In this document: positions 1 to 43,090 of the stretch, in pieces
Layout: the number at the start of each line of letters is the position of its first letter
Numbering within the stretch: the stretch's first letter is position 1
Assembly (NCBI GenBank): GCA_947476195.1
Contig: CANJPT010000027.1
Location: forward strand, 1-43,090
From: Lewinellaceae bacterium
GTDB lineage: Bacteria; Bacteroidota; Bacteroidia; Chitinophagales; Saprospiraceae
DNA length: 43,090 nucleotides
Direction: 5' to 3'
Notes under the pieces: model-generated
Databases searched by the model: none
What the model was told of the DNA's origin: nothing
What the model saw: the letters and a program-made list of their open reading frames with translations, nothing else
Program-made: the position numbers and the translations under genes

Positions 1-13
1 AAACTCTCCATTG
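1..13 (-). rRNA. rrs: 16S rRNA, extreme 5' end (partial, runs off the left edge)
   Basis: Read on the minus strand, the first bases of the window spell ...ACAATGGAGAGTTT, the start of bacterial 16S rRNA where the universal AGAGTTTGATC primer site begins. Only the first dozen or so bases are present. The mature 5' end cannot be placed to the base. The promoter and leader upstream (14-250) support this reading. Confidence 0.75.
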
Positions 14-27
14 TGTATTCTTCGCCA

Positions 28-49
28 CCGTTATGATAAATCATAACGG
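28..49. other. Leader palindrome just upstream of 16S
   Basis: A perfect 10-bp inverted repeat (CCGTTATGAT at 28-37 and ATCATAACGG at 40-49) with a 2-base centre lies about 15 bases upstream of the 16S start in the rRNA leader. It could be part of the leader stem used in pre-16S processing. That role is inferred from position only. Confidence 0.5.
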
Positions 50-137
50 GTAACATTATTCCTCAACCATTTTTCAACAGCTTTCCTTACCTGTATATGA
101 ACTTTCCTACCATCTCTTTTCCTTCTACTGTCAGTAC

Positions 138-147
138 GTCAATGAAC
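138..147 (-). promoter_or_regulatory. Possible boxA-like leader motif of the rRNA operon
   Basis: On the minus strand this reads GTTCATTGAC, similar to the GTTCTTTGAC-type motif seen in Bacteroidota rRNA leaders, and it lies between the promoter and 16S. An antitermination role is inferred by analogy. A small hairpin (AAGCC/GGCTT) lies just promoter-proximal at about 155-170. Confidence 0.35.
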
Positions 148-214
148 TCTTGCTAAAAGCCCTTCGGCTTAAAAATTTTCTTTCTTTTCTTTCTGATCCT
201 TAAAATTGGGGACG

Positions 215-246
215 CAAAGGTAATACTGTTTTTCGCTTTTGTCAAA
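215..246 (-). promoter_or_regulatory. rRNA operon promoter (Bacteroidota type)
   Basis: The minus strand carries TTTG (243-246), a 20-bp spacer, and TACCTTTG (215-222), matching the Bacteroidota TTTG / TAnnTTTG pattern at -33/-7. It drives transcription leftward through a leader of about 200 bases into 16S. It is among the best promoter matches in the window. Confidence 0.75.
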
Positions 247-413
247 GAACTTCCAATTGTTTTTTTGAGACGATAGTATTTTTTTTCAGCGAAATCCATC
301 ACTGACCACAATGGACAATTTAACGCTTGCATTTCTCAATAATATCACCTATTTTTGAAAGCATTTTACCATTTTTGAAGAATTGAAATTTTTAAATAAA
401 AAACGCACTTCCA

Positions 414-1124
414 ATGAAAACCATCCCTTCCCTCCTCCAGATTTGGTCCGGTTTCACTCATTTACTCTATCCTGAGCTCTGTGTTGCCTGTAATGGCGAC
501 CTCCCTTCATCCGCAACTTGCTTTTGTCTCCGCTGTAGAGCAAGGCTGGCTCCCTCCGATATGCACCTGGTGCAAGAAAACGAATTTGTAGATCGGCTCT
601 GGGGCCGGGTACCGCTCGAAAGTGGCGCTGCAGCCTATTATTTCTCGCGGCAAAGCCCAATCCGAATGGCGATCCACCATCTAAAATATAAAAACAAGCC
701 CGACATCGGGCTAATGATCGGACGGGAGTTCGGAAGAAAACTCCGAGGATCAGATTTTTTCAAGACAATTGATGGGATTATCCCTGTGCCCCTGCATCCG
801 CGAAAGGAGCGTTTGAGGGGGTACAATCAAAGTACCATGTTTGCAAAGGGACTTTCGGAAGCTATGGAGGTGCCAATGCTGGACAAGGTGCTCTTAAGGA
901 GCGCCTTTACGCAAACGCAAACGAGAAAGAAACGAATGGAGCGGTTTCAAAATGTGGATGCTGTGTTCGAAGTCCGGAAACCAGAAACTATCTCAGGAAA
1001 ACACTTGCTGCTGGTGGATGATGTGCTGACGACCGGTGCTACGCTGGAGGTTTGCGGACAGACGCTCCTGGATGTTGCCGGTACAAAACTGAGTTGTGCA
1101 ACCATGGCCATTGCTTCCCGATGA
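414..1124 (+). CDS. comF: ComF family protein (phosphoribosyltransferase fold)
   Basis: 236 aa, a normal length for the family. The N-terminus has two CxxC pairs (C23/C26 and C38/C41) forming the zinc-ribbon-like module, and the C-terminal part has the PRPP-binding loop LLLVDDVLTTGATLE at about residues 199-213. ComF proteins act in DNA uptake during natural transformation, but in Bacteroidota the gene is also kept in lineages not known to be competent, so the exact role here is inferred. The ATG start directly follows an AT-rich stretch, with no Shine-Dalgarno motif, as is usual in this phylum. It is transcribed away from the rRNA operon and followed at 17 bases by a small unknown gene that may be co-transcribed. 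Confidence 0.9.
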   Translation: MKTIPSLLQIWSGFTHLLYPELCVACNGDLPSSATCFCLRCRARLAPSDMHLVQENEFVDRLWGRVPLESGAAAYYFSRQSPIRMAIHHLKYKNKPDIGLMIGREFGRKLRGSDFFKTIDGIIPVPLHPRKERLRGYNQSTMFAKGLSEAMEVPMLDKVLLRSAFTQTQTRKKRMERFQNVDAVFEVRKPETISGKHLLLVDDVLTTGATLEVCGQTLLDVAGTKLSCATMAIASR

Positions 1125-1140
1125 TTCGCGTCCATCTTCT

Positions 1141-1437
1141 ATGAAACACCTAATTCCTTATAAGATCCAGGATAAGTTTTACCTCTCGAGGCTGCTGGAA
1201 CTATACATTACTACTTTACAGGAATCTCCCCTGGAGCTGCGTCTGAAAGGTTTGGCGTACGATACGGACATCCCCGAGTCTATTTTTCATCGGTTGATGG
1301 GCCTTTACCGCAACCCTGCTGATGCAGAAAACATCCATGCAAAGGATTTTCACATTCTTTTCTCGAACATCATGTTCCGATTCCCAACCGTAAAAATGTG
1401 GGTGACGGATGATGGGGAAGTGGTGTTTGAAATGTAA
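1141..1437 (+). CDS. Hypothetical protein, 98 aa
   Basis: Starts at MKHLIPYKIQ, chosen over an upstream in-frame ATG at 1096 that would overlap comF. No signal peptide or membrane segment is visible, and the composition is that of a small soluble alpha/beta protein with LELYITTLQ and a VTDDGEVVFEM end. I do not recognise a family. It follows comF by 17 bases on the same strand and converges with the LOG-family gene, ending 6 bases from that gene's stop. It is probably a real lineage-specific gene, judging from sensible composition and placement. Confidence 0.6.
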   Translation: MKHLIPYKIQDKFYLSRLLELYITTLQESPLELRLKGLAYDTDIPESIFHRLMGLYRNPADAENIHAKDFHILFSNIMFRFPTVKMWVTDDGEVVFEM

Positions 1438-1443
1438 TTCAAC

Positions 1444-2181
1444 CTATGATCTTTCAAAAAGCCACCATTTCGGAATGTACCGACTGCGTTTTTTGACTTT
1501 GAAATTAGTGGAAATGTACCGACCAATATGCGCCGTGGCTTCAGCAGGATCATCGGTGAACAAGACCAGATCGAGATCTTCCAGGGAAACGGTGCCCTGA
1601 TCGGCCATAAATTTCAGGAACTCCTGCAAGGGTTTGTAAAACTTCGTGCCCATGATCACAATGGGGAATCCTGATATTTTTTTGGTCTGCACTAAGGTCA
1701 GTGTCTCAAAAAACTCATCCATGGTACCCAATCCCCCAGGCATAATCACAAAAGCATAGGAGTATTTAACCAACAACACTTTGCGGACAAAAAAATACCG
1801 GATGGTCACGAACTTATCGAGATACGGGTTTTCTGACTGCTCAATGGGGAGTATGATATTACAGCCTACAGAGGGTCCGCCTGCTTCCTGGGCGCCGCGA
1901 TTAGCGGCTTCCATGACGCCCGGGCCACCGCCGGTCATTACAGTCATACCCAGATCTATGGCAATTCGTTTGCCTACTTCCCGCGCCGCTTCATAATAAG
2001 TATGCCCTTCTTTAAATCGTGCAGAGCCAAATACCGTGACGCAGGGCCCTACAAAATGGAGCGCCCGAAAGCCACGAATAAACTCCCAGAATACACGCAC
2101 AGCAAAGAATAATTCAAATTGTCGCCTTCCTGGGCCATCCAGAAAAACAGATTCTTTGGTGTCTATAAGTTGGTTTGCCAT
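1444..2181 (-). CDS. LOG family protein (TIGR00730-type Rossmann fold)
   Basis: 245 aa. It has both family signatures: GGGPGVMEAANRGA (about residues 84-97) and PGGLGTMDEFFETLT (about 148-162), the PGGxGTxxE phosphoribohydrolase motif. Members hydrolyse nucleoside 5'-monophosphates such as cytokinin ribotides to free base and ribose 5-phosphate, while many bacterial members are general nucleotide hydrolases or have unknown substrates. It is cytosolic with no signal peptide. It diverges from obgE across about 100 bases. Fold and motif assignment are firm, but the substrate is not known from sequence. Confidence 0.9.
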   Translation of the reverse strand: MANQLIDTKESVFLDGPGRRQFELFFAVRVFWEFIRGFRALHFVGPCVTVFGSARFKEGHTYYEAAREVGKRIAIDLGMTVMTGGGPGVMEAANRGAQEAGGPSVGCNIILPIEQSENPYLDKFVTIRYFFVRKVLLVKYSYAFVIMPGGLGTMDEFFETLTLVQTKKISGFPIVIMGTKFYKPLQEFLKFMADQGTVSLEDLDLVLFTDDPAEATAHIGRYISTNFKVKKRSRYIPKWWLFERS

Positions 2182-2266
2182 ATTTGAAATTATGATCGGC
2201 CGTTTAAAATTTATGGGCCAAAATACGGTCTTTCTAAGCTTTCTGCTAAATAGGGTTTACTTGACG

Positions 2267-2274
2267 TACCTTTG
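2267..2274 (+). promoter_or_regulatory. -7 element upstream of obgE
   Basis: TACCTTTG matches TAnnTTTG and ends 11 bases before the obgE ATG. With a usual start site about 6 bases downstream, the leader would be only about 6 nt. No clear -33 TTTG is visible. Confidence 0.5.
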
Positions 2275-2285
2275 TCCTTATAATT

Positions 2286-3275
2286 ATGGAGAATTTTGTT
2301 GATTACGTAAGAATTCGCTTTCGCTCCGGTAAGGGCGGAGCTGGTAGCGTTCACTTTTATCGCGGCCCAGGCACCCCAATGGGAGGCCCAGATGGTGGCG
2401 ACGGTGGTCGCGGAGGCCACATCATCCTGAAGGCCGAACCTCAGGAATGGACCCTCCTTTCACTTAAATATAAAAAGCACATCCTCGCTGAACACGGCGA
2501 CATTGGGCGCGGTCAGCTCAAAACAGGCCGAGATGGCCAGGATATTGTTGTAAAAGTACCCTTGGGTACGGTTGCACGCGATGCCGAAACTGGCGAGGTC
2601 TTGCTTGAAATCACAGAACGGGATGAGGAAAAAATCCTTTTACCGGGTGGAAGAGGCGGAAAGGGAAACACCTTTTTCAAGACCTCAACACACCAGTCAC
2701 CCCAATATGCACAGCCCGGCGAACCCGCAGATGAGCGCTGGATCATCCTGGAGCTGAAGGTTCTGGCAGATGTAGGCCTGGTGGGATTCCCGAATGCAGG
2801 TAAAAGCACGCTGCTGAGTGCCGTCACCGCCGCTAAGCCGAAGATCGCTGAGTACGCCTTTACAACGCTTGTGCCACAGCTCGGCATTGTGAAAGTGCGC
2901 GAAGGACAAACCTTCATCATGGCCGACATTCCCGGCATCATCGAAGGCGCCCACGAAGGCAAAGGGCTTGGACACCGGTTCCTGCGGCACATCGAGCGCA
3001 ATAGCGTGCTGCTGTTCATGATCCCGGCGGATACCAACCGAAACATTCAGGAAGAGTACAATATCCTTTACAACGAACTCCAGGAATACAATCCTGATCT
3101 GCTCGACAAGCCGCGTATTCTCGCCATCAGCAAATGTGACCTGATCGACAATGATCTGGAAAAAATGCTGCGCGCCACCTTGCCACCGGATATTCCGGTG
3201 ATCTTCCTTTCTGCAATGACCAATCTGAATTTGCAGGAATTGAAGGAAATGTTGTGGAAGATTTTGAACCAATAG
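2286..3275 (+). CDS. obgE: GTPase Obg
   Basis: 329 aa. The N-terminal glycine-rich Obg fold (FRSGKGGAGSVHF, GGDGGRGGHI) is followed by the GTPase domain: G1 GFPNAGKST at about 166-174, G3 DIPGIIEGAHEGKGLG, and a G4 of SKCD in place of NKxD, a variant I believe is common in Bacteroidota Obg. The C-terminus stops at the G domain, so the variable Obg C-terminal extension is absent. Obg is an essential ribosome-associated GTPase in large-subunit assembly and stress signalling. The following Uma2-type gene begins 28 bases downstream on the same strand. Confidence 0.97.
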   Translation: MENFVDYVRIRFRSGKGGAGSVHFYRGPGTPMGGPDGGDGGRGGHIILKAEPQEWTLLSLKYKKHILAEHGDIGRGQLKTGRDGQDIVVKVPLGTVARDAETGEVLLEITERDEEKILLPGGRGGKGNTFFKTSTHQSPQYAQPGEPADERWIILELKVLADVGLVGFPNAGKSTLLSAVTAAKPKIAEYAFTTLVPQLGIVKVREGQTFIMADIPGIIEGAHEGKGLGHRFLRHIERNSVLLFMIPADTNRNIQEEYNILYNELQEYNPDLLDKPRILAISKCDLIDNDLEKMLRATLPPDIPVIFLSAMTNLNLQELKEMLWKILNQ

Positions 3276-3303
3276 GCATAACTTTGTAAGAAAACGTTGA
3301 ACG

Positions 3304-3963
3304 ATGAGCGAAACATCCTCTGCCATCCGGGTCGACCCTAAAACTGCGATTGCACCAAGCAATCCACTGGCTGTGTTGATGCCCGCGAAGCCTCCCCGGC
3401 TTTATACCCTTTCGGAATATCTCCGCAAAGAGGAAAAATCGCTGCGTAAACACGAATACCACAATGGAAAAATTGTTGCTATGCCCTATTCACGACTTCC
3501 GCACAATATAATCAGTACCAACTTTCTGGTTGCCATTACGATAGCACTTGAAAAAACCGGCAAAAATTTCCTGGTGGTCGGAAGTGATCAATTGGTTTAT
3601 CTCCCCGAATTAAACATTGGCTTGTACCCCGATGCGCTGGTGGTATTCGAAAAACCTGAATTTTATGATGATGGTCAACTGCTGCTCACAAATCCGGTTT
3701 TGATTGTAGAAGTGCTTTCCAAAAGCACGCGGAACTATGACCTCTCAGGAAAATTTGACCTGTATAAGACCCTTCCTTCATTCCGCGAGTATGTTCTGGT
3801 AGAACAAAATAAAGTCAGTGTAGAAACGCGTTTTCGTGTAGAACAAAACCTGTGGCGCGAAAACAGAGCAACGGACCTTGCTGTTGATCTTCGACTTGAA
3901 TCGCTTGGTATCTCACTAGCCATGAAGGACATTTACAAAAAGGTGGAGGGGCTGGGAGTTTAA
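3304..3963 (+). CDS. Uma2 family (PD-(D/E)XK nuclease fold) protein
   Basis: 219 aa. The core has the family pattern: YPDALVVFEKPEF, then LIVEVLSKSTRNYDLSGKFDLYKT (about residues 135-160), where the aspartate of PDA and the ExLSxST segment belong to the PD-(D/E)XK-like active site. N-terminal YTLSEYLRKEEKS resembles the usual start of Uma2 proteins. These are widespread, often multicopy, and biochemically uncharacterised; a nuclease activity is inferred from the fold. It sits between obgE and yifB on the same strand. Such genes are often recently acquired, but nothing here proves transfer. Confidence 0.88.
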   Translation: MSETSSAIRVDPKTAIAPSNPLAVLMPAKPPRLYTLSEYLRKEEKSLRKHEYHNGKIVAMPYSRLPHNIISTNFLVAITIALEKTGKNFLVVGSDQLVYLPELNIGLYPDALVVFEKPEFYDDGQLLLTNPVLIVEVLSKSTRNYDLSGKFDLYKTLPSFREYVLVEQNKVSVETRFRVEQNLWRENRATDLAVDLRLESLGISLAMKDIYKKVEGLGV

Positions 3964-4054
3964 CACAAGAATATTTTTGGGCGTGTAATTGATTTTTTGT
4001 ACCTTTAAAGTAGACCCCCCATTCTACTTTATTCATCAAACTCGCTTCAACCAA

Positions 4055-5614
4055 ATGCTAGTGAAAACATTCGCCGGCTCCGTCCATGGAGTCGATGCAC
4101 AATTGATTACCGTCGAAACCAACTGCGGCGGCGCCCTGGGCAACACCGACAAACTCGGAATTTACATCGTAGGCCTGCCCGACAGTGCCGTGCGCGAAAG
4201 CCTCCCGCGCATCGAAGCAGCTGTGAAAAATTCCGGCTTCCGACAACCCCGGCTCAAAACCATCATCAATCTCGCGCCTGCTGACATCCGTAAAGAAGGT
4301 TCCGCATTCGACCTGCCCATTGCCCTGGGGATGCTCGCTGCTGCCTGTCTGATCCCTCCCGATGGCTTTGAGGATTATATCATCATGGGCGAGCTCTCAC
4401 TGGATGGTTCCTTGCGGCCGATCAAAGGCGCTTTGCCGATCTCCATCAAGGCGCGAAAGGAAAATTTCAAGGGCTTTATTTTGCCCAAGGCAAATGCCCG
4501 GGAGGCGGCCATCGTGAATGATATCGCGGTATATGGCGTAGAAAACCTGCTCGAAGCCATTGATATACTGGGCGGCACCTCAGAGCTCCAACCATTAATT
4601 GTCAATACCCGGGATGAGTTCGCCAACGCCACGGGCATCTATGATGTAGATTTTTCTGACGTAAAAGGCCAGGAAAACATCAAAAGATCCCTGGAACTCG
4701 CCGCTGCGGGTGGACACAATGTCATCCTCATCGGTCCGCCGGGCGCTGGCAAGACCATGCTGGCGCGACGCCTGCCCACCATCCTGCCGCCGCTTACTTT
4801 ATACGAGGCTTTGGAAACCACCAAGATCCACTCAGTTTCGGGCATCCTTCCGGACAACGCCGCACTGATCACCACCCGGCCCTTCCGTGCCCCGCACCAT
4901 ACCATCAGCGACGTGGCCCTGGTGGGCGGCGGCTCCGACCCGATGCCTGGAGAGATCAGTCTGGCGCACAACGGGGTACTGTTTCTGGACGAATTGCCGG
5001 AATTCAAACGAACGGCCCTGGAGGTGATGCGCCAGCCGATGGAGGAGCGCCGGGTCACTATCAGCCGGGCGAAATCTACGGTGGAGTACCCTGCGGGGTT
5101 TATGCTGGTGGCGAGTATGAACCCCTGCCCTTGTGGCTACTACAACCACCCAGAAAAAGAATGCGTCTGCGGCCCCGGCGTGGTAAAACGCTATGTTTCC
5201 AAAATATCCGGGCCGCTGCTGGATCGTATTGACCTGCACGTAGAAGTGACGCCCGTGAGCTACGATGAGCTCACGAACACCGAACGCGCCAAACTCGACA
5301 GTGCCGCCATCAGAGAACGGGTGCTTTTGGCGCGTGTCGTACAGGCCGAGCGATTCAAAGATTTAAAAGATGTGTACAGCAATGCGCAAATGCCGAGCCG
5401 AATGGTGCGGGAGGTATGTCAACTAACGCCTGCCGGACTGACGCTTTTAAAAACGGCCATGGAACGCTTGCAGCTTTCTGCGCGGGCGTATGACCGGATT
5501 TTGAAAGTGGCGCGGACGGCTGCGGATCTGGCGGGGAGTGTGGATATTCGGATCGAGGATTTGGCGGAGGCGATTCATTATCGGAGTTTGGATCGGGAGG
5601 GATGGGCGGGGTGA
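4055..5614 (+). CDS. YifB/ComM family Mg-chelatase-like AAA ATPase
   Basis: 519 aa from the ATG at 4055 (MLVKTFAGSVHGVDAQ), chosen because family members begin there; an in-frame ATG at 3989 would add 22 unusual residues. It has an N-terminal ChlI-like subdomain, Walker A GPPGAGKTMLARR, Walker B LFLDELPEF, and a C-terminal half with the cysteine-containing stretch MNPCPCGYYNHPEKECVCGP. Family member ComM is a hexameric helicase that promotes branch migration during natural transformation in Vibrio, and YifB-type names are used elsewhere. With comF 3 kb away it hints at DNA-uptake capability, but neither gene alone proves it. Confidence 0.93.
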   Translation: MLVKTFAGSVHGVDAQLITVETNCGGALGNTDKLGIYIVGLPDSAVRESLPRIEAAVKNSGFRQPRLKTIINLAPADIRKEGSAFDLPIALGMLAAACLIPPDGFEDYIIMGELSLDGSLRPIKGALPISIKARKENFKGFILPKANAREAAIVNDIAVYGVENLLEAIDILGGTSELQPLIVNTRDEFANATGIYDVDFSDVKGQENIKRSLELAAAGGHNVILIGPPGAGKTMLARRLPTILPPLTLYEALETTKIHSVSGILPDNAALITTRPFRAPHHTISDVALVGGGSDPMPGEISLAHNGVLFLDELPEFKRTALEVMRQPMEERRVTISRAKSTVEYPAGFMLVASMNPCPCGYYNHPEKECVCGPGVVKRYVSKISGPLLDRIDLHVEVTPVSYDELTNTERAKLDSAAIRERVLLARVVQAERFKDLKDVYSNAQMPSRMVREVCQLTPAGLTLLKTAMERLQLSARAYDRILKVARTAADLAGSVDIRIEDLAEAIHYRSLDREGWAG

Positions 5615-5632
5615 GGGGGTGTTTCATATAGA

Positions 5633-5682
5633 TATTTCGCACAGATTTTACACAGATTTTTTGCACAGATTTCGCACAGATT
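5633..5682. repeat. Left arm of mirrored repeats flanking the GxxExxY gene
   Basis: Four copies of CACAGATT start at 5640, 5651, 5664 and 5675, so spacing is 11, 13, 11. The reverse complement of 5640-5682 matches the right arm (6100-6142) at 38 of 43 positions, and similarity continues outward for about 7 more bases (to 5633). Confidence 0.85.
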
Positions 5683-5719
5683 TTTTAAACAATTTTAATT
5701 TAACCCAATAATTTTTCAA

Positions 5720-6100
5720 ATGATGACAACAAACGACATCACATACCAAATCAGAGGCGCGGCTTTCAGGGTTCATGCTGAACTAGGGCCGGGTCTATTA
5801 GAAAGCGTTTATGAGGCGGCAATGTATTATGAGTTGCAAAATGCCGGTTTACTCGTGCAAAGTCAGGTAGGCATACCTATGGCTTACAAAGAAATCAAAT
5901 TTGATTTTGGGTTTCGCCTTGATTTATTGGTTGAACAACAAATTATTGTTGAAATAAAATCCGTTGAAACCCTATCCCCGGTGCATTTTAAACAGGTTAT
6001 GACCTATCTGAGGCTTTCTGAAAAACAAATTGGTCTATTAATCAATTTCAATGTCAGAAGCCTTGAAGATAAAGTGAGCCTCCAAAGAATCGTCAGATAA
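5720..6100 (+). CDS. GxxExxY family protein (PD-(D/E)XK nuclease-like)
   Basis: 126 aa, the usual family length. It carries the name-giving motif within ELGPGLLESVYEAAM (about residues 22-36) and a nuclease-like core FRLDLLVEQQIIVEIKSVE (about 65-83), with D and ExK in PD-(D/E)XK spacing. The function of the family is unknown and no substrate can be assigned. The gene sits alone between mirrored arrays of CACAGATT/AATCTGTG units. Its TAA stop (6098-6100) shares its last base with the first unit of the right arm. This packing suggests gene and repeats behave as one unit, perhaps mobile or self-regulated. Confidence 0.88.
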   Translation: MMTTNDITYQIRGAAFRVHAELGPGLLESVYEAAMYYELQNAGLLVQSQVGIPMAYKEIKFDFGFRLDLLVEQQIIVEIKSVETLSPVHFKQVMTYLRLSEKQIGLLINFNVRSLEDKVSLQRIVR

Positions 6101-6149
6101 ATCTGTGTATAATCTGTGCAAACAATCTGTGTATAATCTGTGCTAAATA
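6100..6149. repeat. Right arm of mirrored repeats flanking the GxxExxY gene
   Basis: Four copies of AATCTGTG start at 6100, 6111, 6124 and 6135, giving the same 11, 13, 11 spacing as the left arm but inverted. The first unit overlaps the stop codon of the enclosed gene. No target-site duplication is apparent outside the arms. Confidence 0.85.
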
Positions 6150-6154
6150 AAACC

Positions 6155-6775
6155 CTACTCCAGCCCATACTGCCTCAACACGTCCTCCGGAACACCACCC
6201 CAGGAATTCGGTGTATTGCCCTGATAACCAACATCCGCAATCCCGATCTTACTCGACCAAAAGCCGGAAGCCGTCAGATTGCGCATCAGACTGAAGAATG
6301 CAATGCCATGGCGCATACCTGGTTTTTTGAGCTCCGGATAGGCAATGTCTTCCACAATTTCAATGCGTTGTGCCGGGGTGATATCAATAAACGTCTTGCC
6401 AAAACGCTTTTGCGCTTCATGGTCAATCCAGCCCAATCCGCCGCGAAGGGGTGTTTGGAAGTCCGGTTTGTCTTTCACCATGAATTCGATGAATTCCGGT
6501 ACACCCGCCTCTGTGGCGCTGCCTGAGCGACCGTCGCGCGGAATAATGATATCCACCAAAACGCTGATGGTTTTCATTTCATGGAGGCTGAAAAATTGCT
6601 CCGCAGACAGCTTTGCATCCCGCATTTGCTCGTATTCCGTTCTGCCAAACTGCTTGAATTCCGGATCCTTCTCGTCGGCATCATCCGCCAACTCCGCGGC
6701 TTTCACCTGAGGGTTCAATCCGGCAAGTCCCAGAGCGCTCAGGCTGATGCCTTTAAGTACGTCGCGTCTTTTCAT
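6155..6775 (-). CDS. Gluconate 2-dehydrogenase subunit 3 family protein
   Basis: 206 aa. The N-terminus MKRRDVLKGISLSALGLAGL is a Tat-type signal (twin arginine, then a hydrophobic stretch). The body matches the subunit 3 family: FSLHEMKTISVLVDIIIPRD, then EAGVPEFIEFMV. This small subunit partners the FAD-containing large subunit in periplasmic membrane-bound dehydrogenases and helps carry it through the Tat pathway. It lies 80 bases downstream of the GMC flavoprotein on the same strand, the expected pair. No cytochrome c subunit is adjacent, so the electron acceptor is unknown. Confidence 0.88.
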   Translation of the reverse strand: MKRRDVLKGISLSALGLAGLNPQVKAAELADDADEKDPEFKQFGRTEYEQMRDAKLSAEQFFSLHEMKTISVLVDIIIPRDGRSGSATEAGVPEFIEFMVKDKPDFQTPLRGGLGWIDHEAQKRFGKTFIDITPAQRIEIVEDIAYPELKKPGMRHGIAFFSLMRNLTASGFWSSKIGIADVGYQGNTPNSWGGVPEDVLRQYGLE

Positions 6776-6855
6776 TGTATTAATTTTTTAATCGTCCAAC
6801 CATAGTAATCGAGACCACCGTATACCCTCCGCCGCCAATCGTGTACCGTAAACCG

Positions 6856-8604
6856 TCAAAGCCTGCCCGCTTTACGCTGATCCACAATATACCGGGAAGC
6901 ACGCATGGAAAGGGCCAGAATCGTCCAGGTGCAGTTTTTGTCGCCCTGCGAAACAAACGGCGCACCATCCACCACGAACAGGTTTTTTACATCGTGCGCT
7001 TGCTGCCATTTGTTCAGCGCTGATTTATTGGAGTCATCCCCCATGCGGACGGTGCCCACCTCGTGAATGATTTCGCCGGGCAGGTTCAGGCCATAATCCT
7101 GTTCCGTAGTGGGTTTTGGGCCGAGTGGAATGCCGCCCATTTCATGAATGATCTGTTCAAAGGTCTCATGCATGTGTTTGGCTTGCAGTCGCTCGTAATC
7201 CGACCATTTGTAGTGGAATCGCAGTACCGGTATCCCGAATTTATCCACTTTTTCCGGGTCAATCTCGCAATAATTGTCTTCGCGGGCGATTGCTTCTCCC
7301 CGTCCGCCCATACCGATGTAGGCGCCATAGAAACGCCGGTAATCATCCTTCAGCGAGGCGCCATACCCGCCGGCTTCCCGTTTGTTGCCGTTGCGGTCCG
7401 GGAACATACCATTGACATTTTCAATTCCCCAACCAAAACCATAAGCCGGCATGCCCATACCTCCCCAGTATTCGATGTGATAACCACGCGGGAAATCGAG
7501 TTTCTTATTGTCGAGCCACCAGGGCGAATACACGTGCATACCACCCACGCCATCTTCGTTATAGCGTTTGCGGTCGAACAGCGTGGGAATGACGGCGCTT
7601 CTGGAGGCCCCGGTAGAATCGTGCAGGTATTTCCCGATCACCCCTGAGGAATTGGCCAATCCTTCCGGGAATCGCGCGGATTTGGAGTTGAGCAGTAGTC
7701 GTGCGGATTCGCAGGCGCTGGCAGCCAGTATCACGATACGACCACGGACGGTTTTTTCCTCCATGGTTTGGGTGTCTACATAAGAAACGCCAGTAGCCAG
7801 GCCTGTTTGTGCATCGGTGAGTACTTCCCGGGCCATGGCGTAATAGATGACGTCGAGGTTCAGGGTTTTCATTGCCGGCTTACACAGGCAGGAGGAGGAG
7901 GAAAAATCGGCGTACGCCATGCAGGACCGGTTGCACTGGTTGCAATAAAAACACACGCCCCGATCGTCGTTGATGGGTTGCGTCAGAATGCTCAGGCGCG
8001 AGGGAATCGTTTTGATCCCCAGGTTTTTGTTGCCTTTAAGCAGCATGTGTTCGTGCAAACGCGGCTTGGGCGGTGGCAAAAAAATGGAGTCCGGGTCGTT
8101 AGGTAAATTTTCCACCGATCCGAACACGCCGATCAGCCGATCCACCTCATCGTAATAAGGCGCTACATCTTCATAGCCAATGGGCCAGTCCTCTCCCAGA
8201 CTATCGATGCTTTTTCGCTTGAAATCCTGCGGACCGAAGCGCAAACTGATACGCCCCCAGTGATTGGTTCGTCCGCCCAACATACGGGACCGAAACCACC
8301 TGAATTTCGTATCGTCTTTGGTGGTGTAGGGTTCGCCTTCAATGTCCCAGCCTCCGTAGGCAGCATCAAAATCGCCGAAAGGTCGGTACCGGGTGCCTGC
8401 GCCGCGTCGGGGCGATTCATAGGGCCATTTCAACTGCGTGATGTATTTGGGGTCGGCGGGGTCATAGTGCTGTCCTGCTTCCAGGAGGCACACCTTGGCG
8501 CCGGCTTTGGTCAGTTCGTGCACGGCCATTCCTCCGCCGGCTCCGGAGCCGATGACGATGACGTCGTACGTAACGGGTGATTCCTTGATTTGAAATCTTT
8601 CCAT
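6856..8604 (-). CDS. GMC family oxidoreductase (dehydrogenase large subunit)
   Basis: 582 aa. N-terminal FAD-binding [20 protein letters not shown] (about residues 15-34), family region [15 protein letters not shown], and a C-terminal block with HEVGTVRMG and [10 protein letters not shown] typical of GMC enzymes. A cysteine cluster, [17 protein letters not shown] (about 217-233), resembles the Fe-S-binding cysteines reported in FAD-dependent glucose dehydrogenase alpha subunits. It has no signal peptide, so export probably depends on the Tat signal of the subunit 3-like partner encoded next. It probably oxidises a sugar or sugar acid in the periplasm; the substrate is not predictable here. 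Confidence 0.92.
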
Positions 8605-9266
8605 TGGGTAGCCGATATTTTGCTCGCAAGGAACGATTTATTTGTCAAATAATTTACAACCTTGAAACTGCGAAACTTCAGATAATTTGAAAGGGCACAC
8701 ATTTTTTGGGCTTTATAAATTCTGTCATAGACTTCATTGGAAAAAAATGTGTAGAAGCAAAAAAAGTGCTTTGGCTGGGGTTTTGTCACTTTTTGTGCCC
8801 AAAAAGGCTTTGGCTGTAGAAAAATCTAACCACTTTGACGGCCTCTACGACGGCGCAAAAAAAACTCGCCTCGGCATCTGTTGAGGCCTACGGCCCGCTT
8901 GATTGTTTAGGCTCAAACAGTTTTTTGCTTCATCCGACACCGAGGCGTCAAAATGGAGATTTTTCTAAGGTCACCTGACACGCTGACTGGTATTCCGTTG
9001 ATTTTGCACTCATAATTCAAGTGTTCTTCAATTAACGTTTTCCAAAGAATATGTGTGCCCTTTTGTACAGATAATAATTCTTTTTTTTGAAGATTCAGAT
9101 TCAGGGTTTCGATTGGGTAGCAGCGATAAGTGGTTGCAGCGCTCAGGTGAAAATTGGGATAACTTCTGCCCAAACCTGAAATTTTATTGACCTTCGTTGA
9201 AACCGTTCCGGCTGAGTTTTTCAGATACACTCTAAGGATTAATATGGAGCGCAAAAATTTATCTCT
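8605..9266. other. Intergenic region, no convincing gene
   Basis: A 662-base gap between divergent genes. It contains a perfect 13-bp inverted pair (AAAGGGCACACAT at 8690-8702, ATGTGTGCCCTTT at 9051-9063) and an 8-bp pair (CGCCTCGG at 8867-8874, CCGAGGCG at 8940-8947). A minus-strand reading frame at 8913-9254 opens with TTG and shows no recognisable domain. The region may hold a decayed element, and must also contain the promoters of both flanking genes. Confidence 0.4.
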
Positions 9267-10556
9267 ATGAAATTATCCATCATCCCTCCCTATCATTTAC
9301 CGCTGCTGCTCCTGGCTGCCTGCTGCCTGACCAACCATCCGCTTGCCCTTGCACAACAAGTGAGCATCCCTTTGGGCGGCAATGCTTTCCAGGTATCCCC
9401 AAAATCCAGGGAGGAGATTACAGACCATGGCATTGAAAAATGGAAAAGTAAAAACACAGTGTATGCCATCTACTTTTCGCTTCATACTGCGCATTCCGTG
9501 CAGTTGGTGCTTCCTTTGGTCGAACAGTCGGGCAACAGCACCCTGTCGATTTCGGTGAATGGTGCTGTGAAGGAGTACCATCTGAAAGCTGGCGATAGGG
9601 AAATTGCCCTGGGGAAAATCCTCCTCGTGGGCTATAATGTGATAAAGCTCCAGGGTATCCGAAAAAGCGGTTCAGATTTTGCCCGCATCCAGGAATTGTA
9701 CATTCGACATAAGGATCTTATCCTGGTATATTATGTGCCTGATAATCAGGACAATAACTTCTACTTCGGAAGAAGAGGTCCTTCGGTTCATTTGAATTAC
9801 GAATTTCCGGAAAATACCGATATCAAATGGTTTTACAATGAACTGACGGTTCCGGCAGGCGATGACCCGATCGGTTCCTTTTACATGGCCAATGGCTTTG
9901 GAGAAGGCTATTTTGGGATGCAACGCAATTCGTCCACAGAAAGAAGGATTTTGTTTTCCGTTTGGAGTCCTTTTGAAACGGATGATCCAACGGCCATTCC
10001 CGAGGAACAAAAAATTCGCTTGCTGAAAAAAGGCAAGGGCGTTCATGCTGGAGAATTTGGAGATGAGGGGTCTGGCGGACAGAGCTATTTGGTTTATCCC
10101 TGGAAGCCGGGCACGGTGTGTAAATTCCTCAATTCAGTGGAGCCGGATGGGAAGGGAAATACCATTTACACGGCTTATTTCATGGATACAAAAACCGGCC
10201 AATGGCTCCTGATTGCTTCTTTTTTACGCCCCCAAACCAATACCTGGTACCAACATGCGCATTCTTTTCTGGAAATTTTTGAACCCGCCAATGGGTATAT
10301 ATCCAGAAAATTATGCTTGAATAACCAATGGGCCTGCGATACCAACGGACATTGGATATCGCTGTCCAATGCGAAGCTCACCGGAGATATTAATGCGAAA
10401 AAAAGGTGTCGGGTCGATTTCGACGGCGGTGTGGAAGCAGACCACTTTTTTCTTAAGAATGGCGGTTTTTTTGACGCGAATACAGTCCTCAACACGAAGT
10501 TTACCCGCATTGCAAAAGGCGTAATTCCGAAAATAGATTTTGATAAATTGCTATAG
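9267..10556 (+). CDS. Secreted DUF3472 domain protein with DUF5077-like N-terminal domain
   Basis: 429 aa. A signal peptide is visible (hydrophobic LPLLLLAACCL, cleavage probably after ALA in NHPLALAQQ, about residue 29). Residues about 30-145 fit the DUF5077-type module and about 180-380 the DUF3472 domain (YNELTVPAGDDPIGSFYMAN, GYFGMQRNSSTERRILFSVW). DUF3472 proteins are secreted and often occur with carbohydrate-active enzymes, but their activity is unknown. The gene stands alone with long non-coding stretches on both sides. No T9SS C-terminal domain is visible. Confidence 0.85.
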   Translation: MKLSIIPPYHLPLLLLAACCLTNHPLALAQQVSIPLGGNAFQVSPKSREEITDHGIEKWKSKNTVYAIYFSLHTAHSVQLVLPLVEQSGNSTLSISVNGAVKEYHLKAGDREIALGKILLVGYNVIKLQGIRKSGSDFARIQELYIRHKDLILVYYVPDNQDNNFYFGRRGPSVHLNYEFPENTDIKWFYNELTVPAGDDPIGSFYMANGFGEGYFGMQRNSSTERRILFSVWSPFETDDPTAIPEEQKIRLLKKGKGVHAGEFGDEGSGGQSYLVYPWKPGTVCKFLNSVEPDGKGNTIYTAYFMDTKTGQWLLIASFLRPQTNTWYQHAHSFLEIFEPANGYISRKLCLNNQWACDTNGHWISLSNAKLTGDINAKKRCRVDFDGGVEADHFFLKNGGFFDANTVLNTKFTRIAKGVIPKIDFDKLL

Positions 10557-11035
10557 GTAAAAACACGGCGGACAGCCAAATCGTATGTTCCTGAATTTCT
10601 CCAGCATTAAACGATGCCCACATCCTCATGTTCTCAGGAGAAAGTTACTGAACCAAAGATTTCTTAACCCAACTTAACAACATCGATTAGCTTTGAATTA
10701 CCAAGTGGCACCCTTCATGCCATTAGTGGCACTTTGCTACACACCTTCAGGAAGCAAGAAGGTGACGTTTCAAAAGTTCATACAGGTTACGGCTTAATGC
10801 CCAAAGTGACACATTATGAATCGAGTATTGAACAATGTAAAGCAATTGGCATACGCCTTTTAATACAGCGGTCATCCTTTTTTGCTCACTACGCCTTTGG
10901 TGCACGGTGAAAACACCACACATTGCAGGTTTTGGAATCATTGTGAACACCAAGCAAGGCTAAAACAAACGCGAGCCCCGGACAACACGAGGCCCGCGCC
11001 TTTGATCCTTCTTTCTGAAAAGTCAGATCCGCTTA
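10557..11035. other. Intergenic region, possible gene remnant
   Basis: 479 bases without a confident gene. A minus-strand frame, 10747-10941 from an ATG (64 aa, containing RRSEQKRMTAVLKGVCQLL), has a protein-like composition and might be the tail of a decayed transposase or repeat-family ORF, but I cannot match it to a family. Nothing else is identifiable. Confidence 0.25.
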
Positions 11036-11659
11036 TCATTTTCCAAAAAGTCCACCCAGCAAGCTTCCCAGCAAACCGCCACCTTGTTGTGTTTGCTGCT
11101 GCTGTCCGCCACCCATCACGGATCCGAGGATATTGCCCAACAGATCCCCCATGCCAGATTGTTGTTGGCCTTGTTGCGCGCCACCCATGATGATGCTGGC
11201 AAGGCTTCCGAGATCCAAGCCGCCGGAGTTTTTGGCTTTACCCAGTACGCCCATGACAATCGGCGCAAGAATTGGGAGAAGTTTCATAACCTGACCAGCA
11301 CTAAGTCCGGAAGACTGCCCAATTTGCTCTGCTGCAACCTCCTGCTGTCCGCCCAAAATGTGGCTGAGCATTCCCATGCCATTGTTAGCCGGCGAAGTTT
11401 GACCAGCTCCCTGCAGCATCCCACCGACCATACCAGCCAGATCGTCAAGTATGGAGCCATCATGGTCGCGGTCGAGTGCAGCGCCAAGCGAGGAAAGTCC
11501 GCCTTCCGTAACGGTATTGTTGGCAAGGCCGCCCAGGAGGGTTGCAAAGATGTCGGTGGCTGCCTGAGCTGTTTGTTGAGGCTCTGCACCGATGTGCTCG
11601 GAGAGCTGGCCTACCATTTCTTCGGAAAGTTGGCCTTGGAGGATGTCCATTAAGTTCAT
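11036..11659 (-). CDS. DUF937 domain protein, Gly/Gln-rich
   Basis: 207 aa from the ATG at 11659 (MNLMDILQGQ); a TTG six bases upstream is less likely. The N-terminal and middle parts repeat the DUF937 pattern (LLGGLANNTVTEGGLSSLGAAL, SILDDLAGMVGG, LLPILAPIVMGVLGKA). The C-terminus is low complexity with GGAQQGQQQSG and GGGQQQQTQQGGG before a final LLGSLLGGLFGK. It has no signal peptide. DUF937 proteins include YidB-like proteins of unknown function; the Gly/Gln tail could favour oligomerisation. It is monocistronic. Confidence 0.85.
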   Translation of the reverse strand: MNLMDILQGQLSEEMVGQLSEHIGAEPQQTAQAATDIFATLLGGLANNTVTEGGLSSLGAALDRDHDGSILDDLAGMVGGMLQGAGQTSPANNGMGMLSHILGGQQEVAAEQIGQSSGLSAGQVMKLLPILAPIVMGVLGKAKNSGGLDLGSLASIIMGGAQQGQQQSGMGDLLGNILGSVMGGGQQQQTQQGGGLLGSLLGGLFGK

Positions 11660-11993
11660 AATCAAAAACTTATATTGTTTTGTAAAGTAAATCGGAACTA
11701 AGTTTCAACTTGTTTGCCTGCGCTTGGATATTGTCTTCCCTTGCGGAGGTCAAATTATGAAGCAAAGGTCCTCAAAAGTATCCCGTAGAAGTCGAATTCG
11801 GCACAAAATTGGCTGTACTTGGAAAATATTTTTCCGGGAATCCCACAAGTTTTGAGAAAACCCGCATTTTTGGCCTGCATTCTGACCAACAATTTTTAGA
11901 AGGCTGCGTTTTGTCCTTTCTAAAAGCGTAATCGGACAGGGCAAAAAACTCCCGAAAACGCTTTAAATACCGATTGAAGACTGATCATCACAC
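11660..11993. other. Intergenic region between DUF937 and HD genes
   Basis: 334 bases between divergent genes. A minus-strand frame at 11750-11944 (64 aa, containing NLWDSRKNIFQVQPILCRIR) looks protein-like, and such short frames can be part of interspersed repeats, but I recognise no family. Promoters for both neighbours must lie here; no strong TAnnTTTG match was noted. Confidence 0.25.
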
Positions 11994-12584
11994 ATGGATT
12001 ATCGCGCTGCCAAACAATTTATTCTTACAAAACTTCGCGCCGAGCTCTCCGACCGTTTGAAGTACCATGGGCTGCACCATACGCTCGATGTACTTGATAT
12101 GGCTGCGGAACTCTGTATTAGTGAAGGCGTAAATGAGCACGATCAGGTGCTGGTAAAGACGGCTGCCCTTTTTCATGATGCCGGTTTTGTAAAAAATAAG
12201 CACGCAGGCCATGAGGCCGAGGGATGTATGCTGGTACAGGAAAACTTAGCAGACTTTGGTTATAAGCCTGAAGACATTGAGTCTATCTGTGGAATGATCA
12301 TGGCAACCAAAATACCTCAATCACCCAATACGCTCCTCGAGCAAATTCTTTGCGATGCCGATCTGGATTACCTTGGGCGAGCAGATTTTTTTACCATTGG
12401 CGAATCACTTTTTGAAGAGCTAAAGGACTATCAGCTCATCAGCGACGAGCAAACCTGGAATCGCCTTCAAGTCAGTTTTCTGACGGCGCACCGCTACCAC
12501 ACGAATACCAATAAGATTTTACGCGAGCCTGTTAAGCAGGGATATCTTGAAGATTTACAGGACCTTGTAGCAACTTATGCCTAA
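11994..12584 (+). CDS. HD domain phosphohydrolase
   Basis: 196 aa. HD-superfamily metal ligands are visible: YHGLHHTLDVLDMA (H...H, about residues 23-36), AALFHDAGF (the HD doublet, about 57-65) and a later CDADLDYLG (about 118-126). The family hydrolyses phosphate esters of nucleotides or signalling molecules, and the substrate is unknown. It overlaps mutY by 8 bases (ATGCCTAA), indicating translational coupling and a common transcript, though no functional link is established. Cytosolic. Confidence 0.87.
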   Translation: MDYRAAKQFILTKLRAELSDRLKYHGLHHTLDVLDMAAELCISEGVNEHDQVLVKTAALFHDAGFVKNKHAGHEAEGCMLVQENLADFGYKPEDIESICGMIMATKIPQSPNTLLEQILCDADLDYLGRADFFTIGESLFEELKDYQLISDEQTWNRLQVSFLTAHRYHTNTNKILREPVKQGYLEDLQDLVATYA

Positions 12585-13653
12585 CGCGACCGTATTCCCG
12601 GACAAAAGGTTGATCGCTTTTTTTCGAAAAAATTTACTGGAATGGTCTGCTCAGAACCCTCGCCCAATGCCTTGGAAAGGAGAGCGCGACCCTTATAAAA
12701 TCTGGTTATCTGAGATCATTTTACAACAGACCCGCGTGGAACAAGGTCTGCCTTATTACCAAAAATTTGTAGCGAAGTATCCTGAAGTGGGTCTACTGGC
12801 AGATGCCCCTGAAGACGAATTAATGAAACTTTGGGAAGGCCTAGGCTATTACTCCCGCGCCCGAAACCTTCACGCAGCAGCTAAATATATCTCGGATGAA
12901 CTGGGGGGAACCTTTCCCAATACTTATACAGACATTCGTAGTTTGAAAGGAGTAGGAAATTATACCGCAGCAGCGATTGCTTCTTTTGGGTTTGGTCTAC
13001 CTTATGCAGTGCTGGACGGGAATGTATACCGCGTATTGGCTCGTTTTTTAGGAATAGAAACACTAACCAACATCCCAGCTGCACAAAAGCAATTTGCAGC
13101 CTTGGCGCAGGCCATGCTTGATCCGGTCAAACCAGCTGCACACAATCAGGCCATAATGGACTTTGGAGCGATTTGGTGTATGCCGCAGCAGCCACGTTGT
13201 ACCGAATGCCCCCTTCGGGCGGAGTGTAGAGCCTTTATGATGGACAAAGTGGCTGAACTGCCTTTGAGATCAAAAGCATTGGTCAAAAAAAAGCGACTAT
13301 TTCATTACCTTGTATTCAATCATCAAGGCCACGTATTTGTACGAAAGCGTACGAAAAAGGACATTTGGCGCGGGCTATGGGAATTCCCACAAACAGATGG
13401 TCCTGTTTTGGCTTCGCCATTAGGATTAGGGGAACTTAGTGTTTCCAAGCCCTTTCACCAATTGCTCACACATCAGGCGGTGACCGCTTTGTTTTTTGAA
13501 ATATATCTGCCAGACAATATTCCAGTGGAAATTTTTAAAAATCCGCTTTTTGAAGGTTGTATGCGTATTGCCCGAAAAGAATTGAAAAAAAATATTGCAT
13601 TTCCGAAGGTGATTGATTGTTATTTACAAAATATTGTTTTAACTTTGGATTGA
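12577..13653 (+). CDS. mutY: A/G-specific adenine glycosylase MutY
   Basis: 358 aa, full length. It shows the QQTRVEQGLPYY segment, the helix-hairpin-helix LKGVGNYTAAAIASF with the catalytic Asp in VLDGNVYRV (about residues 143-151), the 4Fe-4S cluster C-x6-C-x2-C-x5-C (CMPQQPRCTECPLRAEC), and a C-terminal NUDIX-like domain that recognises 8-oxoG. It removes adenine mispaired with 8-oxoguanine. Its order, mutY-ssb-gldE, is conserved in Bacteroidota. The end of the gene contains the predicted ssb promoter. Confidence 0.96.
   Translation: MPNATVFPDKRLIAFFRKNLLEWSAQNPRPMPWKGERDPYKIWLSEIILQQTRVEQGLPYYQKFVAKYPEVGLLADAPEDELMKLWEGLGYYSRARNLHAAAKYISDELGGTFPNTYTDIRSLKGVGNYTAAAIASFGFGLPYAVLDGNVYRVLARFLGIETLTNIPAAQKQFAALAQAMLDPVKPAAHNQAIMDFGAIWCMPQQPRCTECPLRAECRAFMMDKVAELPLRSKALVKKKRLFHYLVFNHQGHVFVRKRTKKDIWRGLWEFPQTDGPVLASPLGLGELSVSKPFHQLLTHQAVTALFFEIYLPDNIPVEIFKNPLFEGCMRIARKELKKNIAFPKVIDCYLQNIVLTLD
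13617..13647 (+). promoter_or_regulatory. Predicted ssb promoter inside the end of mutY
   Basis: TTG (13617-13619), 20-bp spacer, TAACTTTG (13640-13647). It fits the Bacteroidota -33/-7 pattern and gives a leader of about 40 nt for ssb, allowing ssb expression apart from mutY. Confidence 0.6.
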
Positions 13654-13693
13654 ACTTTTCAATTAAATCACGTTTAAACAAAATCACAAAGTT

Positions 13694-14131
13694 ATGATTA
13701 ACAAAGTAACCCTCATTGGGCACCTCGGTGGTGACCCAGAAATCCGCACCTTGGAAAACGGCACTCCGGTGGGTCGTTTTTCCGTTGCCACCAATGAAAA
13801 CTACAAAGACAAAGAAGGCGTCTGGCAAAGCCAAACAGAATGGCACAATGTAGTGGTATGGCGCGACCTCGCAGAACGGGCTAAAAGCCTGAAAAAAGGA
13901 AGCACCGTCTATGTAGAAGGAAAGATCTCCTATCGGAAGTACACGGATAAAGACGGTGTTGAAAAGAGTTTGACCGACATCGTGGCAAACTCATTCCGAA
14001 TGCTCGACAAACGCGAAGGCGGAGGCAACGGCTTTGAAAGCCGTATCCCGACTAGCGAGCAGGGCCGTACCGTAGACCCCATACCTACAGTAGATGTCCC
14101 GGCTACGAACGGTGATGACTTGCCGTTCTAA
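13694..14131 (+). CDS. ssb: Single-stranded DNA-binding protein
   Basis: 145 aa. The OB-fold begins MINKVTLIGHLGGDPEIR and includes TEWHNVVVWRDLAERAK and KGSTVYVEGKISYRKY. A short linker leads to the acidic C-terminal tip NGDDLPF, the docking peptide for repair and replication partners. It binds and protects ssDNA during replication, repair and recombination. Followed by a strong inverted repeat (14141-14180) and gldE. Confidence 0.97.
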   Translation: MINKVTLIGHLGGDPEIRTLENGTPVGRFSVATNENYKDKEGVWQSQTEWHNVVVWRDLAERAKSLKKGSTVYVEGKISYRKYTDKDGVEKSLTDIVANSFRMLDKREGGGNGFESRIPTSEQGRTVDPIPTVDVPATNGDDLPF

Positions 14132-14140
14132 AACTTAGGC

Positions 14141-14180
14141 AGGCGGTCTCATTGGGTTGATTAGACTCATGAGACCGCCT
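14141..14180 (+). terminator. Perfect 12-bp hairpin between ssb and gldE
   Basis: AGGCGGTCTCAT (14141-14152) pairs perfectly with ATGAGACCGCCT (14169-14180) around a 16-base loop. There is no T-run after it, so it is a weak candidate for an intrinsic terminator and may instead be a processing or attenuation structure. It includes the ATG at 14169, one possible gldE start. Confidence 0.55.
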
Positions 14181-14192
14181 CCAATCAATTCT

Positions 14193-15461
14193 ATGGACTG
14201 GCTACTTTTAATTTTTCTGGTGTATTTTCTTTGTCTAGTGACCGAGCGGTCACTGGTAGGTATTTCAGCACATGATCTCGATCTGCTTCGGGCAGAGAAG
14301 AGTCAGAGTGCCCGGCAGGCATTGGCTTTAAATATCGAAATTCGTCCAAACCTGGCCGCCCTATTGTTAGCAAGGATCTTACTGATATCGCTGGCAGGAG
14401 TCTTGCTTTCTGTTTTTATCTTGGGATCACAAGACCTCAAAACCTGGCTTTTCAACCTTTCTGCCTCTGGAATCATTTCGCCTGAATTGGTTTGGGCAAC
14501 TGCAGGAGTGATTCTCGCATTGGGGCTTGCCATTGTCTTTTGGGGTTTGCAAAAGATTGATATTTACGAAAAAAAATCTGGCCGTGCCGTTGTTTTGTTA
14601 AAGCGCTTGTGGTGGTTTGCTTTTTTTTGGAACCTTTTTTTCAGGGTGTTTACCCGAAAAGAAAAAATTGCTGAAAGGGCAGACCTCAGTCAGGAAGAAG
14701 AACCTAACAGTACGGCTGCTACCAATGCTGCCAGTGAAAAACGTGAACTTGAACTACTAAAAAGCATTGTCCAGTTTGGAGATGTAACGGTTAAACAAGT
14801 AATGCAACCTCGCTCTAAAGTGGTGTCGGTAGATTTTAAAACTGGCTTTCACGAATTACTTGATGTGGTACGGCTGTCAGAATTTTCCCGCATGCCCGTA
14901 TACGACGAAGAGCTGGAAAACATTACAGGCATTCTTTATGTAAAGGATCTGGTTCCACATTTAGACGAGGGAGTAGCCTTCGAATGGCAGCCACTTATCC
15001 GCACCAATGTTTTGATGGTACCGGAAGCAAAGCGTGGAACCGAATTGCTGCAGGAATTCAAACAACAACGGATGCACATGGCCATTGTAGTGGATGAATA
15101 TGGGGGTATTGCAGGTATTGTGACTATGGAAGATATTTTAGAAGAAGTGACCGGTGATATCCGCGACGAGTTTGACGAGGAAAGTGAGATCCGATACCGA
15201 AAGATCGATGATTACAACTATCTATTTGAGGGCCAAACACTGCTAAATGATGTGTGTCGGCTTTCCGGCCTAATACAAGGCACTTTTGATCCTGTACGCG
15301 GCACTTCTGATACCCTGGCTGGCCTGGCGTTGGAACTACGCGGAGATATCCCGATGATTGGTACAGAAATCGCATGGAATGGCTTTTTGCTTTCCGTTAC
15401 CATTGCTGATAAACGCCGGATTGAACAGTTAAAACTAAGCCTTCCCAGACCACCACTTTAA
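14193..15461 (+). CDS. gldE: Gliding motility-associated protein GldE
   Basis: 422 aa from the ATG at 14193 (MDWLLLIFLVYFLCL); an in-frame ATG at 14169 lies inside a hairpin stem and is less likely. The N-terminus has several membrane segments (about residues 2-20, 60-85, 95-120), then a CBS pair (VKQVMQPRSKVVSVDF, MHMAIVVDEYGGIAGIVTMEDILEEVTGDI) and a CorC/HlyC C-terminal domain. GldE is a CNNM/CorC-like inner-membrane protein linked to gliding and the stability of GldJ/T9SS components in Flavobacterium. The mutY-ssb-gldE context supports the name. gldD, the usual next gene, is not here. Confidence 0.9.
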   Translation: MDWLLLIFLVYFLCLVTERSLVGISAHDLDLLRAEKSQSARQALALNIEIRPNLAALLLARILLISLAGVLLSVFILGSQDLKTWLFNLSASGIISPELVWATAGVILALGLAIVFWGLQKIDIYEKKSGRAVVLLKRLWWFAFFWNLFFRVFTRKEKIAERADLSQEEEPNSTAATNAASEKRELELLKSIVQFGDVTVKQVMQPRSKVVSVDFKTGFHELLDVVRLSEFSRMPVYDEELENITGILYVKDLVPHLDEGVAFEWQPLIRTNVLMVPEAKRGTELLQEFKQQRMHMAIVVDEYGGIAGIVTMEDILEEVTGDIRDEFDEESEIRYRKIDDYNYLFEGQTLLNDVCRLSGLIQGTFDPVRGTSDTLAGLALELRGDIPMIGTEIAWNGFLLSVTIADKRRIEQLKLSLPRPPL

Positions 15462-15545
15462 TGATTTGGCGCTCAATGTCTTAAAGTTCTTTTAAAGTGC
15501 TGCTTCGGAGGGTGCACAGTGTAGGTTTTTCAGTTTCAGAGACAT

Positions 15546-15553
15546 TACTTTTG
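15546..15553 (+). promoter_or_regulatory. -7 element for the thioredoxin-fold gene
   Basis: TACTTTTG matches TAnnTTTG and lies 38 bases upstream of the ATG at 15592. It indicates expression independent of gldE. Confidence 0.4.
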
Positions 15554-15591
15554 TTCAAGAATTGTCTGACCCAAAACCTACCAATCGTCTA

Positions 15592-16449
15592 ATGAGCAGA
15601 CTCCTTTTTGTTTTAGTACTGATTAACTTTTCCTCCGTGGTGCTCTTTGCCCAGGAAGTAAAGGTGCGTACTGGAAGCGCAGCGCTTCCACAAATATCCC
15701 TTGCTCCCAAGACACCCACCTCTAAAAGCACTAAAACCACCCCCGCTTCATCTACCCAAAATCAGGGTCACGGCATCACACCACAGGTTTCGCAAAACCG
15801 CACGCCTACTTCGGTCACTGGCTATGGAAACACAACGCCCGAGCAAACTTCCCAGGACAGAGCCCCACGGCCCTCTGAATCAAGGGCAACCCGACCGGCC
15901 ACCTATGCACCCCCAACCAATGGAACGGCTAAAAAAGGTAGCGCCAATGGAACAGCACAAAAAGTAGTCCCACTTAAACAGGCTGAACGTGGCATCGTAA
16001 ACTGGATGACCCTGGAACAGGCCTTAGAAAAAAGTAAGACCGGAAAACGGAAGATTTTCGTGGATATGTACACGGATTGGTGTGGTTGGTGCAAGCACAT
16101 GGACTCTACAACTTTTGTAAGCGTTCCAATTGCAAACTACCTGAACGAGCACTACTATCCGGTTAAGTTTAATGCCGAGCAGGAAAACGACATTGTTTTC
16201 CAGGGTAAAACCTATAAATTTAAGAAAAACGGAACTCGTGGGTACCACGAGTTGGCTTCTTTGTGGCTTAATAACCGCCTTTCATTCCCTACAGTGGTGT
16301 TCTTGGATGAAAACCAACAACTCATACAGCCAGTGCCAGGATATCAGGATGCCATTAAAATGGAAGCGATCATTAACTATTTCGGATCCGATAGCCACAA
16401 AAAGACACCCTGGGAATCATACGAAAAGACCTTCAATAATAAAAGGTAA
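15592..16449 (+). CDS. Secreted thioredoxin-fold protein with Pro/Thr-rich linker
   Basis: 285 aa from the ATG at 15592, which opens a signal peptide (MSRLLFVLVLINFSSVVLFA, cleavage near AQE). Residues about 25-140 are a low-complexity Thr/Pro/Gln/Lys-rich region, likely disordered. The C-terminal half is a thioredoxin-like domain with the redox motif DWCGWCKHM (about residues 164-172) and cis-Pro region LSFPTVVFLDENQQL. It probably acts as a periplasmic or surface oxidoreductase. It occupies the position after gldE where gldD is often found. A strong hairpin follows the gene. Confidence 0.85.
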   Translation: MSRLLFVLVLINFSSVVLFAQEVKVRTGSAALPQISLAPKTPTSKSTKTTPASSTQNQGHGITPQVSQNRTPTSVTGYGNTTPEQTSQDRAPRPSESRATRPATYAPPTNGTAKKGSANGTAQKVVPLKQAERGIVNWMTLEQALEKSKTGKRKIFVDMYTDWCGWCKHMDSTTFVSVPIANYLNEHYYPVKFNAEQENDIVFQGKTYKFKKNGTRGYHELASLWLNNRLSFPTVVFLDENQQLIQPVPGYQDAIKMEAIINYFGSDSHKKTPWESYEKTFNNKR

Positions 16450-16523
16450 GCGTCAATCTGATGCTGTACAAATGGACCGTATATGCCGGAAAAACCGCAT
16501 AGTAGGAAATTATAGCAAACACT

Positions 16524-16558
16524 AAGCGGGGCTGTTACATGTTGTAACAGCCCCGCTT
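16524..16558. terminator. Bidirectional terminator hairpin
   Basis: A perfect 16-bp stem (16524-16539 with 16543-16558) and a 3-base loop sits between the convergent ends of the thioredoxin gene and rplS. There is no long T-run on either side, but position and stability fit a shared terminator. Confidence 0.7.
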
Positions 16559-16586
16559 GGTACGAAGAGGAGGAATAAATCGAAAT

Positions 16587-16955
16587 TTAACGCGTAGCGC
16601 TTTTCTTCAATTCTTTGATACGGGCTTTTTTGCCGACCAATCCACGCAGATAGAACAGGCGTGCGCGACGAACACGACCACGCTTAACCACTTGAACATC
16701 AGCGACATTAGGGTTTGAGTACGAAAAAATACGCTCAACACCTACACCGTGAGAGATTTTACGAACAGTAAAGGTTTTGGTAAGTCCGTGACCGCTGATT
16801 TGAATCACGTCTCCGCGATAATCCTGTTCACGGGTTTTGTCACCCTCTACAATCTTATAAGTAACGATAACGGTATCGCCTGTTTTGAATTCAGCGAATT
16901 TCGGCGCTGTCAGCATTTGCTGATGTACGAACTGTATGGCTTCCAACTCTTTCAT
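16587..16955 (-). CDS. rplS: 50S ribosomal protein L19
   Basis: 122 aa, normal length. Matches L19: [20 protein letters not shown], then [16 protein letters not shown] and [22 protein letters not shown]. It sits at the 30S-50S interface. Here it is transcribed alone rather than in an rpsP-rimM-trmD-rplS cluster. A -7 element lies about 38 bases upstream. Confidence 0.97.
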
Positions 16956-16992
16956 TATATCGAAATTTGTATACGCTCAAAATTTAGAGGCG

Positions 16993-17000
16993 CAAAGGTA
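16993..17000 (-). promoter_or_regulatory. -7 element of the rplS promoter
   Basis: The minus strand reads TACCTTTG followed by CG, matching TAnnTTTG; a start site near 16986 would give a leader of about 30 nt. No clear -33 TTTG is seen. Confidence 0.55.
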
Positions 17001-17219
17001 AAATTCCTTAGCGAATAAAAAAATAAAGTTTCGAAAATTTCCAAATGTCAACACAGAAAAAAAAATTAGAGATCATTCAGGTTGTTTTTTAACGTTCTTC
17101 GGCTGTTACCCAAGTGCTAAATTAAGTGTTTTAACATCTGCAATTTAAACATCTTTTCTCTATTTACGTTCTGTATTGCTGGATTCATAATTTTCATCAT
17201 TCCTAAATTTTTTACTTAC

Positions 17220-17801
17220 ATGAAAAAACTCTTTTTTCTACCCCTCTTGGCTCTTTTGATCATGGCTGCCAAAATCCCATCTACGTACAAAGTAGATACC
17301 AATAGCAGTGTAGTTGCTTGGACTGGCTACAAAGTAACCGGCAAACACACCGGTACCGTGAAAATCAAAAACGGTATGCTCTCCGTGGATGCGGGTATGA
17401 TTACCGGCGGTTCCTTCGAAATTGACATGAACAGTCTTAAGTGCACTGATCAGGAGGGCGAATATGCTGCCAAACTTGTCGGACACTTAAAAGGTGACGA
17501 TTTTTTCGGTGTAACGGCTTACCCAACAGCATCCTTTGTTATTACGAAAGCAATCCCACAGGATACGAAAGGCAACTATAAGATCCTCGGTAACCTTACC
17601 ATCAAAGGAATTACGAAAGAAGCTAAGTTCTTCGCAAACGCTGCTGAAGCCAATGGTACCCTGAATGCTTCCGGCAAAATTACGATTGACCGTTCTGATT
17701 TCAATATTAAATACGGTTCAGGCTCTTTCTTCGATGGTTTGGGCGACAAAACCATTTACGACGAGTTTGATCTCCAAGTTTCACTGGTTGCTAAGAAGTA
17801 A
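17220..17801 (+). CDS. YceI family protein
   Basis: 193 aa with a short N-terminal signal-like stretch (MKKLFFLPLLALLIMAAK). The lipocalin-like YceI domain fills the rest: YKVDTNSSVVAWTGYKVTGKHTG, FEIDMNSLKC, and the conserved end DRSDFNIKYGSGSFFDGLGD. YceI proteins bind isoprenoid-type lipids in the periplasm; the ligand here is unknown. Monocistronic, with its own terminator at 17822-17855. Confidence 0.93.
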   Translation: MKKLFFLPLLALLIMAAKIPSTYKVDTNSSVVAWTGYKVTGKHTGTVKIKNGMLSVDAGMITGGSFEIDMNSLKCTDQEGEYAAKLVGHLKGDDFFGVTAYPTASFVITKAIPQDTKGNYKILGNLTIKGITKEAKFFANAAEANGTLNASGKITIDRSDFNIKYGSGSFFDGLGDKTIYDEFDLQVSLVAKK

Positions 17802-17821
17802 TCTCTTGGTTATTCGTTTAT

Positions 17822-17856
17822 AAAGCCTCAAAAGGAGTGATTCTTTTGAGGCTTTT
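17822..17856 (+). terminator. Terminator after yceI (convergent with trmB)
   Basis: A perfect 13-bp stem (17822-17834 with 17843-17855), 8-base loop, followed by TTCTTTTTT on the plus strand. It can serve yceI and, in reverse, trmB, which ends 6 bases away. Confidence 0.8.
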
Positions 17857-17861
17857 CTTTT

Positions 17862-18554
17862 TTATGAAATCTGAAACCGCACATACTTAATGGTTCTGCC
17901 GGCAGCAAGGTGGAAAGACTCATAAAGCGTCTGAATGGCAAGTTCAGGAATAGGTAGTGTAGCAGCGTAGATGTCCGAATTTTGGGCAATCAAGGTATTC
18001 CGATCGTCCTGTGCGATGGTATCAAGTGTAAATTGGTAGAAGTCAGGGTCATCGTGCTTCAGATGCACAAGCCCTCCCGTTTGAAGGAGCATGCGATATT
18101 TTTCAAGGAAGTAAGCTGACGTAAGTCGGCGGTTCTCTTTGCTGGCACGGGGAAAAGGATCGGGAAATGTGATCCAGATCTCGGCGATCTCACCAGGCGC
18201 AAAAAAATGATCAATAATCTCAATGCGCGTGCGCAAAAAAGCAACATTGGTCAATCCTTGATCCAGTGCAGTTTTGGCGCCCTTCCAAAGACGGTTCCCC
18301 TTTACATCCACGCCAATAAAGTTACGGTTGGGAAATTTCTGTGCCAAACCGACGGCATACTCTCCGCCGCCACAGGCCAATTCAAGTGTGATAGGGTTTT
18401 CGTTTTTGAAATGTTCTACAGCCCATCTCCCCTTAAGGTCAATAGGGACCATATCAGCCCTTACGAGTTGGGGCTGCTGGACATCGTAGCACTCATAAAC
18501 ATTAGGAAAGGAGAGTACTTCTGCGAATTTGCGTAGTTTGTTCTTTCTAGCCAC
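17862..18554 (-). CDS. trmB: tRNA (guanine-N7-)-methyltransferase TrmB
   Basis: 230 aa. The SAM-binding motif LELACGGGEYAVGLA (about residues 58-72), FIGVDVKGNRLWKGA (98-112) and the TrmB hallmark IWITFPDPFPRAS (about 136-148) are clear. The enzyme methylates G46 in the tRNA variable loop. Transcribed opposite to dtd; the two start codons are about 107 bases apart. Confidence 0.94.
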   Translation of the reverse strand: MARKNKLRKFAEVLSFPNVYECYDVQQPQLVRADMVPIDLKGRWAVEHFKNENPITLELACGGGEYAVGLAQKFPNRNFIGVDVKGNRLWKGAKTALDQGLTNVAFLRTRIEIIDHFFAPGEIAEIWITFPDPFPRASKENRRLTSAYFLEKYRMLLQTGGLVHLKHDDPDFYQFTLDTIAQDDRNTLIAQNSDIYAATLPIPELAIQTLYESFHLAAGRTIKYVRFQIS

Positions 18555-18626
18555 GGGTATCTGCTAAAATTTTTAGGTCTAATGATTGATTTATCTTTCG
18601 TTGCGGCCAAAGGTGCGAAGACTTGA

Positions 18627-18634
18627 TATTTTTG
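18627..18634 (+). promoter_or_regulatory. -7 element of the dtd-gpmI promoter
   Basis: TATTTTTG matches TAnnTTTG, ending 26 bases before the dtd ATG. A TTG at 18601-18603 is a possible -33 with a slightly long 23-bp gap. Its position rules out a translation start at the upstream ATG 18586. Confidence 0.45.
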
Positions 18635-18660
18635 CAGCAAAAAATCCCAGTCCATTCCAT

Positions 18661-19113
18661 ATGCGTACCGTTATTCAACGAGTTTCTCAGGCATCTGTCA
18701 CCATTAATGGCATTGAAAAAGCACGCATTGGCCAGGGTCTGCTCATTTTACTTGGTATTGAGGCCGAAGACACCGAAGTGGATATCGACTGGCTTTGCAA
18801 AAAAATTGTAGCACTTCGTATCTTCTCCGACGAGGCCGGACTGATGAACCTTTCGGTACAGGATATCAAGGGTGAAATAATCGTGGTGAGCCAATTTACG
18901 CTCTTTGCAAGCACTAAAAAAGGCAACAGACCTTCCTTCATCCGTTCAGCACGGCCAGAAACAGCCATTCCACTATACGAGAAATTTGTAGAAATACTCC
19001 GACAGGAATCTTCCCAATCCGTACAAACAGGTGAATTTGGAGCCGACATGAAAGTATCTTTGCTGAATGATGGACCGGTAACGATCTTGATGGATTCAAA
19101 AAACAAACAATGA
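18661..19113 (+). CDS. dtd: D-aminoacyl-tRNA deacylase
   Basis: 150 aa from MRTVIQRVSQASVTI, the standard family start. Conserved active-site motifs VVSQFTLFAST (SQxTL, about residues 79-89) and NDGPVTILMDS (GPVT, about 137-147) are present. It hydrolyses D-aminoacyl (and glycyl) tRNAs to keep translation homochiral. It overlaps gpmI by 4 bases (ATGA), indicating an operon and translational coupling. Confidence 0.96.
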   Translation: MRTVIQRVSQASVTINGIEKARIGQGLLILLGIEAEDTEVDIDWLCKKIVALRIFSDEAGLMNLSVQDIKGEIIVVSQFTLFASTKKGNRPSFIRSARPETAIPLYEKFVEILRQESSQSVQTGEFGADMKVSLLNDGPVTILMDSKNKQ

Positions 19114-20630
19114 CAAAAAAAGCATTCCTACTCATACTCGATGGCTGGGGTATCGGCCAAAAACATAATGCTGATGCTATTTTTCAGGCCAATACTCCGT
19201 ATTTCGATAGCCTTTGGGCAAAGTATCCGCACAACACACTCGTCACACACGGGGAGGACGTGGGATTGCCTGACGGGCAAATGGGCAATTCAGAAGTAGG
19301 TCACCTCAATATTGGTGCCGGGCGAATCGTATGGCAAGAACTTGCCCGGATCAACAAAGCCGTACGCGAGGGGGAATTGCACGAAAATAAAACTTTGCTG
19401 GATGCACTTGCGCATGCCAAAGTCCAGGGTAAAACTGTCCACTTCATGGGGCTTGTCAGCGATGGCGGAGTACACTCACACATCGAGCACCTGAAGGCAC
19501 TCTGCGATATCGCTACCGAACAGGGTTGCCCTAAGGTCCTGGTCCACGCATTTACGGATGGGCGGGACTGTGATCCAAAAAGTGGCGCTGCATTCATTGA
19601 AGACTTGCTTCAACACATTAAAGGACGGTATATTGAACTGGCTACTGTTATTGGACGGTATTACGCTATGGATCGGGATAAGCGTTGGGAACGCGTCAAA
19701 CTTGCCTATGATCTGTTGATAAATGGTGTAGGCGAGGAAGTAGCGGATTTCCCCGATGCCATTCGCAAAAGTTATGAGGCGGGTGTAAGTGATGAGTTTT
19801 TGAAACCTATGATCATGAAAGGCCAAAGTTCAAGGATCAGTAAGGACGATGTAGTGATTTGCTTTAATTTTCGCACTGACCGTTGCCGCGAGATCACGGA
19901 AGTGCTGACACAACAGGATGTGCCGGACTTTGAGATGAAAAAGCTGGAACTTTACTTTGTCACCATGACCCGTTATGATCATGATTTTAAAAATGTGCGG
20001 GTAATGTTCGAGAAAGACGATGTTCAGATGACCCTGGGTGAAGTATTGGAACGTGCTGGAAAGACCCAGGTACGCATTGCTGAAACGGAAAAGTACCCGC
20101 ATGTCACGTTTTTCTTTTCCGGCGGGCGAGAAGAACCTTTTATTGGAGAGCGTCGAATCATGATCCCTTCAGCGAAAGTAGCCACCTACGATCTTCAACC
20201 TGAAATGAGTGCGGAAGGGATAACGCAGGCTATCCTGAGTGACATACAGGAAAATACGCCAGATTTTATCTGCCTTAATTTTGCAAATACAGATATGGTA
20301 GGCCACACAGGTGTATTCAGTGCTGCCATGAAAGCAGCTGAAGCTGTTGACAAATGCCTTAGTCGTATTGTGCCACTTGCCCTTGAGAAAGGCTATGCCT
20401 GCATCATAATTGCAGATCATGGCAACTCAGATTACCTGATCAATGAAGATGGTACACCCAATACGGCCCATACTAAAAACCCGGTGCCCTGCATACTGGT
20501 CAGCCCCTATCTGAAAGGCAATGAACACTTATCAGATGGCCGTTTGGCCGATATTGCACCAACATTGCTGGCATTAATGGACGTTTCAAAAGGCCGTGAA
20601 ATGACTGGTCGAAATTTGATCATCTCCTGA
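19110..20630 (+). CDS. gpmI: 2,3-bisphosphoglycerate-independent phosphoglycerate mutase
   Basis: 506 aa, normal for the enzyme. Metal and substrate motifs are intact: LILDGWGIG (Asp ligand), MGNSEVGHLNIGAGR with the phosphoserine nucleophile (about residues 57-71), VHAFTDGRDCDPKSG, and IIADHGNSDYLI near the C-terminus. It interconverts 3- and 2-phosphoglycerate with Mn2+. Second gene of the dtd-gpmI pair. It converges with porT, leaving 13 bases between stops. Confidence 0.96.
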   Translation: MTKKAFLLILDGWGIGQKHNADAIFQANTPYFDSLWAKYPHNTLVTHGEDVGLPDGQMGNSEVGHLNIGAGRIVWQELARINKAVREGELHENKTLLDALAHAKVQGKTVHFMGLVSDGGVHSHIEHLKALCDIATEQGCPKVLVHAFTDGRDCDPKSGAAFIEDLLQHIKGRYIELATVIGRYYAMDRDKRWERVKLAYDLLINGVGEEVADFPDAIRKSYEAGVSDEFLKPMIMKGQSSRISKDDVVICFNFRTDRCREITEVLTQQDVPDFEMKKLELYFVTMTRYDHDFKNVRVMFEKDDVQMTLGEVLERAGKTQVRIAETEKYPHVTFFFSGGREEPFIGERRIMIPSAKVATYDLQPEMSAEGITQAILSDIQENTPDFICLNFANTDMVGHTGVFSAAMKAAEAVDKCLSRIVPLALEKGYACIIIADHGNSDYLINEDGTPNTAHTKNPVPCILVSPYLKGNEHLSDGRLADIAPTLLALMDVSKGREMTGRNLIIS

Positions 20631-20643
20631 GCATTTTAATAGC

Positions 20644-21477
20644 CTACCCTTCGAAGTGCAGTGAGATCGTAAAGGTGCGACTCAATACTTTTTCCAACAC
20701 AGTACTCTGCTCCAGGCGGTCGTCGTAAATCAGTGCATTATTTAGTCCCTGAGAAACTTTGAGTTCAGGCGAGAAGATGAAATAAGGGAAGAATAACTGG
20801 ATGCCAGCACCGTATTCCACTTGAAAATCAGTGGGCGCAATTTTAACCAGGCCTGCTGCCTGTCGCGTTCGGGAATCACTGGCTACGTCGAATGAATATT
20901 TAACACCGCCAATGACAAATAGGCGAAAATCGTGGTATGGTGCAGATTTATAGCGCACGTGGAAGGGTAATTCTACTAAAACTGCCTCAATAGGCCGGCT
21001 GACAATACGTCCATTTTGGTTGGCCGGAGCATATTTGATTGTATGTTCTGTGAACGACAAGGTTGGCAGAAAGCGGAGGTCAAAGTATTCTCCTACTTTA
21101 AGGTTGGAAACGATACCCAGGTTGAAACCAGGCCCTGTCACCGATTCAGAACTCGCAAAGGAGTCGTTTCGGATAAAATCCTTAGAATGATAAATGCGGT
21201 AATCACTCGCATTATAACCGAGTGTGATACCGAAATAGTAGTTTTTTTGCTGAAAATCAAGATAATTCAGGTTTTTTCCCTGATTAAATTGAGCGCAAGC
21301 ATCAAAATGCAAGAAGCAAAATGCAAGAAGCAAAATGCAATTTACAAGAGGCCGCTTGCAAGTGGTAATGGACAAGAGGCCAAAAAGAGCCGCTTGTTCC
21401 TTGTCTGTTGCATTTTGCTTCTTGCTTCTAGTATTTTGCAAATTAGCGATTATTTCGTGGCAGTGTAGATAGAACAT
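20644..21477 (-). CDS. porT: PorT-like outer membrane beta-barrel protein (T9SS)
   Basis: 277 aa from ATG 21477; an ATG at 21501 and a TTG at 21375 (243 aa) are alternatives. The mature part is a small beta-barrel: NYYFGITLGYNASDYRIYHS, FDLRFLPTLSFTEHTIKY, VEYGAGIQLFFPYFIFSPEL. Location directly after ubiE is the conserved PorT context; PorT is needed for Type IX secretion in Porphyromonas. A hydrophobic signal-peptide core (NCILLLAFCFLHFDACA) lies far from the ATG starts. The TTG at 21375 would place it properly, about 12 residues in. This core is encoded within an interspersed inverted repeat (21309-21425). Both ATG starts lie inside the end of ubiE. Confidence 0.8.
   Translation of the reverse strand: MFYLHCHEIIANLQNTRSKKQNATDKEQAALFGLLSITTCKRPLVNCILLLAFCFLHFDACAQFNQGKNLNYLDFQQKNYYFGITLGYNASDYRIYHSKDFIRNDSFASSESVTGPGFNLGIVSNLKVGEYFDLRFLPTLSFTEHTIKYAPANQNGRIVSRPIEAVLVELPFHVRYKSAPYHDFRLFVIGGVKYSFDVASDSRTRQAAGLVKIAPTDFQVEYGAGIQLFFPYFIFSPELKVSQGLNNALIYDDRLEQSTVLEKVLSRTFTISLHFEG
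21309..21425. repeat. Inverted and tandem repeat element overlapping the porT 5' end
   Basis: GCAAGAAGCAAAATGCAA occurs at 21309-21326 and again at 21323-21340 (14-bp period). Its exact inverse TTGCATTTTGCTTCTTGC lies at 21408-21425, an 18-bp perfect inverted repeat. Inner segments also recur: ACAAGAGGCC is seen twice, around 21344 and 21372. It has the look of a multicopy palindromic intergenic repeat, here inside the porT reading frame. Confidence 0.75.
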
Positions 21478-22184
21478 ATTCCAAGCGTTAGTCGTTCGCA
21501 TATAGGATTTTGAAAACTGGTCTTCGTGAGTATATCTGTGAATTGTTTGCCTTCGGGAAAAACCTGTACACTCTCAAAAAGATAAGTGTAGGCACGCATA
21601 TCACGACTTGTCAAACGCCCAATAAGGGGCAAAACGTATTTGAAGTAGGTATTATAGAGCTGTTTAATTGGAAAAACATATGGTTTGGAAAATTCTAACA
21701 CCACGATTCTGCCGCCAGGGCGTAAGACGCGGTACATTTCGGAAAGGCCTTTTTCCAGGTTTTCAAAATTGCGCACTCCAAAAGCCACGGTTACAGCGTC
21801 GAAAGAACAATCGTCAAATCGGAGCTGCTCACAGTCGCCTGTTTCAAGGCTGACAATATTGGAAAGGCCCTGTTCTGCAATTTTCCCCCTTCCGAGTTCC
21901 AACATTTGATTGGCAATATCTATGCCGACTACCCGCTGAGGTTTCAAATTTTTCGCCATCAGAATTGCCACATCTGCGGTGCCGGTTGCCACATCCAGAA
22001 TTTCAGCGGGTTGAGTGGGTTTCAGATGGCTGATGGCGCGTTTTCGCCACGATACGTCAACACCCAGCGAAAGCATTCGGTTGAGCAGATCGTACCGGGG
22101 CGCAATGCGGTCGAACATTTGCTCCACTTCAGCTTTTTTGCCTGCATTGGAGCCATAGGGCGTGACGATAATTTCTTCTTTCAT
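21450..22184 (-). CDS. ubiE: Demethylmenaquinone/ubiquinone C-methyltransferase
   Basis: 244 aa. SAM-binding motif ILDVATGTADVAILMA (about residues 62-77), the family segments FDRIAPRYDLLNRMLSLGVD and VLRPGGRIVVLEFSKP, and a typical C-terminal GICSIYTATK are present. In Bacteroidota, which use menaquinone, it acts as MenG, the last methylation of menaquinone synthesis. Its 3' end overlaps the longer possible porT starts. A -7 element lies just upstream at 22199-22206. Confidence 0.95.
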   Translation of the reverse strand: MKEEIIVTPYGSNAGKKAEVEQMFDRIAPRYDLLNRMLSLGVDVSWRKRAISHLKPTQPAEILDVATGTADVAILMAKNLKPQRVVGIDIANQMLELGRGKIAEQGLSNIVSLETGDCEQLRFDDCSFDAVTVAFGVRNFENLEKGLSEMYRVLRPGGRIVVLEFSKPYVFPIKQLYNTYFKYVLPLIGRLTSRDMRAYTYLFESVQVFPEGKQFTDILTKTSFQNPICERLTLGICSIYTATK

Positions 22185-22198
22185 AAAAAGATTAGGTG

Positions 22199-22206
22199 CA
22201 AAAGTA
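22199..22206 (-). promoter_or_regulatory. -7 element of the ubiE-porT promoter
   Basis: Minus strand TACTTTTG matches TAnnTTTG; a start near 22192 gives a leader of under 10 nt to the ATG at 22184. No -33 box is obvious. Confidence 0.4.
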
Positions 22207-22238
22207 ACGATCTGGGTTGGATTGCAGGGTAGTTGATA

Positions 22239-23369
22239 CTACAACTTGATGTTCTCTACAATCTCCAGTCCGTAACCAATAAAACCCGTTCGGGGTTTTG
22301 GATGATTGGTAAGTAAGCGTATTTTATGAATGTCAAGTTCGCGCAGAATCTGAGCGCCTACGCCAAAATCTTTTTTCCCAATAGCCGTGTGGAGTTCAAA
22401 ACGATCCGTATTCCCCTCGTCTACCAATTGTTTATAGTGCTGAAGCTTGGCCAATAAATTAGCCTTATCACCTTGGCGAAGGTACAAAAAAGCCCCCTTT
22501 TCGGCTTCTTGAATGATTTTAAGCGCAGAAGAGATCTGAGTACCGTAATCAGACAGGAGTGAGCCAAGTATACCACCGGTCTCTGACCAGGAGTGGACAC
22601 GCACCAGTACGGGTTCGTCCTCCTTCCAGCTTCCTTTTTTTAGCACCAGGTGTGTATCGTTGCTTGCGATATCCGTAAAGACTATGGCTTGAAAGTCACC
22701 ATAGATCGTTTTCATTGGAATCTCCATTTCTTTGCGCACCAGGCGTTCAGTGCGCATCCGGTAGGCCACGAGGTCATCAATTGAAATGATTTTCAACCCA
22801 TGTTCTTTCGCTACCTCCACCAATTGCGGGAGGCGCGCCATAGAACCATCTGCGTTCAGTATTTCGACCAATACCCCAATCGGTGCAAGCCCAGCCAGGC
22901 GTGCCAGGTCTACCGCAGCTTCTGTGTGTCCGGTACGGCGCAGGACTCCGCCGGTTTTGGCTCGTAGTGGAAAAATATGACCCGGGCGGGCATAATCACT
23001 TGGTTTTGCGTCCACGTTTGTGAGCCAACGGTTTCCGGTTGCGCGGTCGTACGTAGAGATCCCGGTGCTACAACCCTGTCCGATCAGATCAATTGAGACC
23101 GTAAAGGCTGTTTCATGGAGCGCAGTATTGCTGTTCACCATTAGGTCGAGACCCAGCTCGTCGGCGCGTTTTTCTTCAAGCGGGGTACAAATGAGTCCCC
23201 GTCCGTAGGTTGCCATGAAATTGATCACTTCTGGAGTGATGGTCTCCGCTGCGCAAATAAAATCGCCCTCATTCTCCCGGTCTTCATCATCTACGACAAT
23301 GATAACCCTTCCGGCGCGGATCTCAGCAATGGCCTCCTCTATGGTATTAAGTTGAAATTGGTCTGGCAT
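22239..23369 (-). CDS. ribB: RibBA-type protein: DHBP synthase with degenerate GTP cyclohydrolase II domain
   Basis: 376 aa from the ATG at 23369 (MPDQFQLNTIEEAIAEI); an in-frame start at 23414 is less likely. The N-terminal DHBP synthase half is intact: VIIVVDDEDRENEGDFICAA, HETAFTVSIDLIGQG and GHIFPLRAKTGGVLRRTGHTE in separate motifs. It makes 3,4-dihydroxy-2-butanone 4-phosphate for riboflavin. The C-terminal half has the GCHII outline, but the zinc-ligand region reads HSWSETGGILGSLLSDYG (about residues 257-274) where active enzymes have three Cys (HSxC...RCDCG). The RQEGRGIGL motif is also lost (RQGDKANLL). GTP cyclohydrolase activity is therefore unlikely. Confidence 0.92.
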   Translation of the reverse strand: MPDQFQLNTIEEAIAEIRAGRVIIVVDDEDRENEGDFICAAETITPEVINFMATYGRGLICTPLEEKRADELGLDLMVNSNTALHETAFTVSIDLIGQGCSTGISTYDRATGNRWLTNVDAKPSDYARPGHIFPLRAKTGGVLRRTGHTEAAVDLARLAGLAPIGVLVEILNADGSMARLPQLVEVAKEHGLKIISIDDLVAYRMRTERLVRKEMEIPMKTIYGDFQAIVFTDIASNDTHLVLKKGSWKEDEPVLVRVHSWSETGGILGSLLSDYGTQISSALKIIQEAEKGAFLYLRQGDKANLLAKLQHYKQLVDEGNTDRFELHTAIGKKDFGVGAQILRELDIHKIRLLTNHPKPRTGFIGYGLEIVENIKL

Positions 23370-23400
23370 GACATGGAAGTAGTGGGTGGATGGTATAGAA

Positions 23401-23432
23401 GAGGCCGAACCCACAACTGCAGGATCGGCCTC
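23401..23432. terminator. Hairpin between hemD and ribBA
   Basis: GAGGCCGA (23401-23408) pairs with TCGGCCTC (23425-23432) around a 16-base loop. It lies downstream of hemD and upstream of ribBA, both on the minus strand. The T-run is weak, so it may be a terminator or an mRNA processing structure. No conserved FMN riboswitch features are seen. Confidence 0.4.
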
Positions 23433-23451
23433 TCCGCTTTTTTAAAAAGAC

Positions 23452-24240
23452 TTAATTCTTATTGGCTACCTTCAGATAGGTCTCCAAAGCCACTGCAATC
23501 GAAGGAGCCTCAGGCGTTCCGGCCTGAATATTCACGTTCATTCCGCGATCTGTCACAGCTTTCAAGGCCGCAGTTCCAAAAACACAGATCCGGCGATCTT
23601 CCTGTTTGAACTCCGGAAATTGCTCGAACATAGACTTGATCTCGTTGGCCGAAAAGAATGCAATGATGTCGTACTTGATGTCTTTCAGACTTGTAAGGTC
23701 GTTGTTTACCGTACGGTACATTACAGCTTCTTGAAGGGGTACTTTCATTTCCTTAAAAAAGCGTGTTACCTCCGGATTCCCCTGATCGCCGCAAGGGAGG
23801 TAAAACTTTTCCTCTTTGTTGCGAAGAATGTATGATTTCAAGTCAAGTACTGACTTGGTACCATTAAAAACTTTGCGTTTACGGAAATTGATAAACTTCT
23901 GCAGGTAGTTGGCAATAGCCTCTGTTGCGCAGAAGTACTTGGTTTCATCCGACATTTTGATGCGCATTTCAGCACATAGCCGGAAGAAGTGATCGACAGC
24001 GTTTTTACTGGTGAAAAGAATTGCAGAGTAATCGTTGGGGTACACGCGGTTCTTGCGATACTCCTTTTCTGTGAGACCCTCCACGGCCACAAAGGGAACA
24101 AAGTCGATGTGAACACCAAACCGCTTTTCAATTTCGTCGTAAGCAGTTCTCACAGCCGGTTGGCCCTGTGAGACAAGGATGTTCTGGACTTTGTGTGGGG
24201 AGGATTCCTGAACAAGTGCAGCACTAGCAGTTGCAGACAT
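23452..24240 (-). CDS. hemD: Uroporphyrinogen-III synthase
   Basis: 262 aa. HemD is poorly conserved, but the pattern fits: ILVSQGQPAVRTAYDEIEKR, FVPFVAVEGLTEKEYRK, YSAILFTSKNAVDHFFRLC, and the second domain IAFFSANEIKSMFEQFPEF and ICVFGTAALKAVTDRGMNV. It closes the linear tetrapyrrole to uroporphyrinogen III for haem. The neighbouring DUF4271 gene upstream, same strand, is a conserved Bacteroidota pairing that supports the call. Confidence 0.9.
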   Translation of the reverse strand: MSATASAALVQESSPHKVQNILVSQGQPAVRTAYDEIEKRFGVHIDFVPFVAVEGLTEKEYRKNRVYPNDYSAILFTSKNAVDHFFRLCAEMRIKMSDETKYFCATEAIANYLQKFINFRKRKVFNGTKSVLDLKSYILRNKEEKFYLPCGDQGNPEVTRFFKEMKVPLQEAVMYRTVNNDLTSLKDIKYDIIAFFSANEIKSMFEQFPEFKQEDRRICVFGTAALKAVTDRGMNVNIQAGTPEAPSIAVALETYLKVANKN

Positions 24241-24350
24241 TCGGGAGTGTTTTTTTTGTGAAATTTGTGTAAATTTGAATGGTTTGCAAGATTGAAAAGC
24301 CTTGCATTAATGCATTCTGAAAAGAAAAAGTTTAGCAAAAACCAAACCTT

Positions 24351-25256
24351 TTAGGTTATCTGCATTAGCGCAAGTTTTACAAGCAGCAATACAGGGGCAA
24401 TTTCGACCGTGCAAAAGTACAACAAAAAGTGAATTGGACTCTGCGTTAAAAATTTAGCTCCAATTGAACTTGCCCTCAAACTTCGGTAAGCATAAAAAAT
24501 AGCCACTAAACCCAGCATCCATGATACCAGTAGCAGCTGTTGACTGCCCGCCTTCGCAGAAAACGCGATAAATAAATTGAAAGGCACGAGGAAGAGTCCC
24601 AAAACGCAATTGAAGATTACAATTAGAAAATTATACTTGCGCACTTCGACCTCAAAGGGGAAAAGGGTCCCAATTATCCTAAGCAACAGGTGTTTGAAAA
24701 GAAAAACAACAGCAGCACCAATCAAACAAATAAGCAAGAATGGGAGGTTATTGAAAGCCTCTTGTTGAAAAACACGGGTCACTAAGAATGTAAAAATCCC
24801 TGCGTTGAATAAAAAATTGCCGTAAAGAAGAAAATAAGGTGTGTTCCCTACAAAGCCAGCTGCTTCACGTTGGGCTACAGCAAAGCCGTTGTCGTTGAGG
24901 AAACCTCCCCAGGCTTTACCCACCGCCGTTCGGTTCGAGGCCACTGAAAATGTCAGGAAAGCAAACGCCGCCAACAACAAAAGAGCCATTACTCCTCCTG
25001 AAAGCCCCCCCCCTCGGGGAAGCACCGAAAAAGGGTTAAAGGCTATTGGCTTGTACTCAGCGAAGGTTTCTGCTGAAAGAGGCGCCTGATGAGACACCAC
25101 ATCAAAAGGATTGGCCAGTGGAAGGGAGATGCCTTCCGCAGCAAGTACCTCTTTGGGCAAGCGGTGTAAAAGTTCGAAAGGATTGGCTGCATTCTGACTT
25201 TGCAACAGGGTACAAAAGCCCAAGAATATCAGCGAAAAAAAGGTCGTTCGAAACAT
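24351..25256 (-). CDS. DUF4271 multi-pass membrane protein
   Basis: 301 aa. Starts with a signal-like hydrophobic segment (MFRTTFFSLIFLGFCTLLQS) and has about 7 further membrane segments in residues 85-300 (GVMALLLLAAFAFLTFSVA, FLLICLIGAAVVFLF, FLIVIFNCVLGLFLVPFNLF, LLVSWMLGLVAIFYAY). Function is unknown. It lies upstream of hemD on the same strand, as in many Bacteroidota. A -7 element lies only 5 bases before the ATG, implying a leaderless transcript. Confidence 0.88.
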   Translation of the reverse strand: MFRTTFFSLIFLGFCTLLQSQNAANPFELLHRLPKEVLAAEGISLPLANPFDVVSHQAPLSAETFAEYKPIAFNPFSVLPRGGGLSGGVMALLLLAAFAFLTFSVASNRTAVGKAWGGFLNDNGFAVAQREAAGFVGNTPYFLLYGNFLFNAGIFTFLVTRVFQQEAFNNLPFLLICLIGAAVVFLFKHLLLRIIGTLFPFEVEVRKYNFLIVIFNCVLGLFLVPFNLFIAFSAKAGSQQLLLVSWMLGLVAIFYAYRSLRASSIGAKFLTQSPIHFLLYFCTVEIAPVLLLVKLALMQIT

Positions 25257-25260
25257 GCCG

Positions 25261-25268
25261 CAAAGTTA
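25261..25268 (-). promoter_or_regulatory. -7 element abutting the DUF4271 start codon
   Basis: Minus strand TAACTTTG, matching TAnnTTTG, ends 5 bases before the ATG (25254-25256). A normal start site would fall on or next to the A of ATG. Confidence 0.5.
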
Positions 25269-25327
25269 CGCGAATGATTTTTGAAAAAAAATTCTAAGCT
25301 GACTTCCCTGTTTGATAAAATCGCGCT

Positions 25328-25335
25328 TATCTTTG
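25328..25335 (+). promoter_or_regulatory. -7 element of the tRNA-Phe promoter
   Basis: TATCTTTG, then CG, matches TAnnTTTG and lies 23 bases before the tRNA. The same TTATCTTTGC string precedes tRNA-Lys. No -33 TTTG at the usual distance. Confidence 0.5.
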
Positions 25336-25358
25336 CGTCCGCTTTTCAATTAAGGCTT

Positions 25359-25434
25359 GGTGCCTTAGCTCAGATGGTAGAGCAATGGACTGAAAATCCA
25401 TGTGTCCCCGGTTCGATTCCGGGAGGCACCACCA
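25359..25434 (+). tRNA. tRNA-Phe (anticodon GAA)
   Basis: Cloverleaf is clear: acceptor GGTGCCT pairs with AGGCACC, D-arm GCTC...GAGC, anticodon stem ATGGA/TCCAT with loop CTGAAAA (anticodon GAA), T-arm CCCCGGTTCGATTCCGGG. Mature body 25359-25431 (73 nt) with CCA encoded at 25432-25434. A rho-independent terminator follows directly. Confidence 0.97.
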
Positions 25435-25435
25435 G

Positions 25436-25472
25436 AAATCCCGGAGATCGCAAGATCCCGGGATTTTATTTT
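25436..25472 (+). terminator. Terminator of tRNA-Phe
   Basis: Stem AAATCCCGG (25436-25444) with CCGGGATTT (25458-25466), inner GATC/GATC pair, one bulged A, and a GCAA (GNRA-type) tetraloop at 25450-25453, followed by a T-rich run. Confidence 0.85.
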
Positions 25473-25573
25473 TTAGCCTTAAAGGCATTGGGTCTTGGAA
25501 CAGAGACTCCTTAAGCAAAAACAATATCCAACTTTCAATTGTCTAATGTCTGAAAGTTCAACATCCAATCTCC

Positions 25574-26641
25574 ATGTCAGAAGATATTGTCATCCGAATT
25601 TTGCTTTTTCCCCTGGCACTGCTTTACGGGTTGGGCGTGGGGCTTCGCAATCTATTGTACCGAATCGGGATATTGCGCAGTGTTCGTTTTGATCTTCCTG
25701 TAATTTCTGTGGGCAACCTTTCCGTGGGTGGTGCAGGCAAATCGCCCCATATTGAATACCTGATCCGATGGCTAGATCAATTCATTGAGGTGTCGGTGTT
25801 AAGCCGTGGATATGGCAGAAGCAGCACAGGTTATCGTCCCGTAACTACCCTTGACACTGCGGAAATGGTTGGTGATGAACCCCTGCAATTCAAACGCAAA
25901 TTCCCAACAGTTCCAATCTGCGTGAGTGAAAGCCGCGCCTTGGGAGTGCCTGAGTTGGTAAAGCGAAACCCTGAAACGCAATGCGTTCTGCTCGATGATG
26001 CATTTCAGCACCTGGCCGTCACACCGGGACTGAATATCCTGCTCACAGAATTTGCCCACCCTTTCACCCGGGATTGGCTGTTGCCCTCCGGCCGATTGCG
26101 GGAAGCTCGTTACAATTATCGTCGCGCAGATATCATCTTAGTAACCAAATGCCCCCCGGAACTTTCCGAGCTGCACCGGCTAAAACTTGTGGCGGAGATT
26201 GATCCATTCCCACGACAACGCGTTTATTTCTCCCGATATCGCTACGGAACACCCTATGCCCTGCTTCGCCCCGACCTGCTCCAGCCACTCGATCTGGACA
26301 CTGATGTATTGCTTGTGAGCGCTATTGCCAATACCGACTACTTGTTGAACTATATGGCATCTTCCGTTAAATCGGCGCAAACCATGGAGTTTGAAGATCA
26401 TCACTTTTTCAAGGAAGATGAACTCCGGGATATGATTCGCCGATTTGAGCGGATGACCGGGCGCAAAAAAATCATCCTTACCACCGAAAAAGATTCGATG
26501 CGGCTTGAAATGCATCAGGATTTTTTCTGGAAAAATGAACTCCCGATTTTCGTGCTACCCGTGGAAGTTGAATTCTGTGATTCTGACGAAAACGCATTTC
26601 AAGAAGAAGTTAAACGGATATTATTGGATTTTAAGCGTTAA
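25574..26641 (+). CDS. lpxK: Tetraacyldisaccharide 4'-kinase
   Basis: 355 aa. N-terminal membrane-associated helix (ILLFPLALLYGLGVGLRNLLY), P-loop VGNLSVGGAGKSPHIEYL (about residues 46-63), VLSRGYGR and the substrate-binding VLLDDAFQHLAVTPGLNILL (DDxxQH) are all present. It adds the 4'-phosphate in lipid A synthesis at the cytoplasmic face of the inner membrane, so the organism makes lipid A. It converges with the NUDIX gene; 168 bases separate them. Confidence 0.95.
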   Translation: MSEDIVIRILLFPLALLYGLGVGLRNLLYRIGILRSVRFDLPVISVGNLSVGGAGKSPHIEYLIRWLDQFIEVSVLSRGYGRSSTGYRPVTTLDTAEMVGDEPLQFKRKFPTVPICVSESRALGVPELVKRNPETQCVLLDDAFQHLAVTPGLNILLTEFAHPFTRDWLLPSGRLREARYNYRRADIILVTKCPPELSELHRLKLVAEIDPFPRQRVYFSRYRYGTPYALLRPDLLQPLDLDTDVLLVSAIANTDYLLNYMASSVKSAQTMEFEDHHFFKEDELRDMIRRFERMTGRKKIILTTEKDSMRLEMHQDFFWKNELPIFVLPVEVEFCDSDENAFQEEVKRILLDFKR

Positions 26642-26809
26642 TATATTGGTACCTGAGGCGATGAAGAACGCCAGAAGCAGCATACGGACAGAGTAAAACC
26701 CTACATTTGTAAAGAATGCCCGGATTGGTGCAAGGTAGGCGCCTAACACGCCAGGCGAAGACAGATAAAGCAACGCATCGGTTGATTAGGTTGCGTATAT
26801 TGTACTCGA

Positions 26810-27292
26810 TTAACGGGTGTAAAATTCCCCCCAGTTTCTTCCAAACTCCTCCCAATAGGCCTCCACTTTACTTCGGGTTGGAAATTCGGAATAGATTACA
26901 CCCGTTTTGATACATTCAAGCACATGCCGGGTGGGTTTAGAAACTTCTTCCGGCAACTCGACCGGAGAAAACCAGGTTACATCTTTGAATTTTTTAGTCT
27001 CCAAGGACTCTGGTTCGCCAGCAAAACGGGAGGCTTTGAAGTAAAGGACGAGCAGGGTTTCATTTTTTTGGAGTTTGTGGCGGTGCAACGTGTGCACCAA
27101 TGCAAGATCATTTGGCTCCACATGAATAGAAGCCTCCTCTTTAGCTTCCCGGGCAAGAGCCTCCCGGGCAAATTCATGCTCCTCCACATTGCCTCCAATA
27201 AGTGTATACCGGCCACCATTCCGCTTGGTTTGACGGAGAAAGAGCAGCTTACCATTTTCTTCAAGAATAAGCCGCACGGCGAAGATGAGCAT
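26810..27292 (-). CDS. NUDIX hydrolase
   Basis: 160 aa. A complete Nudix box, GGNVEEHEFAREALAREAKE (about residues 33-52) continuing EAS, fits GX5EX7REUXEEXGU with A or S at the last positions. It hydrolyses a nucleoside diphosphate linked to another moiety; the substrate cannot be told. The first of three small minus-strand genes with the two envelope proteins upstream (27348-28486). Confidence 0.92.
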   Translation of the reverse strand: MLIFAVRLILEENGKLLFLRQTKRNGGRYTLIGGNVEEHEFAREALAREAKEEASIHVEPNDLALVHTLHRHKLQKNETLLVLYFKASRFAGEPESLETKKFKDVTWFSPVELPEEVSKPTRHVLECIKTGVIYSEFPTRSKVEAYWEEFGRNWGEFYTR

Positions 27293-27347
27293 AACCGGGT
27301 TAAAGTTTCAAGGGTTTTAAAAAAAATCAGAATCCATAAAGGCGCGG

Positions 27348-27797
27348 TTATTCTGCATATATCCCCAATAAAGCCGTTTCAATTTCTGCTTTAGAGGCCT
27401 TATTGCTGACTAATTCTTTCTGCTTTTTGTTGCGTAATTCCCGTATTTCTGCCTGCGTTTTCTGATATAAATCCACCTGAATTTTGGTATTTAAGATGCG
27501 GCGGATATTGCCCAAAGTGCTTTTTTGCACATTTTGAGTTTTTGCACGGAATAGGGCTGGATCTGAGTTTTGGTAGTCAGCGATCTCTGCGAGATTTTTT
27601 GCTTTGCGCACCTGGATGGTGTACATCTGCTTGGCCTGGTCAGCATTCAGGCTGTACTTGGCAGAAAGTACTTCCGTGGCTTTTCGGATCTCCTGATTAT
27701 TTGTGCCAGGTACAGGCGCTGCAGTTACTGTTTGTTGGGCATTTACTGCAAAACCGCCCTGAAGGAAAATCAACAGAAAAAAGAGTAGTTTTTTCAT
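27348..27797 (-). CDS. Secreted helical protein of unknown function
   Basis: 149 aa from the ATG at 27797, which opens a clear signal peptide (MKKLLFFLLIFLQGGFAVNA, cleavage near AQQ). The mature part is almost entirely helical and charged: ATEVLSAKYSLNADQAKQMY, KTQAEIRELRNKKQKEL. The layout recalls small periplasmic helical proteins of the CpxP/Spy type, but no LTxxQ signature is certain, so that is only an analogy. An upstream in-frame start at 27887 would bury the signal peptide. Confidence 0.75.
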   Translation of the reverse strand: MKKLLFFLLIFLQGGFAVNAQQTVTAAPVPGTNNQEIRKATEVLSAKYSLNADQAKQMYTIQVRKAKNLAEIADYQNSDPALFRAKTQNVQKSTLGNIRRILNTKIQVDLYQKTQAEIRELRNKKQKELVSNKASKAEIETALLGIYAE

Positions 27798-27889
27798 GGT
27801 AAGTATCAAATTATAGCGCTGAGAAAATGGGTTCAAAAGTAGATAAACTTCGCAAGTTCCAAGGTGGGTGATTGAATTTAGGGACAAGT

Positions 27890-28486
27890 CTACTCGCGTA
27901 GTTCTTTAATTTCTTCTTCTGTACTGCCAATCTGGAGTTTCCAACCGGCACCTTCCACCATGAACCGCATAAGGTCGAGCATTTTGGCGCCTTGCTGACT
28001 TGCTTCTGATAAAAGATTGCTTTTTAGCGCACTATCACGAATGAGGTCTTTGGCGCGTTGGTTGATACGGGTGTAATCTTCGGGCGAAAAAGAGGAAAAA
28101 AGCCCTTCGGAGATGTCGTAATAATCAAGTGTATGATCAATGCTAAGGATCTCAGGTTTGGGCAAACCACTTATATGGATGGTTTTAGTGACCGGATCGG
28201 CCACCATTTGTAAACGCTCCAGGTTATAGCCTGCTGATACCGTAGCCCGTACACGTACCAAAATCTTTTTTTCCCAAAAAAACGTAAAATAACCTTGATA
28301 CTCAGAGTAGTTATAGATCTCTGAAAAGGTTCCTTCCACTGTACTAAGTTTGGCTACTGCCTGTATTTTTTCAAGCAAGACCGACGAGTCTTCAACTGAC
28401 TTGGGGCCGCTTGTAAAATAACGCCAACTCAGCCACCCTCCCAGGAGAAACGCAATAAGTAAAGTGATGAAAGAAGTAAAACGCAT
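27890..28486 (-). CDS. DUF4230 domain protein
   Basis: 198 aa from the ATG at 28486 (MRFTSFITLLIAFLLGGWLS). A single N-terminal membrane anchor (about residues 4-22) is followed by a soluble domain matching DUF4230: LSTVEGTFSEIYNYSEYQGY, KKILVRVRATVSAGYNLERL, KTIHISGLPKPEILSIDHTL. Members are anchored extracytoplasmic proteins of unknown role. Confidence 0.86.
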   Translation of the reverse strand: MRFTSFITLLIAFLLGGWLSWRYFTSGPKSVEDSSVLLEKIQAVAKLSTVEGTFSEIYNYSEYQGYFTFFWEKKILVRVRATVSAGYNLERLQMVADPVTKTIHISGLPKPEILSIDHTLDYYDISEGLFSSFSPEDYTRINQRAKDLIRDSALKSNLLSEASQQGAKMLDLMRFMVEGAGWKLQIGSTEEEIKELRE

Positions 28487-28525
28487 AAGTTTTGAATGAA
28501 TTTGAGCCAACAAAATTGCGAAGAT

Positions 28526-28699
28526 TTAGCATGAGCTCCGGAGTTTTTGTTTTCTCGTAAAACCATGCTGAATACGTTCAGCCGCTTCAAGGTCGCATGT
28601 TTTCCCGGCGATAATATCTGCAGTGTTTAGCAATTCCTCTGAATACAGATAATCAAGCAATTTAAAACAGACAAAAGAGTGGTTGAACTTTCCTTCATC
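28526..28699 (-). pseudogene. Possible C-terminal gene remnant, 57 codons, no start
   Basis: Open frame ending at TAA (28526-28528) and bounded upstream by TAG (28700-28702), with no ATG. The translated text (containing SEELLNTADIIAGKTCDLEA and AERIQHGFTRKQK) has the composition of real protein. It lies between the VCBS gene and the DUF4230 gene on the same strand. No family match. It may be a decayed gene or chance. Confidence 0.25.
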
Positions 28700-28791
28700 C
28701 TACTTTGGATCAATCGAGACATGCAGGGCTAAGAAAAAAGCTGCCATAAAAAACCACCAACCAAGATATGAAATGCCAGGCAATCAAACCA

Positions 28792-31700
28792 TCAGCGGGG
28801 AACAGGGAGGCTTTTTTCTTTTGTGGAAGCATTGGGCCTTGTTTTTTCAAATAGCTGAATGCCGCTATTGTTATTCGCCACTACAACGGCCTCTTTACCG
28901 CCAGCCATTTTCAGGAAGGCCATATTGCGCACTTCACGCATCGCCCAAAATCCACTTGATCGATTGGGCTCGAAACGGAACGAGCCTTTGCCATCACCAT
29001 ACAATAGCACACCATTTCCTGCGTCATATCGGTTGATCTCGACCGCTTGTCCATAGTCATTGCCGGCGAGGAGCAAATCGAGGGTGCCATCACCATTAAA
29101 ATCCTGGAAAAGCATAGTTTTTACCGGGGCCGTTTGGGCTTCGTTGGGTAATGGACGCGCCGTAAATTTTCCACCAGAATTTTCAAAGTAACAAGTCCGC
29201 AATTCAGTGGCTTTCAGATTAATGCCTTTTTTTAAGGTTTCTAATGGATACAGGTCTTCGATACTGGCCTTGGCATAAGCGCCATAGGTGACAAACTTCT
29301 TTTTCAGCGAGGGGATCTGTTTTATCATTGGGTCCCGGAGTGCTACCGGGTACCGAGTTCCGTTTTCATACCAAGTCATTAGTGGATCCATACTTCCGTT
29401 TCCATCAAAGTCATGGGCAAAAAGTTCCATAGGTGCTTCGGCCGAAGCGCGATATCGCGTGTTAAGTCCTTCATTGCCCGCTACCAGATCGAGGTCGCCA
29501 TCGCCGTCAAAATCGGCGGCAGTAAGGCAATTCCACCAACCATAGACTTTATCAAGGTTAAAATCTTTGGTAGCCAAGGTGAATTTCCCATCCTTGAATT
29601 TAAAAATCTGGATCGGCATCCACTCTCCGGTTACCAGCATTTCGGCTTGCTTGTCATTATCCAGATCGGCAAACAGGATGGACGTTACCATACCAATTTC
29701 TTCCAATTCAGGAGCGACCTGGGCCGTCACCTTGCTAAAACTGCCCCCAGTATTTTTGAAAACAAAAGAGAACGGTGTTTTAGGATAGTTTCCAGGTACC
29801 GTTCTTCCACCTACAAAAAGGTCCAGGTCACCATCCTTGTCATAGTCGAAAGGTGCCACACAACTTCCACTGACCGCCTCCACCGCGACATTATTGGTTG
29901 GGGCAGGGGTCATCTTTCCTTTTCCGTCATTCAGATACAGCCGGTCTTGATAGAGCGGGGCATTTATGGGAGGTTCATTGCCCCCGCTTACGATGTAGAG
30001 ATCAAGGTCATTGTCTCCATCAGCATCAAAAAAGGTGGCACCCACGTCTTCGCGCAGGCTATCCACAATAAAAGGAGCGGTCAGGGTGCTGAATTTCCCA
30101 TTGGGATTTTGGATAAACAAGGCTCTGGAACCCTGAAAGCTTCCGCCAACAAAAAAATCATCCAAACCATCGCCGTTTACATCGCCGGTAGCGAGGGCAG
30201 GTCCGAGGTTGGAATATTCCCTCGGCAACAATCTTTCACGGTTAAAATCAAAAAATGGGTTCTCCTTGTGGGTGAATGTAATGCCGGTTTGAGCGCTTAT
30301 ATCTTTAAAGACCATGCTTGTTGCGGGCGGTTGTTTTAAGATAGAAGGGCCTTTGATAGCTTCGCTTTGCTTGAGGGTAATACGTTGATTGCCGGGCACA
30401 TTGTCCAGGGTTTGAACTTTGCCATCGGGCCATTGTACCTGAACATGGTCTACAGTAGTATTTTTTCCTAACCCAAATTGAAGAATGGCTGTATTGGTGG
30501 ATAGAAAGCCTCGGATAGGATTGGCATAAGTAGTTTGGGACATTCCACCTGATTGTACAATAACAGTTGAGCCGGTACCCTCAGCGTTTTTAGGCACGCC
30601 TTCCAGTTTGATTTGCAGGAAATTTCCGCTGTGGTTTTCGACACTTTTATTTCGAAAAATAGCAGCAGGACTTTCGGCGCGAACGACTACAATATCCTGA
30701 TCCCCATCATTGTCGAAGTCGGCATAAATGGATCCGTTTGAGTATGTTTTTTCGCCAAAGCCCCATGGTTCAGAAACGTCTTCGAAGCTTAGATCTCCCC
30801 GATTTCGGTACATGTAATTGGAGATTGGCACCCTTGGAACTATTTTTATATGGCCCATAGAGTCGGGTAATATTCCATTGTTAGCGTTGAGTAAAGAATC
30901 ATAGGTAAAGTGGATATAATCGAGGTTGGTCACTTCACGCCTGAACCCATTGGAAATAAAAATGTCACGCCAGCCATCATTGTCAAAATCCATCAGGAGA
31001 GGCCCCCAGCTCCAATCGGTGGCCGACACTCCGGCAAGGCATCCAATCTCGCTGAAAGTGCCGTTGCCGTTGTTGAGCTGGAGCATATTGCGCATCATTT
31101 GCTGGCCATATCCATATTGTGCGAGCGTATAATACCGCTCATTTACCATGGTGGTAGCAGTAGATTTGTCTTTCTGATTATTGGGTGGCGCCATATCCAG
31201 CACAAAAAGGTCGAGCAGCCCGTCATTGTTCATATCTGCCCAATCTGAACCCATAGATGCTGCGGAAGTATGCCGTACATAGTCGTTCACCAGGTCGGTA
31301 AAAGTTCCGTTCTTATTGTTGATATATAGTATATCTGGTTCAATATAGTCGTTGGCGATGTAGAGGTCAGGGTATCCGTCGAGGTTGGCATCCATTGTGG
31401 TCACGCTCAGACCGAATGCAAAATTCTGAATGCCTGCCTGCTTGCTGATGTCTGTGAAGGTACCGTTTCCATTATTGTTATATAAGCGATCGGAGGTGTA
31501 TTCATCCTCTGGTTCGGTATCGCGTACCTGTTTATCGCCGGCTTCCTTCATCCGCACATTAGCGGTAAAGGCAAAGTCGTCTGGGTGATTCAGCAGATAC
31601 ATATCCAGGTCGCCATCTAAATCGTAGTCAAAAAAGTTGGCTTGCGAGGAAGGGCATTTAGCATCCAGGCCATATTGGGCAGATGACTCAGTAAAGGTGA

Positions 31701-32187
31701 GGTCCTTGTTGTTGATAAATAAATAATTGCCCCTGTCTTCGGGTTTTGCCCCAGTACGGCATTGATAAATATCGAGCCAACCATCCCCATTGATATCAAC
31801 CAGTGCTACACCGGTTTTAATACCTTGAGTGAACTTTGCGATGCCCGACTTTTCTGAAATATCCTCAAATTGAAAATTACCCTTGTTTAGGTACAACTTG
31901 TTGGAACCCATGGTGGCAGCAAAATATAAGTCTGTAAGTCCATCGTTGTTAAAATCACCCGTTGCAGCGCCTCCGCTCATGTAGAGGTAGTTAAAGGTCA
32001 TGTAGTTTACCTCTTTGGTCTCTGTAAAGGTATTGGTAAAAGAAACTCCGGAGACTCCCGGGTCTATTTGTTCAAAGAGTGCCGGACCGGTAGTTTTATG
32101 GGTCGAGGAATCCGATTTATTTTTACCACAAAAAGTAAAAACAAGGGCTATAACGAGGAAAAGGACAAGGCGTAGAATTCGAATCAT
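28792..32187 (-). CDS. VCBS/FG-GAP repeat protein with ASPIC/UnbV domain (probable lipoprotein)
   Basis: 1131 aa from the ATG at 32187, which places the signal sequence correctly (MIRILRLVLFLVIALVFTFC, the Cys a probable lipidation site although the lipobox is not canonical). The body is a long series of beta-propeller-like FG-GAP/VCBS units with Ca-binding DxDxDG loops (DFNNDGLTDLYF, DINGDGWLDIYQC, DYDLDGDLDMYLL and many others), split by an ASPIC/UnbV domain at about residues 535-610. Such proteins are abundant in Bacteroidota surfaces and resemble integrin alpha/CRTAC1 architecture. The ligand is unknown. Divergent from panC across an 86-base promoter region. Confidence 0.92.
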   Translation of the reverse strand: MIRILRLVLFLVIALVFTFCGKNKSDSSTHKTTGPALFEQIDPGVSGVSFTNTFTETKEVNYMTFNYLYMSGGAATGDFNNDGLTDLYFAATMGSNKLYLNKGNFQFEDISEKSGIAKFTQGIKTGVALVDINGDGWLDIYQCRTGAKPEDRGNYLFINNKDLTFTESSAQYGLDAKCPSSQANFFDYDLDGDLDMYLLNHPDDFAFTANVRMKEAGDKQVRDTEPEDEYTSDRLYNNNGNGTFTDISKQAGIQNFAFGLSVTTMDANLDGYPDLYIANDYIEPDILYINNKNGTFTDLVNDYVRHTSAASMGSDWADMNNDGLLDLFVLDMAPPNNQKDKSTATTMVNERYYTLAQYGYGQQMMRNMLQLNNGNGTFSEIGCLAGVSATDWSWGPLLMDFDNDGWRDIFISNGFRREVTNLDYIHFTYDSLLNANNGILPDSMGHIKIVPRVPISNYMYRNRGDLSFEDVSEPWGFGEKTYSNGSIYADFDNDGDQDIVVVRAESPAAIFRNKSVENHSGNFLQIKLEGVPKNAEGTGSTVIVQSGGMSQTTYANPIRGFLSTNTAILQFGLGKNTTVDHVQVQWPDGKVQTLDNVPGNQRITLKQSEAIKGPSILKQPPATSMVFKDISAQTGITFTHKENPFFDFNRERLLPREYSNLGPALATGDVNGDGLDDFFVGGSFQGSRALFIQNPNGKFSTLTAPFIVDSLREDVGATFFDADGDNDLDLYIVSGGNEPPINAPLYQDRLYLNDGKGKMTPAPTNNVAVEAVSGSCVAPFDYDKDGDLDLFVGGRTVPGNYPKTPFSFVFKNTGGSFSKVTAQVAPELEEIGMVTSILFADLDNDKQAEMLVTGEWMPIQIFKFKDGKFTLATKDFNLDKVYGWWNCLTAADFDGDGDLDLVAGNEGLNTRYRASAEAPMELFAHDFDGNGSMDPLMTWYENGTRYPVALRDPMIKQIPSLKKKFVTYGAYAKASIEDLYPLETLKKGINLKATELRTCYFENSGGKFTARPLPNEAQTAPVKTMLFQDFNGDGTLDLLLAGNDYGQAVEINRYDAGNGVLLYGDGKGSFRFEPNRSSGFWAMREVRNMAFLKMAGGKEAVVVANNNSGIQLFEKTRPNASTKEKSLPVPR

Positions 32188-32211
32188 GTTTCGGTAAATG
32201 ATTTTAGTCAG

Positions 32212-32219
32212 CAAAAATA
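32212..32219 (-). promoter_or_regulatory. -7 element for the VCBS protein gene
   Basis: Minus strand TATTTTTG matches TAnnTTTG, 25 bases before the chosen ATG at 32187. It supports that start over the ORF's first ATG at 32214, which would overlap the promoter. Confidence 0.5.
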
Positions 32220-32239
32220 GATAGAATGTGGGACACGGC

Positions 32240-32247
32240 TACATTTG
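32240..32247 (+). promoter_or_regulatory. -7 element for panC
   Basis: TACATTTG matches TAnnTTTG and lies 27 bases before the panC ATG at 32274, giving a leader of about 20 nt and excluding the upstream ATG at 32226. It sits 20 bases from the opposing -7 element. Confidence 0.5.
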
Positions 32248-32273
32248 CCATTAGAAACTCATTTATACACCTG

Positions 32274-33134
32274 ATGCTCATTTTCAAAAAAGTAGCCGAT
32301 CTGCGCCAATGGCTTACCACTCAAACCAAGCCAATTGGCTTTGCACCTACCATGGGAGCCCTTCATGAGGGGCACCTAGAACTAATCCGCATGGCTAAAC
32401 GCGATGGCTGTATTGCGGTGGCCAGCATCTTTGTCAACCCCACCCAGTTCAATGATATCCGTGATCTTGAAAAATACCCGCGTACCGCAGAAAAAGACAT
32501 TGAATTACTGCTGACCACACATTGCGACGCTCTTTTTATGCCAGCCGTGGAGGAGGTTTACCCGCCCGGGCTAAATCTGACGATCGAACTGGATTTCAAA
32601 CAATTGGATAAGGTGATGGAAGGGGAATTTCGTCCGGGGCACTTTAAAGGGATGGCTACGGTGGTGAATCGCTTATTGGAAATCGTACAGCCAGACAAGC
32701 TGTATATGGGGCAAAAAGATTTTCAGCAACTTAGTATTGTGCGTGACATGATCAGGCAACTCGCCCTACCTGTTGAACTTGTCATGTGCCCGACGGTGCG
32801 AGAGCCCGACGGCCTGGCCATGAGCAGCCGAAATGTGCGGCTAAGTCCTGAGATGCGGGCAGCTGCACCAATCATTCATGAAACGCTGCAATGGGCAAAA
32901 ACCGCCCTGAAAAAAAATCATTCAGCCGCTGAAATCAAGGCTGAGGCCCTTAGAAGGCTTTCAAATGCAGGACTTCAACCTGAATATTTTGAGCTTGTGA
33001 ACGGCGTTACCCTGGAGACCATCCAGTCCAAAGATGACTTTCTTTTTAACGAAAACACTGGAAACAGCGGATCAATCGTAGCCTGTACCGCTGTTTTTGC
33101 TGGTGATATACGGCTAATAGATAATATTATTTGA
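32274..33134 (+). CDS. panC: Pantoate--beta-alanine ligase
   Basis: 286 aa from the ATG at 32274 (MLIFKKVADLRQWL). Conserved motifs: PTMGALHEGHLELIRMA (HIGH-like, about residues 22-38), FVNPTQFN, GQKDFQQLSIVRDMI and LAMSSRNVRLSP. It condenses pantoate and beta-alanine for coenzyme A synthesis. panD, often next to it in Bacteroidota, does not follow here; the downstream 577 bases are non-coding. Confidence 0.96.
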   Translation: MLIFKKVADLRQWLTTQTKPIGFAPTMGALHEGHLELIRMAKRDGCIAVASIFVNPTQFNDIRDLEKYPRTAEKDIELLLTTHCDALFMPAVEEVYPPGLNLTIELDFKQLDKVMEGEFRPGHFKGMATVVNRLLEIVQPDKLYMGQKDFQQLSIVRDMIRQLALPVELVMCPTVREPDGLAMSSRNVRLSPEMRAAAPIIHETLQWAKTALKKNHSAAEIKAEALRRLSNAGLQPEYFELVNGVTLETIQSKDDFLFNENTGNSGSIVACTAVFAGDIRLIDNII

Positions 33135-33711
33135 CTATCCACTTGTCGTATACCGACTTCGAAGAAGTCAATTTGTTCTTTCACTGAAACAATATTGTTT
33201 TTGCTACACCTACATAGTGCAGGTTGATTACATCGTCTATTCCCTATCAATATGCCGAAAAAACGCGCTCAAAGAGATCTTGGAACGTAGCTAGTGCAGT
33301 TCACATCGCCTTTTTTTGAAAATATGAGTAACCCTGCACTTTTGGGAGGCCTGCCACCACAGCTTTTTTTACCCCAATGATCACTTTTTTTCAGCAGGGC
33401 TCTTGTGCCGCGAATCTGCATTATGGGTAGCAGAAATTTCTCCGGCATTATGAATATATCTGCGCTGAATGGATGGTAAACAGCAGAAGTAACGCTTTTA
33501 AAGACGAAATGAGCAAATTTAAAGTAGCATGTATCTAGTTGGAAGAGCGGTATTGTTGATCGGAAAACCGTATGATTTTTGGTGAAGAGCGTGTTTGATG
33601 GGGTGTTTCCAAATATTCATTGGTAAAAATTTTAAGGTAGGTTTGTTTTTTTGCCAAGTACGGACTTATCTTTGCATCCGTTTTTGAAAAAGAACCTTTT
33701 TTAGGAACGAT
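33135..33711. other. Intergenic region between panC and tRNA-Lys
   Basis: 577 bases with no recognisable gene. A plus-strand start near 33327 opens MSNPALLGGLPPQLFLPQ and then hits a stop, and another frame further on reads EWMVNSRSNAFKDEMSKFK. Both look protein-like, as from a decayed gene, but no family can be assigned. The tRNA-Lys promoter occupies 33642-33674. Confidence 0.3.
33642..33674 (+). promoter_or_regulatory. tRNA-Lys promoter
   Basis: TTTG (33642-33645), 21-bp spacer, TATCTTTG (33667-33674), a good Bacteroidota -33/-7 match with the same TTATCTTTGC core as the tRNA-Phe promoter. Confidence 0.65.
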
Positions 33712-33784
33712 GATCTCGTAGCTCAGCCGGTAGAGCACTTGACTTTTAATCAAGGAGTCATGGGTTCGAATCCCATCGAGATCA
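33712..33784 (+). tRNA. tRNA-Lys (anticodon TTT)
   Basis: Cloverleaf: acceptor GATCTCG with CGAGATC, D-arm GCTC/GAGC, anticodon stem CTTGA/TCAAG with loop CTTTTAA (anticodon TTT), T-arm ATGGG/CCCAT around TTCGAAT. Discriminator A at 33784. CCA is not encoded (next bases CAA), unlike the tRNA-Phe gene. Confidence 0.97.
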
Positions 33785-33797
33785 CAATCATTATCAG

Positions 33798-33834
33798 CGA
33801 GTTATGCGGTTTATTCCGTGTAACTCGTTTTTTT
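33798..33834 (+). terminator. Terminator of tRNA-Lys
   Basis: CGAGTTA (33798-33804) pairs with TAACTCG (33821-33827), with a further inner CGG/CCG, and is followed by seven T (33828-33834). Confidence 0.85.
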
Positions 33835-33994
33835 GCACACGTCTTGCATACAAATGTCCTGCAAAAGCTGTTTTTTTCTAAAAACTACGCAAACGGCTGC
33901 CCATCCCCCCTCTTGAAGAAATCCTTTGGCATCCGGCCAGCAATATGAAAGGCAATTTCCTACACACTCTAGGCAATATCGTCTCCCGTTTCAA

Positions 33995-34147
33995 TTACTC
34001 GTTTCGGTGATCTTCAGGATTGAGATACTTCTTCCAGATTCGTAGTGGCGCATTCATACGCTTTGAATAAAATTTCTTGTTACAGCATTTAGTTAAAAAT
34101 GCACTTACATGACTTGGAGGATCGTTCTGTAAGAGGGTTGTTGAAAA
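33995..34147 (-). pseudogene. Possible C-terminal remnant, about 50 codons, abutting a palindrome
   Basis: Minus-strand frame ending in TAA (33995-33997), without an ATG near its upstream limit. Text such as KRMNAPLRIWKKYLNPEDH is protein-like. The frame is closed upstream by TAG (34148-34150) exactly at the outer arm of the palindrome at 34148-34230, as if the insertion cut the gene. Family unknown. Confidence 0.3.
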
Positions 34148-34230
34148 CTACTGGACATTTTCTAAAATCGAGACCTATAAGGTTTTTGGAAACCTTATAG
34201 GTCTGTGGGCAAAACAAAAATGTCTAGTAG
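34148..34230. repeat. Nested palindromic element (REP/MITE-like)
   Basis: Outer arms CTACTGGACATTTT (34148-34161) and AAAATGTCTAGTAG (34217-34230) are inverse with one mismatch. Inside is a perfect 15-bp inverted repeat, AGACCTATAAGGTTT (34171-34185) and AAACCTTATAGGTCT (34190-34204), with a TTGG loop. The 83-bp unit has no coding capacity, and palindromes of this kind are usually multicopy. Confidence 0.75.
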
Positions 34231-34446
34231 TATGGGGCTGTTGACCATTATTATTGCCGGAAAATGCATTTTTTAAAAGTCTCCGTCACGGACTCTGGAC
34301 AAGGTTTTTCAGAAAAAAGACACCTAAAAAAAGTTTGCACAAATCATTGCGTAGGATACTGGCCCAGAAACACCTGGGCCTTGTAATGGGCAGTAGGAAA
34401 AACGACAACTCCACATTGAATATGACGGTCTGGTTGTCCACCACTA

Positions 34447-34489
34447 AAAAGATCCCGCATTTTTCAAATTGAAAAATGCGGGATCTTTT
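34447..34489. terminator. Terminator of the giant surface-protein gene
   Basis: A perfect 19-bp stem (34447-34465 with 34471-34489) with a 5-base loop, A-run on one side and T-run on the other, 31 bases past the stop codon of the giant gene. Bidirectional in form. Confidence 0.85.
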
Positions 34490-34519
34490 AAATATACTTC
34501 AAAGAGCTAAAAGGATTTA

Positions 34520-37500
34520 CTACCGAAAAATCTCAATAAACCCATTCAAACCTTTGTCTTGCGGCGTAGCTTTAAAGATAAAGAAATAAGTAGCATCCGG
34601 CAGTCCTTTTCCGGCCTCTCCAAAAAGCTCTCCTCTCCAGGCTTTGTCGGGATCATTGCTGTAAGGCATGGCCTCATATACTTTATCGCCCCATTGATTG
34701 TAAATGACCAGATGGTTTTGTGGATAAGGGTCGATATCCAGACATGGGATCATCAGGTAATCGTTTAAATCATCACCATTGGGCGTAATGATGTTAGGTA
34801 CAATGCTACAAATCCGTTCCCGAACCGAAATGGCCACGATACCCTCGTCGCAAAGCTCCGGGCAGGCTTTTGAACAGAGCTTATAAATAAAATAAACGAC
34901 CGTATTTTCATTGCCGGCCTGAAAAGAATACAGGCCATTCCCATGGTCGATCAAACCTGGTGGTGGGTTGATCACGGTCATTTCGTAATCATCCAGCTCA
35001 TATTTATCATTGAGCAACATATTAAAGTCAACTAAAACTTCATTCGTAGCTACTTCATATTTCAAGTCATCCACAGCATTCGGCGTCACACCCATTCGAA
35101 CCCGGGCTGAATCAAGGGGCGTAATACAACCATTGACATCTGCCACTACGGTGTAATAGCCGGTTAAGGCGACATCCAAGTCAAATATGACGATATTGTT
35201 ATTGTCCAGATAAGGCGGGTTCGGGCCGGTCCACAGGTAATGAGCACCCGTAATTGGCGTGGCCGACAAGGTAATTTCATCGCCTTTGCAACCGATCGCA
35301 TCACTCACCTGAGGGTTTAGGGGCAGTAAGGGTAAAACTTCTATCTGAACAGAACACAGTGCTGTGTTGCCGGCATCGTCCGTGGCCTGGAACGTCACGG
35401 TATGCTGACCCAAGGCAAATACACTAGCAGATATCTGCCCACTCACTTGCGTCACCACAGGCTGGAAGCAGTTGTCTGTTGCCTCTGGAAATTGGAATCG
35501 CAACTCTACCCCATTACAGGAGTCGACTGTGTTGGTTGAGAAGATAAAATTGGAGGGGTCATACAACAGCAGCCCACCAACATTAACTTTGATCGTTGAC
35601 ACCGGGCAGCTGAACTGTGGTGGAGTCGATTCCGTCACTAAGATCGCAAATGAGTTGCTGACCTCATGATTTAAGGTATCCTTCAGCGTATAAATGACTT
35701 GTGTCACCCCAATAGGAAAAGTATCACCCGGTGCATAGTTTGAGGTTAAGGTATATGGACCACATAAGCCCGTTGGCGTAGGCGGAGTCCAGGATGCCAC
35801 CGCAAAACATCCATTAAAGGATTGGTCAATCGGTTGATCAGTCAATCCTATTAACGGGCCGACCACCTCCACCACAAAAGTGCAGGTATCCTGGTTGCCA
35901 CTTGGATCCACCACAAATACATTAACTGTAGTAAATCCAGCATGAAACAGGCTGCCAGAAGCCGGAATTGAAAATACCGTTGGGTTTGGATCACAGTTGT
36001 CGGTTGCCAACGGTTGAACCCAGCTTACTGGAAAGTCGCAGACTTTGGCCTCTACAACGATGTCGTCCGGGCATCCACTAAATTGGGGTGGAACCAGGTC
36101 AACCACAGTAACGGTAAACGAACAAGTCGCGGTGTTAGCCCAAGTATCTGTGGCGGTATATATCACCACAGTACTTGTCTCTGGAAATACGGAGCCAGAT
36201 GGAGTACTTACCGTTATGCTGGTAGAATTGGAACAGTTATCAGTGGCGGTAGGAGCGGTCCAATTGACCACCGCAGTACAAATAGTCGTTGTAGTAGTAA
36301 TGTCTGTTGGGCAATCGATCAACACCGGTGGCACATCCTCCCGAACGGTCACTGTAAAACTACACTGGGTACTGTTTCCAGAAGTGTCTATCGCGGTATA
36401 GGTAACTAGATAGATTCCTGTTGTAAGTACAGAACCAGAGGCTAAGGTGGCTGTTGGAACAATGGGTAATTGACCGCATGGATCAGTTACCGTTGGCTCC
36501 GCCCAATTGACCATAGCCTCGCAACTGCTGGAATCGGTTGTAACGGTCAGGTTAACCGGACAATCTACCAGCACTGGACTAGTCTTATCAAGCACAAGGA
36601 TCTTAAAAGTACAGCTAGACTCATTGCCCGTTGGATCACTCACGTACATGGTGACTAGGGTAGTACCCACCGGAAAAGCCTGTCCGGAGATAAAATCAGA
36701 TGTGGTTGTCAAGGTAGCACTGCAGTTGTCAGACGTAACGGGTGTGCCAAAGGGGACGTTTGCCGTGCAGGTTGCTGTATTTGCGTTCGTCGTGATATTG
36801 GCGGGACACTGGATCGTTGGTGATATGGTGTCTTGTACCGTTAGGATCTGAAAAGCTGTAGAGATGTTATTGCATTGGTCGGTAGCCGTCCACTTCCGTT
36901 GTAAAATGTAACTGTCTGGGCTGTTACTGTTCATGACGGTTTCGCCAACATAAACGATGCTTGGATCTGGACTGCAGTTATCCGTAGCAATGGGTGTTTC
37001 GGGCAATGGAACAGCATCGCAATTCACCGTAATTCCGGAAGGGACAAAGGTGAATACCGGATTGGTTAGGTCTTGTACTGTAATAATCTGGAATGCCGTA
37101 TTGATATTTCCACAATCGTCCTCAGCAGACCAGGTTCGTTTGAGGATGTAATTATTAGGACAGTTGCCGTCCGTGCGTGTTTCACCGGCATAGGTGATGG
37201 TCACATTCGCATCACAATTGTCTGTAGCGCTTGGTGTGTCTACCTGAGGTACCGATTCACAACTTACCGTAATATTAGCTGGGACCGTAGTGAACAGCGG
37301 TGCTGTGATGTCCTGAACGGTAATTACCTGGGTAGCTTTCGACGTGTTGCCACAATTATCGGTAGCAATCCATTCTCTGCGCAGCAAATAACTATGAGTA
37401 CAATTGCCATCGATCTGGACTTGACCGGAATATACGATGTTCACAAACGCAGCACAATTGTCGCTTGCAACCGGGAATGCTACCATTGGGATAGCATCAC

Positions 37501-40500
37501 AGTTCACCGTGACATCGGAAGGCACAAAGGTAAAGTTAGGCGGAGTAAGGTCCTGAACCGTGATGATCTGTTCGGCCGAGGAAACATTTCCACAACTATC
37601 CCTAGCAGTCCAACTGCGTATTAGGGTATATGAATCCGGGCAGGCTCCATTGGTCCGAACTTCTCCATCATAAGTGATGGTAGTATTTGCAGCACAATTA
37701 TCAACAGCGACAGGAATTTCAACGGGTGGGATAAATTCACAAGTAGTAGTTAATGCAGCAGGAATGGACGTAAATGCCGGTGGAGTAGTATCCTCTACCT
37801 GTAAGATCTGTACCGCAGTGGCTGTATTGCCACAATCATCGAAAATCGTCCATTTTCGGGATAAGCTATAGCTATTGGGGCAGTTGCCATTGGTTCGGGT
37901 CGCGCCATTGTAGGTGATGGTCAGGTTTGGGTCGCAGTTGTCTGTAGCATTAGGTGTGCCAACTGGCGGAATCTCTGAGCAACTTACCGTGACATTAGCA
38001 GGCACAACGGTCACTACTGGACTTGTAATATCCTGTACCGTGATCACCTGGGAGGTAATGGCGTTATTGCTGCATTCATCCTGAGCGGACCAAACACGAG
38101 TCAGGGTATAATTACCTGAGCATGCGCCATCGATCCGTGTTTGTCCCAGATAGGCAATGGTTACGTTGGCAGAACAATTGTCGATTGCTATAGGAGTTCC
38201 TACCGCCGGGATAGCATCACAGCTCACCGTTATAGGCGCAGGCACCGTTGAAAAAACCGGTGCTGTTATATCTCTAACGGTGATAGTCTGAGTGGTCAGT
38301 GTTGTATTCCCACAATTGTCTGTTGCAATCCAGGTTCTTTGGAGGTTGTAGTTATTTGGACAATTATCGTCTATGCGCAGTTCTCCAATGTATTGGATGC
38401 TTACTGCGGCATCACAGTTGTCAATCGCAATGGGTGTTCCAACAGGAGGAATCGCCTCGCAATTCACGGTTACCTGTCCTGGCGTAAAGGAGAATGTAGG
38501 GGCTGTAAGATCTTGTACCGTAATGATTTGTAAGGCTGTAGCAGTATTGCCACAGCTATCCAATGCTGTCCATGTGCGCTGTAACGTATAAGAATTGGGG
38601 CAAAGTCCATCAATTCTGGTTGCTCCATTGTAGGTTATATTGACACTAGCCGCGCAATTATCCGTTGCCGTTGGAGAACCCACAGACGGAATATCCTCAC
38701 AAGTTACCGTAACGGCATCTGGTACTGACGTAAACGTGGGTGGCGTAACATCTTGTACCTTAATTATTTGAACGGCCGTGCTTGTGTTTCCACAATCATC
38801 AGAAATCGTCCAATTGCGTTTAATGGTGTAACTATTTGCACAGGTACCATCGATGCGTGTAGACCCGTCATAGGTGATGGTTGGGATTGCATCACAGTTA
38901 TCTATTGCAGTAGGTGTTCCTACGGCAGGAATATCATCACAACTTACCAAAATATCTGCAGGAACGGATATCACCACGGGTGCCGTAATATCTTGAACGG
39001 TAATGCTTTGGGTTGCCGTGGCAGTGTTGCCACAGGCGTCTTGTGCTGACCAGGTCCGGATAATTTGATAATTACCAAGACAGCCACCAGCTCCGGGAAT
39101 AAACTCACCCAGATAAGTTATATTAACGTTTTGTGCGCAATTATCAGAGGCAAGGGGTGTTCCAACGACTGGCAAGGCATCGCAACTGGCTGTGGCCGCA
39201 TCGGGTAATAAGGTAAAGAATGGAGGCGTAATATCCTGAACAGTAATGACCTGTTTGGCAATGGAAATATTGCCGCAGTGATCCGTAGCTGTCCATTTGC
39301 GGTTCAAAATATATGACTCCGGGCAGCTGCCATTTACTCGGGTTTCTCCGTCGTAAATGATTACGACCGATACATCACAATTATCAATAGCAGAAGGTAT
39401 TCCAACTGAAGGAATAGCATCACAACTTATGGTTACTGGTTCAGGCACATAAGTGTATACAGGTGGGGTTAGATCCTGAACGGTAATAACCTGTTCGGCC
39501 GTAGCAATATTGCCACATTGGTCACCTGCTGACCAATGACGCAGGAGAAGATAGGTGTTTAGACAGCTGCCGTCCTGGCGTATTTCGCCAATATAGTTGA
39601 TGGTGACCGTTGGGTCACAGTTATCAGAAGCTATCGGTGTTCCCACACTGGGTATACTCTCGCAGGATACCGAAATATCTGGTGGGACAAAAGTATAAAC
39701 AGGCTTAACCAGATCTTGCACGGTGATCGTCTGCGCAACTGTTTGGGTATTTCCACAATTATCCAAAGCCGTCCATTGTCGTTCCAACGTGTACGTAAAT
39801 GGACAGGGTCCATCGGTTCTGGTTTCTCCATTATAGGTAATGGTGACGCTTACGGCACAATTGTCAATGGCTTCAGGGCTTCCAATAGCGGGTATGGATT
39901 CACAGGATACCGTTGTATTTCCAGGAACGGACGTGAAAGTAGGTGCTGTAATATCCCGTACCGTGATCAATTGGTTAGCAGTAACGGTATTTCCACAATT
40001 GTCTTCTGCTTTCCAGGTCCGGGTCAACGTATAGGTATCCAGGCAGTAGCCATTAGTTGGGGTCTCTCCCAGATAGGTAATAGAAACGGATGCGGCGCAA
40101 TTATCAGAAGCGACCGGAATACCCAAGATCGGGATAGATTCGCAGGATACCGTTAGGTCATTAGGGAATGAAGTAAATGTTGGGTTCGTGATATCATGAA
40201 CCATAATCACTTGTTCTGCTGTAACGGTGTTTCCACAGTTGTCCGTTGCTTCCCATGTTCGGGTCAACGTATAAGAATCTGTGCAGGATCCATCCGTACG
40301 GGTTTGACCCAGATAAGTAATTGTGACAAAGGCATCACAATTGTCGGTTGCTGTGGCAGTACCAACGGCGGGAATTGATTGGCAATCCACCGTAACATTG
40401 GCTGGTACAGAGGAGAAAACGGGGATGATTATATCTTGGACACTAATTACCTGCGCAGCAGTCTTTGTATTGCCACAATCGTCTTGCGCTTCCCAGGTTC

Positions 40501-42217
40501 GGGTCAAAGTATAAGTATCAGGACAAGTACCATTTGTTCGGGTTTCACCAAGATAGACTACTAAAACATTTGCGGTGCAGTTATCCACGGCAGAAGCAGA
40601 GCCGACTACCGGAATTGACTGGCAATTCACGGTGGTATTACTCGGAACTTGTATAAACATGGGAGATTCGGTATCGGCCACTTCTATTAATTGTGTGACA
40701 TTAATACCATTTCCGGAGGCATCTGTTACGCGATATCTTCTTGATACAATAAGTGGATCTCCAGGGCACGAATTTCCACCAAGAATACTCTGACTTGTAA
40801 AAGTAACCGCTGGAGGCCCACAATTGTCGGCTTCATTGATTACCACTGCTGGATCGGGTGCCGGAAGATTGCTGTAGCATTGAATTCCAGTCAGGGTTGC
40901 AGGGTTTGAAGCTGTAGGGAACTGATCATCTACTATCGCAACCGTAAAAAAACAGGAAACGACATTAAAGCCATCGCTAACCTGGTACTCTACATTGTTC
41001 AATCCTACCTGGAACGGAAAAACGTTCGATAACTGGCCAGTTCCACTTGCTACACCTGCACCCATAATTTTATAGGAGAGTTGAGCTGAAGGACAGTTAT
41101 CTGTAAATGTAGCATCAATATCAGGTACTGTATTGGTACAGCGGTTGAGGAATGCAACGCCATTGGTGCTGGCCGGGCATGACAGCGTAGGCGGTGTATT
41201 GTCAAATGTTGTAACTGTAGCCGTTTTCGATTCTGTGCAGTCAATCGCATCCGTAACCGTTACGGTATAGATTCCTGCAACAAGGTCATTGATGTCTTCG
41301 GTAGTCTTTCCGTTAGACCACAGGTATTTATAGGGAGCGGTACCACCATTAGTGGTCAGGTTAATTACACCAACGGCAGAACTAGCGCAAGGTACAGGCG
41401 TAATGGTGGTAGCCAGGTTAATTTTCGAATTGATCGTAACGGTTGCAGAAGAGTAACAGGTCAGCACATATGGATCAACAGGCCCAACTGGATCAAATAA
41501 AGCTCTTAAATCGATACTGTAGGTGGTCTTTGCGAATTGAGCTACCGTGTACGGACCACTACCAGACCCAATGTTTGGCGACCAAATATATTCATAACTA
41601 AGAATACCGCTACCAATTACAGAAAGTGTAACAGAATCACCAGCCTGACACAAAGTCCGATCAAAAGGATTCCCGGAATGATCCACTACGGTTAAGGCCG
41701 TTTCGCAGCAGATCCCTGTACCGTCAAAACACCCGGCAAGATTGATATCGGAAAAAGTATGAGGCGCACCTATCCCACTGCAACTGGCCAGCTTATCGGT
41801 ATCAAAATAGATGGTTTTTAAGTTATTACATCCCAGATCATTTGTTAATCCGGGAGAAATGCGGCCACCATTAAACAATAAAATTCGAGCATTAATACCC
41901 AAGGTAAAGCGAACATTGGAAGACCACACCAGAACACCGCCGTCCACGACCAGTTTACCATCAAACGGAATACCATTAATAAATGGGTAATAGGGTACGT
42001 CAATCAAAAAGGTGTCTTTAATGATAATTATGTCCGTACCCATGGGGCAAAGTTTCCCTATCGGGTCGTTCGAGGCAATGATTTTAGAATTAAAAGTGTA
42101 GGTTGTCGCATTGCTGACAGAATTAAGCAAAGTGACAAAAGCAAAAGCAAGGAAGAAAAAGCGAAAAGCCTTGATGTTGGGGTCCGATTGGCTGAAGATT
42201 TTTTCAAATGGAAACAT
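34520..42217 (-). CDS. Giant secreted repeat protein with type B T9SS C-terminal domain
   Basis: 2565 aa from ATG 42217, preceded by AGGA 11 bases upstream; a TTG at 42271 is less likely. Signal peptide: hydrophobic FFFLAFAFVTLL, cleavage near NSVSNA, residue 37. About 274-336 is a SprB-type repeat (TTNGGTAPYKYLWSNGKT). About 337-517 holds HYR-like modules. About 518-1796 is a tandem array of 16 units of 80 residues (one has 81), each with VxC, DNC, GxC and CGN cysteines. About 1797-2300 has further HYR/Ig-like modules. The last 95 residues are the gliding-motility-associated (CHU_C, type B) domain (IVPNIITPNGDDLNDYLMIP, LVIYNQWGDKVYEA). Probably a surface-exposed or released adhesin exported by T9SS. 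Confidence 0.93.
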   Translation of the reverse strand: MFPFEKIFSQSDPNIKAFRFFFLAFAFVTLLNSVSNATTYTFNSKIIASNDPIGKLCPMGTDIIIIKDTFLIDVPYYPFINGIPFDGKLVVDGGVLVWSSNVRFTLGINARILLFNGGRISPGLTNDLGCNNLKTIYFDTDKLASCSGIGAPHTFSDINLAGCFDGTGICCETALTVVDHSGNPFDRTLCQAGDSVTLSVIGSGILSYEYIWSPNIGSGSGPYTVAQFAKTTYSIDLRALFDPVGPVDPYVLTCYSSATVTINSKINLATTITPVPCASSAVGVINLTTNGGTAPYKYLWSNGKTTEDINDLVAGIYTVTVTDAIDCTESKTATVTTFDNTPPTLSCPASTNGVAFLNRCTNTVPDIDATFTDNCPSAQLSYKIMGAGVASGTGQLSNVFPFQVGLNNVEYQVSDGFNVVSCFFTVAIVDDQFPTASNPATLTGIQCYSNLPAPDPAVVINEADNCGPPAVTFTSQSILGGNSCPGDPLIVSRRYRVTDASGNGINVTQLIEVADTESPMFIQVPSNTTVNCQSIPVVGSASAVDNCTANVLVVYLGETRTNGTCPDTYTLTRTWEAQDDCGNTKTAAQVISVQDIIIPVFSSVPANVTVDCQSIPAVGTATATDNCDAFVTITYLGQTRTDGSCTDSYTLTRTWEATDNCGNTVTAEQVIMVHDITNPTFTSFPNDLTVSCESIPILGIPVASDNCAASVSITYLGETPTNGYCLDTYTLTRTWKAEDNCGNTVTANQLITVRDITAPTFTSVPGNTTVSCESIPAIGSPEAIDNCAVSVTITYNGETRTDGPCPFTYTLERQWTALDNCGNTQTVAQTITVQDLVKPVYTFVPPDISVSCESIPSVGTPIASDNCDPTVTINYIGEIRQDGSCLNTYLLLRHWSAGDQCGNIATAEQVITVQDLTPPVYTYVPEPVTISCDAIPSVGIPSAIDNCDVSVVIIYDGETRVNGSCPESYILNRKWTATDHCGNISIAKQVITVQDITPPFFTLLPDAATASCDALPVVGTPLASDNCAQNVNITYLGEFIPGAGGCLGNYQIIRTWSAQDACGNTATATQSITVQDITAPVVISVPADILVSCDDIPAVGTPTAIDNCDAIPTITYDGSTRIDGTCANSYTIKRNWTISDDCGNTSTAVQIIKVQDVTPPTFTSVPDAVTVTCEDIPSVGSPTATDNCAASVNITYNGATRIDGLCPNSYTLQRTWTALDSCGNTATALQIITVQDLTAPTFSFTPGQVTVNCEAIPPVGTPIAIDNCDAAVSIQYIGELRIDDNCPNNYNLQRTWIATDNCGNTTLTTQTITVRDITAPVFSTVPAPITVSCDAIPAVGTPIAIDNCSANVTIAYLGQTRIDGACSGNYTLTRVWSAQDECSNNAITSQVITVQDITSPVVTVVPANVTVSCSEIPPVGTPNATDNCDPNLTITYNGATRTNGNCPNSYSLSRKWTIFDDCGNTATAVQILQVEDTTPPAFTSIPAALTTTCEFIPPVEIPVAVDNCAANTTITYDGEVRTNGACPDSYTLIRSWTARDSCGNVSSAEQIITVQDLTPPNFTFVPSDVTVNCDAIPMVAFPVASDNCAAFVNIVYSGQVQIDGNCTHSYLLRREWIATDNCGNTSKATQVITVQDITAPLFTTVPANITVSCESVPQVDTPSATDNCDANVTITYAGETRTDGNCPNNYILKRTWSAEDDCGNINTAFQIITVQDLTNPVFTFVPSGITVNCDAVPLPETPIATDNCSPDPSIVYVGETVMNSNSPDSYILQRKWTATDQCNNISTAFQILTVQDTISPTIQCPANITTNANTATCTANVPFGTPVTSDNCSATLTTTSDFISGQAFPVGTTLVTMYVSDPTGNESSCTFKILVLDKTSPVLVDCPVNLTVTTDSSSCEAMVNWAEPTVTDPCGQLPIVPTATLASGSVLTTGIYLVTYTAIDTSGNSTQCSFTVTVREDVPPVLIDCPTDITTTTTICTAVVNWTAPTATDNCSNSTSITVSTPSGSVFPETSTVVIYTATDTWANTATCSFTVTVVDLVPPQFSGCPDDIVVEAKVCDFPVSWVQPLATDNCDPNPTVFSIPASGSLFHAGFTTVNVFVVDPSGNQDTCTFVVEVVGPLIGLTDQPIDQSFNGCFAVASWTPPTPTGLCGPYTLTSNYAPGDTFPIGVTQVIYTLKDTLNHEVSNSFAILVTESTPPQFSCPVSTIKVNVGGLLLYDPSNFIFSTNTVDSCNGVELRFQFPEATDNCFQPVVTQVSGQISASVFALGQHTVTFQATDDAGNTALCSVQIEVLPLLPLNPQVSDAIGCKGDEITLSATPITGAHYLWTGPNPPYLDNNNIVIFDLDVALTGYYTVVADVNGCITPLDSARVRMGVTPNAVDDLKYEVATNEVLVDFNMLLNDKYELDDYEMTVINPPPGLIDHGNGLYSFQAGNENTVVYFIYKLCSKACPELCDEGIVAISVRERICSIVPNIITPNGDDLNDYLMIPCLDIDPYPQNHLVIYNQWGDKVYEAMPYSNDPDKAWRGELFGEAGKGLPDATYFFIFKATPQDKGLNGFIEIFR
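36829..40666 (-). repeat. Array of 16 coding repeats of about 240 bp
   Basis: Sixteen consecutive units encode about 80 residues each, of the pattern PxFTxVPxxxTVxCxxIPxVG ... DNC ... ITYxGxTRxxGxC ... WxAxDxCGNxxTAxQxITVQDx. Units differ clearly at both protein and DNA level, so the array is old or diversified. The last unit (nearest 36829) has Ser instead of the third Cys (NSNSPDSY), and the unit with 81 residues has an inserted Gly-rich loop (FIPGAGGC). Confidence 0.9.
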
Positions 42218-42579
42218 ACTGTCGTCCTTAATTTGTGAGAAAATATTTCGGTTGGTTTTTGCAGAATTCAAAAAGAAAACCGATAGGGAGGACGAAACCG
42301 AGCCGATTAGTAACCTAACATTAAGTTAATGCCCGAGAGATAAATAAAGTGGATTAAAAAGAAAGTACCGTCAGATGAAATGTACAATTTAAATAACATA
42401 ACATGTACGTATCAAAACCTATTCTTTCCAAGAAGAAAAGATGCTGCAAAAATTACGCCAAGTTGGGTTCCTGGCAGGAGTTAAAATTTGATTAAAGCCC
42501 AATGGAAGCGTTTTTTCTGAGTGATGGTCTACGACAGCCTATGTCCAGGATTCAGAATGTGAAGCGGTTAAAACACAAA
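42218..42579. other. Upstream region of the giant gene
   Basis: 362 bases between the giant gene start and the rRNA terminator. AT-rich. I find no exact TAnnTTTG on the minus strand; near matches with a 3-base gap (TAGGTTTTG, about 42415; TAATTTTTG, about 42450) are possible -7 elements. No gene seen. Confidence 0.35.
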
Positions 42580-42606
42580 CGCCCCATTGTCAAAGACAAT
42601 GAGGCG
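42580..42606 (-). terminator. Terminator of the right rRNA operon
   Basis: A 12-bp stem with one mismatch (42580-42591 with 42595-42606) and a 3-base loop, followed on the minus strand by TTTGTGTTTT. It lies 15 bases after the 5S gene. Confidence 0.65.
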
Positions 42607-42620
42607 AAGTGGTAATTTGA

Positions 42621-42735
42621 GTTGGCACCGACCTACTCTCCCGGGACATCTGACCCAGTACCATCGGCGCTGACGGGCTTGACTGCTCTGTTCGGAATGG
42701 GAAGAGGTAGAACCCCATCGCCAAAGGCACCAACG
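42621..42735 (-). rRNA. rrf: 5S rRNA
   Basis: The minus strand contains the conserved 5S core (CGATGGGGTTCTACCTCTTC, then CCATTCCGAACAGAG, then GATGGTACTGGGTC) flanked by closing-helix arms GTTGGTGCC and GGTGCCAAC. Length about 114 nt. Ends are placed from the helix and may be off by a base or two. Confidence 0.92.
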
Positions 42736-42742
42736 TTTTTTT

Positions 42743-42772
42743 TATTCGCCATAGCCTAAACAAAGGCGAATA
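42743..42772. other. Hairpin in the 23S-5S spacer
   Basis: TATTCGCC (42743-42750) and GGCGAATA (42765-42772) form an 8-bp stem just upstream of 5S in the operon, a likely processing signal. The rest of the spacer (to about 42937) shows nothing else. Confidence 0.45.
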
Positions 42773-42937
42773 TTCTCGACGAATGCGAGACAAATTTCTT
42801 TTGACAAAAACTGAGAAGGAACAGGGTATACTAACTAAAAGTAGTTGTTTTGAGTCAGAGTATCCGGATTGTAGCACTGAATCGGAATCCATTGACAGGA
42901 TTTCTATTCGACACTATTGAATACTTAAAAAAAAAGA

Positions 42938-43090
<153 letters not shown>

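Follow-up and report, generated by a model that had tools for sequence, protein, structure and literature searches.

Inverted arrays of short units around GxxExxY genes: a candidate small mobile element of Bacteroidota and other bacteria

The 517-base cassette described here, in which a single GxxExxY gene is enclosed by two mirrored arrays of short repeat units, is not a one-off. The layout recurs around members of the same gene family in many genomes, the units co-vary with the protein, and similar hairpins occur that lack the gene; together these features suggest a small type of mobile DNA that has not been described before. We consider it rather probable that the cassette is a mobile element of about 0.5 kb, made up of the inverted unit arrays and of one GxxExxY gene whose product acts on them.

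The cassette and its protein

The window is the whole stretch of DNA that was analysed, i.e., 43,090 nucleotides of contig CANJPT010000027.1 from a Lewinellaceae bacterium. The cassette (5633–6149) lies between comM, a YifB/ComM-type AAA ATPase gene by profile match (4058–5614, plus strand, stop at 5614), and a dehydrogenase subunit gene matching the gluconate 2-dehydrogenase subunit 3 family (6155–6775, minus strand); the latter gene and the one at 6856–8604 match gluconate/GMC dehydrogenase families. The left arm (5633–5694, plus strand), delimited by unit search and complementarity, holds four CACAGATT units starting at 5640, 5651, 5664 and 5675, and can also be read as a 24-base repeat with two units per copy. 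The right arm (6088–6149, minus strand), delimited by complementarity, is an inverted copy with four AATCTGTG units starting at 6100, 6111, 6124 and 6135. A reading made from the sequence alone had placed four units on each side at a common 11/13/11 spacing, and a renewed search reproduced these positions and distances exactly; its claim that the arms are inverted copies holds over 62 nt in each arm at 82% complementarity. The right arm overlaps the end of the GxxExxY gene (5720–6100, plus strand), where the TAA stop (6098–6100) and the first right unit have one base in common, an overlap which the same reading had reported.

A unit followed by a second unit at most 12 bases on was matched six times in the window and in 0 of 100 dinucleotide shuffles; the sole further unit in the 43 kb is a lone one at 40276. 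The single-strand DNA folding of the cassette surpassed 100 of 100 shuffles (z −6.85, DNA parameters), which fits the arms, since inverted arms require such pairing. Chance or base composition as the source of the arms is ruled out by the shuffles and by the shifted-flank control described below. Rfam gave no match at E up to 1 within 5300–6400, ruling out a known RNA as the identity of the cassette.

The 126-aa protein scored 144.9 bits against TIGR04256 (cut-off 35) and 136.8 bits against PF13366 (cut-off 22), thus exceeding both curated profile cut-offs of the GxxExxY family. Residues E28 (the E of GxxExxY), D68, E78 and K80 were invariant in an alignment of 44 sequences, after exclusion of two rows that contained stop codons. 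The AlphaFold model has a pLDDT of 94.7, and its best Foldseek matches were mostly PD-(D/E)XK nucleases, none of them reaching E 0.001; the top PDB matches were to Cas4, a tRNA-splicing endonuclease, lambda exonuclease and the restriction enzyme DrdV (none below E 0.009). A sequence search of solved structures matched nothing meaningful. The PD-(D/E)XK-like core that had been proposed from the sequence is thus upheld by the PF13366 match, the invariant D68/E78/K80, which supply the D...(D/E)xK residues, the predicted fold and the weak matches to nuclease folds, and the protein is predicted to be a PD-(D/E)XK nuclease.

Several identities suggested by a nuclease-like protein were tried and rejected. 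PADLOC gave weak matches alone, the best being a Cas4 profile at E 0.004, which does not identify a defence system. The protein resembles the Cas4/lambda exonuclease branch in predicted fold and D...ExK residues (weak matches). Cas4 carries an iron-sulphur cluster; the window protein has no cysteine at all and therefore no cluster of the Cas4 type, and next to its gene stand those for ComM and dehydrogenases instead of CRISPR genes. These neighbours, with no adjoining methyltransferase, also speak against restriction-modification. A homing endonuclease with one cognate site is ruled out by six matches at different loci in the same genome, and is contradicted by the presence of the family at many loci across 47 of the 60 genomes.

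Recurrence of the arms and their relation to the protein

We examined whether the arms accompany the gene family elsewhere. In the genome of the window (4.76 Mb, 224 contigs) there were six family matches, five above the cut-off, and each was seen by eye to lie between mirrored arms of short units, all different: CACAGATT, ACAGGAT, CACTAAG, AAGGATTTGAAAGATT, a CGCGGAT type (with a decayed gene) and a CACAGAG type (with a gene fragment). In an automatic arm test, in which the 450 bases upstream were aligned to the reverse complement of the 450 bases downstream (SW score), three of the six loci scored at least 40 (72, 51 and 86) and the rest 31, 22 and 21, the arms at these three lower-scoring loci being judged from the printed sequence. 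The family was present in 47 of 60 genomes, that of the window included, with 136 matches; 119 of their domains were read, and 118 had enough flank. Among these 118 loci, which come from the genome of the window and from its order, 66 scored at least 40, compared with 1.3% of 1000 mismatched pairs, and 83 scored at least 30, compared with 5.3% of the mismatched pairs. A second set was formed from the best 80 of 559 confirmed GTDB relatives, two being dropped for short flank and one locus being common to both sets; a score of at least 34 was obtained for 46 of these 78 loci and for 2.9% of 2000 mismatched pairs. When the test was moved 1.4 kb to either side of the genes in this set, 0 of 70 and 0 of 73 reached the threshold. 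The recurrence of mirrored arms around GxxExxY genes, a check suggested by the sequence-only reading, is supported across loci, and the lack of arms at homologous loci, which that reading had named as evidence against itself, was not found for most of them; 52 of the 118 and 32 of the 78 loci fell below threshold.

The best 80 of the 559 relatives were mainly from Bacteroidota, and also included Acidobacteria, Planctomycetota, Verrucomicrobia, Ignavibacteria, Anabaena (a cyanobacterium) and Methylobacter, each with members scoring at least 43. A unit motif, C[AG]C.[AG]A[GT], formed by eye from the same loci in which it was counted, occurred 1.84 times per 100 bp pointing inward beside the gene, 0.76 times pointing outward, and about 0.18 times beyond 1 kb. 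Many cassette copies are old and orthologous across the genus. The family was also carried by eight plasmid records, and the arms were examined in four of these: the records of Bacteroides finegoldii and Gemmatirosa showed clear arms (scores 45 and 127), that of Bernardetia weaker ones (36), and that of Sphingomonas an arm on the left side only (26). No family match was found in phages, and none of 33 pattern matches in viral contigs was confirmed, which rules out a phage origin. At one locus (L053, G005:C2:18839-19870) there was a tandem pair of GxxExxY genes with identical scores and starts 687 bases apart.

The similarity of arms was then compared with that of proteins, with each orthologous site represented by a single locus, which left 90 of the 120 loci that scored at least 34 (those from the best 80 of 559 GTDB relatives included). 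The two were correlated (Mantel r 0.34; 0 of 2000 permutations), and the nearest protein neighbour fell within the top 10% of arm similarity at 55 of the 90 sites. Within the genus, 42 sites were compared: unlike proteins from the same genome (15 pairs) had an arm similarity of 0.167, at the background level of 0.174 (655 pairs), whereas like proteins from different genomes (57 pairs) reached 0.336. The arms therefore track the protein and not the host genome. This link excludes a free exchange of arms, and it could also stem from joint descent of gene and arms; it indirectly supports a protein that would recognise its own arms. A left arm resembled its own right arm more than other right arms on average (0 of 5000 shuffles), and yet the own right arm was the best match in just 4 of 19 loci, contradicting a tight concerted evolution of the two arms.

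A parallel was found in a second gene family. Four-helix genes (TIGR02436) were present in all eight genus genomes searched, with 47 matches, and mirrored arms (score at least 34) enclosed 28 of the 30 loci fetched (L124–L153), compared with 5.6% of mismatched pairs. These loci share the GxxExxY layout with different units, their arms being, by eye, largely head-to-tail 7-mers. The four-helix family PF05635 is Pfam's 23S rRNA-intervening sequence protein.

Contents of the same sites in relatives, and hairpins without a gene

We asked what relatives carry at the same site. A conserved Flavobacterium gene pair was matched by 89 of 150 genomes, and of 30 loci inspected, 19 held the gene cassette, 10 a gene-free hairpin built from another unit (by eye; CGCAAAG type, 93–157 bp between the aligned flanks), and one, with 53 bp between its flanks, neither. 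In the cassette-less loci the left alignment stops near query base 1073, which is the stop codon of the left gene, 2–3 bases before the arm; the right alignment resumes at 1673–1689 in most rows listed, a range spanning the outer end of the arm to the start codon 15 bases on. Since it resumes before the start codon, some non-coding DNA is common to the two kinds of locus at the right border. The homology on the left may merely fade at the end of the coding sequence, so this site speaks for alternative occupants and not for exact borders.

The window's own site behind comM was read in 30 loci of relatives, the window included. Four held a GxxExxY gene with CACAGAT-like arms, counting the window and one locus truncated by a contig end. 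A four-helix gene with arms of another kind stood in five (the four scanned were all PF05635), and a further such gene behind a run of N in one; two had a Y1-type transposase with hairpins, two a gene-free hairpin and 11 none of these elements, while the last five were truncated or fell on the other flank. The place 3' of comM/YifB is repeatedly used by several kinds of small element, and on its left it is bounded by the comM stop codon, beyond which the content differs from one relative to the next. A gene fixed in place by descent alone misfits the varied content of both sites. At both, the arms nearly fill the intergenic gap, the coding end lying about 19 bases from the arm on the left in the window and 0–15 bases on the right in Flavobacterium; because the homology of the flanks stops at, or close to, coding ends that themselves lie beside the arms, the arms are not proven as borders. 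The sequence-only reading would have been weakened by relatives with diverged flanks and no insertion boundary. The occupants do vary at both sites, although arms within a few bases of coding ends leave the boundary itself blurred. As to the empty sites that it proposed to look for in close relatives, another element, or none, stands at the site in some, but no two very close genomes showed a cleanly empty site opposite a filled one.

The same was true when two genomes, G007 and G009, were compared, with no clean empty site being found. At the L026 junction G009 has a GxxExxY gene between two hairpins, and G007 has a Uma2-family nuclease gene (L154, 10136–10649); at the four-helix site L142 the comparison gave a hairpin that lacks a gene and resembles it in its inner motif. 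One G009 insert there (L172, 10773–10946) looks like an ordinary MITE, with inverted ends of about 12 bases, an 8-base target duplication by eye, and a ACAGGATT hairpin mid-way.

Gene-free hairpins are dispersed in some genomes. The pattern CACAGATTN2-6CACAGATT had 106 copies in G028, 73 in G021, 43 in G014, 10 in G024 and 8 in G000, with 0–6 in the remaining 55 genomes, and its reversed control had two copies in all genomes together. In the genome of the window, one gene-free copy carrying the window's unit lies on contig 28, and contigs 88 and 89 gave additional arm matches. A strong case is that of the GxxExxY element L115, whose distinctive 24-base arm sequence has 40 copies in its own genome, G014 (up to two mismatches allowed, own arm included), and none in the other 59 genomes; most of these copies are gene-free hairpins. 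Fourteen complete ones measured 99–109 bp with unrelated sequence outside, so that the arms are the ends of these hairpins. They had no target duplication (4.21 versus 4.16 in mismatched pairs). The centres of the G014 hairpins (L386–L415) are variable and CTACGTAG-like.

Hairpins also followed the protein clade. CGCGGATNACGCGGAT was present in 9 of the 10 genus genomes with the GYGFLE clade among the fetched loci, against 6 of the remaining 27 (Fisher p 3e-4); of these six, four have a motif variant (GHGFLE, GYGYLE or YGFR), and G015 and G017 each hold a family match outside the fetched loci. The same test for the window's unit was weaker, with p 0.008 where carriers were assigned by hand, where the carrier G014 owes its copies mostly to the family of L115, and where G021 (73 copies, a gene remnant only) was scored as a non-carrier. 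Arms occurring as often without the gene had been named as an argument against the cassette; this is indeed so in some genomes, but the dispersed hairpins concentrate where a matching gene is present, and that concentration fits a mobile element. The polarity of the units is inconsistent, which is a puzzle: units face inward in the cassette and in the hairpins on contig 28 and in Flavobacterium, and outward in the gene-free hairpins of G014 and beside L026. By eye, two hairpins flank the gene at L026 and L002, and one and a half at L115; the moving unit at L026 and L002 may be the hairpin, with the gene resident beside it.

A mobile element and other readings

On the mobile-element reading, the arms would be the ends of a mobile unit. 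The GxxExxY protein would bind the units, or a hairpin formed by the arms when single-stranded; with units about one helical turn apart, several copies of the protein could line up on one face of the DNA, and the protein would then cut at the units or hairpin as a nuclease. By copying or relocation, the gene-bearing unit and the gene-free hairpins would reach intergenic sites, in many cases immediately after a stop codon, with insertion that does not duplicate the target. Gene-free hairpins would spread in trans, as a REPIN does by its RAYT, with a different enzyme, and the mover would be the GxxExxY protein rather than a third party. The minimal mobile nuclease cassette suggested from the sequence is supported by the recurring arms and varying site contents, which stand as observed; its binding, cutting and movement we infer. 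Counting against the reading are the absence of target duplication, the many old and orthologous copies, the loci below threshold (three of six in the window's own genome), the inconsistent polarity, the same layout around unrelated four-helix genes, the lack of viral or phage copies, the weak association for the window's unit and the weak fold matches.

The closest known systems in behaviour are REPIN/RAYT (REPtrons) and TIR-flanked TIRYT genes (TIRtrons), as far as the relevant passages of two papers describe them: genomes hold distinct genes, each next to palindromic or inverted repeats of its own, hairpins that lack a gene are dispersed in intergenic DNA and related to one gene, and a gene tends to have its closest relatives in other genomes (PMC3116915, PMC3733652); RAYTs reside beside REPINs (PMC3116915, in the passage concerned). 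GxxExxY elements are alike in these respects, with a gene flanked by inverted repeats and dispersed gene-free hairpins related to those repeats, strongly so for L115 in G014. They differ in their arms, which are arrays of short units where a REPIN has single 20–40 bp palindromes with a GTAG end, and membership in REPIN/RAYT fails on the enzyme, which is PD-(D/E)XK and not an HUH/Y1 tyrosine transposase, PF13366 and TIGR04256 being the only matches. As in MITEs mobilised in trans by an IS transposase, gene-free copies share arms with a gene-bearing copy; the enclosed gene, however, is no IS transposase and the ends vary between elements. A classical insertion sequence or MITE is also at odds with the G014 hairpins, which do not duplicate their target.

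No paper on GxxExxY elements or on this layout was among the literature matches listed, and no mention of the six unit sequences was found in the literature searched (subscription papers and preprints lay outside the scope of both searches); the matching passages of PMC4596501 and PMC4679880 concern other repeats.

Autonomous mobile elements of bacteria are classed by their enzyme, i.e., DDE, HUH, serine, tyrosine or Cas1. If a lone PD-(D/E)XK protein moves hairpins, this would be a new chemistry among mobile elements; it would give a function to a family named by NCBI and Pfam by motif and fold alone, and would explain intergenic unit-array hairpins such as CACAGAG or CGCAAAG repeats. Only tentatively do we go further and propose a new class of prokaryotic transposable element, in which a lone PD-(D/E)XK enzyme would read short-unit arrays in several phyla, with a parallel class built on the four-helix protein of 23S intervening sequences; the two together would account for many intergenic unit-array hairpins of Bacteroidota and other bacteria.

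An alternative that we think unlikely, if the best of the others, is that the hairpins are moved by some other enzyme (such as a Y1-type transposase already resident in the genome, or the replication and repair machinery of the host) and that the GxxExxY and four-helix genes are cargo. The two relatives with a Y1_Tnp gene and hairpins behind comM are consistent with it, as are a layout common to two unrelated protein families and the genes that sit between two hairpins (L026 and L002, with one and a half at L115). Cargo, however, needs neither units that differ between the two families and track the protein within GxxExxY, nor gene-free families that follow the matching clade.

That the protein regulates its own gene through the units, or that the arms end transcription, with the gene unrelated to mobility, we regard as improbable. 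Eight-base units at 11/13/11 spacing would suit a multimeric DNA binder, and arms often begin directly behind a stop codon; set against this are arms on both sides of the gene, tens of gene-free copies in some genomes, and a whole unit that is present or absent at the same site among relatives. Operator function may still be a secondary role of the units.

Least probable of all is an RNA element, whose arms would form an RNA stem excised by RNase III, making the insertion harmless, and whose protein would act on RNA. The thought arises from the four-helix family with its 23S rRNA-intervening sequence name and the same layout, from the strong pairing of the arms (DNA parameters), from tRNA-splicing endonucleases among the weak fold matches, and from the Coxiella intervening sequence (IVS), whose terminal inverted repeats are cut by RNase III according to the pertinent part of PMC4990558; but the window and Flavobacterium sites are intergenic, where removal from RNA is needless, and the Rfam search was blank. 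The same part of that source puts the IVS of 23S rRNA at about 0.4–0.6 kb, bounded by terminal inverted repeats and containing a single small ORF of unclear role (PMC4990558), and on this description the cassette is alike in size, repeats and single small ORF. It differs from an IVS with an S23/four-helix ORF in having arms that are unit arrays, and membership is rejected by its site between comM and a dehydrogenase gene and by its protein of another family, PF13366 and not S23 (PF05635). The mobile-element reading would give a wider setting to the old puzzle of the 23S intervening sequences and their small ORF.

Two minor observations concern the four-helix type of array. Its 7-mer arrays might bear on the heptamer repeats known from other bacteria. 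The window also contains a second, gene-free hairpin at 21295–21440, which overlaps the predicted start of ORF 20644–21501 and is made of 7-base units (GCAAGAA/GCAAAAT), resembling the arms of four-helix elements and not those of GxxExxY elements.
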